DNA of 64,000 bases from Winogradskyella schleiferi. GTDB taxonomy: Bacteria > Bacteroidota > Bacteroidia > Flavobacteriales > Flavobacteriaceae. Both the position numbers and the translations under genes were made by a program. This document shows positions 1 to 64,000 of the stretch, in pieces. Each line of letters begins with the position of its first letter. Positions within the stretch are counted from its first letter, which is position 1. Under the pieces are notes generated by a model. It worked only from the letters and a program-made list of their open reading frames with translations. It was not told the origin of the DNA and did not search any database. Location: NCBI RefSeq assembly GCF_013394655.1, contig NZ_CP053351.1, forward strand, positions 4,194,001 through 4,258,000, given 5' to 3'.

Positions 1-1
1 A

Positions 2-622
2 ACCTCTACAATTTGGGGTTTTGATTTTATAGGTATTGATCCTGCAACAGGCAGAGCGCTTTTTAATGTTGACGGAAATATTTATGATGCGAGCTATGTA
101 GCAGCAAATTTTGATTCTAGTGATTGGCAACCTATAGGCGATTCCCAACCCGATTTTTTTGGTGGTTTACGCAACAGCTTTAGTTACAAGGGTGTTAATC
201 TAAATGTTATCATGGCATTTGCTTATGGCCAAGATGCTTTGATAGATCGTAATCTTATAGATAACTATCGTATTTTATCTAATAGAAACGTTAGTGTAAA
301 TGTTTTTGATGATGCTTGGCAACAGCAAGGCGATAATGCCTCTCTACCATTAATATCAGACAACAACCGTATTATTTCAAATTCTTCAAAATACCTGTTT
401 GATGAAACGCATATTAACCTAAGATCTATCAATTTAAGTTATGATATTCCAGTCAATTCGAAAAAGAACCCATTTAAGGCCTTATCCATTTTTGTTAATG
501 CGGCCAACGTAAAACTATGGTATAAGGATAAAAGTGCAGCTAATAAAAATGGGATTGCTGAGTATAGAAATGTATATCCACAAATGCGAACTATTTCGTT
601 AGGTGTAAATGCCTCTTTTTAA
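2..622 (+). CDS. SusC/RagA-family TonB-dependent receptor, C-terminal part
   Basis: The reading frame is open from the left edge of the window, so this is the last ~206 residues of a longer gene. The sequence has the aromatic, alternating strands of an outer-membrane barrel end (for example QPDFFGGLRNSFSYKGVNLN, then INLRSINLSYDIP near the end), and it closes with ISLGVNASF, a typical barrel terminus with a final Phe. It sits 2 nt before a SusD-family gene, the invariant partner of SusC proteins, which form the TonB-energised channel under a SusD lid. The substrate cannot be told from this fragment. An internal ATG at 212 exists, but the homologous sequence clearly continues upstream of it, so it is not the start. 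Confidence 0.9.
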   Translation, partial: TSTIWGFDFIGIDPATGRALFNVDGNIYDASYVAANFDSSDWQPIGDSQPDFFGGLRNSFSYKGVNLNVIMAFAYGQDALIDRNLIDNYRILSNRNVSVNVFDDAWQQQGDNASLPLISDNNRIISNSSKYLFDETHINLRSINLSYDIPVNSKKNPFKALSIFVNAANVKLWYKDKSAANKNGIAEYRNVYPQMRTISLGVNASF

Positions 623-624
623 TT

Positions 625-2073
625 ATGAAAAATCGATTTATATATATTTTGTTTATCTCATTAGGTTTTTGGTCTTGTAATGATTTTTTAGATGTTGAGC
701 CAGATTTACAAGTCTCACTAAATGAGCAGTTGTCCACAAAAGAGGGAGTTTTACAAGCTTATAATGGTATTTATAGAGATATCGAAAGCTTAATGTCCTC
801 TAACTATATTTTATACGCAGATGCCTTGGGTGGGAATATAGCTTATACACCAAATTCTACAAATGGCATTGTAATGGAATTTAACCAAATGTCTGAAGCT
901 TATAATTTTAGATCAACGGAAACAGAACTAGAATTCTTAGATTCTTATTTGCTTTCTTACGAGATTATCAATCAAACCAACATATTACTTGAGCGTCTAA
1001 ATACCTTTAGCTTTTTTACATCTGAAGAATTACAACAACTTGAAGCTGAATTACTAAGTGTAAGAGCTATGGCGCACTACCAAGTGTCTTTAATGTTTGC
1101 CCAGAACTATAACTTTACTTCGGATGCTTCTCACCTCGGTGTTGTTTATAATACATCGACCATTGCCATAGGAGAAGATTTTCCAGCACGCAATACTATG
1201 GCTGAAACCTATAATCTTATCAATGACGATTTAAATAGTGCGTTAGACTTATACACGGATTTACAACTTTTATCTGGTCCGTCGTATTCTTATTTTAATA
1301 TGCAAACTACAAAAGCATTATATGCAAGGATTGCTCTACAAATGAATGATTGGGAAATCGCCAGGGATTTTTCAAACGATGTTATCAATACATCAGGCAT
1401 TACATTAACTGCTACTGAAGACTATGTTTCCCAGTGGGAACAGGAGGTATTACCCATTAATGAAATTGTGATGGAATTCACAGCGCCTCTAGATGGAGAC
1501 GGAACTATTGTAAGTTCTAGTATCACTCAGTATTATAGCATAGTTCAAACATCTAATGTCGCCAAACACTCAGCATCTGGTGACCTTTTAGCTTTATATT
1601 CTGAAGACGACATTAGAGGAGAGATGTTTATTGTACAAGATTTGAACACCAATGAGAATGGCGTAATAAGTCCTAAACCCTATTATTTTACTAAAAAATT
1701 TCAAAATCAAGCGGGTACAACATTTATTAGACTTTCCGAATTATACTTAATAAGAGCGGAAGCGAACGCACGCTTAAATAATCTCGACCTGGCTCTTGCC
1801 GATTTAAACATTTTAAGAACTCGTGCCAACAATAATACTTTGGATACTACAAATAATATTCTTGAAGAAATCTTCTTAGAAAGACGACGCGAATTAGCCT
1901 TTGAAAATCATTTATTGTTTGATATTATACGCTACAAAAAGGATGTGATTAGAAATGAAGATTGCATAGCGACTGTTTGTAATCTGGCTTATCCTTCAGA
2001 CTTTTTAATTCAACCTATTCCATTTTTTAGTATCTCATTAAATCAAAATATAGAACAAAATGAAGGCTATTAA
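625..2073 (+). CDS. SusD/RagB-family outer-membrane lipoprotein
   Basis: This 482-residue protein is the ligand-binding lid of the SusC/SusD uptake complex. A signal peptide ends in the lipobox LGFWSC, with Cys18 as the lipidated residue. Family hallmarks are visible: the helical segment RLSELYLIRAEANARLN near residue 370, FLERRRELAFENHLLFDIIRY near 420, and the end PIPFFSISLNQNIEQNEGY, matching the usual PIP...NP.L.QN.GY terminus. Length is normal for the family. The gene starts 2 nt after the susC stop and overlaps the next gene by 14 nt, so the unit is translationally coupled. The ligand is unknown; the neighbouring di-heme peroxidase is unusual for a glycan locus. Confidence 0.93.
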   Translation: MKNRFIYILFISLGFWSCNDFLDVEPDLQVSLNEQLSTKEGVLQAYNGIYRDIESLMSSNYILYADALGGNIAYTPNSTNGIVMEFNQMSEAYNFRSTETELEFLDSYLLSYEIINQTNILLERLNTFSFFTSEELQQLEAELLSVRAMAHYQVSLMFAQNYNFTSDASHLGVVYNTSTIAIGEDFPARNTMAETYNLINDDLNSALDLYTDLQLLSGPSYSYFNMQTTKALYARIALQMNDWEIARDFSNDVINTSGITLTATEDYVSQWEQEVLPINEIVMEFTAPLDGDGTIVSSSITQYYSIVQTSNVAKHSASGDLLALYSEDDIRGEMFIVQDLNTNENGVISPKPYYFTKKFQNQAGTTFIRLSELYLIRAEANARLNNLDLALADLNILRTRANNNTLDTTNNILEEIFLERRRELAFENHLLFDIIRYKKDVIRNEDCIATVCNLAYPSDFLIQPIPFFSISLNQNIEQNEGY

Positions 2074-3541
2074 AATTATAACCATACTAATTACGTTAAG
2101 TTTTATTTGGACCTGTTCTAATGATGATGTGAACAAAACATACTCAAATACCAATGGAGAGTTTGTGCGTTTCTTTATGTTGGTTAATAGTAATAATGAT
2201 GTATTACAATATCCTCAAGTTAATGGAGGCTTGCAGCCTGTTTCAGAATATACAAAAGACAATATCAAAACCTTAAAAATTCCGGTAGCGTTAACCTCTG
2301 CAGAATTATCTGGCAACGTCACGGTAAATTATGAGGCTTTAATTTCTGGATTAAGTGGAGTGACTATTCAACCTCAAAATAACGTAACATTTACACCAAC
2401 GAAACTGGTGGATACCATATTTGTAAACTTTACGGAACGCTGGGATATAGCTAATAATCCTGAATTGAAATTTACATTATTAAGTGCTAGCGATCCAAAT
2501 ATTACTATTGGTATGCCCAATAATGATGCACAAAATGACGTCTTAACTATAGATTTTGATGCTTTGAATTTCACCTATCGTTTTCCGTCGCCTAACCAAA
2601 AAGAGATTATTGGTAGTGCTGGCGAAACTGTAAATTTTAGTGTTGAGTTTCCTGATGGATATTTACCTTCGGAAATAAATGCTACAGATTTGATTAGTGA
2701 GACATCGAGTAATTTCGGCTATACTCTAAGTGAGCCCTCATTTACAAATTCGAGCCAAGTGGACTATACGTTAACTGTAGTAGAGGATATTCAACTTGAC
2801 GAATTAGAATTTAGAACAGTTTTTCAATTGAATGACCTAATGGGCTATACCGTAAACGGAAGTACAAATTACACCATAAAAAAGCCAATTGTGACTATTA
2901 GAGATAACAGTGTCTATACGGCTAATCAATTTATTAATTTAAGTGATCAGTTTCATAGAACCTATGGCGAACATTGGTTCGATTCTAATGAAGATGGTGT
3001 TTGTTCTTGGCAGGCTTATTTTGCCTTTACCTATCCCGTTATCGTAGAGTCTACAAATCCCAATGCCGTTCTATTTGATGATATGGGAACACCAGATACT
3101 GCAGACGATGTTTACCATCATGCCTTTAGAATAGGCTTTAATTCACCAAATACTACTGGAACAACAAATTCGTTTGATTTAAGACGTTGGTTTGACAATG
3201 AATCTTCGAACCAAGCCAATTCACCGGGATTTAATATTCCTGAAGCTTTAGAGTTCTATCCTACAAATGGTACTAGTACAACAGGTGGTTTTATACAAGT
3301 TATTGAGCAAGACCTTTTAATCAGTAGTAATACAGGCACGCAACATATTATTTCTATCAGTGGCAACGGAACGTATAGTGAAATTTCACCTGGACTCTTC
3401 GAAATACTACTAGAATTCAATGCTACAAATAATGAGCTTTTTGGTGGTACTCGAACGGATATCTATAGAATATATAGTAATAACTCATACACAGAACCAG
3501 CTCCTTTAACTGATGGTTGTAATATACCAATAGACCTTTAA
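2060..3541 (+). CDS. Large lipoprotein of the SusCD operon, function unknown
   Basis: This 493-residue protein has a signal peptide and lipobox (SFIWTC, Cys19), so it should be anchored to the outer membrane. I do not recognise a named family. The N-terminal half reads as beta-sandwich domains, with a Calx-beta/cadherin-like pattern such as IPVALTSAELSGNVTVNYEAL around residues 75-95. The C-terminal ~200 residues contain an aromatic-rich domain with DSNEDGVCSW and a final DGCNIPIDL, so Cys residues sit at both ends of that domain. It overlaps susD by 14 nt and ends 3 nt before the di-heme peroxidase. It is probably a surface-exposed accessory binding protein for the same substrate, or a substrate of the peroxidase; both are inferences. 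Confidence 0.75.
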   Translation: MKAIKIITILITLSFIWTCSNDDVNKTYSNTNGEFVRFFMLVNSNNDVLQYPQVNGGLQPVSEYTKDNIKTLKIPVALTSAELSGNVTVNYEALISGLSGVTIQPQNNVTFTPTKLVDTIFVNFTERWDIANNPELKFTLLSASDPNITIGMPNNDAQNDVLTIDFDALNFTYRFPSPNQKEIIGSAGETVNFSVEFPDGYLPSEINATDLISETSSNFGYTLSEPSFTNSSQVDYTLTVVEDIQLDELEFRTVFQLNDLMGYTVNGSTNYTIKKPIVTIRDNSVYTANQFINLSDQFHRTYGEHWFDSNEDGVCSWQAYFAFTYPVIVESTNPNAVLFDDMGTPDTADDVYHHAFRIGFNSPNTTGTTNSFDLRRWFDNESSNQANSPGFNIPEALEFYPTNGTSTTGGFIQVIEQDLLISSNTGTQHIISISGNGTYSEISPGLFEILLEFNATNNELFGGTRTDIYRIYSNNSYTEPAPLTDGCNIPIDL

Positions 3542-3544
3542 AAT

Positions 3545-4684
3545 ATGAAACATATTATTTTATCCATTTGTTTAGCCTTCTTTTTTCTGAGCTGTAAAAA
3601 CGAAAATAATCAATTAGAAAATGTCAGTTACTTGCGCGATATTTACTCGCAACCCGATGCCAGCAAATGGCCGGAACCTCATCTAGACTCTTTAATTGAT
3701 AAAACTACATTTAAGGATATTGGCCTATTAGGAGAGGTTGAACATCCAAAGGACAATCCATATTCTGCAGAAAAGAAGCTTTTGGGAAAGATGCTATTCT
3801 TTGATGCAAGATTGTCTGAAACGGGACAAATTGCCTGTGCGAGTTGTCATAACCCGGAGTTAGCCTGGACAGACAACATTACAAGATCTCTTGGACATGA
3901 CCGGCAAAACAATAAGCGCAATTCCATGACGATTAAAAATGTGGCTTTTGCCCACACGCTTTTTTGGGATGGACGTGCTGAGAGTTTGGAGCATCAAGCC
4001 TCATTTCCCATTTCAGACCCAAAAGAGATGAATACAGAAAACAACGTTGCGGTGGAGAGAATTGCAGCTGTTGAAGGTTACTTGCCATTATTTGAAGATG
4101 CTTTTGGCGATACCGAAATAAACCTAGACCGTATTCTAAAATCAATTGCAACTTTTGAGCGTTCCTTAGTGAGTAGAACAAGTAAATTCGATCGTTTTAT
4201 AAAAGGCAAAAAAGATGCTTTTACAGATCAAGAAGTCTTAGGAATGCATCTATTTAGAACCAAAGCACGTTGTATCAATTGCCATAACACGCCGTATTTT
4301 AGCGATAATCAATTTCATAATGATGGGCAAGCACTTTTCGGAACAAAAGATGAAGATTTTGGACGTTATTACCACACTAAAAACAAGGAAGATTTGGGCA
4401 AGTTTAAAACACCAACATTAAGGGAAGTTTCGAAAACAGGCCCTTGGATGCATCACGGTCATTTTCCTTCCTTATTAGATGTCGTTGAATTTTATAACCT
4501 TGGAAATCCGGCTCCAATTCAAAAGAAATATTTAGGTATTGGTCGTGATTCTTTAATACCTACGACCTCACCAATGTTAAAAAGATTGGATTTAACTAAA
4601 GATGAAATCAATGCGCTTATTGCATTTATGGAAACGCTTTCAACAAATACCCAGCGTGTGAACCTTAACCTCATGCCTGAATAG
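3545..4684 (+). CDS. Di-heme cytochrome c peroxidase / MauG-family lipoprotein
   Basis: This 379-residue protein has a lipobox (FFFLSC, Cys17), so it is periplasmic and membrane-anchored. Two c-type heme sites are seen: C98-A-S-C101-H102 and C243-I-N-C246-H247. The family framework is present: FFDARLSETGQIACASCH, LFWDGRAESLEHQ and KFKTPTLREVSKTGPWMHHG. The family reduces hydrogen peroxide, or in the MauG/MbnH branch oxidises residues of a partner protein; the sequence alone does not decide which. It is the last gene of the susC-susD-lipoprotein unit with a 3-nt gap, so it probably acts with the imported ligand or the preceding lipoprotein. Confidence 0.92.
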   Translation: MKHIILSICLAFFFLSCKNENNQLENVSYLRDIYSQPDASKWPEPHLDSLIDKTTFKDIGLLGEVEHPKDNPYSAEKKLLGKMLFFDARLSETGQIACASCHNPELAWTDNITRSLGHDRQNNKRNSMTIKNVAFAHTLFWDGRAESLEHQASFPISDPKEMNTENNVAVERIAAVEGYLPLFEDAFGDTEINLDRILKSIATFERSLVSRTSKFDRFIKGKKDAFTDQEVLGMHLFRTKARCINCHNTPYFSDNQFHNDGQALFGTKDEDFGRYYHTKNKEDLGKFKTPTLREVSKTGPWMHHGHFPSLLDVVEFYNLGNPAPIQKKYLGIGRDSLIPTTSPMLKRLDLTKDEINALIAFMETLSTNTQRVNLNLMPE

Positions 4685-4718
4685 TAATTTGGCCATATAT
4701 CTCATCACCGATCCGCTG

Positions 4719-4772
4719 TTAGTATCTAAAAGACCAACCTAATGCACCGTTAATCCATTTTGCAAAACTCAT
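4719..4772 (-). pseudogene. Possible relic of a TerB/DjlA-type gene start
   Basis: Reading the minus strand from an ATG at 4772 gives MSFAKWINGALGWSFRY and then a stop. This resembles the glycine-rich N-terminus (MSxxKWIGGGLGW...) that I remember for TerB/DnaJ-like proteins of Bacteroidota, but it ends after 17 residues and nothing homologous follows. It is most likely the leftover 5' end of a deleted gene. The match is from memory over a short stretch and is therefore weak. Confidence 0.3.
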
Positions 4773-4848
4773 ATTCTATTTTTAATTTTATAAAGACAAG
4801 TTCATTTGTTGGTAGCGGGTTTAAAACGAAATTCGTTACGTTTTGAGT

Positions 4849-4874
4849 GCAACCTTTTGCATATAATTACATCT
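4849..4874 (+). promoter_or_regulatory. ECF-type promoter, GCAACC-N15-CATCT
   Basis: GCAACC (4849-4854) and CATCT (4870-4874) are separated by exactly 15 nt. The pair lies 27 nt before the ATG of the lipoprotein at 4902. The same two words with the same spacing occur upstream of the lipoprotein at 53147 and of a small peptide gene at 51580. The arrangement (AAC-containing upstream box, short downstream box) is typical of ECF sigma promoters; assignment to a particular sigma factor is inference. Confidence 0.6.
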
Positions 4875-4901
4875 TATAAGTAAAATCCAATTACTCAACA
4901 T

Positions 4902-5309
4902 ATGAAAGCGCCATTTTATATTCTAGTTTCAGTATTGATTTTATTCAGTTGCAACTCTGATGACGATGCACCACAAAACACAGCACCAACAATCAGTGGC
5001 ACTTGGTCATTAGTGAATGTCTATGGAGGTTTCGCAGGTGTGGATGACGATTTTGAAAATGGTACAATAAAATGGAACTTTAACCAAGACAATTTAGAGT
5101 TAACGATTACCAACACCAATAACGCTGATGTTATATATGATGGTTTTTCTTCAGGAACTTATGATTATCAGATCCTCACAACTACAGGTGAAGATGCTAA
5201 AGTGGTTGTAAATTCATTTAGCTATGACATAAGCGTTTTAACCAATACCCAATTAGTATTAGACGAAGGCGTTGCAGCAGATGGGTTTTTACTTACTTTT
5301 AGCAGGTAA
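4902..5309 (+). CDS. Small lipocalin-like lipoprotein
   Basis: This 135-residue lipoprotein has Cys17 in the lipobox LILFSC, followed by an acidic NSDDDAPQN linker of the kind seen in Flavobacteriaceae surface lipoproteins. The mature part opens with GTWSLVNVYGG and continues as an eight-strand-like pattern ending in LLTFSR, which fits the small lipocalin-like domain common in this phylum. The length is right for a single such domain. The gene stands alone and has the ECF-type promoter 27 nt upstream, so it is probably part of an envelope-stress or surface-remodelling regulon. The ligand is unknown. Confidence 0.75.
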   Translation: MKAPFYILVSVLILFSCNSDDDAPQNTAPTISGTWSLVNVYGGFAGVDDDFENGTIKWNFNQDNLELTITNTNNADVIYDGFSSGTYDYQILTTTGEDAKVVVNSFSYDISVLTNTQLVLDEGVAADGFLLTFSR

Positions 5310-5401
5310 CTTCCTTTTTTTACGTGTTTTAGTTATTGAAAACAAAAATACCACGATTCAAACTGCTTACTGAAGACTAAAGACTGCCGACTTATTTTCC
5401 T

Positions 5402-5409
5402 TATCTTTG
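5402..5409 (+). promoter_or_regulatory. Bacteroidota -7 promoter element of the bacilliredoxin gene
   Basis: TATCTTTG matches the TAnnTTTG consensus of the housekeeping sigma factor in Bacteroidota. It lies 51 nt before the ATG at 5460. The leader that follows contains the palindrome CCGATAGTTATCGG (5413-5426). No clear -33 TTG box was seen at the expected distance. Confidence 0.55.
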
Positions 5410-5459
5410 CATTCCGATAGTTATCGGAAGAAATTTAAGATTAATTAAAATATTAGAAT

Positions 5460-5870
5460 ATGTACCCAGCAGAATTAGTAAAACCAATGCGTGAGGATTT
5501 AACCAACGTCGGTTTTGAAGAATTACATACATCAGAAGCTGTAGATAAGGCGATTGCAAAAGAAGGCACCACACTTGTGGTTGTTAATTCGGTTTGTGGT
5601 TGTGCAGCTGCCAACGCCAGACCAGGCGCTAGAACCAGTTTACAAAATGCAAAACGACCAGACCATCTAGTAACCGTTTTTGCAGGTGTAGATAAAGAGG
5701 CTACAAATAAGGCACGAGAATATATGATTCCATTTCCTCCAAGTTCGCCTTGTATGGCATTATTTAAAGATGGGGAATTAGTGCATATGCTAGAGCGTCA
5801 CCACATTGAAGGCAGACCTGCAGAGTTAATCTCAGAAAACCTTATGGATGCTTATAATGAGCATTGCTAG
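5460..5870 (+). CDS. BrxA/BrxB-family bacilliredoxin (YphP/YqiW)
   Basis: This 136-residue cytosolic thioredoxin-fold protein carries the diagnostic CGC motif (C46-G-C48) in VNSVCGCAAANARPG. Members of this family remove bacillithiol or similar low-molecular-weight thiols from oxidised proteins. The family's FPPSSPCMALFKDGELVHMLERHHIEG segment is intact near residues 97-122. Length is normal. It is monocistronic, with its own -7 element and a factor-independent terminator-like hairpin downstream (5966-5997). Whether this organism makes bacillithiol cannot be judged here, so the actual thiol partner is uncertain. Confidence 0.92.
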   Translation: MYPAELVKPMREDLTNVGFEELHTSEAVDKAIAKEGTTLVVVNSVCGCAAANARPGARTSLQNAKRPDHLVTVFAGVDKEATNKAREYMIPFPPSSPCMALFKDGELVHMLERHHIEGRPAELISENLMDAYNEHC

Positions 5871-5965
5871 TTAAAAAAAGCCCTTCTTCCTAGCATTCTT
5901 TCCAGAAGAAAAAGGAAACTTAGGCAGATTGGTATTAAAAACCTTTTAAGTCGGAAGACGGAAGT

Positions 5966-5997
5966 AAAAAAACCACGAAAAAAATCGTGGTTTTTTT
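5966..5997 (+). terminator. Factor-independent terminator
   Basis: The stem AACCACGA / TCGTGGTT (with flanking A and T runs that extend the pairing) has a short A-rich loop and is followed by seven T residues. It ends the bacilliredoxin transcript before the acyltransferase gene. Confidence 0.75.
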
Positions 5998-6017
5998 GTG
6001 CATAGAATCCATTGATT

Positions 6018-6025
6018 TAAATTTG
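6018..6025 (+). promoter_or_regulatory. -7-like element abutting the acyltransferase start
   Basis: TAAATTTG fits TAnnTTTG and ends only 4 nt before the ATG at 6030. If used, the mRNA would begin at or within a few bases of the start codon. In this AT-rich leader it could also be a chance match. Confidence 0.35.
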
Positions 6026-6029
6026 CTAA

Positions 6030-6767
6030 ATGAGAAAACTATTAGCATATCCATTAACTGCTCTATATGCGGTTTGCTTTCTTTCGACCTTGGTTATTTT
6101 TCATCCTCTACAGTGGTTGGCGAACAATCTCTTTGGTTACAAGGCACTTAAGGTTACCGTAGATTGGCTTCAGTTCTTTATAATGCGCTGTCTTAATGTT
6201 TTGGGAACAAGGATTTCTTTTAATAATCCTTACAACTTACCAACTGACAAACCTTTAATTATAGTCTCCAACCATCAAAGTATGTATGACATATCACCAA
6301 TTATGTGGTACTTGCGCAAACATCATGTCAAATTTGTGTCTAAAAAAGAGTTGGGAAAAGGCATCCCAAGCGTGTCCTATAATTTACGTCATGGTGGATC
6401 GGTTCTAATAGATCGGAAGAACCCAAGACAATCAATGGTTGCCATGATGAAGTTTGGCGACTATATTGAAAAAACAAAAAGAGCAGCAGTAATTTTTCCC
6501 GAAGGCACACGTAGTAAAGACGGAGCACCAAAACCTTTTAAAACCAAAGGTCTGGAAATGTTAATCAAAAAAGTACCATCAGCTCTCATGGTTCCGATAA
6601 CAGTCAATAACTCTTGGAAAATGTTGAGGTACGGAAAATTCCCAATGGGAATTGGAAATCATATGAAATTTACTGTACATAAGCCCTTAGAAATTATTAA
6701 CTTTACAGATAAGTCCGAATTAATTCAGCAAGTAGAACAAACTATTGTTGAAGGCATTGAGAAATAA
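6030..6767 (+). CDS. 1-acyl-sn-glycerol-3-phosphate acyltransferase (PlsC family)
   Basis: This 245-residue membrane-associated enzyme transfers an acyl group to lysophosphatidic acid in phospholipid synthesis. The catalytic HX4D box is N81-H82-QSMY-D87, and the acceptor-binding FPEGTRS box lies at 156-162. An N-terminal hydrophobic segment (about residues 8-28) anchors it to the inner membrane. The next gene, 20 nt downstream, is an acyl-ACP desaturase, so the two form a lipid-making unit. A second PlsC-type gene lies at 55821; which one is the essential LPA acyltransferase cannot be decided here. Confidence 0.9.
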   Translation: MRKLLAYPLTALYAVCFLSTLVIFHPLQWLANNLFGYKALKVTVDWLQFFIMRCLNVLGTRISFNNPYNLPTDKPLIIVSNHQSMYDISPIMWYLRKHHVKFVSKKELGKGIPSVSYNLRHGGSVLIDRKNPRQSMVAMMKFGDYIEKTKRAAVIFPEGTRSKDGAPKPFKTKGLEMLIKKVPSALMVPITVNNSWKMLRYGKFPMGIGNHMKFTVHKPLEIINFTDKSELIQQVEQTIVEGIEK

Positions 6768-6787
6768 CCCTTAAATAACCATCAAAT

Positions 6788-7768
6788 ATGTCGTTGAAAA
6801 ATGTAAGATTGGAAGTGATGCAGCATCTGGAAAAGGATGTACAATCCCTTATTGAAAAATATTTAATTCCTGTTGAACAAATCTGGCAACCTACTGATTT
6901 CTTACCAGATTCCACAAAAGAGTCATTTTATGAAGAAGTCAGAGAAATTAGGGAGTTAAGTAAAGAAATGTCGTATGATTTTTGGGTGGTGTTAGTTGGA
7001 GACATGATTACCGAAGAAGCACTACCAAGTTATGAATCATGGCTCATGGACGTAGAAGGTGTAGACCAAGTAGAACGCAATGGTTGGTCCACTTGGCTAA
7101 GACATTGGACAGGCGAAGAAAACAGACATGGTGATGTATTGAATAAATACTTATACTTATCTGGCCGTGTAAATATGCGTGAAATTGAAAAAACCACACA
7201 ATACCTTATTAACGATGGCTTTGATATTGGTACTGGCAGAGATCCTTATAAAAACTTTGTTTACACAAGCTTTCAAGAGCTGGCAACGTATGTGTCGCAT
7301 AATCGCGTAGCTAAAATCGCCAAAGAAAAAGGCAATAAACGATTGGCTAAAATGTGTAGAATCATTTCTGGAGACGAAATGCGTCATCATCATGCCTATT
7401 CCGAGTTTGTTGAGCGTATCTTTGCCGTAGATCCCAACCAAATGATGATGGCTTTTCACGATATGATGAAACGAAAAATTGCCATGCCAGCACATTTCCT
7501 AAGAGAATCTGGCGAGAGCATTGGCGCTGCGTTCGAAGAGTTTTCGAATACTGCACAACGGATTGGTGTTTATACCTCAAACGATTATGTAGATATTCTG
7601 CAAAAGTTGATTGACCGTTGGGATATAGGCAATATGACGGGTTTAAATGAAGAAGCTGAAAAAGCAAGAGACTATTTAATGACATTACCACCAAGAATGT
7701 ACCGTTTATCTGAGCGTATGAAAATACCAGAAAATTCCTTCCAATTTAAATGGGTGGATCCTGCCTAA
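6788..7768 (+). CDS. Acyl-ACP desaturase (soluble di-iron, FA_desaturase_2)
   Basis: This 326-residue soluble enzyme introduces a double bond into acyl chains held on acyl carrier protein. The two di-iron EXXH motifs are visible: E111-N-R-H114 (in GEENRHGD) and E197-M-R-H200 (in SGDEMRHHH), with further carboxylates near E76/E77 and E164. The length matches plant-type stearoyl-ACP desaturases without a transit peptide. It is co-transcribed with the upstream PlsC-like acyltransferase, which suggests control of membrane fluidity, a plausible need in a cold marine bacterium. Regiospecificity cannot be predicted. Confidence 0.93.
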   Translation: MSLKNVRLEVMQHLEKDVQSLIEKYLIPVEQIWQPTDFLPDSTKESFYEEVREIRELSKEMSYDFWVVLVGDMITEEALPSYESWLMDVEGVDQVERNGWSTWLRHWTGEENRHGDVLNKYLYLSGRVNMREIEKTTQYLINDGFDIGTGRDPYKNFVYTSFQELATYVSHNRVAKIAKEKGNKRLAKMCRIISGDEMRHHHAYSEFVERIFAVDPNQMMMAFHDMMKRKIAMPAHFLRESGESIGAAFEEFSNTAQRIGVYTSNDYVDILQKLIDRWDIGNMTGLNEEAEKARDYLMTLPPRMYRLSERMKIPENSFQFKWVDPA

Positions 7769-7777
7769 CATAGTCTT

Positions 7778-8437
7778 ATGCGTCATAAAAGTAAACTTAT
7801 CATATCTACAATTACTTTTGTAAAACAAGAATTAATTGATGCAGAAGGTGGACATGATTGGTTTCATACCGAGCGTGTTTATAAAAATGCACTTCTCATT
7901 GCGAAAACCGAACCTGTAGATGTATTAGTAGTCTCATTGGCAGCACTTTTACACGATATAGCGGATTCAAAATTTCATGATGGAGATGAAACCATTGGGC
8001 CCAAAAAAGCACAAACATTTCTTCTAAATAACGATGTTGACAGTAAAATAATTGAACACGTTACTCAGATTATCGAATATATGTCCTTTAAAAACTCGTT
8101 CGATTTAGACACCTCATTTACTTCAAAGGAAATGGAAGTCGTTCAAGATGCAGATCGCTTGGATGCCATTGGAGCCATTGGCATTGCACGTTGTTTTAAT
8201 TATGGAGGTTTCAAGGATAGACCACTCTATAATCCTGAAATTAAGCCTAACCTCAACATGACAAAGTCTGAATACAAAACATCCAACGCACCAACGATTA
8301 ATCATTTCTACGAAAAATTATTGCTTCTTAAAGACCAAATGAATACCAAAACAGGGAGGCGAATCGCCTCAGATAGGCATAAATATATGGAAGGTTTTTT
8401 AAAACAGTTCTATGCTGAATGGGAAGGGGAAAAATAG
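7778..8437 (+). CDS. HD-domain phosphohydrolase
   Basis: This 219-residue metal-dependent hydrolase has H30 in GGHDWFHTERV, the H59-D60 pair in LLHDIAD, and a downstream Asp in VQDADRLDAIGAIGIARCF (about 123-141). This pattern is characteristic of the YedJ-like HD family that acts on nucleotides or related phosphates; the substrate is unknown. It begins 10 nt after the desaturase stop and probably belongs to the same transcript. It converges on a small gene on the opposite strand with 1 nt between the two stops. Confidence 0.88.
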   Translation: MRHKSKLIISTITFVKQELIDAEGGHDWFHTERVYKNALLIAKTEPVDVLVVSLAALLHDIADSKFHDGDETIGPKKAQTFLLNNDVDSKIIEHVTQIIEYMSFKNSFDLDTSFTSKEMEVVQDADRLDAIGAIGIARCFNYGGFKDRPLYNPEIKPNLNMTKSEYKTSNAPTINHFYEKLLLLKDQMNTKTGRRIASDRHKYMEGFLKQFYAEWEGEK

Positions 8438-8438
8438 T

Positions 8439-8612
8439 CTAGTTTTCATTGGCCACTTCAAGAGCAGTCAATTTATACTCAATGATCGCCATTTCCTCTC
8501 CATAATGAATCAGTTCATCTGCAGTTAGATCATTTCGAGAATTTACGGTGTTCAATATCTCTTGACCTTTTTTAGTGTAATAGGCAATTGTGATTTCTAT
8601 TTTATCTTCCAT
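8439..8612 (-). CDS. Small conserved-looking hypothetical protein (57 aa)
   Basis: The ATG at 8612 gives a 57-residue acidic, mostly helical protein (MEDKIEITIAYYTKKGQEIL..., ending LTALEVANEN). An upstream in-frame TTG at 8621 is a less likely start. It lies 16 nt after the stop of the AraC-type regulator on the same strand, so it is probably co-transcribed with it. It packs tightly against the HD-hydrolase stop on the other side. No family is recognised. The balanced, low-hydrophobicity composition is what makes it look coding rather than accidental. Confidence 0.55.
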   Translation of the reverse strand: MEDKIEITIAYYTKKGQEILNTVNSRNDLTADELIHYGEEMAIIEYKLTALEVANEN

Positions 8613-8628
8613 CAGTATCAAAATTTAA

Positions 8629-9501
8629 TTATTGAACCATCATTTTCAGCTCTCCTCTATATTTAGAAGCACTTTTGCCTGTAAATTCCTTAAACAATTT
8701 ATTAAAGTGCGAAAAATTATTAAAGCCACACTCAAAACTTACATCCGCAATGCTCATTTGACTTTCAGAGAGTAATTTAGTAGCATGTACCACACGATAT
8801 TCGTTAACCAGCTTTGTAAATGTTTTTCCTGTTACTTTTTTGAAATAACGACAAAATGCTGGAACTGTCATACTGACCTTGTCTGCAATTTCATCTAAAC
8901 TAATATGTTCTTTAAAATTTTGGTTCACATGTTTAAAAACAATATCGATCTTCGCACTATCTTGTGGTTCGGTTTCAAAGGCAAAACCATCAGCATTCAA
9001 TAAGGTATAGTCTTCAGCTTTTGCCAAACCATGTAACACTTCTAGTAAAATCAATATTTTTTTGAAACCTTCCTTTTCGTTTAACTTTTCGATTTTGGGA
9101 CCTAATTTTTTCTTTGTTTTTACACCAAAAAGAATCCCCTTTTTAGAACGTTCGAATAATTGGTTGATTTTTCCCATTTCTGGAATATCAAAAAAATGAT
9201 TTCCTAAAAATTCGGGTTTAAATTGTACTAAGGTCTCGCTTCCATTAATGGTAAGTCGATCTGTAAAGCCATTATGAGGCAGGTTGGGCCCAATAAGCAA
9301 TAACTGGCTATTATTAAAGTAAGATAAATGATTGCCAATATGACGTTTTCCTTGACCTTTATTAACATATACCAATTCTATTTCTGGGTGGAAATGCCAA
9401 AACGGTTTATTCTCGCCAATATAAGCTTCGTGCTTATTAACTTTTATGGAGCTACCAAATTGTGGGCTAATTTTTTCTAAAGTAGGTTTTCTTGCTTTCA
9501 T
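8629..9501 (-). CDS. AraC-family transcriptional regulator with N-terminal cupin
   Basis: This is a 290-residue regulator. An N-terminal cupin sensor (WHFHPEIELVYVNKGQGKRHIG at about 33-55) is followed by a C-terminal double helix-turn-helix: ISLDEIADKVSMTVPAFCRYFKKVTGKTF, then SIADVSFECGFNNFSHFNKLFKEFTG. The start was set at ATG 9501, not the in-frame TTG at 9522, because a TAACTTTG promoter element (9520-9527, minus strand) overlaps the TTG and would place it upstream of the transcript. It is divergent from the secreted-protein gene at 9791, whose upstream region contains an inverted-repeat pair and is a good candidate target. Confidence 0.9.
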   Translation of the reverse strand: MKARKPTLEKISPQFGSSIKVNKHEAYIGENKPFWHFHPEIELVYVNKGQGKRHIGNHLSYFNNSQLLLIGPNLPHNGFTDRLTINGSETLVQFKPEFLGNHFFDIPEMGKINQLFERSKKGILFGVKTKKKLGPKIEKLNEKEGFKKILILLEVLHGLAKAEDYTLLNADGFAFETEPQDSAKIDIVFKHVNQNFKEHISLDEIADKVSMTVPAFCRYFKKVTGKTFTKLVNEYRVVHATKLLSESQMSIADVSFECGFNNFSHFNKLFKEFTGKSASKYRGELKMMVQ

Positions 9502-9519
9502 TAATAAGTTTAATAAATG

Positions 9520-9527
9520 CAAAGTTA
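9520..9527 (-). promoter_or_regulatory. -7 promoter element of the AraC-type gene
   Basis: TAACTTTG on the minus strand ends 18 nt before the ATG at 9501. It gives a short leader and excludes the in-frame TTG at 9522 as the start codon. Confidence 0.6.
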
Positions 9528-9578
9528 ATTGTATTTAGAATAAAAACCTATGTACAATTATCAATAATATATACCATA

Positions 9579-9676
9579 TTAACCCATTATGATAATTTTA
9601 ACAGTCATATGGTTAAATATGTATATAAATGCGCCAAAATCGATGTTTTTATAAAGCTAAAGTCACAATACCTTTG
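9579..9676 (+). promoter_or_regulatory. Composite control region of the first secreted paralogue
   Basis: In order: TTAACC (9579-9584), its inverse GGTTAA (9611-9616), ATATAAATGCGCCAAAATC (9623-9641) and the -7 element TACCTTTG (9669-9676). The region upstream of the paralogue at 11347 contains all four with the same spacings: 32, 12 and 46 nt between starts. A TTAACC-N26-GGTTAA inverted repeat is a plausible dimeric activator site, possibly for the divergent AraC-type protein. Confidence 0.6.
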
Positions 9677-9790
9677 AAGTGTTGAATCATTTAAACTGAT
9701 TATTAAAAATTGAGGTCATTATATTAATTAAACCAAATCAAATTTAAAGACCAATTTTTATTGTCGGTTTAATCTAAAAAATGAAACATT

Positions 9791-10348
9791 ATGAAAAGAT
9801 TATTTAAAAACATTTTAATATTAGCTGTGATGTTAGGAACATACACAAGCTTCGCAAATGCAAAATTAGAAGTTCTACCGACTTTTAAGAATGTAAAAAA
9901 AGGAAACTCAATTTCTGTCACTAATGCTGCTGGAGCAATTATTTTTAGAGGCTCTATAAATTTTGATGGGAACATTAAAAATCTATACGATTTTTCACAA
10001 TTAAAAGATGGCATATATAGGATTGAAATTGATAAGGATTTTGAAATTGAAGTGAGTACGGTAGAAGTGAAAAATAATAGCGTTAATTTTATAATTCACA
10101 AAAGCGAAACGGTTTTTAAGCCTGTATTTAGGGTTGAAGATAGCAGAGTTATCATTTCAAAATTAGCCTTAACTGATCCAGAAATGCAAATTGAGCTCTA
10201 TTTTGAAAACGAATTGATATACTCAGAAACAGTTAACGGCAGCGAGGTTATAAACCGCGTATTCAGACTGGATGAGGACATTAAAGGAGACTATACTGCC
10301 ATTGTTAAATCTGACGGTCGCGTATTTATTAAAAACTTTTATCTATAA
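9791..10348 (+). CDS. Secreted protein of unknown function, paralogue 1
   Basis: This 185-residue protein has a signal peptide (cleavage expected after ...GTYTSFA). The mature part is strand-rich with recurrent aromatic/charged alternation (for example GIYRIEIDKDFEIEVSTVEV and RVFRLDEDIKGDYTAIVKS), suggesting one or two small beta domains. No named family is recognised. It is about 55-60% identical by eye to the protein at 11347 over the full length. Its leader is about 110 nt long, and a short ORF (ATG at 9781, MKHYEKII, stop at 9807) overlaps its start codon in another frame, which could couple or limit translation. A hairpin terminator follows. Confidence 0.8.
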   Translation: MKRLFKNILILAVMLGTYTSFANAKLEVLPTFKNVKKGNSISVTNAAGAIIFRGSINFDGNIKNLYDFSQLKDGIYRIEIDKDFEIEVSTVEVKNNSVNFIIHKSETVFKPVFRVEDSRVIISKLALTDPEMQIELYFENELIYSETVNGSEVINRVFRLDEDIKGDYTAIVKSDGRVFIKNFYL

Positions 10349-10372
10349 ATGAAAGAGAAATAGATTGTAAAT

Positions 10373-10403
10373 AAAAGTGGGTCGTTGATGGCCCACTTTT
10401 TTT
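10373..10403. terminator. Bidirectional terminator between converging genes
   Basis: AAAAGTGGG (10373-10381) and CCCACTTTT (10392-10400) form a 9-bp stem with A and T tracts on both sides. It can stop the plus-strand secreted-protein gene and the minus-strand gene ending at 10424. The hairpin at 11948 has nearly the same stem. Confidence 0.75.
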
Positions 10404-10423
10404 GTTTCATTTTAAAATTACTT

Positions 10424-11014
10424 TTAAAAATCAGTTCCTCCAATTATGATTTGATTGGCCTTCTTTATATTTTCTGCGGTTCGAGTAATCAGTTTAATGT
10501 GATTAATATCAGTAGCCTTATCAGACGTTTTTATCTTCTGAACTATAACTTTTAAGATATACTTTTCGTCCACCACATAGTCATTATAATCTTCATTAAT
10601 AATATTTTCGTCTATTTGAAATATAACAGGATTTGCATCCAAGTTTAAGTGTTTTTCTAAAAACGCTTTCAACGAAATAAATTTAGGATCGTAACCAGAT
10701 TCTGTTTCAATCAAGACTTTCCCTTGATATTTTTTTCCATTTATTTGAAAAGTCCCTTTTTCAATTTCTACGTTTTTTATGTTATCCTCATTAATTGTTT
10801 TTAGGGCAGATTCATTTTTGATAAAATGTTCATTAACAAAAATTGCCGCTTTGTTATTGGCTTGATATGCCCTTACACTTTCTTTATAAATAACTTTCAT
10901 TTCAGAATTTGCCGAATACTTTGGTTTGTCTATGGTCATTCTTTCTGAAAGTGTTTGACTAAATGACTGCATTGCAAGTAACAATACTATTGGGAGCAAA
11001 TAATTTTTCTTCAT
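10424..11014 (-). CDS. Secreted protein of unknown function
   Basis: This 196-residue protein has a clear signal peptide (MKKNYLLPIVLLLAMQSFSQ, cleavage after SFSQ or nearby). The mature part is lysine-rich and mixed alpha/beta, with no Cys and no recognised domain. It is unrelated to the two paralogues that flank it on the opposite strand. The gene sits alone, between a shared terminator and a 332-nt intergenic region. Its position inside the duplicated pair suggests it was captured when the pair arose or inserted later; neither can be shown here. Confidence 0.7.
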   Translation of the reverse strand: MKKNYLLPIVLLLAMQSFSQTLSERMTIDKPKYSANSEMKVIYKESVRAYQANNKAAIFVNEHFIKNESALKTINEDNIKNVEIEKGTFQINGKKYQGKVLIETESGYDPKFISLKAFLEKHLNLDANPVIFQIDENIINEDYNDYVVDEKYILKVIVQKIKTSDKATDINHIKLITRTAENIKKANQIIIGGTDF

Positions 11015-11221
11015 GCGCTTGAGTTGTATGATTAATAATTCAAGTTTAAAAACTTTTATTTATTCCGAAAGCAAACAATGAGCAATAGGATATTCTCACT
11101 AAGTTATTGATATTTTACAATTAGTTACTCAATTTCTGATTCATTCAAGAGCTTATATTCATCGTTAAAATTTCGATAGAAATACAAAACCTACAGCAGA
11201 TTACCACTAATATATTCTATA

Positions 11222-11319
11222 TTAACCCAATGCTGTCTTTCATGTTCACATGTGGTTAATTTTGCATATAAATGTGCCAAAATCCTTGTTTTCTATACTT
11301 GTAATGCGCCATATCTTTG
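11222..11319 (+). promoter_or_regulatory. Composite control region of the second secreted paralogue
   Basis: TTAACC (11222-11227), GGTTAA (11254-11259), ATATAAATGTGCCAAAATC (11266-11284) and TATCTTTG (11312-11319) repeat the arrangement found before 9791 with identical spacings. The bases between the elements have largely diverged, so the elements appear to be conserved by function. The leader to the ATG at 11347 is only about 22 nt, against about 110 nt in the first copy. The rest of the 11015-11346 gap is AT-rich with nothing else recognised. Confidence 0.65.
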
Positions 11320-11346
11320 TACCAGTAATCACTTAAACAGATTATT

Positions 11347-11904
11347 ATGAAAAATTTATTTAGAAATATTTTAGTATTAGCTGTAATGTTCGGAACATAT
11401 ACAAGCTACGCCAACGAAGTTTTAGAAGATACACCAACTTTTAACTACGTAAAGAAAGGAAGTCAAATTTCGGTAACGGATGCGTCTGGTATAGTTATCT
11501 ACAGCGGAGAAATTAACTATAACGGAAACCTTACAACGCTTTTTGATTTCACACAATTAAAAAATGGAAAATATACTGTAGAAGTATCAAAAGGTTTTGA
11601 AATTGAAATCAATACCATTGAGGTAAAAGATTTTGCTGTTTCTTATATCAATAAGAATAAAAAAACCATCTATAAGCCTGTAGTAAGAAATGAAAAGGGT
11701 AAGGTTTTAATATCAAAATTGGCTTTTGATACCGACAAAATGGATGTAGAACTTTATTATGAAGGCGAAATGATCCATACTGAAACCGTAAAAGGAGACA
11801 GTACTTTAAGCCGTGTGTACAAACTAGATCAAACACTTAAAGGTAATTACACAACCATTATTAGGTCTAACAACCGCGTGTTTGTTAATGATTTCAGAAT
11901 ATAA
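11347..11904 (+). CDS. Secreted protein of unknown function, paralogue 2
   Basis: This 185-residue protein has the same length and signal peptide pattern (ILVLAVMFGTYTSYAN) as the gene at 9791. The conserved landmarks are KKGSQISVTDASG, DFTQLKNGKYTVEVSKGFEIEINTIEVK, KVLISKLAF, VELYYEGEMIHTETV and RVYKLDQTLKGNYTTI. No gaps are needed to align the two proteins, so this is a recent duplication under similar constraint. It has its own promoter and terminator (11948-11979). The mature protein is likely a small beta-rich periplasmic or surface protein; the function is unknown. Confidence 0.8.
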   Translation: MKNLFRNILVLAVMFGTYTSYANEVLEDTPTFNYVKKGSQISVTDASGIVIYSGEINYNGNLTTLFDFTQLKNGKYTVEVSKGFEIEINTIEVKDFAVSYINKNKKTIYKPVVRNEKGKVLISKLAFDTDKMDVELYYEGEMIHTETVKGDSTLSRVYKLDQTLKGNYTTIIRSNNRVFVNDFRI

Positions 11905-11947
11905 ATTGTTGTTTATTTATATATTTATTAGTTTATTTATTTAGTAG

Positions 11948-11979
11948 AAAAGTGGGCAGTAGACAGCCCACTTTTTTTT
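11948..11979. terminator. Bidirectional terminator
   Basis: AGTGGGC (11951-11957) and GCCCACT (11966-11972), with A and T runs on either side, form a strong hairpin between the secreted-protein gene and the converging radical SAM gene ending at 11997. Confidence 0.78.
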
Positions 11980-11996
11980 GTTTAAAACAGTGTCAT

Positions 11997-13070
11997 TTAA
12001 AACAATTTCATTTGGCCATTTTTATAGGTTTCATGAAGACTTGTATTTAATTTGGGCATAGCTTTATTTTTAAAATATTTTAACCTAGCTAATTTTACCA
12101 AATCATTGATTTGTTGTGCAATTTGCCCTTCGCCTCGCATTCTAACACCATATCTACTTTCATTGAGCGTACCACCATGGCAATTTTCAATTTGGTGCAA
12201 AACTTTATCGGCTTTGTCTGGCATTGTTTTTTTAATCCAATCCGTAAAAATTTCTCCAATTGTGCCATTTAATCTTACGATGGTATGCGCAATACTCAAT
12301 GCTCCAGCTTCAGAAACGGCTTTGGCCATAGGTAAAATCTCATGACTATTAATGGATGGAATTATTGGTGCCATCATTACATTTACAGGAATACCATTAG
12401 CACCCAACTCTCTTACTACTTCAAGTCTTCTTTTTATAGTTGCCGTTCTCGGTTCTAAGATTCGCCTCGTGTCTTCCGACAATGAGGTAATGGACACATT
12501 AACGGAAATTAAATTATCTTCCGCCAAGGTTTTTAAAAGGTCTAAATCCCTTAATATTAAAGCGTTTTTAGTAATAATGCCAACAGGATGTTTGTACTTT
12601 AAAAAGATTTTCAAGCATTGCCTGGTAATCTCAAATTTCTTTTCGGCTGGTTGGTAACAATCCGTGTTTCCAGACATCACTATGGGATGCGCTTTCCAAC
12701 TTTTCTTTTTAAGGTGTTTTTCTAAGAGTTTTGGTGCCTCTTTTTTTACTAAAATCTTTCGCTCAAAATCCAATCCTGCGCCATAACCCCAAAATTCGTG
12801 GCTATTGCGAGCATAGCAATAAATACAACCATGTTCACAACCTTGGTACATATTCATGGAATAGGCCATACCAACATCTGGACTTGTCACTTTATTGACT
12901 ATAGTTTTAGGAAACACATTAAGATATTGTGTTTTGTTTTTGTCGGCGAGTTCCCCTTTTTTATGGCAGAACTCAAGGAAATCGTCTCGCATTTCGTAAG
13001 ACAATTCAAAAAAACGATTGTGGATGTTTTTTTGGGCACCACGACCCTTAATTTTCGATTTGGAATCCAT
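11997..13070 (-). CDS. PA0069-family radical SAM protein
   Basis: This 357-residue SplB-like radical SAM enzyme has the iron-sulfur cluster motif C78-EHG-C82-IY-C85 in NMYQGCEHGCIYCYARNSHE, a CX3CX2C signature. Other family landmarks are VMSGNTDCYQPAEKKFEITR (about 127-146), ISVNVSITSLSEDTRRILEPR and the C-terminal RYGVRMRGEGQIAQQI. Length is typical. The reaction catalysed by the PA0069 subgroup has not, to my knowledge, been established; similarity to spore photoproduct lyase suggests nucleic-acid chemistry but is not proof. The gene is monocistronic. Confidence 0.92.
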   Translation of the reverse strand: MDSKSKIKGRGAQKNIHNRFFELSYEMRDDFLEFCHKKGELADKNKTQYLNVFPKTIVNKVTSPDVGMAYSMNMYQGCEHGCIYCYARNSHEFWGYGAGLDFERKILVKKEAPKLLEKHLKKKSWKAHPIVMSGNTDCYQPAEKKFEITRQCLKIFLKYKHPVGIITKNALILRDLDLLKTLAEDNLISVNVSITSLSEDTRRILEPRTATIKRRLEVVRELGANGIPVNVMMAPIIPSINSHEILPMAKAVSEAGALSIAHTIVRLNGTIGEIFTDWIKKTMPDKADKVLHQIENCHGGTLNESRYGVRMRGEGQIAQQINDLVKLARLKYFKNKAMPKLNTSLHETYKNGQMKLF

Positions 13071-13087
13071 GCCATAAAGTTATGATG

Positions 13088-13124
13088 GAATGGTTTTGGG
13101 TGTTGCTATAGGTTGTAGTTTTAA
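13088..13124 (+). repeat. 37-bp direct repeat, left copy (flanks fic)
   Basis: This segment and 14322-14358 match at 35 of 37 positions (core GGGTGTTGCTATAGGTTGTA). The pair encloses the Fic gene and its control region. Confidence 0.8.
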
Positions 13125-13129
13125 CTAAT

Positions 13130-14092
13130 TCAATTGTTCTGTTTTAAACGATAAATTGTTTTGTTTTTTTTTCCAAATTTCTCAAATAGATTTAATTCCA
13201 CGCCTTTCTTTAAATCCCTACTTGCTGTTGCAGAGGATATATCTTTGAAAATAGCCATATAATCTTTTCTACTGAATTCGGACGTGTTCATAGCAACAAA
13301 ATAGTCCAATCTATCTTTTTCATTAAGGGTCCTGTTTTTGAAACCTAAAAGTTCATTTAGCGACATATCGATAACATTGAGCATGTATTCTATGAACTTA
13401 GTGGATTGTCCGTATTTATCACTTTCGGATAGTGCTTTATAATATTTTTCCTGGTCATTGCTGATTAAAGTTTCAAAAGGCAGAAATTCGAAAACGGGAT
13501 ATTTCTCCATTAAAATTAGGGTTTGCCATAATCTGCCCATTCTACCATTTCCATCTATAAACGGATGAATAAATTCCATTTCGTAATGAAAAACACAACT
13601 TTTTATTAGAATAATTTCATCTTCTTTACTTAAATACTCAAACAGGTCTTTCATTAAGTAAGGCACATTATTAAAAGGTGGTGCCATTTGTTCTACTTTT
13701 GCACCTTTTACAATTCCAACCCCTTGTTGCCTGTATTCTCCTGCGTTTTCGATTAAGCCATCCATTAATTTTAGATGGGCTTTTAGAAATGACATTTCAC
13801 TATTTGGGTTGTATTTTTCTAAATTTTCATAAATGGCTATGGCGTTTAAAACTTCAGTAATATCTTTCTTTGGACCGATAATCCTCTTATGTTCTAAAAG
13901 TGCCGTGATTTGTTCTTCGGTTAATGTATTTCCTTCAATTTTTAAAGAAGAATGGATGGTTTTAATTCTGTTTTGCTTTCTTAATTGTGGCGAAGGTCTG
14001 TTTAAAAAATTAGCATTGACTTCTCCGATTTTTTCGGAAATGGAAGTGATTAATCGTAATATCTTTGGTGTTATTTCGTAAGGTGGTTTCAA
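13130..14092 (-). CDS. Fic-family protein (predicted AMPylase) with C-terminal winged-helix-like domain
   Basis: This 320-residue protein has the complete Fic active-site loop H176-PFIDGNGRMG-R187, so nucleotidyl transfer (usually AMP from ATP to a hydroxyl side chain) is expected. Upstream lies the autoinhibitory helix motif S49-LKI-E53-G54, typical of self-contained class II Fic proteins, so no separate antitoxin is required. The C-terminal ~50 residues (FSRKDYMAIFKDISSATASRDLKKGVELNLF) resemble a winged helix and could bind DNA. The start codon is TTG: no ATG exists nearby and an in-frame stop lies 6 nt upstream. A palindromic operator-like site ends 5 nt upstream. Direct repeats bracket the gene. 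Confidence 0.92.
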   Translation of the reverse strand: MKPPYEITPKILRLITSISEKIGEVNANFLNRPSPQLRKQNRIKTIHSSLKIEGNTLTEEQITALLEHKRIIGPKKDITEVLNAIAIYENLEKYNPNSEMSFLKAHLKLMDGLIENAGEYRQQGVGIVKGAKVEQMAPPFNNVPYLMKDLFEYLSKEDEIILIKSCVFHYEMEFIHPFIDGNGRMGRLWQTLILMEKYPVFEFLPFETLISNDQEKYYKALSESDKYGQSTKFIEYMLNVIDMSLNELLGFKNRTLNEKDRLDYFVAMNTSEFSRKDYMAIFKDISSATASRDLKKGVELNLFEKFGKKNKTIYRLKQNN

Positions 14093-14097
14093 TATTT

Positions 14098-14117
14098 ATA
14101 GTATCATTTGATACTAT
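14098..14117. promoter_or_regulatory. Perfect 20-bp palindrome over the fic transcription start
   Basis: ATAGTATCA (14098-14106), TT, TGATACTAT (14109-14117). It begins immediately after the -7 element (14118-14125) on the minus strand and ends 5 nt before the TTG start, so a bound dimer would block initiation. Autoregulation by the winged-helix end of the Fic protein is the simplest reading. Confidence 0.7.
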
Positions 14118-14125
14118 CAAAGATA
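14118..14125 (-). promoter_or_regulatory. -7 promoter element of fic
   Basis: TATCTTTG on the minus strand is a full match to TAnnTTTG. It lies 26 nt from the TTG start and directly abuts the palindrome. Confidence 0.65.
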
Positions 14126-14406
14126 TAATAAATAATTGCAATTCTTTATTGAAGTAAGCTTTTAAATAAAAAAATGTTTTATATGTGCATTTGATCATTC
14201 CTTATCACATCGTATCCAAAAAACACAAAATAAAGTACAAATGCGGTAATGGCGAGATGATTTCTCGTATTTAGAAAAACAATTTACCCTGCATTGGGCA
14301 TCCATTCCTTAAGTTAGGGTAGAATGGGTTTGGGTGTTGCTATAGGTTGTAGCTTTAATTTGGTTGATTATTCACAAATTTTGTAGGTAGAATATAGCCG
14401 ATTAAT
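14126..14406. other. Intergenic region between fic and the next gene
   Basis: This is AT-rich sequence without a supported ORF. It holds a weak hairpin (CGAGA/TCTCG near 14251-14266) and the right copy of the 37-bp repeat at 14322-14358. Nothing else was recognised. Confidence 0.5.
14322..14358 (+). repeat. 37-bp direct repeat, right copy (flanks fic)
   Basis: It differs from 13088-13124 at two positions and has the same orientation. About 1.2 kb, including fic, its promoter and its palindrome, lies between the copies. Confidence 0.8.
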
Positions 14407-14940
14407 TTATTCAGATTTCAGCATAGTATTATTTTTCAGTAATTTTTCAGTCAACATTTCAAATGTATTATTGTTTTTCTTATTAAAGAAAATAACCTTT
14501 TCGAAACGTCCATCATGATCAGAGTCTACAAATTTCAATTCATTTTGACTATCTAAAACCAACGAAAATTCGTCAATCACTCCATCTTCATTAGAGTCGA
14601 TGTTATTTCCAACCTTTTCACCAGAAGGATCAAAAATTGCAAATTTTTCATAAACACCATTTTCATTAGAATCATAGCCTGTTTGATGAAGGTTTTCAAA
14701 AATATCATAGGTGTTAAATAATTCAAAATTGTTGTCAAAATTTCTATCAATATATTGGTCTGATAATTTACTGTTACTCTTCCAAAAAGTAAATAAAATT
14801 TCTTGACCTGGACTCCAATCATACTTGAAATTTTTGCTTTCCATTAAGTTCTTGTTGGTTTCATTCAGGTTGTAATATCCAATTGCTAATCCAATAATTA
14901 CTACGGAAAGAATTATGATAGAAATTTTTTGAAAATTCAT
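14407..14940 (-). CDS. Membrane-anchored protein with DxNxDG calcium-loop-like repeats
   Basis: This 177-residue protein has an N-terminal transmembrane segment (about residues 6-22), so the rest is probably periplasmic. Three regularly spaced loops are seen: D90-SNENG, D115-SNEDG and D139-SDHDG, each followed by a short strand containing F or E. They look like EF-hand/thrombospondin-type-3 calcium loops and probably bind Ca2+ or give structural repeats of about 24-25 residues. A degenerate fourth (DRNFDNNFE) lies at about 65-73. No named family is recognised. It is separated from its neighbours and has no evident operon. Confidence 0.65.
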   Translation of the reverse strand: MNFQKISIIILSVVIIGLAIGYYNLNETNKNLMESKNFKYDWSPGQEILFTFWKSNSKLSDQYIDRNFDNNFELFNTYDIFENLHQTGYDSNENGVYEKFAIFDPSGEKVGNNIDSNEDGVIDEFSLVLDSQNELKFVDSDHDGRFEKVIFFNKKNNNTFEMLTEKLLKNNTMLKSE

Positions 14941-14991
14941 TTGTATTCATTGATTGTTATTACTCTTAAATAATTCAATACCTATTTGAAA

Positions 14992-15774
14992 TCACTCCCC
15001 AGGAAACTCAGCCTTACGCTTCTCCAAAAAAGCAGTCGTACCCTCAACAAAATCTTCAGTACCAAAGCACTTTCCAAATTGCTTGATTTCTACTTTGTAG
15101 CCATCTTTTCCATCTTTATAATTAGCGTTAATCGCTTTTATGGCTTTACCAATAGCAACGGATGAATTTCGCATAATCTTACTAGCGATTTTTTCCGCTA
15201 GTGGCAATAATTCACCTTGTTCCACAACATGATTAACCAAACCGTAATTTAAGGCTTGCTCGGCATCAATCATTCCCGCAGTCATAACCATTTCCATGGC
15301 TCTACCTTTACCGACTAATTGTGGTAAACGTTGTGTGCCACCATAACCAGGAATTACGCCAAGTGACGTTTCTGGCAAGCCCATTTTGGCGTTGCTACTC
15401 GCGACTCTAAAATGACAGGCCATAGCTAATTCCAGTCCACCACCAAGAGCAAAACCGTTAACGGCCGCAATAACTGGTGTGTTTAGGTTTTCTACAAAAT
15501 TAAATAACAAGTCTTGTCCTTGGGCCGACAATTTTGCGCCTTCCTTAACATCAAAGTCGGCAAATTCGCTAATATCAGCTCCTGCAACAAAGGCTTTTTC
15601 GCCACTTCCGGTGATGATGATGACTTTAGTCGCCTTGTCTTTATTCGCCTCATCAAAAGCATCGTGTAATTCTTGAATAGTACCTTTATTTAGGGCATTT
15701 AACTTTTTTGGTCTGTTAATAGTAATGGTTGTAATACCGTTTGAATGTGCTGATTGTATGTTTTCGTAGTTCAT
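14992..15774 (-). CDS. Enoyl-CoA hydratase (crotonase family)
   Basis: This 260-residue enzyme hydrates trans-2-enoyl-CoA in fatty-acid or amino-acid degradation. The oxyanion-hole segments AGADISE (64-70) and GFALGGGLELA (107-117) are intact. Both catalytic glutamates of true hydratases are present: E115, and E135 in MGLPETSLGVIPGYGGTQRLP. The C-terminal ends as usual with FVEGTTAFLEKRKAEF. Length is standard. The closely similar crotonase of butyrate-type pathways cannot be excluded. Upstream are several hairpins (15793-15843). Confidence 0.93.
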   Translation of the reverse strand: MNYENIQSAHSNGITTITINRPKKLNALNKGTIQELHDAFDEANKDKATKVIIITGSGEKAFVAGADISEFADFDVKEGAKLSAQGQDLLFNFVENLNTPVIAAVNGFALGGGLELAMACHFRVASSNAKMGLPETSLGVIPGYGGTQRLPQLVGKGRAMEMVMTAGMIDAEQALNYGLVNHVVEQGELLPLAEKIASKIMRNSSVAIGKAIKAINANYKDGKDGYKVEIKQFGKCFGTEDFVEGTTAFLEKRKAEFPGE

Positions 15775-15792
15775 AAAAAAACGTTGTTTTTT

Positions 15793-15843
15793 ATTCCCTT
15801 GAAAAAGGGAATCTTATTTTTAATTTATTCCACTATTGTGGAA
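15793..15843. repeat. Two small hairpins between kinase and hydratase genes
   Basis: ATTCCCTT-GAAA-AAGGGAAT (15793-15812) and TTCCAC-TATT-GTGGAA (15828-15843) are perfect inverted repeats. Neither is followed by a convincing T-run in the kinase direction, so they are more likely mobile or REP-like hairpins than terminators. Confidence 0.5.
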
Positions 15844-15913
15844 ATTTCTCGGTTATGTTCTGTAAACCTTCTTTGCAAAATCTTTGGCAATAACTATAAT
15901 TGTTGCATGCTTG

Positions 15914-17401
15914 CTATAAGATTCCTGCGTTCGCAGGAATTTGGTGCGCAGGAAAAGTTACTTTGAAAACAGTCCCTTTTCCTAGTTGTGATGTAAAGGT
16001 AATACTTCCATTGTAAGTTTCCACAATGTTTTTGACCATTGCTAAACCTAATCCCATTCCGCTAGATTTGGTTGTGAATTTAGGTTCAAATATTTTTGCT
16101 TTCGTGTCTTCTTCAATTCCAGAGCCATTATCTTCAATCGTGATATTGACCATATCAGCTTCACTAAACACACGAACATCGATTTTGGGGTTTTCGGAAT
16201 CGTTAGGAATCGCTTGAATGCCATTTTTAACCAAATTGGTAACCACTCTAATTAATTGTGTTCTATCGAATTTGGCGATGATTTCTTCAGCTTCTGAATG
16301 AAATTCAATATAACCTTCATTAAAAATATCGAGCGCTAGTTTTACAATGTGCACAACATTCAGGTTCTCGCTTTTTTGAGCTGGCATTTTAGCAAAGTTT
16401 GAAAATGCCGACGCAATAGAACTCATGGTATCAATCTGTTGAATCAAAGTATTGCTATATTCATTTACCTTTTGATTGATATTCTCGTCGTCAGGGTCAA
16501 ACTTACGTTGAAAACTCTGTACGGTCAATCGCATTGGTGTCAAAGGATTTTTTATTTCATGCGCCACTTGCTTTGCCATTTCGCGCCATGCTTGCTCGCG
16601 TTCATTGGTTGCCAACACCACAGCACTTGCTTCAAGCTCATCAATCATGCTGTTGTAAGAATTGACCAAAGTTTCTATTTCTTCGCTAGACGATTCAATC
16701 TGAATTTTTTTATTTCGCTTTTCCAAACGTGTTTCATTCATTTTATCACTAATGGTTCGCAATGATTTTGTGATGAAATTAGATATGAAATAAGCAAAAA
16801 TAATCGCCACCAAAATCAACACTAAATAGGCATAAGCCAATCGTGTTAAAAACTCTTTTAACTCTTTGTTTAAAAAATCATCGTTCTCCAAATAGGGTAA
16901 ATTTAAAATCGCTAAGTTTTTAAATTTATCATCAGTTATATAAGAGTAAGACGATTGAAACGTTTCGCCAGCCTCCTTATTTTTAACGACATAACGATGT
17001 TCTAAAGTATTGGAAAGTGTATTCAAAATTTCGGCATCTAAACAACTATCTAAAGTGTCTCGTTGTATAATGCGCTTTGAGCTTTTTAGTAATTGCCCAT
17101 CTAAATCATAAAGGTTAATTTGTAGTTTATGTATGGCATCAATTTCAAATATTTTATCCTTAAAAATTAAAGGGATGTTTTCTGTCGTTACCTCATAAGT
17201 ATTTTCTCTTCCATTTAGAATGAAATCGATATGTTCTTTAATAGCGGCTTCTTTACGCTCTAAACGTTCCTTGTGGTAATCCTTAGCCTCTTCACGATAT
17301 TGGTAAATCGTTACTGCAGCGATTAAAACTGAAGCCACCAAGACCAAAAGTATCATGTTGATAATGATTCGAGTTCGTAAGGATAAACGTTTTCTATTCA
17401 T
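15914..17401 (-). CDS. NtrY-like sensor histidine kinase
   Basis: This is a 495-residue inner-membrane kinase. It has a transmembrane segment near 10-32, a periplasmic sensor of about 150 residues, a second membrane helix near 190-207, a HAMP linker, the H-box MAKQVAHEIKNPLTPMRL (phosphorylated His at about 281) and the ATPase domain with N-box NLVKNGIQAI and G-boxes DNGSGIEE and SSGMGLGLAMVKNI. The start was set at ATG 17401, since the in-frame ATG at 17413 lies in a CCCAT/ATGGG hairpin; the difference is 4 residues. No response regulator is adjacent. The last residues (IPANAGIL) are encoded by a repeat palindrome. Confidence 0.92.
   Translation of the reverse strand: MNRKRLSLRTRIIINMILLVLVASVLIAAVTIYQYREEAKDYHKERLERKEAAIKEHIDFILNGRENTYEVTTENIPLIFKDKIFEIDAIHKLQINLYDLDGQLLKSSKRIIQRDTLDSCLDAEILNTLSNTLEHRYVVKNKEAGETFQSSYSYITDDKFKNLAILNLPYLENDDFLNKELKEFLTRLAYAYLVLILVAIIFAYFISNFITKSLRTISDKMNETRLEKRNKKIQIESSSEEIETLVNSYNSMIDELEASAVVLATNEREQAWREMAKQVAHEIKNPLTPMRLTVQSFQRKFDPDDENINQKVNEYSNTLIQQIDTMSSIASAFSNFAKMPAQKSENLNVVHIVKLALDIFNEGYIEFHSEAEEIIAKFDRTQLIRVVTNLVKNGIQAIPNDSENPKIDVRVFSEADMVNITIEDNGSGIEEDTKAKIFEPKFTTKSSGMGLGLAMVKNIVETYNGSITFTSQLGKGTVFKVTFPAHQIPANAGIL
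15921..15940. repeat. REP-like palindrome inside the kinase 3' end
   Basis: ATTCCTGCG-TT-CGCAGGAAT is a perfect 9-bp inverted repeat. Related hairpins occur at 30568-30585 and, imperfectly, at 56842-56857. Here it supplies the C-terminal codons of the kinase. Confidence 0.65.
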
Positions 17402-17554
17402 AGAAATGCCCATGAAAATGGGAAGCTTTTAATTCGGAATTCTAAGTTTTAAATATAGCAATAATCAATCCAAACCTGCGAAACACAAATTTCAAATTAA
17501 AAAAGCAAAATTCCTATCGTGAATATTTAGAGCTTGTAATTTTAAATTTATTAT

Positions 17555-18103
17555 TTAAGCATCCGGATTTTTAGAGCGAATATTTTTATACAATTTGAAA
17601 CCCAACATGATTAGAATTCCCAGAACCACAATGCCGAGAACGCCAAATATCCAATTGATAGAATTTTTAAGGATGACCAGAAAAACTACCGCAAACAGAA
17701 TAAAAGTAGCCCCTTCGTTCCAGATGCGCATATAGTTTGATGTGACCTTTACCTCATCCTTTTGAAGTTGTTTATAATAGATATGTGTTTTATAGTGGTA
17801 AATAAACAATAGAAGTACAAACAATAATTTCACATGCATCCAACCTTGGTGTAACCAACTTGGCATTAAGATGATCAACCAAATCGCAAATAATGTTGCT
17901 AAAATTGCTGATGGCCAAGTGATAATAAACCATAAGCGCTTTGCCATCAATTTTAATTGCTTACCTAATATTTCCTTTTCTGGCGATGGTTTATGAAACG
18001 CTTCAATTTGATATACAAATAACCTAGGAATATAAAATAACCCAGCAAACCACGTGATGACGAAGATAAGATGAAGTGATTTTATATAGTTATAATATTC
18101 CAT
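17555..18103 (-). CDS. hemJ: HemJ-type protoporphyrinogen IX oxidase (CopD-like membrane protein)
   Basis: This 182-residue integral membrane protein has four to five predicted helices. The N-terminus YIKSLHLIFVITWFAGLFYI, with H11, matches the HemJ signature, and the second conserved site H90-V-K92 is present in GWMHVKLLF. HemJ oxidises protoporphyrinogen IX to protoporphyrin IX, the step just before ferrochelatase. Length is close to family members. It lies about 1.6 kb from hemH on the same strand and near the large heme operon, supporting the call over a generic CopD protein. The C-terminus ends in a basic cytosolic tail. Confidence 0.82.
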   Translation of the reverse strand: MEYYNYIKSLHLIFVITWFAGLFYIPRLFVYQIEAFHKPSPEKEILGKQLKLMAKRLWFIITWPSAILATLFAIWLIILMPSWLHQGWMHVKLLFVLLLFIYHYKTHIYYKQLQKDEVKVTSNYMRIWNEGATFILFAVVFLVILKNSINWIFGVLGIVVLGILIMLGFKLYKNIRSKNPDA

Positions 18104-18169
18104 AATGCAAAGATGATAATTTTATATGGTTATGAAATAGGCTCTGTTCTACAAATATGTTCTTCTAAA

Positions 18170-18318
18170 TCGTCCCGTTAAGGACTTTATGTAGTTAAAA
18201 AACACCATAACTTTTGAGCAAGTGTGCCTTTAGGTACACCATATATTGTACCTAAAGGCACAATTTTAAAAACTATTCTATCCCTTTACCCATATTTTGT
18301 GCCTATCGGGACATTGTA
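18170..18318. repeat. Cluster of REP-like palindromes
   Basis: The centre is a perfect 16-bp inverted repeat, TGTGCCTTTAGGTACA (18223-18238) and TGTACCTAAAGGCACA (18247-18262), with an 8-nt spacer. Related half-words flank it: GTCCCGTTAAGGAC near 18173-18186 and GTGCCTATCGGGACA near 18299-18313. No ORF is present in the 18104-18387 gap. The layout recalls REP/REPIN elements mobilised by RAYT-type transposases; no such transposase is in the window. Confidence 0.65.
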
Positions 18319-18387
18319 ATCCTTAGACTTAATTACTAATAAATGAAAATAATTCTATTCCCTAAATTTAAAATTACGGATTAATAC

Positions 18388-19743
18388 TTATTTAACCGCT
18401 TCCGTTTTTAAATTCAACTTCATTTCACGATGTAAAAAATAGGCCGTTACAATGGTTGATAACACATCAGAAACCGGAAACGCTATCCAAACGCCCAACG
18501 CTCCGTAAAATTTAGGCAAAATAAAAATTAATGGAATAAAGAAAAATCCTTGACGCGTTAAGGTTAACAGCAACGCAGGAATCGCTTTTCCCACCGCTTG
18601 AAAATAGGCAGCACCAATTAACTGAACGGCAATAATTGGTGTGGCTGCAAAAACCCAACGCATGGCAGGTGGTGTTTCTATGAGTACCTCAGCATCTTGC
18701 GTAAATAATCGTGTAATGGATTCTGGGAATATCATTAAAAACACAAAAACGATAGCTGCTAGTAAAGCGGCATATTTTATAGCTGTAATTATAACTTCTC
18801 GTACCCGTTCATATTTTTCTGCACCATAATTAAAACCTGCAATGGGTAAAAATCCTTGGGTGATACCATAAACCGGAAACAAAGCAAACATTAGCATTCT
18901 ACCAACAATGGCATAAGCCGTAACAGACGTTTCACCTCCTAAATCGAATAAAATATTATTCATCAATAGATAAGTGACACTAACAATAGCTTGTCTCGTT
19001 AACGTTACAAATCCAAGTGCACCAATTTCCTTGACAATAGGAAGGTCTAATCCGAAATGATTAAAATCGATTTTTAATTCTGAATTTTTAGATAGGAAAA
19101 ACCAAAGTATAAACACAAAACATAAGATATAAGAGCCTGTGGTTGCCCATGCCGCTCCTGCCATTCCCCAATCAAATACATTGATAAACAATACGTCCAA
19201 AATCAAATTGCCTACGGACGGAAACATCATGGCATACATGGCAAATTTTGGTTTGCCTTCTGCTCTAATGACAGTATTTCCCATCATACAAAGTGCCAAA
19301 ACCGGAACGCCATACAATACAATTCTGTAATAGGTTTTTGCAGGTTGAAAAATAGCTCCTTTTCCACCAAATGCAGGTACGATATCGTTGATATATAGTA
19401 AACCAAAGACTACAAAAACAACCGTTACTAACGTAGTCAATGTAATTTGATTTCCGAATGTTTTTAAAGCTTTTACGGTATTATCTGCACCCAAAGCTCT
19501 AGATATTATTGAAGAACCGCCAATACCAATCGACATCCCAAGCGCTGCAATAAAAAAGGATACGGGAAGCACCACGTTTATGGCTGCTATGGCAGTTGGC
19601 CCAATCCAATTACCAACAAAAATGGTATCGACCAAGATATTAAGCGACATGACCAAAATTCCAATAGATGCAGGTACGGCTTGCTTAATCAGTAATTTAC
19701 CAATGGACTGATTCCCTAATTCTTGTGACGATACTTTTGCCAT
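18388..19743 (-). CDS. MATE-family efflux transporter
   Basis: This 451-residue polytopic protein has twelve predicted membrane helices in two pseudo-symmetric halves. It begins MAKVSSQELGNQSIGKLLIK, followed by the MATE landmarks PASIGILVMSLNILVDTIFVGNWIG and, in the second half, GITQGFLPIAGFNYGAEKYERVRE. MATE proteins export cationic drugs or metabolites using Na+ or H+. The ATG overlaps the hemH stop (TAATG), so it is translationally coupled to ferrochelatase. A role in exporting a porphyrin-related compound is conceivable but not shown; coupling may simply be operon packing. Confidence 0.92.
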   Translation of the reverse strand: MAKVSSQELGNQSIGKLLIKQAVPASIGILVMSLNILVDTIFVGNWIGPTAIAAINVVLPVSFFIAALGMSIGIGGSSIISRALGADNTVKALKTFGNQITLTTLVTVVFVVFGLLYINDIVPAFGGKGAIFQPAKTYYRIVLYGVPVLALCMMGNTVIRAEGKPKFAMYAMMFPSVGNLILDVLFINVFDWGMAGAAWATTGSYILCFVFILWFFLSKNSELKIDFNHFGLDLPIVKEIGALGFVTLTRQAIVSVTYLLMNNILFDLGGETSVTAYAIVGRMLMFALFPVYGITQGFLPIAGFNYGAEKYERVREVIITAIKYAALLAAIVFVFLMIFPESITRLFTQDAEVLIETPPAMRWVFAATPIIAVQLIGAAYFQAVGKAIPALLLTLTRQGFFFIPLIFILPKFYGALGVWIAFPVSDVLSTIVTAYFLHREMKLNLKTEAVK

Positions 19744-20777
19744 TAAACGGCTTCTGTTTTAGTTTTTGCCCATTCCTCTACGATATTGGTAAGCACTTGA
19801 GCAAAATCTTCACGTTCATTTAAACAAGGTATTACGGTAAATTCCTTTCCTCCCATTTCATGAAAAATTTCTTCACCTTCCATGGCAATTTCTTCAAGAG
19901 TTTCTAAACAATCACTTACAAAAGCAGGTGTTACTATGGCCATTTTTTTGATGCCTTCCTTGCCCATTCGCTCAATTGTTCGGTCTGTATAAGGTTTTAA
20001 CCAAGGGTCAAATCCAAGTCTGGATTGAAACGTGGTTGAGTAAGTCCCATTTTTTAACCCGAGTTTTTTGGCGACGTTCACGGTTGTAATTTCGCATTGG
20101 TGTCGGTAACAAAATTCATGTTGTTTACTGCCCATTTTAAAACAACATTTACCGTTCATCTTGCAATTTCCGTTCGTAATATCACTCTTACGAATATGTC
20201 GTTCAGGAACGCCATGATAACTAAAAAGAATATGTTCGTAATCCAAGCCATCCAAAGTTTCAGCAATACTTTTAGACAATACATTGATATAATCTTCACG
20301 ATGGTAAAACGCTGGTGTTCGTGTGATTTTCACATTTGGAAAATATTTGGCAACCAACTCATCTACCTTAACGTCAATGGTTTCTGTAGTTGCCATGGCA
20401 AACTGTGGATATAGCGGAATTGTTTTTATTTCAGTACATCCTTTATCTACTAATTCCTGAAGTCCGTTTTTTAAAGTCATGCTTCCATAACGCATGGCCA
20501 AAGCCACAGGATAATCAACTTTGTCCTGAACTTTTTGTTGTAGCCTTTCTGACAGCACAATTAGTGGAGAACCCTCTTCCCACCATATTTGTTGATACGC
20601 TGCAGCCGACGCTTTTGGTCGTGTATTTAAAATAATACCCTTAACCAATAGTGTTCGCGCCCAAAGAGGAACGTCTATAACGCGTTCGTCCATTAAAAAT
20701 TCACCAAGATATTTCTTTACATCTTTTGGATTTGGACTGTCTGGAGAGCCTAAATTGACTAATAATATGCCTTTCAT
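19743..20777 (-). CDS. hemH: Ferrochelatase
   Basis: This 344-residue enzyme inserts Fe2+ into protoporphyrin IX. Visible landmarks are MKGILLVNLGSPDSP at the N-terminus, the metal-binding His in HILFSYHGVPERHIRKSD (about 184-201), the Cys-rich insertion NCKMNGKCCFKMGSKQHEFCYRHQC (seen in many Bacteroidota), and PAFVSDCLETLEEIAMEG near the C-terminus. Length is typical. A likely -7 element, TACTTTTG, lies at 20922-20929 on the minus strand, giving a leader of about 140 nt. It heads a two-gene unit with the MATE transporter. Confidence 0.95.
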   Translation of the reverse strand: MKGILLVNLGSPDSPNPKDVKKYLGEFLMDERVIDVPLWARTLLVKGIILNTRPKASAAAYQQIWWEEGSPLIVLSERLQQKVQDKVDYPVALAMRYGSMTLKNGLQELVDKGCTEIKTIPLYPQFAMATTETIDVKVDELVAKYFPNVKITRTPAFYHREDYINVLSKSIAETLDGLDYEHILFSYHGVPERHIRKSDITNGNCKMNGKCCFKMGSKQHEFCYRHQCEITTVNVAKKLGLKNGTYSTTFQSRLGFDPWLKPYTDRTIERMGKEGIKKMAIVTPAFVSDCLETLEEIAMEGEEIFHEMGGKEFTVIPCLNEREDFAQVLTNIVEEWAKTKTEAV

Positions 20778-21124
20778 GTGTTTGTGTTTATTTTTTATTT
20801 AGGACACATGCTGTTCGCAATTAAACATTGCGTTGCGTGATAAATTTTTGAACATGCTGGTTTCATGCTGAATTTATTTCAGTATCCCTTAAAGGAGCCA
20901 AGTGATTTTCTTTTTCAATTGCAAAAGTACAACACTTAATGTAATACTTAATAGTGCTTTCCATTCGTTTTATTTATAGTTATATCATCAAATATTTTGT
21001 GAATTTAAAAGTTAATTAATTTGAAAAAGACATCTATAATTATCGTTTTTTATCGACTTTTATAGATTCTATATGGCTGTTTGAGTGAAATAAATATCTT
21101 TACAAGCCCTGATTACACTTAATT
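20778..21124. other. Divergent intergenic region (hemH / TraB-domain gene)
   Basis: This holds the probable hemH promoter (TACTTTTG, 20922-20929, minus) and a near-match TATCTTTA (21095-21102, plus) for the rightward gene. The rest is AT-rich without a supported ORF or strong inverted repeat. Confidence 0.5.
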
Positions 21125-24100
21125 ATGAAAAAAATCCTATCTATATTCCTAATATTATTCACGATAGTTGCCTTCTCACAACAAAAGTATCAAAGCTTAC
21201 TCTGGAAAATTACAGGAAACGGACTCGAAAAACCATCTTATCTCTATGGCACTATGCACGTAAGTAAAAAAGTGGCTTTTCGCTTAGACGATGTGTTTTA
21301 TAAAGCTCTGGAACAAAGTGATTGCATTGCCTTGGAATCAGACCCAACCACGTGGCCTGGTTTTAATTATGAATTGATGCTAGACCAGATGGCTGCCTAT
21401 AACAATTATAACAACGATTTTTACTCCAATCTTTTCAAACTAACGCATCCTGAGGAAATGGCGATTAGAGGTTCGGTTCGTATGGATAATAATGCCGTAA
21501 ATGCTTATTTGTATAGAAAAAGTAGTTCTTCGGATAATTTTGAAGAAGAAACCTATTTGGACATGTTTATTTTTCAAGCCGGAAAGAAAAACAATAAGAA
21601 AATATATGGTTTAGAAGATTTAGCCGAGTCCCGATACTTAACCACCAAAGCCGCTTACAATGCCAACAAAAAAGAATTGGATCCTTGGGTACAAAAATTA
21701 TACGCGAAGGAAAACGCTTATTTAATTCAAGAAAACTTATATCGCGATAGGAATTTAGATTTATTGGATTCCATTGGTGCTGGCGTGAATACGGAATTCT
21801 ACCGAGAAAATATGCTCTATATCCGAAATGAAAATATGGTCATTTCCTTAATGGAACTCATGCCAACCAAATCCGTTTTTGCAGGAGTTGGCGCAGCGCA
21901 TTTGCCAGGAGAACAAGGCATGATTAACATGTTGCGCAAAAGAGGCTATAAAGTAAAAGCCTTAACATCTGAGCAAACAGATTATAGCAAAACCGAAAAA
22001 ACAAAGCTCGACAGTCTTTTTGTAACACCAGAGCTCAAAAAACACCAAACACCAGATGGATTTTTAAGCATCAATACTTATGATGAACTGCGCGAGTTTT
22101 CCTATGGTGGACAAAAATATTATTTAGACCCAGACATGACCAATGGTGCCTATTTAACTATAAACAGAATCAGTCGGTTTTCCTATTTACCTAACGAAAA
22201 AGAGAATATTACCTTAAAAGATATTGATCATTTATTGTACGAAGATATTCCTGGCGATATTATTTCAAAGACAGAATTGACCACACCTTATCCTGGCATT
22301 AGTATCGTTAATAAAACCAAGAAAGGCGAATTTCAGAAATATCATATTTACCAGACACCGTTGGAGATTATTATTATAAAATTTGCTGGCCGTAGTGATT
22401 TTGTCCTTCAACATGAAGATAAAATTTTCACTTCAATCACTTTGAAAACACCTTCAAACAACAATCAACTATTTGTTGCACCAAGTCATAAATTCCAAGT
22501 CAATTTTCCGGAATATTATGTCTCAAGCAACATGCACAACTATGGTAAAAAATTAATTGAAGGCTATAAAAACGATGCTTATTACTTTCTAGAAGAAGCT
22601 GTTTTGAACGATTTAGCTTATATTGAAGAAGATAGTTTTGAAGCTAAATATTTTCATCATGCCTTATATAAAAATTACAAGCTTACTGAAGCTAAAGGCG
22701 GATTTAAAGCAGGCGATTACAAAACTTATGAATCCCAAGCTGTATTAGATTCTAAAGAGAACAAAAATTTACATCTCAAGACCATCGTAAAAGATGGCAG
22801 TTATTATTTATTGGGCTATGTTGGTACTAACGAAGATGAAAAAACCGACTTTTTTAAGTCCTTTAAATTTAATAAAACAGATTATTCGGGTTTTGAAAAG
22901 GTCGTGGATACGTCTTTGCATTTTACTGTGAACAGTAACGCCAAAGCACCTGCACCAAATCCTTACAGTTACAATTATAGCGGTTCACAAAAACCGAAAG
23001 ATTACGAAGAGACCATTAAGGAAACTACTTATTCCACAAATGCCAATGAGCAAATCTCAGTTTCTAGAACCAAGTTTCACGATTTACAAATGTTTCATAA
23101 TGTCGATAGCCTTTGGAAGGATTTAGAGCACAAAGTCAATTACGGAGCACATTATTATAATGAAGCCAAAGGCTTTAAAATTTCAAATCGGTCGTCAAAT
23201 AAAAAGGATAATATTTACACCAACAGTTTTAGTTATACGGATTCGGCAAGTGCCAAAAAAGTGTTGGTTAAAAATATTTTGAAAGAAGGCGTGCTTTTCG
23301 AACTAAAAACTCTGGTGGATTCTATAAGTGGACCTTCAAAATTTGTAACCGAATTTTACGAGTCCTTTTCACCAAAAGACACGCTTTTAGGCAAAAATGT
23401 ACTTCAAGATAAAACCAAACAATTTTTTAAAGCTTTAAAAGCCAATGACAGTTTAGTGTTTGAATCTTATGACTTGGTTAAATTCAAAAAACACAACAGT
23501 AAAGCTATTGTTTCGGTGCTCAAGGATTTTAAATTCGATAAAGAACGTTTAAACATAAAATCGCATCTGGTTGAACAACTTATTAAAATCGATTTAAAGA
23601 ACAATTTACCATTTATAAAACAATTGTATCACGATAGTTATTCAGATCCACAAACCCAAACCTCCATTCTGGAAGGTTTGCTCCGCTCAAACAAAAAAGA
23701 AAATTATAATATCGCCTTAGAACTTATGGAACGCGATTTACCATTGGGAAGTGTTGGCTCTATGTTCTATAATTATTACAAAGAAGATTCCTTGGAACTG
23801 AAGGCATCCTTGTTTCCAAAAATATTGGAATACAGTACGATTTCAGAATACAAACAACCACTTTACACCTTACTGGCAAAAGTAAAAGATAGCGGATTGG
23901 TAAAACCTAAAACCTATAAGAAATACAAAAACCAATTGATTAATGATGGTAAAATGGAAGTGAAGCGAAATTTAGGAAACTACAATTATGGCTATAATAC
24001 GTATTCTTATAATTTAGCGACTTACGTTAGACTTATTTTTCCTTACCGAAATGAACGCACAGCACAAGATTTCTTTGATAAACTGCTAAATGTGGATGAC

Positions 24101-24637
24101 ACCAACGCTTTAGTCAAATATTATGTATTGTTGACCAAGGCGAAAGAAAAGATTCCTCAGAAACTAACAGAAAAGCTTTTGGAAGATGAAGAAAACCAAT
24201 ATTTATTATTAGAAGAATTAGATGAGGCTAAGCTTTTAAGTAAACTGAAATCCATAAACATCAGTCAACGACAATTCGCCAAATCCAAACTCTTATCCGA
24301 TGCGAATTTCGAAAAGGAAAAAGACTCCATTCAGTTTCTTTTTAAACGCGGTTTTGTAACTGATAAAGGCAAAAATGCGGAAATGTATTTCTTTAAAATT
24401 GATAAGGACGACGACTACTCTGGCAGAGTCGAAGCTTTACATTACATCTCTTTTATTAAGCCAAAAGATCCTAACCAATTGGTCGTAGATTACTATTCTA
24501 AATCTGAAAATTATGGCACCATCGTCGATAAAACCAAGGAACTGGAAGAGCAATATACTGAAATCCTCAACTTAGCGATTTATAAGGATAGACAACGTGT
24601 GACGCCAACTGGACGTGATGGGTATTATGATTATTAA
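21125..24637 (+). CDS. Very large secreted TraB/GumN-domain protein
   Basis: This 1170-residue protein has a signal peptide (MKKILSIFLILFTIVAFSQ). Residues ~25-285 form a TraB/GumN domain, with KPSYLYGTMHVSKKVAFRLDD, a conserved acidic CIALESDP and the closing FAGVGAAHLPGEQGMINMLRKRGY. These supply the GTxH and GxxHLxG motifs proposed as the metal or active site. The remaining ~880 residues are not a family I recognise: several beta-rich segments, then from about 800 onward helical repeat-like sequence (HEAT-like rhythm, for example ILEGLLRSNKKENYNIALELMERDL). Typical TraB/GumN proteins are near 300 residues, so the long C-terminal extension is unusual. Confidence 0.85.
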   Translation: MKKILSIFLILFTIVAFSQQKYQSLLWKITGNGLEKPSYLYGTMHVSKKVAFRLDDVFYKALEQSDCIALESDPTTWPGFNYELMLDQMAAYNNYNNDFYSNLFKLTHPEEMAIRGSVRMDNNAVNAYLYRKSSSSDNFEEETYLDMFIFQAGKKNNKKIYGLEDLAESRYLTTKAAYNANKKELDPWVQKLYAKENAYLIQENLYRDRNLDLLDSIGAGVNTEFYRENMLYIRNENMVISLMELMPTKSVFAGVGAAHLPGEQGMINMLRKRGYKVKALTSEQTDYSKTEKTKLDSLFVTPELKKHQTPDGFLSINTYDELREFSYGGQKYYLDPDMTNGAYLTINRISRFSYLPNEKENITLKDIDHLLYEDIPGDIISKTELTTPYPGISIVNKTKKGEFQKYHIYQTPLEIIIIKFAGRSDFVLQHEDKIFTSITLKTPSNNNQLFVAPSHKFQVNFPEYYVSSNMHNYGKKLIEGYKNDAYYFLEEAVLNDLAYIEEDSFEAKYFHHALYKNYKLTEAKGGFKAGDYKTYESQAVLDSKENKNLHLKTIVKDGSYYLLGYVGTNEDEKTDFFKSFKFNKTDYSGFEKVVDTSLHFTVNSNAKAPAPNPYSYNYSGSQKPKDYEETIKETTYSTNANEQISVSRTKFHDLQMFHNVDSLWKDLEHKVNYGAHYYNEAKGFKISNRSSNKKDNIYTNSFSYTDSASAKKVLVKNILKEGVLFELKTLVDSISGPSKFVTEFYESFSPKDTLLGKNVLQDKTKQFFKALKANDSLVFESYDLVKFKKHNSKAIVSVLKDFKFDKERLNIKSHLVEQLIKIDLKNNLPFIKQLYHDSYSDPQTQTSILEGLLRSNKKENYNIALELMERDLPLGSVGSMFYNYYKEDSLELKASLFPKILEYSTISEYKQPLYTLLAKVKDSGLVKPKTYKKYKNQLINDGKMEVKRNLGNYNYGYNTYSYNLATYVRLIFPYRNERTAQDFFDKLLNVDDTNALVKYYVLLTKAKEKIPQKLTEKLLEDEENQYLLLEELDEAKLLSKLKSINISQRQFAKSKLLSDANFEKEKDSIQFLFKRGFVTDKGKNAEMYFFKIDKDDDYSGRVEALHYISFIKPKDPNQLVVDYYSKSENYGTIVDKTKELEEQYTEILNLAIYKDRQRVTPTGRDGYYDY

Positions 24638-24648
24638 TTTTAACAAAT

Positions 24649-24864
24649 ATGAATATGTTTCTAAAAACACTTCGTATTTCTTTATTGATAGGTCTTTTAT
24701 TAATTATAATTCTGACGTTATATTTTATTTCGGATAGGTATGTTCTCAATGTAGGAGTGAAAGGGATAAGTACAGTAGATATAAAAAATATTACATCATA
24801 TTTAATACTGCCTTTAGTCATTTCTATATTAGTTATTTGGCTTTTCGAGAAACTAACGATATGA
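24649..24864 (+). CDS. Small two-helix membrane protein
   Basis: This 71-residue protein has two clear hydrophobic helices (about 10-29 and 49-66) joined by a polar loop containing DRYVLNVGVKGISTVD. It starts 12 nt after the TraB-domain gene in the same direction and ends 11 nt before the converging AraC gene, which fits a real small gene filling the space. No family is recognised. It could anchor or regulate the neighbouring secreted protein; that is speculative. Confidence 0.5.
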   Translation: MNMFLKTLRISLLIGLLLIIILTLYFISDRYVLNVGVKGISTVDIKNITSYLILPLVISILVIWLFEKLTI

Positions 24865-24874
24865 TTGAATAGCC

Positions 24875-25774
24875 CTAACTCGAACCCAAAACATACTTCT
24901 TAGGCGTTGTCCCAAATTTCTTTTTAAAAGCAGCTATAAAGTGGCTTCCAGTGCTGTAACCCACTTTTAGCCCAACTTCATTCACGTTATAATCGCCAGA
25001 TTCCAAAAGTTTACGGGCCACTTCCATTTTATAATCGAACAAAAAGCTAAAAACAGAGTCGCCATAAATTTGTTTAAAACCTTCTTTTAATTTTTTTAGG
25101 CTTAGTCCTATGTCATCTGCCAATTCCTGCAAGGTCGGCGGTTCTGCCATATTGGCTATGATGATGTCTTTGGCTTTTTTTAGTTTGGCTACGTTGACCT
25201 CATCTACTAAAAACGGACATTGCTCAATATCTGCATCTTCACTTCTATTAAAAAACAGACTCAATAATTCGTAAGCCTTTCCCTTAAAGTATAATTGTTT
25301 TATGGATGAATTTAAGTTGAAACTCATCAATTGATTCAAAACCACAGCCATTGACGGCGAAACGTCGCCATCTTTATAATACTTTTTATCTCTATTATCG
25401 TCGGTTAAAAAGGTAACATAATTAGCATCCTCAGAAAATAAGCCATGAAATTTTTTAATTGAAATGACAAGCGACACCAACCAAGAATGTGGTTTCATTT
25501 CTAAATGAATCGGCAAATCGCGCTGTGGGTTATAAAGTAAAAGCGAGGTATCTTCATTAATATTCAGCGTATAAGTGCCTTGGTTAAAAACAAAAGCTGC
25601 AGACCCTTTGGTACAAAAATGAAATTGAATATAGCTGCTATCAATCTCACGTTCAAGAATTTCAGCCGTATCATCTTCATTCTTATTGGTCAACACAAAA
25701 AAGCCGTCTTCGATGAAGGTTTCTTCGAAAGTACCTGTAGCGATACTTTTTAGGGATGTTTTTTCCGTATTCAT
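24875..25774 (-). CDS. AraC-family transcriptional regulator
   Basis: This 299-residue regulator has a C-terminal AraC DNA-binding domain: PPTLQELADDIGLSLKKLKEGFKQIYG, then NVNEVGLKVGYSTGSHFIAAFKKKFGTTPKKYV. The N-terminal ~180 residues form a beta-rich sensor region. The ATG at 25774 (MNTEKTSLKSI) was chosen; an in-frame TTG at 25804 is less likely. It is divergent from hemA with a 209-nt intergenic region, so it is a natural candidate regulator of heme synthesis in response to iron, heme or a siderophore. That link is positional only. Confidence 0.88.
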   Translation of the reverse strand: MNTEKTSLKSIATGTFEETFIEDGFFVLTNKNEDDTAEILEREIDSSYIQFHFCTKGSAAFVFNQGTYTLNINEDTSLLLYNPQRDLPIHLEMKPHSWLVSLVISIKKFHGLFSEDANYVTFLTDDNRDKKYYKDGDVSPSMAVVLNQLMSFNLNSSIKQLYFKGKAYELLSLFFNRSEDADIEQCPFLVDEVNVAKLKKAKDIIIANMAEPPTLQELADDIGLSLKKLKEGFKQIYGDSVFSFLFDYKMEVARKLLESGDYNVNEVGLKVGYSTGSHFIAAFKKKFGTTPKKYVLGSS

Positions 25775-25933
25775 GTTGCTGTTATTTAGATTCGTTCTAA
25801 ACAAAGGTCTAAAAAGCCCTTGGTTTTACTACAAAAATATGACATTTATCATGTTTTTATAAAAAACATTGTTAAAAAACCAGAAACGATACTTTAAGTT
25901 CTTCTAGCGTTGTTTTTTTATGAATATCAAAAT

Positions 25934-25941
25934 TACATTTG
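25934..25941 (+). promoter_or_regulatory. -7 promoter element of the heme operon
   Basis: TACATTTG fits TAnnTTTG. It overlaps an in-frame TTG (25939) that could otherwise be taken as the hemA start, and so supports the ATG at 25984. Confidence 0.55.
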
Positions 25942-25983
25942 TGCCGTTACTTTCCAAAGTCAGGTAAACGAGTAAAGCAACAC

Positions 25984-27231
25984 ATGCCAAACAGAAGCAA
26001 ATATTTTTACGCTATAGGTCTCAGCTATAAAAAAGCTGATGCGGAAGTGCGTGGTCATTTTAGTTTAAGTGACACGGCAAAACAAAACGTTTTGGCGCAA
26101 GCGAAACAGAATGGCATTGAAAGTATTCTATTGGTTTCGACATGTAACCGAACCGAACTTTACGGTTTTGCGGAACATCCTTTTCAATTGATTCAACTGT
26201 TGTGTGACAACACTAAAGGTACAGTTGAAGAATTTCAAGATGTGGCTTATGTTTATAAAAACAAGGACGCCATAACCCACATGTTTCGTGTAGGTTCTGG
26301 TTTGGATAGTCAGATCCTAGGCGATTTTGAAATTATCAGTCAACTGAAATTTGGTGCAAGAGCGTCAAAAAAAGCCGGCTTACTAAATTCGTTTACGGAA
26401 CGTTTGCTAAATGCCGTTATCCAAGCCAGTAAGCGCATTAAAAATGAAACCGAATTATCATCAGGTGCAACTTCTGTATCTTTCGCTTCCGTTCAGTATA
26501 TCATGAATAATGTTAAGCAAATTTCAAAAAAGAATATTCTACTCTTTGGAACTGGAAAAATAGGACGTAATACTTGTGAGAATTTAGTAAAACATACTAA
26601 AAATCCTCACATTACTTTAATCAACAGAACTAAAGATAAAGCTGAAGAAGTTGCTGGTAAGTTTAACCTTGTTGTAAAGGATTACGAAAATTTACAAGAA
26701 GAACTCAATGCGTCTGATATTGTTATTGTCGCTACAGGAGCAGAAAATCCCACCGTCTATAAGTCTTTAATCTCTACGGATAAACCTTTATTGGTTTTAG
26801 ATTTATCGATTCCGAAAAATGTGAATGAAGATATTAGGGAACATTCCAATATCACTTTAGTGCATTTAGATGATTTGGCGAAAATTACGGATGATACTTT
26901 AGAAAAACGGAAAACCTATATTCCCGCTGCTGAGTCCATTATTTCAGAAATCATGGCAGAATTTAATGCGTGGTTAGACACCCTTAAATTTGTACCAACC
27001 ATACAGGCCATTAAGCATAAATTAACGGATTTTAAAAATTCTGAATTTAATACCCAACGCAAGAAATTGGTGGATTTTAATGAAGACCAAGCTGAAATCA
27101 TTACAAATAATCTCATTCAGAAAATCACGAATCAATTCGCACACCACCTAAGGGAAGATAGCAACACTTCCGATGAGAGTATAGAGCTCATCAAAAAAAT
27201 ATTTCAGTTAGAAAACACCCAGAATGTCTAA
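25984..27231 (+). CDS. hemA: Glutamyl-tRNA reductase
   Basis: This 415-residue enzyme reduces glutamyl-tRNA to glutamate-1-semialdehyde, the first committed step of C5 heme synthesis. The catalytic Cys is C54 in LLVSTCNRTELYGF, and the NADPH-binding region has FGTGKIGRNTCENLVKH. The C-terminal dimerisation helices are present. The start MPNRSKYFYAIGLSYKKADAEVR fits the family and lies downstream of the promoter element. It is the first gene of the operon and overlaps hemCD by 8 nt. GtrR-type feedback control by heme acts on the N-terminus in some bacteria; no such degron is recognisable here. Confidence 0.95.
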   Translation: MPNRSKYFYAIGLSYKKADAEVRGHFSLSDTAKQNVLAQAKQNGIESILLVSTCNRTELYGFAEHPFQLIQLLCDNTKGTVEEFQDVAYVYKNKDAITHMFRVGSGLDSQILGDFEIISQLKFGARASKKAGLLNSFTERLLNAVIQASKRIKNETELSSGATSVSFASVQYIMNNVKQISKKNILLFGTGKIGRNTCENLVKHTKNPHITLINRTKDKAEEVAGKFNLVVKDYENLQEELNASDIVIVATGAENPTVYKSLISTDKPLLVLDLSIPKNVNEDIREHSNITLVHLDDLAKITDDTLEKRKTYIPAAESIISEIMAEFNAWLDTLKFVPTIQAIKHKLTDFKNSEFNTQRKKLVDFNEDQAEIITNNLIQKITNQFAHHLREDSNTSDESIELIKKIFQLENTQNV

Positions 27232-28804
27232 AATAATTCGCATTGGCACACGCGACAGCCAGCTCGCTTTGTGGCAAGCAAAAACCGTTCAATCCCAACT
27301 TGAACATTTAGGTCATAAAACCGTCCTTGTCCCCGTAAAATCAACAGGAGATTTAGTGCTCGACAAACCGTTGTACGAACTTGGTATTACAGGTATTTTT
27401 ACAAAAACCTTAGATATTGCGATGCTCAATGGAGATATCGATATCGCAGTACATTCCATGAAAGATGTTCCAACCGTTTTACCTAAAGGCATTGTACAGG
27501 CTGCAGTTTTAAAACGAGGCAATATTAACGATACCTTGGTGTTTAAAAAAAATGAAGAGTTTTTATCTGCAAAAGATGCGATTATCGCTACGGGAAGCCT
27601 AAGACGTCGCGCACAATGGTTGAATCGTTATCCTACGCATACCGTTGTTGGGTTGCGAGGCAACGTAAATTCAAGATTGGAGAAACTTGAAACTAATGAG
27701 GACTGGAATGCGGCTATTTTTGCAGGAGCAGGTTTGGGACGCTTAAATATTACACCCGAAAATTCAATCAATCTACATTGGATGATTCCTGCGCCAGCAC
27801 AAGGAGCTGTTATGGTTGTCGCATTGGAAGCTGACGAAGAAACTAGAGCTATTTGCGCAGAAATCAATGACGAGGTAACTGAAATTTGTACTTCTATAGA
27901 ACGTGAGTTTCTAAATCGCCTAGAAGGTGGTTGTACAGCACCAATCGGAGCTATTTGTTATATCAATAAAGAGGAAGAAGTTAACTTTAAAGGCATTCTT
28001 TTAAGTAAAGATGGCACCAAAAAAATTGAAGTTACCAAGGTTGTCCCCTTGGGAAAACACGACGACATAGCAGAATTCTGTGCCGATTATGTCATTGGCA
28101 AAGGCGGTCGGATTTTAATTGACGAATTGGGTCGTGGCGATAAAGTCACGAATATTTATTCAACAAAAAAACTCACTAATGACCAGTTGGCATTGTTTCA
28201 CGAGGCTGTGGTTACAGAAAGTAATGATGCGATAAAAATTAACCCAAATCGATTGAGTAAAAGTATTGTTCGTAACGAAATTGAAAACGTGATTATCACT
28301 AGCAAAAATGCAGTCGACGCTCTTCTGCATAATTTTTCGCCTGCAGAATTACAATTCAAGAATATCTATTGCGTCGGTAGAAAAACGAAACGATTAGTTG
28401 AAAAACGCATAGGAAAGGTTAAACATCATGAAAAGTATGCTAAAGATTTAGCCGAACACATGATGGAATTTATGGATGGGACAGAAGCGACGTATTTTTG
28501 TAGTAATTTAAGATTGGATACCATTCCAGATATTCTAACAAAAAATAACATCAAAGTAAACGAGGTTGAAGCCTACGAAACCAAATTCGATGCTGAAAAA
28601 GTAGAAAGCGATATAGATGGCGTCATGTTTTATAGTCCATCGACTGTTCAAAGCTTCTTAAAGCAGAACAAAGCGAAAGGCATTGCATTTTGTATTGGAG
28701 AAACGACCGCTGCAGAGGCTAAAAAATATTTTGAAGACGTAAGAGTGGCTAAAGTGCCGCTGGTAGAGAGTGTTGTGGAGTTGGTAAATGAGTATTACAG
28801 CTAG
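27224..28804 (+). CDS. hemCD: Hydroxymethylbilane synthase / uroporphyrinogen-III synthase fusion
   Basis: This 526-residue bifunctional protein first polymerises porphobilinogen (HemC part, residues ~1-300), with the dipyrromethane-cofactor cysteine C237 in FLNRLEGGCTAPIGA and the substrate-binding GSLRRRAQW and GLRGNVNSRL segments. The C-terminal ~210 residues carry the HemD fold, with VIITSKNAVDALL, NIYCVGRKTKRLV and the late SPSTVQSFLKQNKAKGIAFCIGETTAAEAKKYF. Fusion lets unstable hydroxymethylbilane pass directly to cyclisation. Such fusions are known in Bacteroidota. It overlaps hemA by 8 nt. Confidence 0.94.
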   Translation: MSKIIRIGTRDSQLALWQAKTVQSQLEHLGHKTVLVPVKSTGDLVLDKPLYELGITGIFTKTLDIAMLNGDIDIAVHSMKDVPTVLPKGIVQAAVLKRGNINDTLVFKKNEEFLSAKDAIIATGSLRRRAQWLNRYPTHTVVGLRGNVNSRLEKLETNEDWNAAIFAGAGLGRLNITPENSINLHWMIPAPAQGAVMVVALEADEETRAICAEINDEVTEICTSIEREFLNRLEGGCTAPIGAICYINKEEEVNFKGILLSKDGTKKIEVTKVVPLGKHDDIAEFCADYVIGKGGRILIDELGRGDKVTNIYSTKKLTNDQLALFHEAVVTESNDAIKINPNRLSKSIVRNEIENVIITSKNAVDALLHNFSPAELQFKNIYCVGRKTKRLVEKRIGKVKHHEKYAKDLAEHMMEFMDGTEATYFCSNLRLDTIPDILTKNNIKVNEVEAYETKFDAEKVESDIDGVMFYSPSTVQSFLKQNKAKGIAFCIGETTAAEAKKYFEDVRVAKVPLVESVVELVNEYYS

Positions 28805-28830
28805 CCTTTAGCTTTTGGCTCTTAGCTTTT
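28802..28830 (+). repeat. AGCTTTT-type repeat left of the four-helix gene
   Basis: TTTAGCTTTTGGCTCTTAGC is an imperfect inverted match to the stretch at 29227-29260 on the other side of the four-helix-bundle gene. Confidence 0.5.
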
Positions 28831-28863
28831 CGCAAATTGAGTAACTAATAAAACCTTTATAAA

Positions 28864-29220
28864 ATGAGAAATTTTAGAACACTTGAAATTTGGAAAAACG
28901 GAATCGAACTAGTAAAGCAGGTTTATGTCCTTTCACAACAATTGCCATCTGAAGAAAAATTTGGTTTAAGAAGTCAAGTAACTAGAGCTGCGGTTTCAAT
29001 ACCATCAAATATAGCAGAAGGTTGCAGCAGAAACAGCGATATAGAATTCAAACGATTTCTTGAAATAGCAATGGGTTCACTATTTGAAGTTGAAACACAA
29101 TTGATTATTTCAGAGGAATTAGATTTTATTCCCAAAGATAATTTAAAAGACATTTTTGAACTTCTCAATAAAGAAGCAAAAATGATGAATAGTTTAATAA
29201 ACAGAATTAAAAATAGCTGA
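28864..29220 (+). CDS. Four-helix bundle protein (S23/IVP-like)
   Basis: This 118-residue all-helical protein shows the family signature: FRTLEIWKNGIELVKQVYVL, then SQVTRAAVSIPSNIAEGCSR and FLEIAMGSLFEVETQLIIS. The family was first seen as open frames inside 23S rRNA intervening sequences and is scattered through Bacteroidota genomes. The molecular role is unclear; a nucleic-acid-binding pentamer has been proposed for relatives such as Avd of retroelements. Here it sits between hemCD and hemE, bordered by related inverted AGCTAAAAGC/GCTTTTAGCT repeats, and looks like an insertion into the heme operon. Confidence 0.9.
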   Translation: MRNFRTLEIWKNGIELVKQVYVLSQQLPSEEKFGLRSQVTRAAVSIPSNIAEGCSRNSDIEFKRFLEIAMGSLFEVETQLIISEELDFIPKDNLKDIFELLNKEAKMMNSLINRIKNS

Positions 29221-29226
29221 TTTTCC

Positions 29227-29260
29227 AGAGCTAAAAGCAAATGGCTAACAGCTAAAAGCC
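29227..29260 (+). repeat. AGCTAAAAGC repeat right of the four-helix gene
   Basis: GAGCTAAAAGCAAATGGCTA continues into a second AGCTAAAAGCC. It is inversely related to 28802-28830 and lies directly before the hemE start at 29265. Confidence 0.5.
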
Positions 29261-29264
29261 AATT

Positions 29265-30293
29265 ATGAAAAACGATTTATTCCTAAGAGCATTAAAAGGC
29301 GAAACCGTAGAACGCCCGCCTGTTTGGATGATGCGTCAAGCAGGACGCTACTTACCTGAATTCATGGAAATCAAAGCCAAGTACGATTTCTTTACACGTT
29401 GCCAAACACCTGAATTAGCAAGTGAAATTACGGTTCAGCCGATTCGTCGTTATGGCATGGATGCTGCAATTTTGTTTTCAGATATTTTGGTGATTCCACA
29501 AGCCATGAATATTGAGGTACAGATGAAACCAAATTTTGGGCCCTATTTACCAAATCCTATTCGTTCTCAAAAAGATGTGGATAATGTAATTGTTCCAGAT
29601 GTAAAGGAAGCTTTAAGCTATGTTTACGAGGCGATAAAAGCCACCAAAGAAAAACTCAATGATGAAATTCCGCTAATTGGTTTTGCGGGTTCGCCATGGA
29701 CCATTCTATGTTATTGTGTACAAGGTCAAGGCTCTAAAAACTTTGATAAAGCTAAAGAGTTTTGTTTTACCAATCCAATAGCAGCACACCAATTATTACA
29801 GAAAATTACGGATACAACCATTGCTTATTTAAAGGAAAAAGTGAAAGCGGGTTGTAATGCGGTTCAGGTTTTTGATTCTTGGGGAGGCATGTTGTCACCA
29901 GTCGATTATCAAGAATTTTCTTGGCAGTATATTCAACAAATTATTAATGCTTTAAAAGATGAGGCACCTGTCATCGCGTTTGGAAAAGGCTGTTGGTTTG
30001 CTCTAAATGAAATGTCTAAATCTGGAGCATCAGCATTAGGAATAGATTGGACCTGTTCTGCCAGAAATGCACGCTATTTGACAGGAGGTAATATTACATT
30101 ACAAGGAAACTTTGACCCAACGCGTTTATTTTCGCCACCATCTGAAATAAAAAAGATGGTAACTCAAATGATTAATGAGTTTGGAAAAGACAAATACATT
30201 GTTAATTTAGGTCATGGTATTTTACCAAATATTCCTTTGGAAAACGCTAAGGCCTTTATTGATGCGGTGAAGGCGTATAAGAGCCCATCCTAA
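29265..30293 (+). CDS. hemE: Uroporphyrinogen decarboxylase
   Basis: This 342-residue enzyme decarboxylates uroporphyrinogen III to coproporphyrinogen III. Landmarks are the [17 protein letters not shown] active-site signature (about 17-33), the second signature [19 protein letters not shown] (about 139-157), the catalytic Asp region [12 protein letters not shown] and the late [15 protein letters not shown]. Length is standard. It follows the four-helix gene by 44 nt. The ATG at 29265 directly follows the AGCTAAAAGC repeat, so its leader has been replaced by repeat sequence. Confidence 0.95.
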
Positions 30294-30527
30294 ACTTCCC
30301 ATAATGGAAGGGACGCTTACTCGGGCGGCTTACCTCTAACGTGAAAAATGGAAAAAGTGTGCTTTGAAATCGCTAACTTTAAAACTAAAGGCTGAGTTTT
30401 AAAAACGACCGTTACTATATTCTTAGAGGTTTCTAAAACCTTCTTGTTTTAAAACCTCAGCACAGACTGTTGGTCAAAATCTCAAAGTCAGACTATTTAC
30501 CTATCTAAAAAAACACATAAATATTCT

Positions 30528-30535
30528 TAACTTTG
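30528..30535 (+). promoter_or_regulatory. Internal -7 promoter element of the heme cluster
   Basis: TAACTTTG lies 57 nt before the EI24 start, after a 298-nt gap behind hemE. It probably starts a second transcript for EI24-GNAT-hemF. The gap also has a small hairpin (CTTCC/GGAAG near 30295-30310) and nothing else recognised. Confidence 0.5.
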
Positions 30536-30567
30536 ATGTGAGCGCATTAAGTTAAACTAAAATGAGG

Positions 30568-30585
30568 TTCCTGCCTTCGCAGGAA
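30568..30585. repeat. REP-like hairpin just before the EI24 start
   Basis: TTCCTGC-CTTC-GCAGGAA lies 6 nt upstream of the ATG at 30592. It is of the same family as 15921-15940, and its place in the leader could affect translation. Confidence 0.6.
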
Positions 30586-30591
30586 GTAAGG

Positions 30592-31365
30592 ATGATAAAC
30601 AACATACTAAAAGGCATAAAAGCATATACAGGAGCCTTCACATTGATTTCAAGATTAAAACTTTGGAAATACTTTGCCGTTCCTATTATTATTAGTTTGG
30701 TAACAGCTACTATCATCGGACTTTCGGCATACGGACTATCGGATAATATGGGCCGTTTTATTGCCAAAGTATGGGTTTGGGAATGGGGTAAGGACACCTT
30801 TACTTCCATCTCCACTTTTATAGGCGCCATTGTCATTATTGCTATGGGTTTGATCTTGTACAAACATATTATCATGGCATTGTCTGCGCCATTTATGAGT
30901 CCGGTTTCAGAAAAAATTGAAGCGCATCTAACAGGTGTAGAAAAACATCAGCACCGCAATACCTCATTTCAGGAACAACTCTGGAGAGGGATTCGAATTA
31001 ATGTTAGAAATCTAGGTAGAGAACTCATTATTACCATCCCTATTTTGATGTTAAAGTTTATTCCTGTCGTCAATATATTTTCAACTGTATTATTGTTTTT
31101 AGTTCAGGCGTATTATGCTGGCTTTGGAAATATGGACTATACCTTAGAGCGCCATTTTAAATATCGCGAAAGTATTCGGTTTGTAAGACAGCATAGAGGA
31201 ATTGCTATTGGAAATGGCGTTGTGTTTATGTTATTTCTATTGATTCCGGTAATTGGCGTTATTTTGGTGTTGCCTATGAGTGTCACTGCCGCATCATTAA
31301 AAACCGTTGAAATTTTAAAGGAAAAAGATCTCTTGAACAATGTGGTTTTAAATCAAGAAGGATGA
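30592..31365 (+). CDS. EI24-domain membrane protein
   Basis: This 257-residue inner-membrane protein has four to six hydrophobic helices and the EI24/CysZ-like core ALSAPFMSPVSEKIEAHLTG, followed by RNLGRELIITIPILMLKFIPVVN. CysZ-type relatives carry sulfate; most bacterial EI24 proteins have no assigned substrate. The ATG at 30592 (MINNILKGIKAYTGAF) was chosen; the ATG at 30562 would add ten residues translated from a repeat hairpin. It overlaps the next gene by 4 nt. Its place among heme genes seems conserved in relatives as I remember them, so a link to porphyrin or iron handling is possible. Confidence 0.85.
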   Translation: MINNILKGIKAYTGAFTLISRLKLWKYFAVPIIISLVTATIIGLSAYGLSDNMGRFIAKVWVWEWGKDTFTSISTFIGAIVIIAMGLILYKHIIMALSAPFMSPVSEKIEAHLTGVEKHQHRNTSFQEQLWRGIRINVRNLGRELIITIPILMLKFIPVVNIFSTVLLFLVQAYYAGFGNMDYTLERHFKYRESIRFVRQHRGIAIGNGVVFMLFLLIPVIGVILVLPMSVTAASLKTVEILKEKDLLNNVVLNQEG

Positions 31366-31898
31366 TTGCGAAGTTCAAAGATTTTGAAATCAATCCTGTC
31401 CACAATGGAGATGCTTGGAAAATTTGCGATTTCGTTATTGCAAATGAAACCCGATTAAGCCGCTACTTCCCTAAAACTTTAAAAGACAACTATAATCCCA
31501 CTTTATCCAAACTCTTTGTTGCACAAAAAGTAAAACAATTTCAGAATAAAGAAGAGTTTCTATTCACATTAAAACATTCTGAAACACGGGAATTGGTAGG
31601 ATTACTTTTCCTTAAAGAACTAGATTGGGAAACAAATCAAGGCGAATTCGGCTATTGTATTGGTTATACTTTTGAAGGCCAAGGTTTGACTTCTGAAGCT
31701 ATTCAACATTTATCAAAATATGCTTTTAATGAAATAGGATTGGAAACGATCCAAATTATAGCACATAAAGAAAATTTGCAGAGTGTGAAAGTCGCTACAA
31801 ACAATAATTTTGAATGGCGAAAAACATTGCTGAATGAATTTACACCAAATGGAGAAGCACCTTTGGATATGGAGTTGTACGAATTATATAAATACTAA
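31362..31898 (+). CDS. GNAT-family N-acetyltransferase (RimJ/RimL-like)
   Basis: This 178-residue protein has the ribosomal-protein-type GNAT arrangement: TRLSRYFPKTLKDN near the start, ELVGLLFLKELDWETNQGEFGYCIGYTFEGQGLTSEAI with the acetyl-CoA-binding region, and the late LETIQIIAHKENLQSVKVATNNNFEW. The target is unknown; relatives acetylate protein N-termini or small amines. The ATGA overlap with the EI24 gene and the 3-nt gap to hemF show it is within one transcript with them. Confidence 0.88.
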   Translation: MIAKFKDFEINPVHNGDAWKICDFVIANETRLSRYFPKTLKDNYNPTLSKLFVAQKVKQFQNKEEFLFTLKHSETRELVGLLFLKELDWETNQGEFGYCIGYTFEGQGLTSEAIQHLSKYAFNEIGLETIQIIAHKENLQSVKVATNNNFEWRKTLLNEFTPNGEAPLDMELYELYKY

Positions 31899-31901
31899 AT
31901 T

Positions 31902-32804
31902 TTGAAAGACAAATTCTTTAAATACATACATCAATTACAAGACACCATAACCTCAAAACTGGAAACCGTTGATGGCAAAGCCAAATTCCAAGAGGACATT
32001 TGGGAACGACCAGAAGGTGGAGGCGGAAGAACACGAGTCATAGAAAACGGCAATGTGTTCGAAAAAGGAGGTGTCAATATTTCTGGGGTTCACGGAAAAT
32101 TACCCGATAGTATGCAAAAGTACTTTGGTGTTGAAGACGCCGATTTTTTTGCATGTGGATTAAGTTTAGTATTGCATCCTACAAATCCAATGGTACCAAC
32201 AGTTCATGCAAATTGGAGATACTTTGAAATGTATGATAAAAACGGTAATATTGTTGACCAATGGTTCGGCGGCGGACAAGATTTAACGCCTTACTATTTG
32301 TTTGAAGACGATGCGAGACATTTTCATCAAACTTGTAAAACAGCTTGCGATAAACATAATCCTAATTTTTATCCGAAATACAAAGCACGTTGTGATGAAT
32401 ACTTTTACAACACACACCGAAATGAAGGTCGTGGCATAGGTGGATTGTTTTTTGACTATTGTAAAAAAACAGAGGAGATGAACATGCAAAACTGGTACGC
32501 CTTTGTTACAGAAGTTGGCGATAGTTTCTTAGAAGCTTATGTGCCAATAGTTGAAAAAAGAAAAAACTTAGAGTACTCGAAAGCACAACGCGACTGGCAA
32601 GAAATTAGAAGAGGTCGCTATGTAGAATTCAATTTGGTACACGATAAAGGCACGTTATTTGGATTGAAAACCAATGGAAGAATTGAAAGTATTTTAATGA
32701 GTTTACCGCCACATGTACAGTGGGTTTATGACCATCATCCAAAAGCCGGCAGTGACGAAGAAAAACTGCTTAAAGTTTTGCATAATCCAAAAGAATGGGT
32801 ATAA
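31902..32804 (+). CDS. hemF: Oxygen-dependent coproporphyrinogen III oxidase
   Basis: This 300-residue enzyme converts coproporphyrinogen III to protoporphyrinogen IX using O2, indicating an aerobic pathway. Landmarks are GLSLVLHPTNPMVPTVHANWRYFEM (about 85-109) and DQWFGGGQDLTPYYLFEDDARHFH, both classic HemF segments, and GRYVEFNLVHDKGTLFGLKTNGR. The start codon is TTG (31902), since no ATG lies between the previous stop and the conserved N-terminus KDKFFKYIHQLQDTITSKLE. It pairs logically with HemJ, which acts on its product. Confidence 0.94.
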   Translation: MKDKFFKYIHQLQDTITSKLETVDGKAKFQEDIWERPEGGGGRTRVIENGNVFEKGGVNISGVHGKLPDSMQKYFGVEDADFFACGLSLVLHPTNPMVPTVHANWRYFEMYDKNGNIVDQWFGGGQDLTPYYLFEDDARHFHQTCKTACDKHNPNFYPKYKARCDEYFYNTHRNEGRGIGGLFFDYCKKTEEMNMQNWYAFVTEVGDSFLEAYVPIVEKRKNLEYSKAQRDWQEIRRGRYVEFNLVHDKGTLFGLKTNGRIESILMSLPPHVQWVYDHHPKAGSDEEKLLKVLHNPKEWV

Positions 32805-32808
32805 CTTT

Positions 32809-32836
32809 GTCATTCTGAACGCAGTGAAGAATCTCA
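32809..32836 (+). repeat. Dispersed GTCATTCTGA-type intergenic repeat
   Basis: GTCATTCTGAACGCAGTGAA continues with GAATCTCAT. This word is a familiar dispersed intergenic motif in Flavobacteriia as I remember them. It fills the gap between hemF and hemB. Confidence 0.5.
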
Positions 32837-32879
32837 TAATTCTAAATTGAACTTAGAGCGCTATTAATAAAATGAAATT

Positions 32880-33869
32880 ATGTTTCCAATACGAAGAAAT
32901 AGACGATTAAGAACCAACGAAGCCATAAGAAGTTTGGTTAGGGAAACCTACATCACACCAAACGATTTTTTAGTGCCACTATTTGTGGTTGAAGGCAAAG
33001 GCGTAAAAGAGGAAATAGCATCGATGCCAAATTACTACCGTTTTAGTTTGGATTTATTGAAAGATGAAGTGAAATTATTGTGGAGCCTAGGTTTAAAGTC
33101 GGTTTTGCTATTCGTGAAAGTGGATGATCAATTAAAAGACAACAAAGGAACTGAAGCTTTGAACCCAAACGGATTAATGCAACGTGCTATAAAAACCGTA
33201 AAGGAAGTTTGCCCAGATATGTTGGTAATGACCGATGTGGCTTTAGACCCATTTTCGTCCTACGGACACGATGGCATTATTGAAGGCGGAAAAATAATAA
33301 ACGATGCAACGGTCGAGGTTTTAGCCGAAATGAGCATTTCCCATGCCGAAGCTGGCGCCAATTTCGTAGCACCAAGTGATATGATGGACGGCAGAATATT
33401 AGGTATTCGTGAAGCTTTAGACCAAACTAATCTTTTCGATGTAGGCATTATGAGTTATTCCGCAAAATACGCCTCGGCTTTTTATGGGCCTTTTAGAGAT
33501 GCTTTGGATTCTGCACCTGTGGATTTGGTTGATATACCAAAAGACAAAAAAACCTATCAAATGGACTTTGCCAATAGAGACGAAGCTATTAGGGAAACCG
33601 AAATGGATATTAATGAAGGTGCAGATATTGTGATGGTAAAACCAGGTTTGTGCTATTTGGACATTGTTCGCGATATTAAAAATAGTTTTGATATCCCACT
33701 TGCTGTTTACCAAGTTTCTGGAGAATATGCCATGTTAAAAGCTGCAGCCGAAAAAGGTTGGTTGGACCATGATGCTGTGATGATGGAGCAAGTGACTTCT
33801 ATTAAGCGTGCTGGTGCAGATATTATTGCATCATATTTTGCAAAGGATGTTGTTAAATTGATTTCGTAA
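32880..33869 (+). CDS. hemB: Porphobilinogen synthase (delta-aminolevulinate dehydratase)
   Basis: This 329-residue enzyme condenses two 5-aminolevulinate molecules into porphobilinogen. The two active-site lysines are K196 in MSYSAKYASAFYGPFRDA and K254 in ADIVMVKPGLCYLD (Schiff base). The metal-site segment reads D119-VAL-D123-PFSSYGH-D131, lacking the Cys triad of zinc enzymes, so a Mg/K-dependent type is expected. The N-terminus FPIRRNRRLRTNEAIRSLVRET is typical. It follows hemF after a 75-nt gap holding a dispersed repeat, and precedes a CBS-domain gene by 31 nt. Confidence 0.95.
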   Translation: MFPIRRNRRLRTNEAIRSLVRETYITPNDFLVPLFVVEGKGVKEEIASMPNYYRFSLDLLKDEVKLLWSLGLKSVLLFVKVDDQLKDNKGTEALNPNGLMQRAIKTVKEVCPDMLVMTDVALDPFSSYGHDGIIEGGKIINDATVEVLAEMSISHAEAGANFVAPSDMMDGRILGIREALDQTNLFDVGIMSYSAKYASAFYGPFRDALDSAPVDLVDIPKDKKTYQMDFANRDEAIRETEMDINEGADIVMVKPGLCYLDIVRDIKNSFDIPLAVYQVSGEYAMLKAAAEKGWLDHDAVMMEQVTSIKRAGADIIASYFAKDVVKLIS

Positions 33870-33900
33870 CTTCGCATTAACTTAAAACTTCAAAACATTA

Positions 33901-35040
33901 ATGGGCTTACTCATTTTTTACGCCGTCATATCCGTATTTTTTTCATTCTTGTGCTCCATTTTGGAAGCCGTACTTTTAAGTATAACACCAACGTTTATAA
34001 ATCTTAAAAAGAAAGAAGGAAAATCTTATGCCGAAAATCTAGAAAATTTAAAAAAGGACGTGGATCGTCCTTTAATTGCTATTCTTACGCTAAATACCAT
34101 AGCGCATACCGTTGGTGCCATCTTGGTTGGTGTGCAGGCCAAAGTGGCTTATGCAGAATTGTATGGTACTACAGAAAGAACTGTTTTAGGCATCAATTTT
34201 ACAGAAGACCTAATGGTTGGTATCGTTTCTACTGTTATGACCATTCTAATTTTGGTGGCTTCAGAAATTATTCCAAAAACTATTGGTGCAACATATTGGA
34301 AAAAATTGGCCAATTTTACATCTAAAGCATTGAATATTTTAATTTTCCCGTTAAAATGGACAGGTATTCTATGGCTATTACAATTAACCACAAAACTAAT
34401 TGGTGGCAAAGGTCATGGAAGTGTTTTAAATCGGGAAAGTTTTGCAGCCATGGCAGATATTGCTCATGAAGAAGGGGTTTTTGAAGAAAATGAAAGTACT
34501 ATTATAAAAAACCTATTGACCTTTAAGCAGGTTTTTGCCAAAGATATCATGACACCAAGAACCGTTATGAAAGCTGTTGATCAAAACACAAGTGTTGAAG
34601 AATTTTTTAAGAAAAACATGGACCTTCGTTTTTCCAGAATTCCAATTTACTCGGAAGAAGCTGATAATATCAAAGGTTTGGTACTAAAGGATGAGGTGTT
34701 TAAAGAAATGGCCTTGGATAATGGTTCAAAAACTTTATCTGATCTTAAAAGAGATATCATTGTCGTAGAGCGTAACTCACCTTTACCAACCTTGTTCTCG
34801 AAATTGGTAGATAGTCGGAATCACATGGCTATGGTCGTTGATGAATATGGCTCTGTAAGCGGAATCGTAACCATGGAAGATGTTATCGAAACCTTACTTG
34901 GTTTGGAAATTATGGACGAAAGTGATGATGTTTCAGACCTACAGCACATGGCAAGAAAAAGTTGGGAAGCCCGAGCTAAAAAATTAGGTATTCTAGAGGA
35001 TAAACCTGCTATAGAGAACACTTCCGAAGAAAACGAATAA
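33901..35040 (+). CDS. CNNM/CorC-family transporter with DUF21 and CBS domains
   Basis: This 379-residue membrane protein has an N-terminal DUF21 region of four helices (about 1-180; includes LNTIAHTVGAILVG and ASEIIPKTIGATYWKK), then the linker VFEENESTIIKNLLTFKQVFAKDIMTPRTVM and a CBS pair (about 215-335, ending AMVVDEYGSVSGIVTMEDVIETLLG). It lacks the C-terminal CorC_HlyC domain, as many family members do. Related proteins export Mg2+ or other divalent metals, or sense nucleotides. It is 2 nt from the next gene. Confidence 0.9.
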   Translation: MGLLIFYAVISVFFSFLCSILEAVLLSITPTFINLKKKEGKSYAENLENLKKDVDRPLIAILTLNTIAHTVGAILVGVQAKVAYAELYGTTERTVLGINFTEDLMVGIVSTVMTILILVASEIIPKTIGATYWKKLANFTSKALNILIFPLKWTGILWLLQLTTKLIGGKGHGSVLNRESFAAMADIAHEEGVFEENESTIIKNLLTFKQVFAKDIMTPRTVMKAVDQNTSVEEFFKKNMDLRFSRIPIYSEEADNIKGLVLKDEVFKEMALDNGSKTLSDLKRDIIVVERNSPLPTLFSKLVDSRNHMAMVVDEYGSVSGIVTMEDVIETLLGLEIMDESDDVSDLQHMARKSWEARAKKLGILEDKPAIENTSEENE

Positions 35041-35042
35041 AA

Positions 35043-35516
35043 ATGGATTCCTGTACCATTGATACACCATTAGGTTGTGCCAAAATCATCGGAAACGAAA
35101 ATGGTATTGCTTCGGTTTCCATATTGGATACACCAAAAGAAGTATCAGATACCATCCCAGAAACCTTATTGGATTGTGTCATTCAGCTCAAGGAGTACTT
35201 TAACGAAAAACGTAAAGCCTTCGATTTAAAATTGAATCCTGAAGGCACCACTTTTCAGAAAAAAGTGTGGAATCAACTTGAGACCATTCCCTTTGGTAAA
35301 ACCATTTCGTACTTAGAATTATCTAAACAATTGGGCGATGTAAAGGCCATTAGAGCTGCTGCTAGCGCTAACGGAAAAAATCCACTTTGGATTATTGTGC
35401 CTTGCCACAGAGTCATCGGAAGTGATGGCAGTTTAACAGGATATGCTGGTGGTCTGCATAGAAAGCAATGGTTGCTAAATCATGAAAGTGAATATAAACA
35501 GCAGTCACTTTTTTAA
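35043..35516 (+). CDS. Methylated-DNA--[protein]-cysteine S-methyltransferase
   Basis: This 157-residue suicide repair protein takes alkyl groups from O6-alkylguanine in DNA. The acceptor cysteine is C121 in the invariant IVPCHRVI, followed by GSLTGYAGGLHRKQWLL. The DNA-binding helix contains RAAASANGKNP. The short N-terminal half with no Ada-type regulatory domain marks it as the Ogt type. It starts 2 nt after the CBS-domain gene, so is probably in the same transcript. Confidence 0.94.
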   Translation: MDSCTIDTPLGCAKIIGNENGIASVSILDTPKEVSDTIPETLLDCVIQLKEYFNEKRKAFDLKLNPEGTTFQKKVWNQLETIPFGKTISYLELSKQLGDVKAIRAAASANGKNPLWIIVPCHRVIGSDGSLTGYAGGLHRKQWLLNHESEYKQQSLF

Positions 35517-35553
35517 TTTGAGTTTCACTATATTTATTTTTTAAACTCTTCTT

Positions 35554-36699
35554 ATGAAATTCATCAAAACTCTATTAAAATGGCTTATCGGAATTATTGG
35601 TGTGCTCATAATAGTTGCTTATATTTTTGATTACGACTATATTTTAAAAGGTGTTCATGTCGTTTATTTTACAGGCCACAAAACAGCTTTTATTGATGAC
35701 TATCCCTATTTTGAAAATGATACTATTAAAAAGGGAAATACCACAGATGAATGGCCTTTGCATAAGGATTACAACAAATCCAGTCCTACAAAAGAACTTA
35801 CTACTATAAATAAGGAACTTGGTACAATTGCCTATTTAATCATAAAAAATGATAGTATTTGGTACGAACAGTATGCAGATAATTACAGTAATGATTCTAA
35901 AACCAATTCATTTTCAATGGCTAAAAGTATAACCACATCTTTATTGGGCAAAGCTATAATGGACGGTCATATAAAAAGTTTAGATCAACCTGTTAGTGAT
36001 TTTTACAAGGAATTTGAAGGTGCCGAAACCACTGTTGGTGACTTATCCTCTATGGCTTCTGGATTAGATTGGGTAGAATCTTATACGAGTCCATTCTCAA
36101 TTACGGCAAGAGCCAATTATGATGATGACTTAGCCGAAACTATTCTAAATCAAAAAGTGATTAAAGCACCTGGTCAAGAATTTGAATATTTAAGCGGCAG
36201 TACACAATTGCTTGGTATGGTCATTAAAAAAGCTACAGGAAAACCTTTGGCAGATTATCTTTCTGAAAGTTTCTGGCAACCGCTAGGTGCTAAAAGTGAC
36301 GCTTTGTGGCAATTGGATGATGATGAAAATAAATTAGCAAAAGCTTTTTGTTGTATCTCTAGTAATGCAAGAGATTTTGCACGTTTTGGTAAGCTCTTCA
36401 AAGACCATGGAAAATGGAATGGTAATCAAGTACTGGATTCAACCTTTGTAGCTACTGCAACACAAGCTAGATTTAGCGGTGCGCCTTACGGTTACGGATT
36501 TTGGATTAGCGATTATCTGGGCAAGGATATATTTGCCATGCGAGGAATTTTAGGGCAATATGTTATAGTGATTCCTGAAGATAATTTAATCGTAGTTAGA
36601 TTAGGGCATCATAGAAGTCCTAGAACCATCAATTCTTTTCCTTCGGATTTTTATGTTTATATAGATGAGGCGTATGAGATGATGGCTTCGCGGTCATAA
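35554..36699 (+). CDS. Serine hydrolase, class C beta-lactamase family
   Basis: This 381-residue protein has an N-terminal membrane anchor (about 8-26) and a periplasmic beta-lactamase-fold domain. The catalytic S121-MA-K124 (FSMAKSITTSLL) and the Tyr motif Y212-L-S214 (EFEYLSGSTQLLG) are visible, and GILGQYVIVIPEDNLIVVRLGH supplies the third region. It is likely a D-aminopeptidase, esterase or peptidoglycan-acting enzyme rather than a drug-resistance lactamase; the sequence does not show which. It follows the alkyltransferase by 37 nt. Confidence 0.88.
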   Translation: MKFIKTLLKWLIGIIGVLIIVAYIFDYDYILKGVHVVYFTGHKTAFIDDYPYFENDTIKKGNTTDEWPLHKDYNKSSPTKELTTINKELGTIAYLIIKNDSIWYEQYADNYSNDSKTNSFSMAKSITTSLLGKAIMDGHIKSLDQPVSDFYKEFEGAETTVGDLSSMASGLDWVESYTSPFSITARANYDDDLAETILNQKVIKAPGQEFEYLSGSTQLLGMVIKKATGKPLADYLSESFWQPLGAKSDALWQLDDDENKLAKAFCCISSNARDFARFGKLFKDHGKWNGNQVLDSTFVATATQARFSGAPYGYGFWISDYLGKDIFAMRGILGQYVIVIPEDNLIVVRLGHHRSPRTINSFPSDFYVYIDEAYEMMASRS

Positions 36700-36802
36700 T
36701 TTACACAAATAACACACTTCAATCTCAAGTTCAAATAAAAAGTAAATTAAAAATATTAACTTTAGTTGAAAATAAAAAAAATGCCTTTTCACACGAAATG
36801 AT

Positions 36803-37516
36803 ATGATCAGCAAACTCAACCTTGAAAACATCCTATTCCTTGATATAGAAACCGTTCCTGAAACGGAAAACTTTTCTGATTTAGACAAAACTAAACAAGA
36901 GCTTTGGGATGCCAAATCGCGATACCAAAGGAAAGAAGAGTTTACATCCGAAGAATTTTACGACAGAGCAGGGATTTGGGCTGAGTTTGGCAAAATTGTT
37001 TGTATTTCGGTAGGTTATTTTAAAATGCAAGGTGAATCTCGAAGCTTTAGAGTCACTTCATTTTATGGCGATGAAATTAAGATTTTAAAGGACTTTAAAA
37101 ATTTACTGATTTCACATTTTAGCGCTAACAAACATTTACTTTGTGCGCACAATGGAAAAGAATTCGACTTTCCATACATCGCTAGACGCATGATTATCCA
37201 CAATATAGAATTACCGTACAAACTGAACCTTTTTGGTAAAAAACCTTGGGAAGTACCGCACCTCGACACCTTAGAACTCTGGAAATTTGGTGACTATAAA
37301 ACCTATACCTCGTTAAAATTATTAACTAATGTTCTCGGTATTCCATCGCCTAAAGATGATATTGATGGTAGCGAAGTTTACCGCGTTTATTATAAAGAAA
37401 AAGAAATTGACCGTATTATTATCTATTGCGAAAAAGATACTATTGCAGTAGCTCAAATATTCTTAAGATTAAGAGGCGATGAACTACTGCACAATAGTGA
37501 AATAAAACATATTTAA
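36803..37516 (+). CDS. Predicted 3'-5' exonuclease (DNA polymerase B exonuclease-like)
   Basis: This 237-residue RNase H-fold protein has the DEDD set visible as D14-x-E16 in LFLDIETVP, Asp in LLCAHNGKEFDFPYIARRM (about 110-130) and the final Asp in YCEKDTIAVAQIFLRLRGDE. The middle region contains LDTLELWKFGDYKTYTSLKLL. It is a stand-alone nuclease related to the proofreading domain of family B polymerases. It converges with the T9SS protein gene, 1 nt apart from its stop. Confidence 0.88.
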   Translation: MISKLNLENILFLDIETVPETENFSDLDKTKQELWDAKSRYQRKEEFTSEEFYDRAGIWAEFGKIVCISVGYFKMQGESRSFRVTSFYGDEIKILKDFKNLLISHFSANKHLLCAHNGKEFDFPYIARRMIIHNIELPYKLNLFGKKPWEVPHLDTLELWKFGDYKTYTSLKLLTNVLGIPSPKDDIDGSEVYRVYYKEKEIDRIIIYCEKDTIAVAQIFLRLRGDELLHNSEIKHI

Positions 37517-37517
37517 T

Positions 37518-39857
37518 TTACTTTATTATTATTTTCTGAGCCTTCTCTCGTAAGCCAGTTTTTAATTTTACTACGTAAATACCTGTACTTAAATAAGAGG
37601 CATTTATAGTTTGCAAACTACCGTTTGTTTTCAAGCTTTCTACCTTTATCAATCGACCTTGTAAATCATAAATAGACAATCTTGAATTAGAAGCCAAATC
37701 TCCCTCTACACTAATGATTTTAGAGGCATTTTTATTATAAATTTTAATGTTAGCGAGTTCATTATTTATAATACCTAGTGTACTCTCCTCTGAAAATCGG
37801 AGATAAAAACGCCCTGTTCCGTTTAACTCAACATTCGATGTAAAAGTGTAATCCATATTATTTAACAAAGTAGATGTATTTAACATTCTGTCCTCTAAAT
37901 AAACATTAATATCTGCGCTAAGTGTAGTTTCGGAGATATTAAATGTTGCTTGTTGACCACTTTCAATAGTCACACCTAAAGGAATAACAACATCAGATAA
38001 TCTTGTGTTTCCAATGGACTGTACACCTATTGCTTTATCTAAATTATCTTCAACTAAATGTGAATATATGGCCAATGATGTGGATGCTCCTATTATCTCG
38101 GAATCGTAATTAGGATCCTGACCTAATGTGGCATTATCAGTAAAATAGAAGTCAGTTTTGTAAAAGTTGGTGGTATTAGATAGCTTAATTTGTAAATGTG
38201 AAATACTCGTAGTCTGCTGTCTACCTGCAATAAAATCATCAGTATTACCCAAAACACGCATTGAAGGTGTAAATTCAAAATTGATTCCATCTGTATTAGT
38301 AGCAACCAAAAAACCTTGTCCTGGTGCAATTTTAGCTTCAGGGTTATCATCTACGTAGGCTTGGTTCCATATCGTCCAGCCATTAGAGGCGTCTCCATCG
38401 TAGCCATAAATACCAGCACGTGCCGTATTGAATTTCGAATTATTTAACCTTAAAAATTCCTTAAGACTAATGTAACAAGGGTACGGGTTACCTATAAGAT
38501 TCCATTCTGGCGTTGTGGAACCAGAAATAAATACTGGTGCAGAAACTGCCTCAGTTGTCACTAAACCTTTAAAAGTAAATGTATCGTTATCTGTAGAAGC
38601 CGCACGATATCCGGTTGAAGCTGTTAATTTTGCTGTTTCTGTACTAGAATAAGTAATATATTCATTAGTGGGTTTTTCAAAAGGTCCAAATAAATATAAG
38701 GTATTATCACCATTACTCACAATATTAGAATTTGCCGCTAAAAAATCATTAAATGGCTGTCCTAAAACAGGGGCTGCAATTAAATCCTTTCCTCCACTAG
38801 AGATATTGACATGGCGTTTGTAAGTCACTTCTCCAATAACGTAGCCATTGACTATTAGACTAGAAAATTCATTTGAATCCGATTCTAACGTCACATTACC
38901 ATTGGTTATAAAATTTGCATCAACTGTTAATGAGCCAAGCTTTGATATGGTCAGTGATGCATCTTCTGAAACTTCAATAGTATTGACTCTAACATCAGAA
39001 TCTATATTAATATTTCCATCCAAAATAAATATATCCTTGTCGTACAAGGAGTTAGAAGGTTCTTCCGTTATCCAATTTCCACCAGTATAAATTAAATCAT
39101 TTGAGCCAACAAGATTGACAGTATAGTCCTCTACCTCTCCATAAGTAAAGTTTTCACATGAGGATGGTATGCCATTATATTTCATGGATACTCTCATTTT
39201 CGTTTTTCCACTTACAGAAGACACTGGTACCGTAAATGATCCCGTTACTTGTCCACTTCTTGTAGCACTTTGTGTCCAAACTTGTTCATCTGCATCATTA
39301 AAATCTCCATCATTGTTATAATCTATCCAAACTGAATAGCCTTCATTATAAACTATACCTGACCAAACTGGAATTATAGAGATAGTGTATTGCGTTCCTT
39401 TGCTTAGAAGTGTAGATAAAGAACTAAAATCCGAGTAAGGTAAATTACTAGAATAATTATTTATGGTATTCAATTGAACGTTTCTGATCCACTCTTCATT
39501 ATAAACATTACTATATGACGAGCAGTAGTTTATTAAAGTCATAACTGCCACTTCGTTACTCGCTGAAGATTCAGTATTTGACGTATCTTCTACTTTGACC
39601 GTAAATACATACAAAGTTCCTGAAGACAAATCTGCAGCTTGATAAGTTGTTTCTGATGTATTTGCAAGGAAAATACCATCCTTATAAATGTTATAAGTTA
39701 ATGATCCATTCAGATCTGTAATTGCATCCCAAGATAAATTTACGGACGTTGCAGTTATATTATTTGCGAGTAAATTGATAGGTGCAGGTGGCATTTGTGC
39801 ATTAATTTGAATCGCAAAAAGTATTGTAAAAAATAAAAAGCGTAAATTATAAGACAT
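37518..39857 (-). CDS. Secreted T9SS protein with fibronectin III and GEVED domains
   Basis: This 779-residue protein has a signal peptide (about 1-20). A fibronectin type III domain follows (about 23-110; PPAPINLLANNITATSVNLSW), then a GEVED domain (about 150-250; VWIDYNNDGDFNDADEQVW and CENFTYGEVEDYTVNL), a long beta-rich region, and a C-terminal T9SS type A sorting domain of about 75 residues (LSIYDLQGRLIKVESL, STGIYVVKL, final QKIIIK). It is therefore exported by the type IX system and attached to or released from the cell surface. No catalytic domain is recognised; adhesion is plausible. Confidence 0.9.
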   Translation of the reverse strand: MSYNLRFLFFTILFAIQINAQMPPAPINLLANNITATSVNLSWDAITDLNGSLTYNIYKDGIFLANTSETTYQAADLSSGTLYVFTVKVEDTSNTESSASNEVAVMTLINYCSSYSNVYNEEWIRNVQLNTINNYSSNLPYSDFSSLSTLLSKGTQYTISIIPVWSGIVYNEGYSVWIDYNNDGDFNDADEQVWTQSATRSGQVTGSFTVPVSSVSGKTKMRVSMKYNGIPSSCENFTYGEVEDYTVNLVGSNDLIYTGGNWITEEPSNSLYDKDIFILDGNINIDSDVRVNTIEVSEDASLTISKLGSLTVDANFITNGNVTLESDSNEFSSLIVNGYVIGEVTYKRHVNISSGGKDLIAAPVLGQPFNDFLAANSNIVSNGDNTLYLFGPFEKPTNEYITYSSTETAKLTASTGYRAASTDNDTFTFKGLVTTEAVSAPVFISGSTTPEWNLIGNPYPCYISLKEFLRLNNSKFNTARAGIYGYDGDASNGWTIWNQAYVDDNPEAKIAPGQGFLVATNTDGINFEFTPSMRVLGNTDDFIAGRQQTTSISHLQIKLSNTTNFYKTDFYFTDNATLGQDPNYDSEIIGASTSLAIYSHLVEDNLDKAIGVQSIGNTRLSDVVIPLGVTIESGQQATFNISETTLSADINVYLEDRMLNTSTLLNNMDYTFTSNVELNGTGRFYLRFSEESTLGIINNELANIKIYNKNASKIISVEGDLASNSRLSIYDLQGRLIKVESLKTNGSLQTINASYLSTGIYVVKLKTGLREKAQKIIIK

Positions 39858-40508
39858 GATAAATTTGGTTTATTATTCGATTATAATGAGTTAAAATCCG
39901 AGTCAAAGATCATATGATTTTGAATACTATTGGGTTGTATTTCGACAGATTGCAATTTGCTGTAGACGAATGAAACGCTATCTATCTATGAATGGATATA
40001 TAGCTGTTAAAGGCCATTATTAAGCCACAAAATTTGTTAAATGCGTTTATAGGTAAAGCAGTATAATAAAGAGAAAGTTAAAATTCAAACAGCTAGCGTT
40101 TAGCTATTTAAAGGTATCTATAAACTATCTTTTGAGTATGCCTCGATAGTATTTTTGTAATGTAGTATTAGACATACTCAATGTAATTTGTTTTCAGTGC
40201 ATGGTGGTTATACCCAATACATAGACTAAATTATCATTTCGATCTGGCAAACTTACAGATTGAATTGCCATATCCAAACCTATACAATTCTCAATTGGAT
40301 AAGAACTATTTCCAAAACTAAGAGCGCTACCATAAGGTGCTTGTATCATAGTCAAGCTTAAATTTTATGGCTGCCCATTTAGTAAATATTTCGTTTTTAA
40401 AAACTAATTTAGAAATGTGCGTGCATTATAAAATATGGTACTATTAGCACAACTTCTATCTGGTTAGTTTTTCAAGACTAAAATTAAAGAAAATAAGTAT
40501 TTTTACAT
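39858..40508. other. Long intergenic region upstream of the ABC gene
   Basis: This is 651 nt without a supported full-length gene. It contains a protein-like fragment on the minus strand (40194-40349, listed separately). The sequence near 40060-40200 is AT-rich with scattered short repeats (ACATACTCAATGTAA). No promoter with a full TAnnTTTG match was identified near the ABC start. Confidence 0.5.
40194..40349 (-). pseudogene. Possible gene remnant (51 codons)
   Basis: The minus strand reads MIQAPYGSALSFGNSSYPIE, continuing through NCIGLDMAIQSVSLPDRND to LVYVLGITTMH and a stop. The composition is protein-like and unlike the surrounding AT-rich spacer, but there is no partner sequence upstream (a stop lies 7 codons before the ATG). 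It may be the decayed C-terminal piece of a lost gene, or a genuine small gene. No family is recognised. Confidence 0.3.
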
Positions 40509-42200
40509 ATGGCAAATAAAAAACTAATTGAAGTTGATGGCTTGAATATTTCATTCTTTAAAGAGAACATTGAAAATCAGATAATAAAACATATTTCCTT
40601 TTACGTTCAACCCAACGAAATCGTAGCCGTCGTTGGAGAATCTGGTTCAGGTAAATCTATTTCTTCATTGGCTTTAATGGGTTTGTTGCCGAAACAAATT
40701 TCCAAAATTACCTCTGGGTCTATCCTATTTGAAAATAAAAATCTGGTTGACTTATCCGAAAAAGAATTCCAAGCTATAAGAGGTAAAGAAATCGCCATGA
40801 TTTTTCAGGAGCCTATGAGTTCTTTAAATCCGTCCATGCGTTGTGGAAAACAGGTTGAGGAAATCTTAAAACAGCATTTTAAATTATCGTCCTCAGACAT
40901 AAAATCTGAAGTTCTCAATCTTTTTGAAAAAGTAAAATTGCCTAATCCCGAACGTATTTACAAAGCCTATCCTCATGAAATTTCAGGCGGCCAAAAACAA
41001 CGTGTGATGATTGCGATGGCCATTGCATGTAAACCAAAATTATTGATTGCTGATGAACCTACAACAGCGCTGGATGTTACCGTTCAAAAAGAGATATTAG
41101 ATTTGTTAAAAGACATTCAAACGGAAACCAAAATGAGCGTTTTGTTTATTTCGCATGATTTGTCTTTGGTTTCTGAATTGGCAGATCGTGTTTTAGTAAT
41201 GTATCAAGGTAAAATAGTGGAACAAGGTACGACTGAAACCATATTTAATGATCCACAACATAATTATACCAAAGCATTAATTGCAGCACGACCCTCTACG
41301 GATTTCCGTTTGAAACATTTACCCACGATTTCAGATTTTATGAAGGATAAGGTGAGTAAAACCATTATTTCCGATACTGATCGAACTGAAAATCACAAAA
41401 AACTATATGCTCAAGCGCCTTTGTTGGAAGTGATTGACGTAGAAAAAATTTACCTCTCAAAAACAGGCTGGTTTTCTAAAGATGAACCTTTTAATGCTGT
41501 TGATGGCGTAAGTTTTAAAGTATTTCCTGGCGAAACCTTAGGTTTGGTTGGCGAATCTGGTTGTGGAAAATCGACTTTGGGAAATGCGATTTTACAATTA
41601 GATAAAGCCACTTCTGGTCGCATTTTGTACAAAGGAAAAGACATTACCAATTTGAGTACTTCGGAAATGCGAATGTTACGGAAAGAGATTCAAATTATAT
41701 TTCAAGATCCGTTTGCATCTTTAAATCCACGATTAACCGTTGGTAATGCAATTTTAGAACCTATGAAAGTTCATAATATTGGTACGTCCAACAAAGCCCG
41801 AAAAGAAAAAGTTATAGCAATTCTTGAAAAAGTAGGTTTAGACGCTTCGGCTTTTGATCGTTATCCACACGAATTCTCTGGTGGGCAACGTCAACGTGTT
41901 GGTATTGCAAGAACGATTGCTTTAGAACCTCAACTTATTGTTTGTGACGAATCGGTTTCGGCATTGGATATTTCTGTACAAGCCCAAGTTTTAAACTTAT
42001 TGAATAATTTAAAAGCACAGTTTGGTTTTACCTATATATTTATTTCGCACGATTTAGCAGTCGTGAAATATATGGCAGATCAGCTGCTAGTAATGAATAA
42101 AGGTAAAATTGAAGAAATTGGCGATGCCGATACTATTTATGCTTCACCAAAGCAAGCTTACACAAAAAAGCTAATTCATGCTATTCCAAAAGGATTATAG
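40509..42200 (+). CDS. Double ATP-binding protein of a peptide-type ABC transporter
   Basis: This 563-residue protein contains two complete ABC ATPase domains of the DppD/DppF type in one chain (YejF-like). First: Walker A GESGSGKS (43-50), signature ISGGQKQR, Walker [13 protein letters not shown]. Second: GESGCGKS near 348, [22 protein letters not shown], then [19 protein letters not shown] linker of ~60 residues joins them. It energises import of di- or oligopeptides or similar solutes. No permease or binding-protein genes are adjacent, which is usual in this phylum for this protein. Confidence 0.93.
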
Positions 42201-42201
42201 C

Positions 42202-42339
42202 ATGAATACTTTTTTTGCTAATTTAAACACATTTGAGACTAACTCTAAAGTGTTTTCTAGAACTGAAAATTCGTTTTCTTTATTAGAAGTAGGTTCTGGT
42301 AAAGTAGATTTAGTTTTCATAAGCTGTAATTCATGGTAG
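42202..42339 (+). CDS. Possible small protein after the ABC gene (45 aa)
   Basis: An ATG one base after the ABC stop opens a 45-codon frame (MNTFFANLNTFETNSKVFSR..., ending VDLVFISCNSW). The tail EVGSGKVDLVFISC recalls the first strand of an alpha/beta hydrolase, so it may be the stump of a lost gene instead. No supporting conservation can be seen. Confidence 0.25.
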   Translation: MNTFFANLNTFETNSKVFSRTENSFSLLEVGSGKVDLVFISCNSW

Positions 42340-42560
42340 ATTTAGGGCAAAAAGGCAAATTGCGGTTTATGTTAAATCAAGTTAATTTCAGTTCTATTCG
42401 TTTGGGATAGCAATATGAAACTTATTTTCAATTAATCAGTCTAAATACGTTATAAATCGTTGAAATACGTTATTTTTTAACATTTAACAAGTTATATGAA
42501 GTTTTTTCGCACAAAAAAACCGCTAGAATTAGCGGCTTCTATTTTAGAATATAAATTGTT
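42340..42560. other. Intergenic remainder before the CoA-transferase operon
   Basis: This is AT-rich spacer. The only clear element is the hairpin terminator at 42513-42537 serving the minus-strand operon. Confidence 0.5.
42513..42537 (-). terminator. Factor-independent terminator of the CoA-transferase operon
   Basis: CCGCTA (42520-42525) and TAGCGG (42530-42535), read on the minus strand, are followed by seven T residues. It lies 24 nt after the subunit B stop. Confidence 0.75.
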
Positions 42561-43214
42561 TTAAATTTTCATTTCAGGAATCTCCCCTTCAATTATCATT
42601 TCTCCTTCGGTTGCCTTTTTAATGTCTTCAACAGAAACTCCTGGCGCGCGTTCCAATAGTTTAAATCCATTAGGTGTAACTTCTAATACGGCCATATTTG
42701 TTACTATCTTCTTCACACAACCAACACCAGTTAATGGTAATGAACAGTTTTTCAACAACTTAGAAGCGCCTGCCCTATTGGTATGCATCATGGCCACAAT
42801 GATGTTTTCTGCACTTGCCACTAAATCCATAGCGCCTCCCATGCCTTTAACCATTTTTCCTGGAATTTTCCAATTTGCTATATCGCCATTTTCTGATACT
42901 TCCATTGCTCCAAGTATGGTTAAATCAACATGTTGACCTCGTATCATTGAGAAGCTCATGGCAGAATCAAAAAATGAAGCGCCTGGTAATGTTGTAATGG
43001 TTTGTTTTCCGGCATTGATAATATCGGCATCTTCTTCACCTTCAAATGGAAATGGACCCATTCCTAAAACGCCATTTTCACTTTGAAATTCTACTTCTAT
43101 ATCATCTCTTACATAATTAGCTACCAAAGTAGGTATTCCTATGCCTAAGTTGACATAGTAACCATCTTGTACTTCTTTTGCTATACGTTTTGCTATTCCG
43201 TTTTTATCTAACAT
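42561..43214 (-). CDS. 3-oxoacid CoA-transferase subunit B
   Basis: This 217-residue family I CoA-transferase beta subunit has the catalytic glutamate E46 in FQSENGVLGMGPFP, which forms the acyl-CoA thioester intermediate. Other landmarks are VNLGIGIPTLVANYV and IPGKMVKGMGGAMDLVASA. It moves CoA between succinate and acetoacetate or similar 3-oxoacids. It lies 178 nt downstream of subunit A on the same strand; the gap is filled with degenerate repeats, which is unusual for this normally tight pair. Confidence 0.93.
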   Translation of the reverse strand: MLDKNGIAKRIAKEVQDGYYVNLGIGIPTLVANYVRDDIEVEFQSENGVLGMGPFPFEGEEDADIINAGKQTITTLPGASFFDSAMSFSMIRGQHVDLTILGAMEVSENGDIANWKIPGKMVKGMGGAMDLVASAENIIVAMMHTNRAGASKLLKNCSLPLTGVGCVKKIVTNMAVLEVTPNGFKLLERAPGVSVEDIKKATEGEMIIEGEIPEMKI

Positions 43215-43235
43215 CTTTTAAAGTTATAAGTTATA

Positions 43236-43400
43236 AAAAAGTGCCTAAAGTACTTAGAGTTGAAATGTGCTTGAAGTATGGGCACTTGTCGGTTCATTAC
43301 TATTTATATGCTTATGGTTTATGTGTTTGTAGCATTACTATTTATAAGTTTATAAGACTGATTCGCAAAACTTTAGGCACTCTAAGTACTTTTAACTTTT
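43236..43400. repeat. Degenerate AGTGCCTAAAGT / AGTACTTAGAGT repeat block
   Basis: AGTGCCTAAAGTACTTAGAG near 43240 reappears inverted near 43370 with its two halves in swapped order. It occupies the gap between the two CoA-transferase subunit genes. An open frame across it is judged spurious. Confidence 0.5.
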
Positions 43401-44093
43401 TGGCCTAACAGTCCGTTGCTCAATTCGTTTTTCATAGGTCTCACCTTGAAAAATCCGTTGCACAAAAATTCCAGGAATATGTATTTGGTTAGGATCTAAT
43501 TCGCCTACTGGCACCAATTCTTCAACCTCAACGACAGTAATCTCTGCAGCACCACACATATTAGGATTAAAGTTTCTGGCTGTACCTTTAAAGATAAGGT
43601 TTCCGGCCGCGTCGCCTTTCCAGGCTTTGATAAAAGCGAAATCAGCCTTAAACGCATGTTCCAAGACATACATTTTTCCATCAAATTCGCGTACTTCTTT
43701 GCCTTCTGCAACTTCTGTTCCGTAACCAGCTGGTGTAAATATGGCAGGAAATCCAGCTTGTGCTGCTCGACAACGTTCTGCTAATGTGCCTTGCGGTATT
43801 AGCTCAACATCTAGTTCACCTGATAACATTTGGCGCTCAAACTCATCGTTCTCTCCAACATAAGATGAGATCATCTTTTTAATCTGTTTTTGATGTAACA
43901 GTAAACCTAAGCCAAAATCATCTACTCCTGCATTATTGGAAATACAGGTCAGTCCTTTAATATTTAGTTTTACGAGTTCGGCAATGGCATTCTCGGGAAT
44001 TCCGGATAGACCAAAACCACCGAACATAAAGGTCATATTATCTCTTACACCTTTGAGTGCATCAGAAATATTATCCACTTTTTTATTAATCAT
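43392..44093 (-). CDS. 3-oxoacid CoA-transferase subunit A
   Basis: This 233-residue alpha subunit has the CoA-binding signature [17 protein letters not shown] (about 21-37), then [15 protein letters not shown] and [20 protein letters not shown]. Together with subunit B it forms the active alpha2beta2 enzyme for ketone-body or branched-chain catabolism. It is the first gene of the pair. Length is normal. Confidence 0.93.
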
Positions 44094-44185
44094 AGCTAGA
44101 AATATTTTGCTTCTGAAAAATACGAAACTAAGTTCTAAACCAATAATTAAAAATCATAAAATAAAGGTGTGACTATTGAAGGTTT

Positions 44186-46534
44186 TTAAAAATCGAAGTC
44201 CACGGGTTCCTCAGGATCATCATCGCTACCAAGATCACCTTCGTCCCTGGCTTCGCAGTCGACATCAATTTTTAAATTTGAAGGTTTCTCGAACTCTCCA
44301 CCGGAAACATCCAAGGTCTTATCGGCGTAACAGGCTTTCATATATAATCCCCAAATTGGCAAGGCCATAGAAGCACCTTGACCATATTGAATATTCTTAA
44401 AATGCACAGCTCTATCTTCTGCACCAACCCAAACACCTGTGACCAAGTTGGGCACCATGCCCATAAACCAACCATCACTTTGGTTTTGAGTCGTTCCTGT
44501 TTTACCTGCAATTGGATTTTTCAATTCGTAAGGATACCCTGTAATAATTTCTTTATAAACAGCATTCCATTTATCAAAACCACTATGTCTTAATCGTCTA
44601 CCAGAGCCTGCTTGTGTTACACCCTCCATAAGATTTACAGTTACATAAGCCACTTCTTCACTAAGAACATCTTTACTCTCTGGCGTAAACTGATATAAAA
44701 TAGTACCATTTTTATCTTCAATACGAGTCACCATTACAGGTTTATTGTAAACCCCTTTATTCGCAAACGTAGAATAGGCCGCAACCATTTCGTAAACACT
44801 AATATCTGGCGTGCCCAATGCAATTGCAGGTACTGGTAAAATATCTGCCGAAACACCCAATTTTTTAGCCATTTCCACAACAGGTTGTGGTCCTATTTCA
44901 TTAATTAAACGTGCCGTAACCGTATTGGTAGAACTTGCTAATGCGTCTTTAAGGGTTTGTTTTCCGGAATAATTACCATCAGAATTTTTCGTAGTCCAAG
45001 CTTCTGGATTTCCGAATTTATTGGCTTCAATAGTAATTGGTGTTCTTGGAAATGAATCGCAAGGCGAAAATTGCAATTGGTCAATGGCTGTGGCATACAC
45101 AAAAGGCTTGAAAGTAGAACCCACTTGTCGTGCACCTTGCTTAACCATATCGTATTGAAAATGCTTATAATTCATGCCTCCAACCCACGCTTTTACATGA
45201 CCTGTTTGCGGATCCATAGACATCATTCCTGGACGTAAAAATGATTTATAATAACGCATGGAATCCATAGGTTTCATTATGGTATCCACTTCACTTGCTT
45301 TACCATCTATCCATTTAAAAACCGTCATTTGTGTTGGTTTTTCAAATGAAGCTCTAATTTCTTTATCTGATTTTCCTTGACCTTTTAGAATTCTCCAACG
45401 CTCTCCACGTTTCATGTGTTCATTCATCAAGTCTTTAATTTCAGAATTGCTGAGCTCTAAAAATGGTGCGGTCTTATTTCTGTCTGGAGTGTTTTGGTGA
45501 TCAAATTCGGCTTGTAATCTCGGCATATGCTGAGAGATGGCGTCTTCAGCATATTGCTGCATGCGTGAATCTATTGTTGTAAAAACTTTAAGTCCATCAG
45601 TATATAAATCGTATTTACTTCCATCTGGTTTTCTATTAGCTTCGTCTTTCGCCCAGTCCTTCATAAATCCTCTGAGATACTCTCTGAAATAAGTGGCAAT
45701 GCCTTCGCGATGTGATTCTGGCGAATAATTTAAATCCAATTCTGTGTTTTGAAGTGAATCTTTTATGGATTGTGAAAGAAATTCATATTTATTCATTTGA
45801 GCCAAAACAACGTTACGTCTGTTTTTGACACCTACAGGGTTTCGCCTTGGGTTATAAAGTGACGAATTCTTGAGCATTCCAACCAGCATTGCAGATTCCT
45901 TAATATCTAAATCTTTAGGTTCTTTTTTAAAGTATATACGAGAGGCAGAACGAATACCATCTCCATTATTACCAAAATCATAGATATTTAGGTATTGAGC
46001 AATAATTTCCTCTTTGGTATATTGACGCTCTAATCGAATAGCAATAACCCATTCTTTTATTTTTTGAAAGACACGACCAAACTTATTTTCAGAGACTTGC
46101 TTTGTAAAAAGATTTTTAGCCAACTGCTGAGAAACAGTACTTGCTCCACCTCCACTTCCTAATTTAAAAATCGCTCTAAGAGTACCTCTACCATCAATAC
46201 CTGAATGATCATAAAAACGAACGTCTTCTGTAGCAATTAAAGCATCCACTATATTTTGAGGTAAATCCTCATAACCTATTGGCGTTCTATTGTCATCAAA
46301 ATAGAATTTCCCCAGTGTTTCACCATCAGATGAGATAATCTCAGTTGCTAAATTAGTTTCAGGATTTTCCAATTTGGTGTGATCTGGCATTTCTCCTAAA
46401 GCTCCCCAAGATGCCAATAGAAATAATAATACAACCGCTAAGATGCCACCTAAAAATACCATCCAAAACCAACGTACATACTTTGAATAATCTAAAGTTT
46501 CTGATTTAGATTTCGTTGTTTTCTTTTTTGCCAT
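44186..46534 (-). CDS. Penicillin-binding protein 1A-type transglycosylase/transpeptidase
   Basis: This 782-residue bifunctional cell-wall enzyme has a short basic cytosolic tail, one membrane helix (about 25-46), a glycosyltransferase 51 domain (catalytic Glu in VDALIATEDVRFYDHSGID; then GGASTVSQQLAKNL), and a transpeptidase domain with the active Ser in GSTFKPFVYATAID, SSTNT as the second motif and KTGTT as the third. The acidic C-terminus ends DDPEEPVDFDF. It is 5 nt from gldH and last in the ricT-gldH-pbp1A string. Confidence 0.94.
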   Translation of the reverse strand: MAKKKTTKSKSETLDYSKYVRWFWMVFLGGILAVVLLFLLASWGALGEMPDHTKLENPETNLATEIISSDGETLGKFYFDDNRTPIGYEDLPQNIVDALIATEDVRFYDHSGIDGRGTLRAIFKLGSGGGASTVSQQLAKNLFTKQVSENKFGRVFQKIKEWVIAIRLERQYTKEEIIAQYLNIYDFGNNGDGIRSASRIYFKKEPKDLDIKESAMLVGMLKNSSLYNPRRNPVGVKNRRNVVLAQMNKYEFLSQSIKDSLQNTELDLNYSPESHREGIATYFREYLRGFMKDWAKDEANRKPDGSKYDLYTDGLKVFTTIDSRMQQYAEDAISQHMPRLQAEFDHQNTPDRNKTAPFLELSNSEIKDLMNEHMKRGERWRILKGQGKSDKEIRASFEKPTQMTVFKWIDGKASEVDTIMKPMDSMRYYKSFLRPGMMSMDPQTGHVKAWVGGMNYKHFQYDMVKQGARQVGSTFKPFVYATAIDQLQFSPCDSFPRTPITIEANKFGNPEAWTTKNSDGNYSGKQTLKDALASSTNTVTARLINEIGPQPVVEMAKKLGVSADILPVPAIALGTPDISVYEMVAAYSTFANKGVYNKPVMVTRIEDKNGTILYQFTPESKDVLSEEVAYVTVNLMEGVTQAGSGRRLRHSGFDKWNAVYKEIITGYPYELKNPIAGKTGTTQNQSDGWFMGMVPNLVTGVWVGAEDRAVHFKNIQYGQGASMALPIWGLYMKACYADKTLDVSGGEFEKPSNLKIDVDCEARDEGDLGSDDDPEEPVDFDF

Positions 46535-46539
46535 AATTA

Positions 46540-47043
46540 CTACTTTTGAGCTTTTTCTACTCTAAAACCAATATCTGTTATACCTTCTAAATTCTCAACA
46601 CCATCAACATCGCCATTGTTTCGCATAGCATGTTGAATGTTTACTTGGTAATCACCTTCTTCATTAAATTTAAATGGGTCTTTATAACCTCTAAACCATA
46701 ACTTATTTTCCTTCAAATCTGAAAAACCACTTCCTAAAAGTTCTCCATTTGGCGCTGCCATTTTATATTCCAATGTGTCCTTAACGGCTTTTCCGTTAGG
46801 GTAATTTAATTCTACAATAAGAAATAAATTACTGAATTTATAAGCGTTGGTATTTCTTAGATTAACGTACAAATTATAATTTTTTGTGGTATCGGGAGCT
46901 TTAAAATTAAAACTGGCAATAGAATCCTTGTGCCATTTATTTGGAACTGATTTGTACCTATCAAACGCAGCATCGGGGTCGCAACTTGTGAATAAAAAAC
47001 AACAGATTACAACCAAAACTAACCTATGAGTCTTTTTTAGCAT
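46540..47043 (-). CDS. gldH: Gliding motility lipoprotein GldH
   Basis: This 167-residue lipoprotein has Cys21 in the lipobox FLFTSC followed by DPDAAFDRYKSVPNKWH. It is needed for gliding and, with other Gld proteins, for the type IX secretion machinery. The conserved DTTKNYNLYVNLRNTNAYKFSNLFL region is present. The ATG at 47043 was chosen because the signal peptide begins there; upstream in-frame codons lie inside the ricT coding end, which it overlaps by 20 nt. Its presence supports a gliding or T9SS-bearing organism, in agreement with the T9SS sorting domains at 37518 and 48501. Confidence 0.9.
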   Translation of the reverse strand: MLKKTHRLVLVVICCFLFTSCDPDAAFDRYKSVPNKWHKDSIASFNFKAPDTTKNYNLYVNLRNTNAYKFSNLFLIVELNYPNGKAVKDTLEYKMAAPNGELLGSGFSDLKENKLWFRGYKDPFKFNEEGDYQVNIQHAMRNNGDVDGVENLEGITDIGFRVEKAQK

Positions 47044-48271
47044 TTGAATTGGCTTTTGGTTTTTGTTTGCGGTTTCGATTTTGGGATTTATTTTTGGTGT
47101 TACCGTTTTTATTCTTGTGGTTTCGGTTCTTATTATTTTTCTTATTCCTATTGTTTTTACGTTTCTTATTCGATTTTGGACCATCAAAACGCGTTAAACT
47201 ATCTTGACCTACAACGTTCTCAAACTCAGTTTTAGTATCCTGAATGTGCTCTGCAGCATATTCCTCAAGACTTGCGACCTTTTCTTTTTTCTTGTTTTTT
47301 TCTATGATTTCATTGGCTTGGTCTGTAGTGATGATGTGCCAATTCATCCATTCCCCTTCATATGCATACCATAAGAGTCCTTTAAAAATGTCCGTTTTTT
47401 GGCATACGGCATTTCCTTTTTCGGTATATAATTTAGTATCGTTTTTTGGAAAGGCTTTTAAAGCATCCAAATATGCATCCAATTCATAATTAAGACAACA
47501 TTTTAATTTACCACATTGTCCTGCAAGTTTTAGCGGATTTAAAGACAATTGCTGGTAACGCGCTGCAGATGTACTAACTGATCTAAAATCGGTGAGCCAA
47601 GTAGAGCAGCACAATTCCCTTCCGCAGGATCCAATGCCACCAAGTCTTGCTGCTTCTTGTCTAAAGCCGACTTGTTTCATCTCAATGCGTGTTCTGAATT
47701 CGCGAGCAAAGACCTTGATTAATTCCCTAAAATCGACACGTTCTTCAGCAGTATAGTAAAACGTCGCTTTGCTGCCATCGCCTTGAAATTCGATATCCGA
47801 AATTTTCATTTTCAGATTTAAATCAATAGCAAACTGACGTGCTTTTACCTTCATTGGTTCTTCTTTGTCTCTAGAAGCGGACCAAATATCAATATCCTTT
47901 TGTGTTGCCTTTCGGTAGATTTTCAGAACATTTTCTGCGTCGTCAAGCTTTACTTTTTTACGCTTCATTTGTACACGTACCAGTTCACCAGTAAGTGTAA
48001 CCATGCCAATATCATGACCAGACTTTGCTTGTGTTGCCACAATATCTCCAATACTCAGTGTAAGGTTTTCGGTATTTTTATAATAGTGTTTTCTGCCGTT
48101 TTTAAAACGAACTTCAACGCCAATAAAGGGTTCTTGTCCATTTGGAAGCGACATGTTGGCTAACCAATCAAAAACAGTAAGTTTATTGCAGCTATCTGTG
48201 CCGCAAGTTCCGTTGTTTTTGCATCCTTTTGGTTGGCCATCTTTACCAGTTGTGCAACTGTTACAAGCCAT
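47024..48271 (-). CDS. ricT: PSP1-domain protein RicT (YaaT-like)
   Basis: This 415-residue protein has a Cys-rich N-terminus (MACNSCTTGKDGQPKGCKNN), then the PSP1 domain with ARLGGIGSCGRELCCSTWL and LAGQCGKLKCCLNYELDAYL, cysteines that bind iron-sulfur clusters in the Bacillus Ric complex. There RicT helps RNase Y mature transcripts; the role in Bacteroidota is not established. The C-terminal ~60 residues are almost only Lys, Asn and Arg, a disordered basic tail suited to RNA binding. The gene overlaps gldH. Confidence 0.9.
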   Translation of the reverse strand: MACNSCTTGKDGQPKGCKNNGTCGTDSCNKLTVFDWLANMSLPNGQEPFIGVEVRFKNGRKHYYKNTENLTLSIGDIVATQAKSGHDIGMVTLTGELVRVQMKRKKVKLDDAENVLKIYRKATQKDIDIWSASRDKEEPMKVKARQFAIDLNLKMKISDIEFQGDGSKATFYYTAEERVDFRELIKVFAREFRTRIEMKQVGFRQEAARLGGIGSCGRELCCSTWLTDFRSVSTSAARYQQLSLNPLKLAGQCGKLKCCLNYELDAYLDALKAFPKNDTKLYTEKGNAVCQKTDIFKGLLWYAYEGEWMNWHIITTDQANEIIEKNKKKEKVASLEEYAAEHIQDTKTEFENVVGQDSLTRFDGPKSNKKRKNNRNKKNNKNRNHKNKNGNTKNKSQNRNRKQKPKANSNAKKDS

Positions 48272-48500
48272 AAAAAATTTATATATTAAATCTAAATCTT
48301 TAAAAAATTTAGATACAGGATTCGTAAATAATTAATGAGTAAAGATAAGATTATTTATTCAGAAAATTAATTGGACACTCGACTGAGATTTTAAATTAAA
48401 CTTAAATACATTTAACTTTCTCATATTGTGATGATTACATATTTATGCTCACATTTTCAAATTTTTCCGATATAACTATGAACCAAAACATTAATTCATT

Positions 48501-49919
48501 ATGAAAACTAAAATTACAACAATTGTATTAATGCTATTCTTTTTAAGTTTTAGCAGTGCTCAAAATCTCGGACTTCCATTGCAGGAAGGTGGTGAGCGTA
48601 ATTCTGTCACAATTAAATCTCCATGTTTAACTATAGAACAAAGAGATGCGATTAAGCAAGAACTAAAATCTAATGTTGAAGCACTTCAACGTCAAAATAA
48701 GTTAGCTTATGATGCAAATACAGCAAGAGGAGGTCATCCACTTTTTATTTGGCCCGTTCAAAAAGCCAGCACTGTGACTTATAATGATGTCTGGTCAATT
48801 TCTGGTCATGTAGATCATAATTTGGCATTTAATAATAATCTCTTGGATTATAATGGAGGTACAAAAACTTATGATACTTCTGACTATAACCATCAAGGCC
48901 TCGACATATTTACTTGGCCATTTACTTGGCATTTAATGGAGACGGATGGAGTTGAAATTGTTGCAGCAGCTCCTGGTCAAATAATAGCAAAAGGCGATGG
49001 GAATTTTGATAAGAGTTGCAATTTTAACACTACAACACCTTGGAACGCCGTTTATGTTCAGCATAATGATGGAAGTGTTGCATGGTATGGCCACATGAAA
49101 AATGGATCAACAACGACCAAAAATGTAGGAGATATGGTAACTGCTGGAGAATATTTAGGTATTGTAGGTAGTTCAGGAATTTCTACTGGACCTCATCTAC
49201 ATTTTGAAGTTTACACAGACAACTCATATACACAACTAGTAGACCCTTACCAAGGCGCACATAATAGCATGAACAATGATACTTGGTGGGCAAACCAAAA
49301 ACCTTATGTCAATCCCAAGATAAATGCCGTATTGACTCATAATGAAGCTCCTATCGTGTTTCCTAATTGCCCAACAACAGAAACGCCAAACTTAAGTAAC
49401 ACGTTTGATACTAATGACACCGTTTTTTTTACTGTTTTTGTAAGAGATCAAACTGCGGGTGATAATATTACCCTTGAAATTCTTAGACCAGACAATTCGT
49501 CTTTATTTGGTAATTGGAACATCACCGTACAAACTACAGCAACCTATTGGTACTATCTTTATTCTTACAATGGTTATTTTAATATGAACGGTGACTGGAC
49601 TTGGAAAGCTACTTTTGGAGGAGAAACTGTAAGCCACACTTTCAATGTTTCTGGAGCATTAAGCGTTAATGATGAAGCATTTAAAGACACTTCAATATAT
49701 CCAAACCCTTGTAATGATATTGTAAACATTAATTCTACGACCAAAATAACTAAAGCAAATGTAGTAGATGTGTTAGGTAAAACCGTTCATATGGTTGACG
49801 ATATGGCTGAAGAGGGTATCAAGAAATTAAACTTAACACAACTTTCTAAAGGCCTATATTTTGTAACTCTTGAAGGAGAACAGGATCAAAAGAAAACTAT
49901 TAAATTGATTAAGAAATAA
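48501..49919 (+). CDS. M23-family metallopeptidase with T9SS sorting domain
   Basis: This 472-residue secreted endopeptidase has a signal peptide (about 1-20). The LytM zinc ligands are complete: H131 and D135 in NHQGLDIF, H232-L-H234 in GPHLHFEVY, with H198 in YGHMKN. A beta-rich domain follows (about 280-380) and then a T9SS type A sorting domain (about 395-472; SIYPNPCNDIVNIN, GLYFVTLEGEQDQKKTIKLIKK). It should cut peptide cross-links in peptidoglycan or elastin-like proteins outside the cell. It stands alone; an unusual fold-back repeat follows. Confidence 0.92.
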   Translation: MKTKITTIVLMLFFLSFSSAQNLGLPLQEGGERNSVTIKSPCLTIEQRDAIKQELKSNVEALQRQNKLAYDANTARGGHPLFIWPVQKASTVTYNDVWSISGHVDHNLAFNNNLLDYNGGTKTYDTSDYNHQGLDIFTWPFTWHLMETDGVEIVAAAPGQIIAKGDGNFDKSCNFNTTTPWNAVYVQHNDGSVAWYGHMKNGSTTTKNVGDMVTAGEYLGIVGSSGISTGPHLHFEVYTDNSYTQLVDPYQGAHNSMNNDTWWANQKPYVNPKINAVLTHNEAPIVFPNCPTTETPNLSNTFDTNDTVFFTVFVRDQTAGDNITLEILRPDNSSLFGNWNITVQTTATYWYYLYSYNGYFNMNGDWTWKATFGGETVSHTFNVSGALSVNDEAFKDTSIYPNPCNDIVNINSTTKITKANVVDVLGKTVHMVDDMAEEGIKKLNLTQLSKGLYFVTLEGEQDQKKTIKLIKK

Positions 49920-49924
49920 AGCTA

Positions 49925-50045
49925 AATGTCAGACTGAGCAAAGTAGATAGGTTTATGTGTAAAACGGACTTCGACTTACTAAGTATTGCGTGAGCTATCT
50001 TCAGTCAAAATATATTTTAACCTTGCTAATACTCAGTCTGACATT
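49925..50045. repeat. Fold-back element with 14-bp perfect inverted ends
   Basis: AATGTCAGACTGAG (49925-49938) and CTCAGTCTGACATT (50032-50045) are exact inverse copies around 93 nt. It lies between the converging M23 and trhO genes and could act as a bidirectional terminator or be a small non-autonomous element. Confidence 0.7.
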
Positions 50046-50054
50046 AATTTACAT

Positions 50055-51119
50055 TTAAGGATTTGAAGACTCAAAAATATTCCTCAAATCCTTTTTATAT
50101 GGTAAATGATCTGCGCGTCCTTTTTTGAAAATATCGTTACTATTCCCTTGACCTTTTCGTAATGCTTTTTGCGCTTCGTAAGGCAATCTATTTATGTCCA
50201 TGCAATTTGTAGAGCAGCAATTTTCCATTTTTTCTTTGCAGTCTTCACATTGGATGAATAATAGATGGCAAGCTTCGTTTGCACAATTGGTATGTAGATC
50301 TGCTGGTTTTCCGCATTGGTGGCAATTGGCAATGACATCTTCAGAAATGCGTTCGGATCGTCTTTGGTCGAATACAAAATTCTTACCAATGAATTTATTA
50401 TCCAAACCTTCGGCTTCAATTTGACGAACGTAATTTATAATACCACCTTCGAGCTGAAACACATTTTTAAATCCTTTATGCTTGTAATAGGCGCTAGCTT
50501 TTTCACATCGAATGCCACCTGTACAGTACATCACCAATTTTTTGTCTTCTTTGTGTTCCCTTAAGTCCTCTTCAATTAAGTCGAGAGATTCCCTAAAGGT
50601 ATCCACATCTGGAGTTACAGCATTTTTAAAATGACCTATTTCACTTTCATAATGGTTTCGCATATCTACCAAAACCGTATCGGGATCTTCAATAAGTTCA
50701 TTAAACTTTTCTGCGTTAACATGTATTCCTTTATTAGTAACATCGAACGTAGCATCATTTAATCCATCTGCCACTATTTTATTTCGGACCTTAACTTTCA
50801 GTTTTAAAAAGGCAAAATTGTCGTGCTCAATAGCAATGTTCAATCTTACATTCTCTAAAAACGAAATGGTGTCTAAGTGCTTTTTAAATGGTTCAAAGTT
50901 TTCTGCGGGTACAGATAGCTGGGCATTTATGCCTTCGTTCGCCACATAGATTCTTCCCAAGACCTCTAATTGATCCCAAGCAAGAAATAAGTGATTTCTA
51001 AAAATTTCGGTATTGTTGATTTTGGCGTACTTGTAGAAAGAGATGGTTAAGCGTTCTTTTCCCGCTTGTTCAATGAGTTCTGCTCTTTCCTTAGCACTTA
51101 AGTTATTGTACAGTTGCAT
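50055..51119 (-). CDS. trhO: tRNA uridine-34 hydroxylase TrhO (rhodanese-like)
   Basis: This 354-residue protein has an N-terminal ferredoxin-like domain (about 25-110), then a rhodanese domain with the active loop C199-TGGIR-C205 in LVMYCTGGIRCEKASAYYKHKG. A C-terminal Cys-rich zinc-like module follows (CHQCGKPADLHTNC..., nine or more Cys). TrhO forms 5-hydroxyuridine at position 34 of some tRNAs using O2. It is monocistronic. Confidence 0.92.
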   Translation of the reverse strand: MQLYNNLSAKERAELIEQAGKERLTISFYKYAKINNTEIFRNHLFLAWDQLEVLGRIYVANEGINAQLSVPAENFEPFKKHLDTISFLENVRLNIAIEHDNFAFLKLKVKVRNKIVADGLNDATFDVTNKGIHVNAEKFNELIEDPDTVLVDMRNHYESEIGHFKNAVTPDVDTFRESLDLIEEDLREHKEDKKLVMYCTGGIRCEKASAYYKHKGFKNVFQLEGGIINYVRQIEAEGLDNKFIGKNFVFDQRRSERISEDVIANCHQCGKPADLHTNCANEACHLLFIQCEDCKEKMENCCSTNCMDINRLPYEAQKALRKGQGNSNDIFKKGRADHLPYKKDLRNIFESSNP

Positions 51120-51154
51120 GCTATACTAATTTAAGAGTTAAAGATTTTAAATAA

Positions 51155-51196
51155 AAGACATAAGACCGATTCGCTTTTAGAACCAAGAAACAAGAC
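51155..51196 (-). repeat. Word-like repeat related to 62948-62988
   Basis: On the minus strand it contains TCTTGGTTCT, AAGCGAATCGGTCTTATGTC. The same words in the same order occur on the plus strand at 62948-62988. It is a degenerate dispersed intergenic family. Confidence 0.5.
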
Positions 51197-51342
51197 TTAA
51201 CCGTTATCAATTGACAATTAGTTGATAAATTATGTTCTGGATCTCAATAAAAAGTTTTTCTATAAAAATGAGCAACCCCTTATTAAACCTTACGCTCTTT
51301 AGATGCAAAGGTATTGTTTTTAGTGAAAAGGCTTGACATTAA

Positions 51343-51380
51343 TCACAAAAAAAGCACCTTGAATAATTCAAAGTGCTTTT
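51343..51380 (-). terminator. Terminator of the mini transcription unit
   Basis: AAAAGCACCTTGAAT (51350-51364) and ATTCAAAGTGCTTTT (51366-51380) form a 15-nt-armed hairpin with one mismatch. On the minus strand a T-run follows, so it serves a leftward transcript from 51580. Confidence 0.75.
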
Positions 51381-51466
51381 AAGATTAACTTATCAACCTA
51401 AAACTTAAACTAAAAGTTAATCTTCATGGGCTTGACAGTTACTGAGGGATTAATTCCAAATAGATC

Positions 51467-51580
51467 TTAAAATTTACTTGGTTTAACGGTAACTGAAACA
51501 CCTAATGTTTTACTAAAACTGTTGAGAAATAATTCGCTACTCAACTCTAAAGACAACTTTAGAGTTTTTAAGTAGCGCAT
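51467..51580 (-). CDS. 37-residue peptide gene with repeated tail
   Basis: ATG at 51580 encodes 37 residues: MRYLKTLKLSLELSSELFLN then SFSKTLGVSVTVKPSKF and TAA. The frame then continues without break for 18 codons, DLFGINPSVTVKPMKINF, to a TAG at 51410. The SVTVKP motif appears in both parts with five of six codons changed only at the third base, a mark of protein-level selection. It has an ECF-type promoter 31 nt upstream and a strong terminator downstream. The coding region can also fold (AACTCTAAAG/CTTTAGAGTT), so a dual or purely structural RNA is possible. No family is recognised. Confidence 0.5.
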   Translation of the reverse strand: MRYLKTLKLSLELSSELFLNSFSKTLGVSVTVKPSKF

Positions 51581-51611
51581 TTCATAGCAATTTTTTCCTT
51601 TTTCATTTAGT

Positions 51612-51637
51612 AGATGCAAAAAGTGTAAAAGGGTTGC
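51612..51637 (-). promoter_or_regulatory. ECF-type promoter, GCAACC-N15-CATCT (minus strand)
   Basis: GCAACC at 51637-51632 and CATCT at 51616-51612, with 15 nt between them. It has the same words, spacing and surrounding CCTTTT and TTTGCATCTA as the site at 53099. Confidence 0.65.
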
Positions 51638-52047
51638 GTTAAAAATTTAAAAAAGATAAAAGGCCGCTTATTTATGGAAGACTATGCCGTTATTGAAGCA
51701 GGAATAAAGGTGGTCTACTTAAATATGCATCATCAATATGTTATCAGTTTTAGAGCCTTGAAAAAATTTAATTATGATTCAACTAAAAAAAGAAATACCT
51801 AGAAATACTATAGTGGTATCGCATAATAAATAAAGCTAATTTATATAAAGTAAGATTTCATTTTAAAAAGCTAACAAAATTTTAAAAGCTCAACCAAAAT
51901 GAAAACATTTTTTAATGGACATGAATGAAAAAATATTTAAAAATAGCCGTATTTTTGAAGACAGTTTAATTAAGAATTTCATCTTAAGTTTTACTTTTAC
52001 CTTCAAAATTAAAAATCAAGAAAAATTCTAAGAAAAAATATAATATA

Positions 52048-53052
52048 ATGAGTAGTGAAAAAGATGCGAAATTAAAAGCTTTAAAACTAACTTTAGACAA
52101 GTTAGATAAAGCTTATGGAAAGGGAACAGTAATGAAAATGAGCGATCAGGCTGTGGTAGATGTAGATGCTATACCTTCAGGCTCATTAGGATTAGATATT
52201 GCATTAGGCGTTGGTGGGTATCCGAGAGGTCGTGTGATTGAAATATATGGCCCAGAATCTTCTGGTAAAACAACCTTAACCCTTCATGCAATTGCCGAAG
52301 CACAAAAAGCAGGTGGTATTGCTGCATTTATTGATGCTGAACACGCTTTTGATCGTTTCTATGCCGAAAAATTAAACGTAGATATTGATAATTTAATTAT
52401 TTCACAACCTGATAATGGCGAGCAAGCGTTAGAAATTGCGGATAATTTAATTAGATCTGGTGCTATCGATATCGTGGTAATTGATTCTGTTGCTGCTTTA
52501 ACGCCAAAAAGTGAAATTGAAGGGGAAATGGGAGATTCTAAAATGGGTCTGCACGCCAGATTGATGTCACAAGCGCTCAGAAAATTAACCGCTTCGATAA
52601 GTAAAACCAATTGTACGGTAATATTTATTAACCAATTACGTGAAAAAATTGGCGTGATGTTTGGCAACCCAGAAACCACAACTGGAGGTAATGCCTTAAA
52701 ATTTTATGCTTCTGTACGTTTAGATATTAGACGTTCTACGCAGATTAAAGATAGTGACAGTAATGTTAGGGGAAACAAAACCAGAGTAAAAGTGGTAAAA
52801 AACAAAGTTGCTCCACCATTTAGATTGGCTGAATTTGATATTATGTACGGCGAAGGCATTTCTAAAGTGGGAGAAATTTTAGATATTGCTGTAGAACATG
52901 ATATTATTAAAAAGAGTGGTTCTTGGTTCAGTTATGGAGACACCAAACTAGGTCAGGGACGAGACGCCGTAAAGATGCTCATTAAAGATAATCCGGATTT
53001 AATGGATGAATTGGAAGAGAAAGTGAGAGCTTTTATTAATGAATCGAACTAA
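52048..53052 (+). CDS. recA: Recombinase A
   Basis: This 334-residue DNA strand-exchange and SOS coprotease protein has Walker A GPESSGKT (68-75), Walker [25 protein letters not shown], the L2 loop [36 protein letters not shown] and a short acidic C-terminus. It is slightly shorter than E. coli RecA at the C-terminal tail, as is common in the phylum. A long AT-rich leader precedes it and a clear terminator (53060-53088) follows. No LexA-type operator was seen. Confidence 0.97.
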
Positions 53053-53059
53053 GAAAATT

Positions 53060-53088
53060 AAAAATCCTGTTAAAACCAGGATTTTTTT
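53060..53088 (+). terminator. Terminator of recA
   Basis: AAAAATCCTG (53060-53069) pairs with CAGGATTTTT (53077-53086), loop of 7 nt, followed by T residues. Confidence 0.8.
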
Positions 53089-53098
53089 AGTTTTAGAC

Positions 53099-53124
53099 GC
53101 AACCCTTTTATGATTTTTGCATCT
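53099..53124 (+). promoter_or_regulatory. ECF-type promoter, GCAACC-N15-CATCT
   Basis: GCAACC (53099-53104) and CATCT (53120-53124), spacing 15 nt, lie 22 nt before the lipoprotein ATG at 53147. The ECF sigma gene lies downstream in the same direction, so this may be an autoregulated promoter. Confidence 0.65.
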
Positions 53125-53146
53125 ACAGCATAGAAAATATTATATT

Positions 53147-53560
53147 ATGAAAAGATATGCCCTTTTAGTCTTTGCTTTTATCTCATTGTTTACATCCTGT
53201 AGTCTTGACGATGACGGCACTAATTATTCAGGTACAGAGATTTTACCTATTGAAAGTGTTGTGATGCCCGAAAGTTTTGTTTTTGGCGAAACTTATGAAA
53301 TTGAAATCACCTATGTTAGACCGTCCAATTGTTATCAATTTTATAACTTTTTCTATGACATTGATGGAAATGAACGTACTGTTGCTGTAATCAATTCGGT
53401 TTATATTGATGGTACTTGTGTACAGGACCCAGAATCTGTTACTGTAACTTTAAATTTTATGGTCAATTCGAATGAAACCTATTTATTTAAGTTTTATCAA
53501 GGACATGATGAAGAAGGAGAAGATCAATATTATTTAGTAGAAGTACCTGTTGAGGACTGA
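53147..53560 (+). CDS. Small lipoprotein of the sigma-factor locus
   Basis: This 137-residue lipoprotein has Cys18 in SLFTSC, followed by SLDDDGTNY. The mature part looks like a single beta-sandwich with two cysteines (in RPSNCYQFY and GTCVQDPE) that could form a disulfide. The ATG at 53147 was chosen; the in-frame TTG at 53117 overlaps the promoter. It is followed after 56 nt by the ECF sigma gene in the same direction. Function is unknown; it may be a regulon member or a sensor for the sigma system. Confidence 0.75.
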   Translation: MKRYALLVFAFISLFTSCSLDDDGTNYSGTEILPIESVVMPESFVFGETYEIEITYVRPSNCYQFYNFFYDIDGNERTVAVINSVYIDGTCVQDPESVTVTLNFMVNSNETYLFKFYQGHDEEGEDQYYLVEVPVED

Positions 53561-53616
53561 TTACGCGATTCAAATGCCCTAGAAATAGACTAATTATTAA
53601 TTAACTCAAGACCAAT

Positions 53617-54162
53617 GTGAGTTTAGAACAACTCATAAAAAATTGTATTAATCAAGATGCTCAAGCTCAAAGCCAATTATACAAGCAGTATGCAAGTAAA
53701 CTATTTTCGCTTTGTCTTAAGTACTCTAAAAACTATGCGGAAGCGGAAGATAATCTGCATGATGCATTTATAACTATTTTTAGTAAAATAGCACAATATA
53801 AAAATAAAGGGTCTTTTGAGGGTTGGCTCAAACGAATCGCCATGAATACAGCATTGCAACGCTACAGGGAAGATGTTGGTGTTTATGACATTGTTAATGA
53901 AGGTAATATTAAAGATGTAGAAGTAGATATTAATGAAAATGATGTTGGTATTGAGTACTTACTGAAAATCATTCAAGAGTTGCCAGACAGATATCGATTG
54001 GTATTTAACTTATATGTTTTAGATGGGTATTCCCATGTTGAAATTAGTGAGTTGATAAATATTTCAACCGGCACCTCAAAATCTAACTTAGCGCGAGCAA
54101 GAATGATTTTAAAAGAAAAGATAGAAGCCCATAACGCGACCCCAAATTCGCAGAGTTTATAA
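53617..54162 (+). CDS. ECF RNA polymerase sigma factor
   Basis: This 181-residue sigma-70 family protein has region 2 at about 25-85 (QLYKQYASKLFSLCLKY, AEDNLHDAFITIFSKIAQY, FEGWLKRIAMNTAL) and region 4 at about 118-172 (LPDRYRLVFNLYVLDGYSHVEISELI). There is no region 1.1 or 3, as expected for ECF types. The start codon is GTG (53617); no ATG fits. It is 3 nt before the membrane protein at 54166, the usual place for an anti-sigma factor. It is the natural candidate reader of the GCAACC-N15-CATCT promoters; this is inference. Confidence 0.92.
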   Translation: MSLEQLIKNCINQDAQAQSQLYKQYASKLFSLCLKYSKNYAEAEDNLHDAFITIFSKIAQYKNKGSFEGWLKRIAMNTALQRYREDVGVYDIVNEGNIKDVEVDINENDVGIEYLLKIIQELPDRYRLVFNLYVLDGYSHVEISELINISTGTSKSNLARARMILKEKIEAHNATPNSQSL

Positions 54163-54165
54163 ATA

Positions 54166-55770
54166 ATGGACGATAAAAAAAACATAGATAGACTTTTTCA
54201 AGAAAAATTCAAGGATTTTGAGATAGCACCTAATGATACCGTTTGGAATCGTATCAGCGAAAGTCTACCTAAGAAAAAGAAAAAACGACGGGTTATTGCA
54301 CTTTGGGGGCAACTTGGAGGCGTCGCAGCTGTAATTGCACTTTTGCTAACTGTTGGTGTTTCTCTATTTAACTCTGATGATAATAACGCTCAAGATTTTC
54401 CTGTTGTAAATACAGGAGATAACTCAGAAAAGACTAATACAAAGACGTCATCTGATGAAAGTCTAAATGAGTTGAATACTGCTGAGAATAACCATACTAA
54501 GGTTGTTGATTCAAACTTAGATTCAGAAAAAGAATCCAATTTGAAAAATTCTGATGATGATTCAACTCCAAAAACATACCCTTCGAATTCAAACCCATTA
54601 ATAAACCCTAACAATTCGAATCAAAAATCGAATGTAGTGGTTACTAATTCTAAGGTAGAAGAAAAAACGAAAGCTTCTCAAAAACGCAGAAGTCCATCAA
54701 CATTAGAAGATGAGCAGCATATCACAAAAATTGCCAATGAAACGAATTCTAATTCTACTTTAAAAACTGACGAAAAGTTACTCCTAGAGAAAAATGATAA
54801 GTCGTTGTTAAATGCAGAATCCGATAGAAAATCGGCAATTAAAAAGACCATTGAAGACCAAAAAACGGCTGTGGCAGATAATAAATCCTCAGAAAAAGAA
54901 ATATCTGAAAGTTTAAATTTAGTTACAAACAAAGCAGAAACTTCTGAACCTGAAAATTCACTTATTGAAGACCTCAAAAAAGAATCTATCGAAGCTGCTA
55001 TTGCAGAAAATAACGAAACTACAGATGAAGAAGAAAAAGAAGATGAACGAAACAGGTGGAGCATTGCGCCAAATGTTGCGCCTGTTTATTTTAGCTCTTT
55101 GGGTCAAGGCTCTTCATTGGACCAACAGTTTAACGACAACGCTAAAAGCAGTGACGTTAATATGAGTTATGGTATTACTGGTAGTTATGCTATTTCAAAG
55201 AAATTAAAAATTAGAGCTGGTGTTAATCGTGTAAACCTAAACCAAACCACTACAGATGTATTTGCTTTTACTGGGCCAGCAACAGCCGCAAGAGGTGTTG
55301 AAGCTCGATTCGGTAATATTTCATTTAGTGAAGGTGAACAACGCGTATCGCTTATGAGTTCTACATTGATGAATAGATCTTCTACACCAGAATTAATCAA
55401 TTCTAAAGTCGCGGGCAATATTGAACAAAAATTTGGTTTTATTGAAATACCTATTGGATTAGAATATGCCGTATTAGACAAAAAATTTGGGATTAACGTA
55501 ATTGGTGGTTTTAGCACCTTTATATTAAATGACAATGAAATTTATGCCGACGTTGATGGCACTTCAACATTAATTGGAGAAGCAAATAATATTAACGCTA
55601 CTAGTTTTAGTGCCAATTTTGGTTTGGGAATGGATTACAATCTTTCAAAACAATGGAATTTTAATCTTGAACCAACCTTTAAGTATCAATTAAACACATT
55701 TAATAATACCACAGGAGATTTTAAACCTTTCTTTGTTGGTGTTTATACAGGATTAAGTTTTAAGTTTTAG
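54166..55770 (+). CDS. Single-pass membrane protein with C-terminal beta-barrel-like domain, putative anti-sigma factor
   Basis: This 534-residue protein has a short cytosolic N-terminus (about 1-42; ends SLPKKKKKRR), a membrane helix (about 43-64), about 230 residues rich in Ser, Asn, Lys and Glu with disorder, then from about 300 an outer-membrane beta-barrel-type domain (APVYFSSLGQGSSLD, SYGITGSYAISKKLKIRAGVNRV, FKPFFVGVYTGLSFKF, closing in Phe). The N-terminal piece could bind the sigma factor encoded 3 nt upstream, as membrane anti-sigmas do. An inner-membrane anchor joined to a barrel domain would span the periplasm and is unusual. Confidence 0.75.
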   Translation: MDDKKNIDRLFQEKFKDFEIAPNDTVWNRISESLPKKKKKRRVIALWGQLGGVAAVIALLLTVGVSLFNSDDNNAQDFPVVNTGDNSEKTNTKTSSDESLNELNTAENNHTKVVDSNLDSEKESNLKNSDDDSTPKTYPSNSNPLINPNNSNQKSNVVVTNSKVEEKTKASQKRRSPSTLEDEQHITKIANETNSNSTLKTDEKLLLEKNDKSLLNAESDRKSAIKKTIEDQKTAVADNKSSEKEISESLNLVTNKAETSEPENSLIEDLKKESIEAAIAENNETTDEEEKEDERNRWSIAPNVAPVYFSSLGQGSSLDQQFNDNAKSSDVNMSYGITGSYAISKKLKIRAGVNRVNLNQTTTDVFAFTGPATAARGVEARFGNISFSEGEQRVSLMSSTLMNRSSTPELINSKVAGNIEQKFGFIEIPIGLEYAVLDKKFGINVIGGFSTFILNDNEIYADVDGTSTLIGEANNINATSFSANFGLGMDYNLSKQWNFNLEPTFKYQLNTFNNTTGDFKPFFVGVYTGLSFKF

Positions 55771-55816
55771 GTTAGTTAGGTTATTGCAAAAAGCTATGAT
55801 GAATGCAATGATGACA

Positions 55817-55848
55817 AAAGCTACTCTTGGTTGGAGTGGCTTTTTTTT
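55817..55848. terminator. Terminator overlapping the acyltransferase 3' end
   Basis: AAAAGCTACTC and GAGTGGCTTTT pair with one G-T around a short loop, followed by T8 on the plus strand. The minus-strand acyltransferase stop (55821-55823) lies within it. Confidence 0.65.
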
Positions 55849-56585
55849 GTGCTTAAGCCATTTGTAAGTGCCTTCCAAATGATCGTTCTAACGTTTTCAT
55901 TGAGAGTTTTTGTGTCTGCAATAGTTAAACCTTTCGTAGGGATAAATTTATGAATCTTGGCGCGCATTTTCCCAGGACTACCACTAAAAAAAACATAAGA
56001 AAAACGCTTTTTATTATCGTAAAATGTAATGGGCACCACAGGAATTTGATGGTTTACCGCCAAACGGAACGCTCCGTCTTTAAATTCGTCTAACAAAATA
56101 TTTCCTTCTGGCACGCCACCTTCAGGAAAAATACAAATACTCAAGCCTTGTTTTAAGCGTCGTTGTGCCCTTAAAAAAACCGCTTGTCTGCTTTTGGCAC
56201 TAGTTCTATCCACCAGAATACAGGTGCGTTTATAAAAGAATCCGAAGAGCGGGATTTTAGCCAACTCTTTCTTTCCAACAAATACAAATGGATTCTTAAC
56301 CGCAACAAGCATCATCATTATATCTGCCATTGAAGTGTGATTGGCCACAAACATATAACTCATGTTTGGATCTGGCGTTTCTTCCCTTGTAATTTTATAG
56401 CCAAAACCCATACCAATTAAAATAAATTTAGACCATATACGAGCCAACTTAAAAAAGTATGGATACCATTGCTCTCTAGATATGGAAATAATCAATAAAG
56501 GAAACAGCACAATAATTGGAATGGCCACCAAAACATAGAACCAAATGCGATATAACAACCAGAATGGATATTTGAAAAATGCCAT
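55821..56585 (-). CDS. 1-acyl-sn-glycerol-3-phosphate acyltransferase, second copy
   Basis: This 254-residue PlsC-family enzyme has catalytic VANHTSMADIMMM (HX4D, about 78-90), then FPEGGVPEGN near 153-162. Two N-terminal hydrophobic helices place it at the inner membrane. It differs from the enzyme at 6030 (FPEGTRS), so the two probably prefer different acyl or acceptor substrates. The last residues (STKKSHSNQE) are encoded by the hairpin that terminates the converging transcript, so this tail is probably not conserved. Confidence 0.9.
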   Translation of the reverse strand: MAFFKYPFWLLYRIWFYVLVAIPIIVLFPLLIISISREQWYPYFFKLARIWSKFILIGMGFGYKITREETPDPNMSYMFVANHTSMADIMMMLVAVKNPFVFVGKKELAKIPLFGFFYKRTCILVDRTSAKSRQAVFLRAQRRLKQGLSICIFPEGGVPEGNILLDEFKDGAFRLAVNHQIPVVPITFYDNKKRFSYVFFSGSPGKMRAKIHKFIPTKGLTIADTKTLNENVRTIIWKALTNGLSTKKSHSNQE

Positions 56586-56721
56586 AGCACCAAAACTAGT
56601 TAATTTAAATGAGTTATCAATCGCTCTTCATAATTCTACTAAAAAAATTACCTTTGCTTTTTAGTGAAACTTTGTTTTGAAAAGTTACGAAGTAATGCAT
56701 TCAAAATAGTTAGTTGAACTA

Positions 56722-56857
56722 ATCCCGCTTTTTGGGCGGGATCTCTGGTTTAATAACTTGACACTTATGTCAATTTTTCAAGTTTCAGGGCTTATCCTGA
56801 GATTTAACCTTTAAGTTGAATTGAAGTTTAATTAAAAAGATACCTGCTTTCGCAAGT
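56722..56857. repeat. Series of small palindromes upstream of trpS
   Basis: In order: ATCCCGC/GCGGGAT (56722-56742), TTGACA/TGTCAA (56758-56773), TCAGG/CCTGA (56785-56800) and the imperfect ACCTGCTTTCGCAAGT (56842-56857), related to the hairpins at 15921 and 30568. The last lies 6 nt before the trpS ATG, as at 30592. Confidence 0.5.
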
Positions 56858-56863
56858 AATATT

Positions 56864-57832
56864 ATGGCAAGAATACTAACAGGCATACAAAGTACAGGAA
56901 CACCACATTTAGGCAATATTTTAGGTGCTATTTTACCAGCAATAGAAATGTCAAACGATGCTAAAAACGAATCGTTTCTCTTTATTGCAAATATGCACAC
57001 CTTAACCCAAATTAAAGACGCTGAAGCGCTGAGAAATCATACCTATTCGGTAGCTGCAACTTGGTTGGCTTTTGGCTTGGATATTGAAAAAACCGTGTTT
57101 TACAGACAAAGTGATATTCCGCAAGTGACTGAACTGGCTTGGTATTTAGATTGTTTTTTTCCCTATAAAAGATTAAAACTCGCACATGGTTTTAAGGATA
57201 AAGCCGACCGTCTGGATGATGTTAATTCGGGTCTATTTATGTATCCTATGCTTATGGCAGCAGATATTTTATTGTATGATGCCGAAATTATTCCGGTTGG
57301 AAAAGACCAATTACAACATATTGAAATGACGCGTGATGTTGCTTCCCGTTTTCATACCAAAATGGGAGAGACGTTTGTACTACCTGAAGAAAAAATACAG
57401 GAACACACCATGCTCATTCCTGGAACGGATGGCGAAAAAATGAGCAAGAGTCGCGGTAATTTTATCAACATCTTTTTACCCGAAAAACAATTACGAAAAA
57501 AAATAATGTCTATTGAAACCGATAGCACACCACTTGAAGATCCAAAGGACTGGAAAACCTGTAACTGTTTTGCTATTTATAGTTTATTAGCTTCAGAGTC
57601 TCAAATAGCAGAAATGAAAGCGAATTACGACCGTGGCAATTATGGTTATGGACACGCCAAACAAGCTTTGTATGAATTGATTTTGGAGCGTTTTTCCCAA
57701 CAGAGAGAACGCTACGATTATTACATGAATAATCTTGAAGAGGTTGATGCGGCTTTAGCTAAAGGTGCTGCAAAGGCCAAGGTTGTTGCTGATGCTGTTA
57801 TGGGACGTGTTAGGAAGAAGGTCGGGTATTAA
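56864..57832 (+). CDS. trpS: Tryptophanyl-tRNA synthetase
   Basis: This 322-residue class I synthetase charges tRNA-Trp. The HIGH-equivalent is P14-HLGN18 (TGTPHLGNILG) and the KMSKS loop is K192-MSKS196 (DGEKMSKSRGN). The ADILLYDAEIIPVGKDQLQHIEMTRDVA segment is characteristic. Length is standard for the bacterial short form. A REP-like hairpin is immediately upstream of the ATG. Confidence 0.95.
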   Translation: MARILTGIQSTGTPHLGNILGAILPAIEMSNDAKNESFLFIANMHTLTQIKDAEALRNHTYSVAATWLAFGLDIEKTVFYRQSDIPQVTELAWYLDCFFPYKRLKLAHGFKDKADRLDDVNSGLFMYPMLMAADILLYDAEIIPVGKDQLQHIEMTRDVASRFHTKMGETFVLPEEKIQEHTMLIPGTDGEKMSKSRGNFINIFLPEKQLRKKIMSIETDSTPLEDPKDWKTCNCFAIYSLLASESQIAEMKANYDRGNYGYGHAKQALYELILERFSQQRERYDYYMNNLEEVDAALAKGAAKAKVVADAVMGRVRKKVGY

Positions 57833-57873
57833 AATCAGACCAGGTTTTAAAAACATGAATGGTCTCCTATTTT

Positions 57874-58977
57874 CTAAATAACCTCAAACAACTTACCAGG
57901 CAAAGGCCTAACCACGCCTTTCAATTCCATATTCAATAACAATCCAGCGAGTTTATACGTTGGCATTTCGCATCTTAGCGCAATGACATCCAATAATTCC
58001 TTGTTGTTTTCTTTCAAGAAATTATAGATGATTTTTTCATCGGGTTCTAACTCTACAAATAATTTTTGTTGTACTGCTGGTTGTTTATCGGATTCCAGCT
58101 CCCAGTTCAACATATAAGGCACATCCAATGGATTGGACAATAAATGGGCTTTCTGGAATTTTATCAAATTATTACAACCGACGCTTTGGCTATCCGTTGT
58201 TCTTCCTGGTACAGCAAAAACTTCCCTGTTATATGAATTGGCAATATCTGCGGTTACTAAACTGCCACCTTTTTCTGCAGATTCTATAACAATTGTGGCT
58301 TCACTGAGTCCTGCAATGATGCGGTTTCGTTTTAAAAAATTATTTCTATCAAATGGATCCGTACTCCAAAAGTCGGTGTAAAATCCACCATGATTTTCAA
58401 TATCTGGCACATATTTTTTATGCACTTTAGGATAAATCTGATTTAACCCATGGGCCAAACAACCAATGGTTTGCAGGTTGTGTTTTACAGCCGCTTTTTG
58501 CGCCGTAATATCGGTTCCTTAAGCAAAACCTGAAACAATAATTGGGTTAAATGGCGATAGCGCTTCCACCAATTTTTCACAAAAGGCAATACCGCTAGTC
58601 GTGATTTTCCTAGCACCAACAATACTGATTATGCGTTGCGCTTTTATATTAATATTTCCGGATTGGAACAACACAAGCGGTCCATCGATGCAATGTTTCA
58701 AACGTTCTGGATAGGTGTCTTCCGTAAAATAGTGTGCAGTAATAGCATTGTCCTTTATGAATTTTAATTCCTGTTCGGCTTCTTCCAGATGTATTTTATC
58801 ATAAAGGCCTTCAATGGTAATAGTACCGATACCATCGATTTTTAAAAGCTTAGACTTTTTTTCAGTTAATACAGCTTCTGCAGAACCACAGTGATTTATT
58901 AATTTTTTAGCCGTTGTTGACCCGATTTTCGGAACATGCTGCAAGGCTAAAGCATAAATGAGTTGTTGGTCCGTCAT
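57874..58977 (-). pseudogene. dprA: DNA-processing protein DprA, interrupted by one stop codon
   Basis: The frame from ATG 58977 encodes an N-terminal SAM-like helix region and most of the first part of the Rossmann fold (ISIVGARKITTSGIAFCEKL), then ...PIIVSGFA and a TAA at 58521-58519. The next codons in the same frame read GTDITAQKAAVKHNLQTIGC and continue through LAHGLNQIYPKVHKKY to a normal C-terminus with a winged-helix-like end. The TAA replaces a conserved residue, normally Tyr or Arg, in the GxAxGxD nucleotide-binding motif; TAT to TAA is one base. Without it the protein would be 367 residues. DprA loads RecA on incoming single-stranded DNA in transformation. Function is probably lost unless the stop is an error or suppressed. 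Confidence 0.85.
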
Positions 58978-59234
58978 TAAAAACTAGATGTTTGAAGAAT
59001 TTAATCGCCTGTTCACGAATATAATTATTTAATTCTTAATGGATTGAAAATTAAGATGCTGTTTGTTTGAATAGAAAATAAATTACCACAATTTCATGAT
59101 TAAATTTCTATAAGCAAATAAAATATTTAGGTATTTGTCATAAAAAAATGATTGTAAATCAATGACCTGTATAACTATTATTTTCTATGTTAATAACTAA
59201 ACTTAACTTCACTTCGTTCAGAAATAAAAATTTT

Positions 59235-59242
59235 TAACTTTG
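59235..59242 (+). promoter_or_regulatory. -7 promoter element adjacent to the HU/SPOR start
   Basis: TAACTTTG ends 7 nt before the ATG at 59250, leaving almost no leader. The 58978-59249 gap is otherwise AT-rich with nothing recognised. Confidence 0.5.
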
Positions 59243-59249
59243 CGTTAAT

Positions 59250-60188
59250 ATGCAGTTAGAGACTTACATTAGCGACCTTTTATACCGTTACGATTGTGTT
59301 ACTGTTCCTGAGTTTGGAGCATTTTTAACACATCGTGTTTCGGCTAAAATTCACGAATCCACACACACCTTTTATCCACCAAAAAAAGCGTTATCTTTTA
59401 ACGAGCAATTGCAACAAAATGATGGTTTGTTGGCTAATTACATTGCTGAAGTTGAAAAAATACCTTATTCAACGGCTTTAAATAAAATCTCTAAGCAAAT
59501 AAAATCGATTAAATCGTATTTGGTTGAAGGGGAAACCATTCAACTTAAAAACATTGGAGAATTGGTGCTGAATGCTGATGGAAAAATTCAATTTGATCCA
59601 TCTAGCCATATTAATTACCTAACTGATGCTTTTGGTTTATCTCACTTCACGTCTTCTGATATTACACGTGAAGTTTATAAAGAAACCGTTGAAACAATAG
59701 AAGAGACTGCACCTATTGCATTGACTCCAGAAAAACGATCTAATCGTAATTGGTTAAAATATGCGGCTGCAGCTGTTGTTTTAATAGGTCTTGGTGGTTT
59801 TGGTGCCGCGACTTATTACAATAATACGATTGAGAATCACAATCAATTAGCACAAGAGCAAGCCAATGAGCAACTCGATGCTAAGGTACAAGAAGCGACT
59901 TTTATAATCAGTAACCCTTTGCCTGCCGCCACATTATCGTTGGAAAAACAAAGCGGTAACTACCATATTGTTGCTGGTGCTTTTAGAGTAGAAGCTAATT
60001 CCGATAAGAAAGTAAAACAATTAAGGGAAAAAGGCTTTAAAGCACGTAAAATTGGTGCGAACCGCTATGGATTGCATGAAGTGGTTTATGCTAGTTTTGA
60101 AACCAGAAGTGAAGCACAGCGAGAACTTTTTAAGATTCGTCGTGAGCACAATCGTGATGCTTGGTTGTTGATAAAGCGTCTTAAGTAA
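59250..60188 (+). CDS. HU-like/CCDC81-type and SPOR-domain protein
   Basis: This 312-residue protein has an N-terminal pair of small HU/IHF-like domains as in Bacteroidota CCDC81-type proteins (METYISDLLYRYDCVTVPEFGAF-like opening; then IQLKNIGELVLNADGKIQF), residues ~1-130. A membrane helix lies at about 172-190. The C-terminal SPOR domain (about 235-312; GNYHIVAGAFRVEANSDKKVKQL) binds denuded peptidoglycan at division sites. It could link chromosome or cytosolic partners to the septum. It starts almost at its own promoter. Confidence 0.88.
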   Translation: MQLETYISDLLYRYDCVTVPEFGAFLTHRVSAKIHESTHTFYPPKKALSFNEQLQQNDGLLANYIAEVEKIPYSTALNKISKQIKSIKSYLVEGETIQLKNIGELVLNADGKIQFDPSSHINYLTDAFGLSHFTSSDITREVYKETVETIEETAPIALTPEKRSNRNWLKYAAAAVVLIGLGGFGAATYYNNTIENHNQLAQEQANEQLDAKVQEATFIISNPLPAATLSLEKQSGNYHIVAGAFRVEANSDKKVKQLREKGFKARKIGANRYGLHEVVYASFETRSEAQRELFKIRREHNRDAWLLIKRLK

Positions 60189-60200
60189 GGTTAAATTTCA

Positions 60201-60757
60201 GACACGAATTTCACTAATTAATCTTTGCGGATACTTACTGTGATGTATGTTATTTTTTGACACGAATTTCACCGATTAAACCTTAAATTGTTACACTGAG
60301 ATTCATAGAGGTTTCACAGAGATGCGTAGAGAAAAAAAAAAGTTGACACGAATTTCACTAATTTACACTAATCTTTGCGGATACTTACTTTGATGTGTTC
60401 TATTTTTTGACACTTATTTCACGGATTTAACCTGAAATTGTTACACTGAGATTCACAGAGGTTTCACAGAGATGCTCAGAGAGAAAAAGTTGACACGAAT
60501 TTCACTGATTGACACTAATCTTTGTGGTTACTCACTGTGATGTATGTTATTTTTGCCACGTATTTCACGGATTTACCCTGAAATTGTTACACTGAGATTC
60601 ATAGAGGTTTCACAGAGATGCGTAGAGAAAAAAAAGTTAACACGGATTTCACTGATTTACACTAATCTTTGCAGATAATCACTGCGATGTATGCTATTTT
60701 TTGACACAGCTTGTCCTGTTTTTTTCGGGAGGTTTCACGGATAAAAAAAGAAATATA
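60201..60757 (+). repeat. Tandem repeat of ~147-bp units, 3 full and 1 partial copy
   Basis: Units begin at 60201, 60345, 60492 and 60639 (spacings 144, 147, 147). Each starts ACACGAATTTCACTAATTTA or a close variant, has AATCTTTGCGGATACTTACT, a central CACGGATTTAACCTGAAATT block and TTACACTGAGATTCACAGAG followed by GTTTCACAGAGATGC. The last copy is cut and then diverges. It lies in the 745-nt gap before the thioesterase. Confidence 0.85.
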
Positions 60758-60907
60758 TTTGCACAATTCGCTCTGCGACTTTGCTTTCGAAAACTTTCGG
60801 TATGGTGAGAAAACTTCTAACTCCGTGCTTCGTGCTTCCAACTTCACCCTCCATTCTTCTTTTTCACTTTTCACTAATAATTAACCAACTTCATCCTAAA
60901 ATCGCTC
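60758..60907. other. Word-like spacer between tandem repeat and thioesterase
   Basis: This contains GTGCTTCGTGCTTCCAACTT and similar low-complexity words. A 70-codon frame on the minus strand across it is judged spurious. It ends at the thioesterase promoter. Confidence 0.5.
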
Positions 60908-60915
60908 TATCTTTG
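60908..60915 (+). promoter_or_regulatory. -7 promoter element of the thioesterase gene
   Basis: TATCTTTG lies 18 nt before the ATG at 60934. Confidence 0.6.
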
Positions 60916-60933
60916 CACAAATTTTAAACACCT

Positions 60934-61443
60934 ATGCAATCTAGAACCGCATTTCAATCTAAAACTATAGTTACCGATTTGGTATTACCAAGCGAAACCA
61001 ATCCTATCAATAATTTGTTTGGTGGCGAATTGTTAGCACGTATGGACAGAGCCGCTAGTATTTCTGCCCGAAGACATTCCAGACGGATTGTTGTTACGGC
61101 TTCAGTAAATCACGTCGCTTTTAATCGCTCTATTCCTTTGGGAAGTGTGGTAATGATTGAGGCTAAAGTATCGCGAGCATTTACCTCATCTATGGAAGTC
61201 TATATGGACGTTTGGATTGAAGACAGGGAATCTGGCGAGTGTATTAAAGCCAACGAAGCGATTTATACGTTTGTGGCTGTTGACGAAACTGGAAGACCTG
61301 TGAAAGTGCCAGAATTAGTACCAGAAACAAAATTGGAAAAGCAACGTTTTGATGCGGCTTTGCGTCGTAAACAATTGAGTTTACTTTTAGCTGGAAAAAT
61401 GAAACCGAATGAAGCTACTGAGTTGAAAGCGCTTTTTGAGTAA
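60934..61443 (+). CDS. Acyl-CoA thioesterase (hotdog fold)
   Basis: This 169-residue enzyme hydrolyses acyl-CoA to free acid and CoA. The typical NPINNLFGGELLARMDRAASISARRHS opening (the central helix with conserved Asn, Gly and Asp) and VTASVNHVAFNRSIPLGSVVMIEAKV are seen. Length matches YciA-type single-hotdog thioesterases that work as hexamers. It stands alone downstream of the tandem repeats. Confidence 0.92.
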   Translation: MQSRTAFQSKTIVTDLVLPSETNPINNLFGGELLARMDRAASISARRHSRRIVVTASVNHVAFNRSIPLGSVVMIEAKVSRAFTSSMEVYMDVWIEDRESGECIKANEAIYTFVAVDETGRPVKVPELVPETKLEKQRFDAALRRKQLSLLLAGKMKPNEATELKALFE

Positions 61444-61446
61444 GTC

Positions 61447-62667
61447 TTAAAATTTTGCCAACCAAGGTTCTGGATTCATGACTTGATCATTTTTATAAAT
61501 TCTGAAACCCAGTAGCGATTCACCTTTAATTTTATTGGTAAATACTTCGCCAATAACTTGGCCTGCCAAAACTTTATCGCCTTTCTTTACATTAACCTTA
61601 GAAAGGTTCATATAGACACTAAAATATATACCGTGTCGAATAAATACGGCAGGATTACCATTTTTAATGACCAGTACTCTAGTCACTTCTCCATTAAAAA
61701 CCGCTTTAACTCCAGATTTGTCTTCTGTTGCGATATAGATACTTTTATAATTTTGTGTCACGGAATTATCAACCAATGAGCGTTGTTTGCCATACTTCAC
61801 CTTAACAACACCTCTCGAGACTGGCCAACCCAGTTTACCTCTGTTGGATTCAAAATTTGCAGATAGCAGTTTTGCTTCTGGTGTTTCACCATACTTACTT
61901 TTAGAAGATGTTTTACTTGATTCTTTGTTGGCCGCAGCAATAGTTTCTCTAATAATTCGATTGATTTCTTTATCTAAACGATCTGCTTCTTGCTTTTTCT
62001 TCTTAATCTGAGCGGCAAATTTTCCCATATCAGATTTAATGGAAGCCATCAGAACTTCACGCTGTTTTAATTCACTTTCTAATTCTCGCTTTGCAATTCG
62101 ATTTTCTTCTATGAGTTTTTGTTTATCTTCCTTTTGTTTGGATAATTGAATGTTCAACTCTTGTAATTCCTTTGTTTTGGTCTTAATTGCTTCGCCTTGT
62201 TCTTTTTGATATTCTCTATATTGCCTAATATATTGTAGTCGTTTATAGGCTTGCTGAAAATTTCTTGAAGACAGTAAAAACATCACTTTACTCTGTTCAG
62301 ATTTACTTTTATATGATTTGACGACCATAGCGGCATAATCGTCCTTCAATTCTTGTAACTGAGTTCTAAGACTTGTAATTTCTTTTTGATTGGTACTTAT
62401 TTCCCTTGTTAAAAGATTAGCCTGTTCGTTGGTAATTCTTATCAGGTTTTTTCTAACATTTACCTTGTAGTTGATATCTTCAATCAACGTTATTGCTGAT
62501 TTTTCTTCTTTCTTTTTCGTAAACAACAACGCGTTGATTTGCTTCATTTCTTTTAAAACCTGTTGGCGTTGTTGCTCAAGCTTTTTTTGCTTGTCGCTTT
62601 GCGCAAAGAGAGACGTGCAGGACAACAGAAGTCCTAAACTTAGAAGTATATAAAAATTCTTTTTCAT
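61447..62667 (-). CDS. EnvC-like murein hydrolase activator (coiled coil plus degenerate LytM)
   Basis: This 406-residue protein has a signal peptide (about 1-22), long coiled coils (about 24-250, rich in Lys, Gln and Glu), then a LytM domain (about 285-406). The zinc ligands are missing: the HxH site reads SLLGFRIYKND, and SVYMNLSKV replaces the usual His-containing YxHL. It is therefore probably a non-catalytic activator of amidases at division, like EnvC, not a peptidase. It converges with the thioesterase, 3 nt between stops. Confidence 0.9.
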   Translation of the reverse strand: MKKNFYILLSLGLLLSCTSLFAQSDKQKKLEQQRQQVLKEMKQINALLFTKKKEEKSAITLIEDINYKVNVRKNLIRITNEQANLLTREISTNQKEITSLRTQLQELKDDYAAMVVKSYKSKSEQSKVMFLLSSRNFQQAYKRLQYIRQYREYQKEQGEAIKTKTKELQELNIQLSKQKEDKQKLIEENRIAKRELESELKQREVLMASIKSDMGKFAAQIKKKKQEADRLDKEINRIIRETIAAANKESSKTSSKSKYGETPEAKLLSANFESNRGKLGWPVSRGVVKVKYGKQRSLVDNSVTQNYKSIYIATEDKSGVKAVFNGEVTRVLVIKNGNPAVFIRHGIYFSVYMNLSKVNVKKGDKVLAGQVIGEVFTNKIKGESLLGFRIYKNDQVMNPEPWLAKF

Positions 62668-63000
62668 TAATTTTTTAATGATTTTAACCTATTATAAAAA
62701 AACACCCTAAAAGCTTCGCTCGGTAATTTCTAAACAAAACATATTTTGTTTTTAATTAGCCTCAAGGGGACAATCCTAGAAAGCATCATAAATTTTAGCT
62801 GAAAAACAAATTGATTTTTCAAAATTATAAACCTTCATCAATTTTTAGTCTTAAGTCTTTTTTACTTAATTATTAGTGACCCATCAAAAACAATTAGATA
62901 TTGTTTTATTTTCAAACTATACTGTTTATCAGTTAGTTAAAATTATATCTTGGTTCTTTGTTCTTGAAGCGAAGCGGTCTTACGTCTCATATCGCATATC
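62668..63000. other. Intergenic region upstream of the EnvC-like gene
   Basis: This is AT-rich. It includes the word-like repeat at 62948-62988 (TCTTGGTTCTTTGTTCTTGA...CGGTCTTACGTCTC), related to 51155-51196. Otherwise nothing was recognised. Confidence 0.5.
62948..62988 (+). repeat. Word-like repeat related to 51155-51196
   Basis: Contains TCTTGGTTCT, GAAGCGAAGCGGTCTTACGT in this order. It lies just after the stop of the DUF4292 gene. Confidence 0.5.
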
Positions 63001-63792
63001 TCATTTTATCTCAATTTCCTTATAACCAGAAGGAATATTAAATGGAAAACGAACCTCACCATCCAAAGCTACCGATTTAAACTCCAGCGTAATAGCCACT
63101 TGGTCTGTATCATCAACAGCGATAATTCTGATGTTTTCTGGTATAATCTGCTTTTTAACTTCTTGATACGATGAGTAATCGACTTGAAGCATACGCTTCT
63201 TTAGTTGTTGTTGCAATTGTAAACTATCCATTTTAAAATGTGACGGATTTATCAAATAAAACAATTCCATAATCGCATTTTGGTCTTTTGGACTTATGGC
63301 ATATGAATTTCCGTTTACTGAAACCTGATGTGGTTCGTCTTTTAGGTCATAAATCGATTGGCCTAAAAGAATGTTTTGGACTTTCATAAAATCGAGATCC
63401 ACGCCAACTACATCACTTAACAGTTTGTAATCGCCATCAAAATATTCGTTGTCCAGCTTATTGTAGAATCGCACTTTTTCTGGTGTAATCATCATTCGAG
63501 CCATACCCAAAGTAGCACTTAACCATATCACTTTATCTTTTTTCATACGAAGGCTAAACGTATGCCCTTGTTCATTTTCGCCTTGAATGATATCAATGGC
63601 GACCCTAGCATTCATGGTTTTAAAATCGGCTTCATTCTTCTCGTGTTGCCTTATGACTTGTTTTGCCGATAGCTTATCGCTTGCTACACCAGAATCGATA
63701 ACGCTTTTGGCGGAATTACAACTGAATGTTAAAGCGATAAGTATGGTACTAATTATAAGTTTTGTACTTATGTAAAATTGGGATAACTTCAT
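63001..63792 (-). CDS. DUF4292 lipoprotein
   Basis: This 263-residue lipoprotein has Cys25 in IALTFSC. The mature part follows the DUF4292 pattern: FKTMNARVAIDIIQGENEQGHTFSLRMKKDKVIWLSATLG, then MITPEKVRFYNKLDNEYFDGDY, and ends with FNIPSGYKEIEIK. It resembles the LolA/LolB-type fold predicted for this family, so a role in lipoprotein or outer-membrane assembly is possible but not shown. It directly follows (no gap) a TPR-type gene on the same strand. Confidence 0.88.
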   Translation of the reverse strand: MKLSQFYISTKLIISTILIALTFSCNSAKSVIDSGVASDKLSAKQVIRQHEKNEADFKTMNARVAIDIIQGENEQGHTFSLRMKKDKVIWLSATLGMARMMITPEKVRFYNKLDNEYFDGDYKLLSDVVGVDLDFMKVQNILLGQSIYDLKDEPHQVSVNGNSYAISPKDQNAIMELFYLINPSHFKMDSLQLQQQLKKRMLQVDYSSYQEVKKQIIPENIRIIAVDDTDQVAITLEFKSVALDGEVRFPFNIPSGYKEIEIK

Positions 63793-64000
63793 TTACTGTT
63801 GAGGCTTTAAGGTTTTCGCCTTTTTAGCAAACGTTTCAGATTTACTAATATTATTCAAGGCTTTGTAGGCAATGCTTAGTTCGGAATAGAAATCGGCTTC
63901 CATGGTGGTATTGTCGATTAAAAAATCCAGTCCCATTTCTAGATTATCAATGGCTTTTTGTGATTGACCTAAATTATTATTTGCCACTCCATTCATTAAA
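63793..64000 (-). CDS. TPR-repeat protein, C-terminal part
   Basis: The reading frame runs off the right edge of the window, so this is only the end of a gene. The ~68 residues seen contain two TPR-type helical pairs (NLGQSQKAIDNLEMGLDFLI, then MEADFYSELSIAYKALNNIS) and end KAKTLKPQQ. The stop abuts the ATG of the DUF4292 lipoprotein with no spacer, so the two are co-transcribed, a known neighbourhood in Flavobacteriaceae for an envelope assembly gene pair. Confidence 0.75.
   Translation of the reverse strand, partial: LMNGVANNNLGQSQKAIDNLEMGLDFLIDNTTMEADFYSELSIAYKALNNISKSETFAKKAKTLKPQQ

Follow-up and report, generated by a model that had tools for sequence, protein, structure and literature searches.

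Dual-function RNAs such as SgrS/SgrT combine, on one small transcript, a region for base-pairing with a conserved reading frame of very short length. Other regulatory RNAs act on small RNAs themselves, as the sponges or anti-sRNAs SroC, 3′ETS-leuZ and AgvB do, and in enterobacteria MicA and RybB are sRNAs dependent on sigma-E. VcdRP is a further dual-function RNA and encodes VcdP, a protein of 29 amino acids (PMC8672173). Two sRNAs described in Flavobacterium psychrophilum are closer in lineage, Rfp11 with an ECF-type (SM6) promoter and Rfp18, whose third stem-loop is described as a pairing region (PMC9723704).

We analysed a 64,000 nucleotide stretch of the Winogradskyella schleiferi genome (the window) that carries, between recA and trhO, a small transcription unit which we consider a candidate RNA decoy with a decayed peptide gene (Table 1). 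A first-pass annotation of this DNA had named a promoter, a 37-codon frame, hairpins and a terminator, and every one of these features was found in the sequence. The frame (51580-51467, minus strand) has 37 codons and beyond its TAA no stop occurs until the TAG at 51410. SVTVKP is read twice in frame, as TCA GTT ACC GTT AAA CCA and as TCA GTA ACT GTC AAG CCC, with one identical codon pair and five that differ in the third base only, as had been noted, and the arms AAGATTAACTT and AAGTTAATCTT lie at 51424-51414 and 51391-51381. Folding of the RNA (51612-51340, minus strand) gave -73.8 kcal/mol compared with -47.3 ± 4.7 kcal/mol for shuffled sequences (z -5.6, 0 of 200 as good). The terminator hairpin is the sole terminator-like site between 50000 and 53000, a region in which shuffles gave 1.9 ± 1.4, so the call alone is not above chance. 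Rfam had no match in the window, and the six matches at E ≤ 1 at loci L140, L044 and L094 were all under the gathering score.

Table 1 Features of the recA-trhO locus and of its proposed partners. Positions are those of the window unless a genome position is given
Feature	Position	Strand	Basis or remark
trhO, downstream neighbour	50055-51119	-	name from the first-pass annotation
Sigma-A type box TACCTTTG, distinct promoter-like site for trhO past the terminator	51306-51313	-	TAnnTTTG consensus of PMC9723704
Intrinsic terminator (hairpin 51380-51350)	51344-51380	-	each base pair present in at least 38 of the 39 sequences aligned
Inferred transcript, ~260 nt	51345-51605	-	start from promoter, end from terminator; fold z -5.6; 68/68 genus genomes match at E ≤ 1
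Stem AAGATTAACTT / AAGTTAATCTT	51381-51424	-	fold; visible in the alignment, absent from its consensus fold
Peptide remnant 2, SNCQAHED-stop, other frame	51417-51443	-	homologous to SNCKADGG-stop
Middle hairpin CATTAGG..CAGTTAC / GTAACTG..AAGCCCATG	51425-51507	-	arms are the two SVTVKP copies; two-sided changes
37-codon frame of the first-pass annotation	51467-51580	-	unconserved, broken in the sister species
Peptide remnant 1, LGVSVTV	51485-51505	-	matches LGVSVAV of the 30-aa peptide family
5′ domain hairpin GCGCTACTT...GTAGCG	51535-51577	-	fold; similar hairpins in single-sequence folds of close relatives L043-L050
Conserved 5′ block GGAAAAAATTGCTATGAAA (putative anti-seed)	51580-51598	-	complements the dnaJ-downstream sRNA linker perfectly over 19 nt
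ECF-type promoter GCAACCCTTTT-N5-TTTTTGCATCTA, predicted to drive the RNA	51611-51637	-	promoter and 5′ block located in 66/68 genus stretches
recA, upstream neighbour	52048-53052	+	name from the first-pass annotation
Second copy of the promoter, heads the ECF operon	53099-53125	+	exact motif twin
Lipoprotein-like gene, first in the ECF operon	53147-53560	+	lipoprotein by eye; no Pfam match
ECF sigma factor, probably acting at both promoters	53617-54162	+	Pfam Sigma70_r2 5.9e-14, Sigma70_r4_2 6.2e-15
Probable anti-sigma factor (role from gene position), C-terminal part outer-membrane beta-barrel-like	54166-55770	+	Pfam OMP_b-brl 6.2e-6, just under cut-off
Partner sRNA-like gene of the same genome, ~90 nt (L226, L305)	G000:C1:2862938-2863029	-	downstream of dnaJ; outside the window
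Second short RNA (L234; also L231, L232, L233)	L234 = G000:C1 ~2653680	- (L234)	putative anti-seed and terminator

The unit is conserved throughout the genus and well beyond it. A DNA search matched it at E ≤ 1 in 68/68 genomes of the genus, the weakest best match (5.9e-6, G083) covering the promoter part only, and the terminator could be located in 65 of the 68 stretches fetched. With the first 66 nt as query 71 of 299 family genomes matched at E ≤ 1e-4, representing 53 of 203 genera (the genus of the window included); 68 of these genomes lie outside the genus and 65 of their matches span the 5′ block. recA and trhO flank the RNA on opposite sides, in divergent orientation, in 57/57 family loci from 43 genomes, and among the carriers of the locus is Tamlana (now Neotamlana) laminarinivorans (Flavobacteriaceae), with a RecA at 90 % identity. 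The sister species (G011) shows 96 % identity over the 300-nt unit and 93 % over 459 nt, with promoter, hairpins and terminator kept. The unit is a member of an RNA family located between recA and trhO and absent from the libraries searched. Compact forms of the RNA (L125, L129, L137, L139, L206, L208, L209) comprise the 5′ block and the terminator with at most a tiny MKF-like frame; in that of L137 ATA replaces the ATG in the 5′ block.

The promoter motif occurs exactly twice in the window, ahead of the RNA (51637-51611, minus strand) and ahead of the ECF operon (53099-53125, plus strand), compared with a mean of 0.00 in 100 shuffles, and is therefore above chance. This supports the independent ECF-type transcription unit that had been annotated; a sigma-70 scan, which returned 12 sites (shuffles 12.0), does not model promoters of this type. 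A divergent second copy was present at 34 of the 56 usable loci (of 57) as against 2 of 150 mononucleotide shuffles, a count made on 1.5 kb flanks that missed some copies, the window's own included. By the promoter it shares with the ECF sigma operon the RNA is a candidate member of an ECF-sigma regulon. Genome-wide, the pattern found 29 sites at up to three mismatches compared with seven for its reverse. Six of eight further sites with at most two mismatches precede genes that by eye are lipoprotein-, secreted-, SusC- or OMP-like, which suggests the envelope as signal and makes it likely that these matches represent an envelope regulon. Matches with up to two mismatches include positions 4849-4875 (plus strand) of the window and G000:C1:3353285, 657685, 1466822, 3459080 and 3995480. 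For F. psychrophilum a published map of start sites gives the YceA/TrhO gene an ECF-type (SM6) start (Table 2C of PMC9723704), which is independent support that at least one relative uses an ECF-type promoter ahead of trhO.

The RNA of other genera has a reading frame for a peptide of 30, sometimes 28, amino acids (e.g. MKFFKKTIVNNALGVSVAIHINSNCKADGG) with the pattern MKFFKK...LGVSVAVxxNSxCKADGG. A translated search identified the full-length peptide in 66 of 395 family genomes and 37 of 203 genera, with internal stops in none; that of Neotamlana laminarinivorans (NZ_JAJAPW010000002.1) reads MKFFSKTILTQTSDISITIVINSSCKADGG. Across 57 distinct 30-codon frames (58 of the 66 peptides, the eight 28-codon frames being left out) pN/pS was 0.49 overall, 0.59 for codons 2-10, 0.81 for codons 11-21 and 0.14 for codons 22-30. 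D28, G29 and G30 were identical in 57/57 frames with all four glycine codons in use. The low C-terminal pN/pS and the invariance of these residues over varying codons therefore indicate selection on the protein, and the 30-aa peptide is under protein-level selection in the relatives. The suggestion of a dual-function RNA made in the first-pass annotation is borne out to this extent, in that the relatives, in 37 genera, carry a conserved and selected frame. Stem GGNTAACTCG/CGAGTTAGTC of the peptide-coding RNAs (L113, L114, L118, L123 and others) starts at the stop codon of the peptide, and the short peptide-free RNAs (L129, L137, L139, L206, L209) retain the 5′ arm GACTAACTC and not the 3′ arm of that stem.

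Four of the peptides had no NCBIfam match at E ≤ 10 and three had no Pfam match above cut-off, the best being DUF6132 at E 0.057 for one peptide; CKADGG as a search term returned no paper from the open-licence PMC literature. Profile searches gave 14 matches at E ≤ 0.01 among 296 genomes of the order, five of them at E ≤ 1.1e-9 and all five in the same family, and eight among 296 genomes of the phylum, two of them at E ≤ 1.1e-9 and both in the family. The other matches were weak and mostly partial, and with at most 27 candidates scored per genome misses are possible. As judged by these profiles, convincing matches are limited to the family among the order and phylum genomes searched.

The 37-codon frame of the window is not this peptide. 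Nine of 68 genomes of the genus match the peptide profile, one of them weakly (8.5e-7), and the genome of the window is not among them. Fifty-six sequences of the genus are without the canonical peptide; the LGVS segment served to anchor 39 of them, and 17 were unanchorable. The first-pass annotation had made its peptide depend on an orthologous frame in close relatives, and what these show is a frame that in G011 is interrupted at codon 5 by a stop and shifted by one inserted nucleotide and, in 30 of the 39 anchored sequences, no ATG, GTG or TTG in the frame at all; six, including the window, have ATG and three have GTG or TTG. SVTVKP in the first segment is confined, among the 39, to the window and its sister. 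No conserved coding frame was thus found in the window itself, where the 37-codon frame is incidental.

What remains of the conserved peptide is split between two frames. LGVSVTV is read in one and the tail counterpart, SNCQAHED-stop, in another, and relatives show SNCKAHED, CNCEADED, SNCEADED or SNCEADVD at this place, each followed by a stop. The second SVTVKP of the window is an out-of-frame reading of codons that spell SNCKADGG-like tails in relatives, and the two SVTVKP copies resemble each other because both form the arms of a nearly palindromic, covarying hairpin. The protein-level conservation deduced earlier from the third-base differences holds for LGVSV, a remnant of a real conserved peptide, and fails for the 37-codon frame itself. 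Neither a 37-residue peptide with a repeated tail nor a longer two-repeat or readthrough product finds support.

This middle hairpin shows two-sided changes both in 37 sequences of the genus that have no canonical peptide and in 57 coding sequences. In the coding version pair 55-66 is AT in 24, GC in 19 and GT in 13 sequences and never AC (Fisher 1e-6), and pair 49-72 gives Fisher 5e-4 with two AC, compared with 0.5 and 0.1 for off-register controls, all of these values ignoring the relatedness of the sequences. Among the 37 sequences without canonical peptide, which were picked by similarity of the 5′ arm and exclude the unanchorable members of the genus, one stem pair is CG in 17, TA in 11 and TG in 6 and the next is AT in 20, GT in 8 and GC in 7. 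As the stem is kept by two-sided changes in peptide-free sequences, the RNA structure has been retained, where examined, though the peptide has not, and parts of the RNA stay conserved and covary after its loss.

Loss of the peptide is not peculiar to the window. In a motif survey the canonical peptide was lost from 56 of 65 sequences of the genus with the 5′ block still kept, and among nine loci surveyed in other genera L125, L129, L139 and others likewise have the block and no canonical peptide. A tree of TrhO from 73 loci (40 peptide-bearing and 33 peptide-free, labelled by hand) requires at least six changes, with the proviso that it is an unrooted tree of one protein made by a quick method. 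Peptide-free rows adjoin bearing ones on it, L116 being placed beside L210 and L125 beside L145/L146/L149, a pattern that suggests repeated loss of the peptide. In the lineage of the window the peptide gene has apparently decayed, with promoter, putative anti-seed, middle hairpin and terminator retained.

The best-conserved part of the RNA is its 5′ end, the block GGAAAAAATTGCTATGAAA. Within the genome of the window (4.56 Mb) AAWTTGCTATGAAA has just three perfect occurrences: one lies in the recA-trhO RNA, another in a second short RNA and the third opposite a partner sRNA downstream of dnaJ. In a complement search of four genomes of the genus the few sites with no or one mismatch were again the RNA itself, the second short RNA and the dnaJ-downstream site; a third class, of TTGCTATGAA sites, was rejected as lying, by eye, apparently inside conserved coding sequences. 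The dnaJ-downstream site looks like a putative small RNA gene of its own, with a sigma-A-type box TATATTTG, a 5′ hairpin with two-sided changes, a linker UUUUCUUUUUCAUAGCAAUUUUUU(U)CCC and a terminator. Apart from the number of Ts the linker TTTTCTTTTTCATAGCAATTTTTT(T)CCC is invariant in 19/19 aligned sequences, in part by selection of the sequences since TTCATAGCAA and CC belonged to the search pattern. All 28 family genomes tested have TTCATAGCAAT(5-8)CC outside the recA-trhO RNA, the context having been read in 15. The linker is present in 48 of 49 sRNA loci fetched, some genomes being counted twice, and each of the 48 also has a TAnnTTTG box and, upstream, the end of dnaJ.

A covariance model of the partner sRNA matched 45 of 296 genomes of the order, 44 of them in the same family. 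Many genomes of a large genus (g131) were without a match under strict filters, and we therefore term the sRNA widespread rather than universal. Another genus (g135) has two to seven matches per genome. Rfam returned nothing at E ≤ 1 for the loci of the partner sRNA and of the second short RNA, and no description of the recA-trhO RNA, the 30-aa peptide or the partner sRNA was found among the titles and abstract openings surveyed in the open-licence literature. The partner sRNA also occurs in genomes in which no recA-trhO RNA was recognised, so its main job must be elsewhere.

Pairing is predicted between TTGCTATG and its partner, within the first 60 nt of the RNA and the 90-nt dnaJ-downstream sRNA respectively. 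Duplexes of the first 60 nt with the linker reached -18 kcal/mol or lower in 93 of 95 RNAs compared with 41 of 2850 dinucleotide shuffles, and a perfect complement of at least 11 nt was present in 79/95 RNAs (16/95 falling below 11 nt) against 54/2850 shuffles. Of the 95 RNAs 65 come from the genus and 30 from other genera, for which 32 loci had been put in. The patterns used to excise them contained the block, which biases these rates upwards, though the loci themselves had initially been detected by similarity and anchored by synteny. All genomes were scored with two generic forms of the linker, and linker-only values were used since the energies of whole-sRNA duplexes (z -1.6 to -6.0) mainly reflect other stretches. 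As controls, 15 leaders of the twin-promoter operon (from 20 loci tried) had a median duplex energy of -10.2. Uninterrupted complementarity extends over 19 nt in the window; the medians of its maximum length are 16 nt within the genus and 11 nt elsewhere (lowest 6), and outside the genus GGGAAA forms a second pairing arm. The RNA thus bears extended complementarity to what, from its invariance, would be the seed of another sRNA. The second short RNA consists of little beyond block and terminator in the four of four genus genomes looked at, with predicted duplex energies of -26.9 to -32.8 kcal/mol and a promoter-like stretch, AAAACC...(A/T)CGTAAGTA, that is ECF-like and differs from the promoter of the recA-trhO RNA.

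We read the recA-trhO RNA, with a probability of about 0.6, as an ECF-driven decoy (sponge) of the dnaJ-downstream sRNA that doubles as a mini-mRNA in many genera. Upon envelope stress the sigma factor would transcribe its own operon and the RNA, whose first ~25 nt would be a dedicated anti-seed to the widespread family sRNA. Once both RNAs are made, pairing in the cell over up to 19 contiguous bp would draw the sRNA off whatever other targets it may control. In many relatives the same transcript would also be the mRNA of the 30-aa peptide, which presumably has a role of its own, and would thus be dual-function there. Among the points against a decoy are the pairing of part of the 5′ block in the predicted fold of the window's own RNA and the likeness of the A-rich start to ordinary start regions in this group, besides the short perfect matches of some RNAs, the presence of the partner where the RNA was not recognised, and further target sites at no more than control level. 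A wider form of this proposal, for which we would put the chances a little short of even, is a family-wide two-RNA switch in which one widespread sRNA is countered by several decoys, each under an envelope-stress sigma, with no fewer than two different promoters involved. The mRNA of the CKADGG peptide would be the origin, or a second role, of one such decoy, and in several lineages including that of the window selection would have retained the decoy and dropped the peptide.

The roles could be reversed, with the RNA as the target: the sRNA would bind the start of an ECF-driven mini-mRNA and block its translation, and the site in the window would be a leftover or serve RNA turnover. The block does contain AUG AAA, at which several genomes (e.g. 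L113-L115) start the peptide, and the sRNA linker covers this AUG and the A-rich stretch preceding it. However, the peptide starts further downstream at L118-L120 and L123, the block persists in the genus sequences and other loci that have lost the canonical peptide, and the second short RNA is block and terminator only. Regulation of this kind fits the genomes in which the start codon lies in the block better than those with a later start or no peptide, and we consider it unlikely overall.

An ordinary trans-acting sRNA, pairing with mRNAs through its 5′ block, is in our view an improbable reading; the dnaJ-downstream element would then be one of its targets or an antisense regulator of it. 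A mostly unstructured conserved 5′ end followed by a strong terminator is typical of such sRNAs, and six of 17 one-mismatch sites in the genome of the window lie, by eye, at plausible gene starts, a fraction that stands without a control. Against this, complementary sites are not enriched beyond the few strong ones (90 in a wider complement search compared with 103 in the control), and the dnaJ-downstream element, with a promoter box of its own and two hairpins, occurs also where the RNA was not recognised. A search for targets at start sites of the same genome gave 20 sites against 19 in the control, with one-mismatch sites at control level. The one-mismatch block-like sites at plausible gene starts (L338, L343, L345, L350, L351, L352) belong, by eye, to genes including those of a lipoprotein, secreted proteins and an ABC protein; these six are possible sRNA targets, their number not being above control.

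More doubtful still is a leader or attenuator of trhO, in which translation of the small frame would control the terminator ahead of that gene. The unit lies directly upstream on the same strand with the terminator in between, and the SM6 start assigned to the YceA/TrhO gene of F. psychrophilum (PMC9723704) is compatible with it; trhO, however, has its own sigma-A type box past the terminator (51313-51306), and almost every aligned sequence forms the pairs of the terminator. That the frame makes a functional peptide of 37 aa whose tail is repeated in frame, with readthrough perhaps lengthening it, is scarcely credible in spite of the open frame and the SVTVKP codon pattern in the window, given the break in the sister species, the want of a start codon in most anchored relatives (ATG in 6/39, the window included) and a repeat accounted for by hairpin arms and the ancestral tail frame.

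If the decoy reading is true, it would give the Flavobacteriaceae an sRNA-and-decoy pair under ECF sigma control, in a phylum whose post-transcriptional control has been little mapped. It would also add a conserved 30-aa peptide family with no Pfam or NCBIfam entry, and would offer a natural experiment on a dual-function RNA shedding its coding half.

With SgrS/SgrT and VcdRP (PMC8672173) the locus shares a layout in which one small transcript holds both a region for pairing and a conserved frame of very short length. Compared by description, it differs from both in that its pairing region complements another sRNA and that the frame has been lost, apparently repeatedly, with the pairing part staying. 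Like the sponges SroC, 3′ETS-leuZ and AgvB the RNA bears the complement of a putative sRNA seed, but unlike these it would be a stand-alone gene with an ECF-type promoter and, in relatives, an mRNA as well. The likeness to MicA and RybB lies in a small RNA apparently co-controlled with an envelope-type sigma operon; by description, the conserved partner is an sRNA here and OMP mRNAs there. Rfp11 and Rfp18 are flavobacterial sRNAs, the former with an SM6 promoter, and an SM6 start stands ahead of the YceA/trhO homologue as well; the dnaJ-downstream sRNA, with two hairpins, differs by description from Rfp18 with its third stem-loop (PMC9723704).
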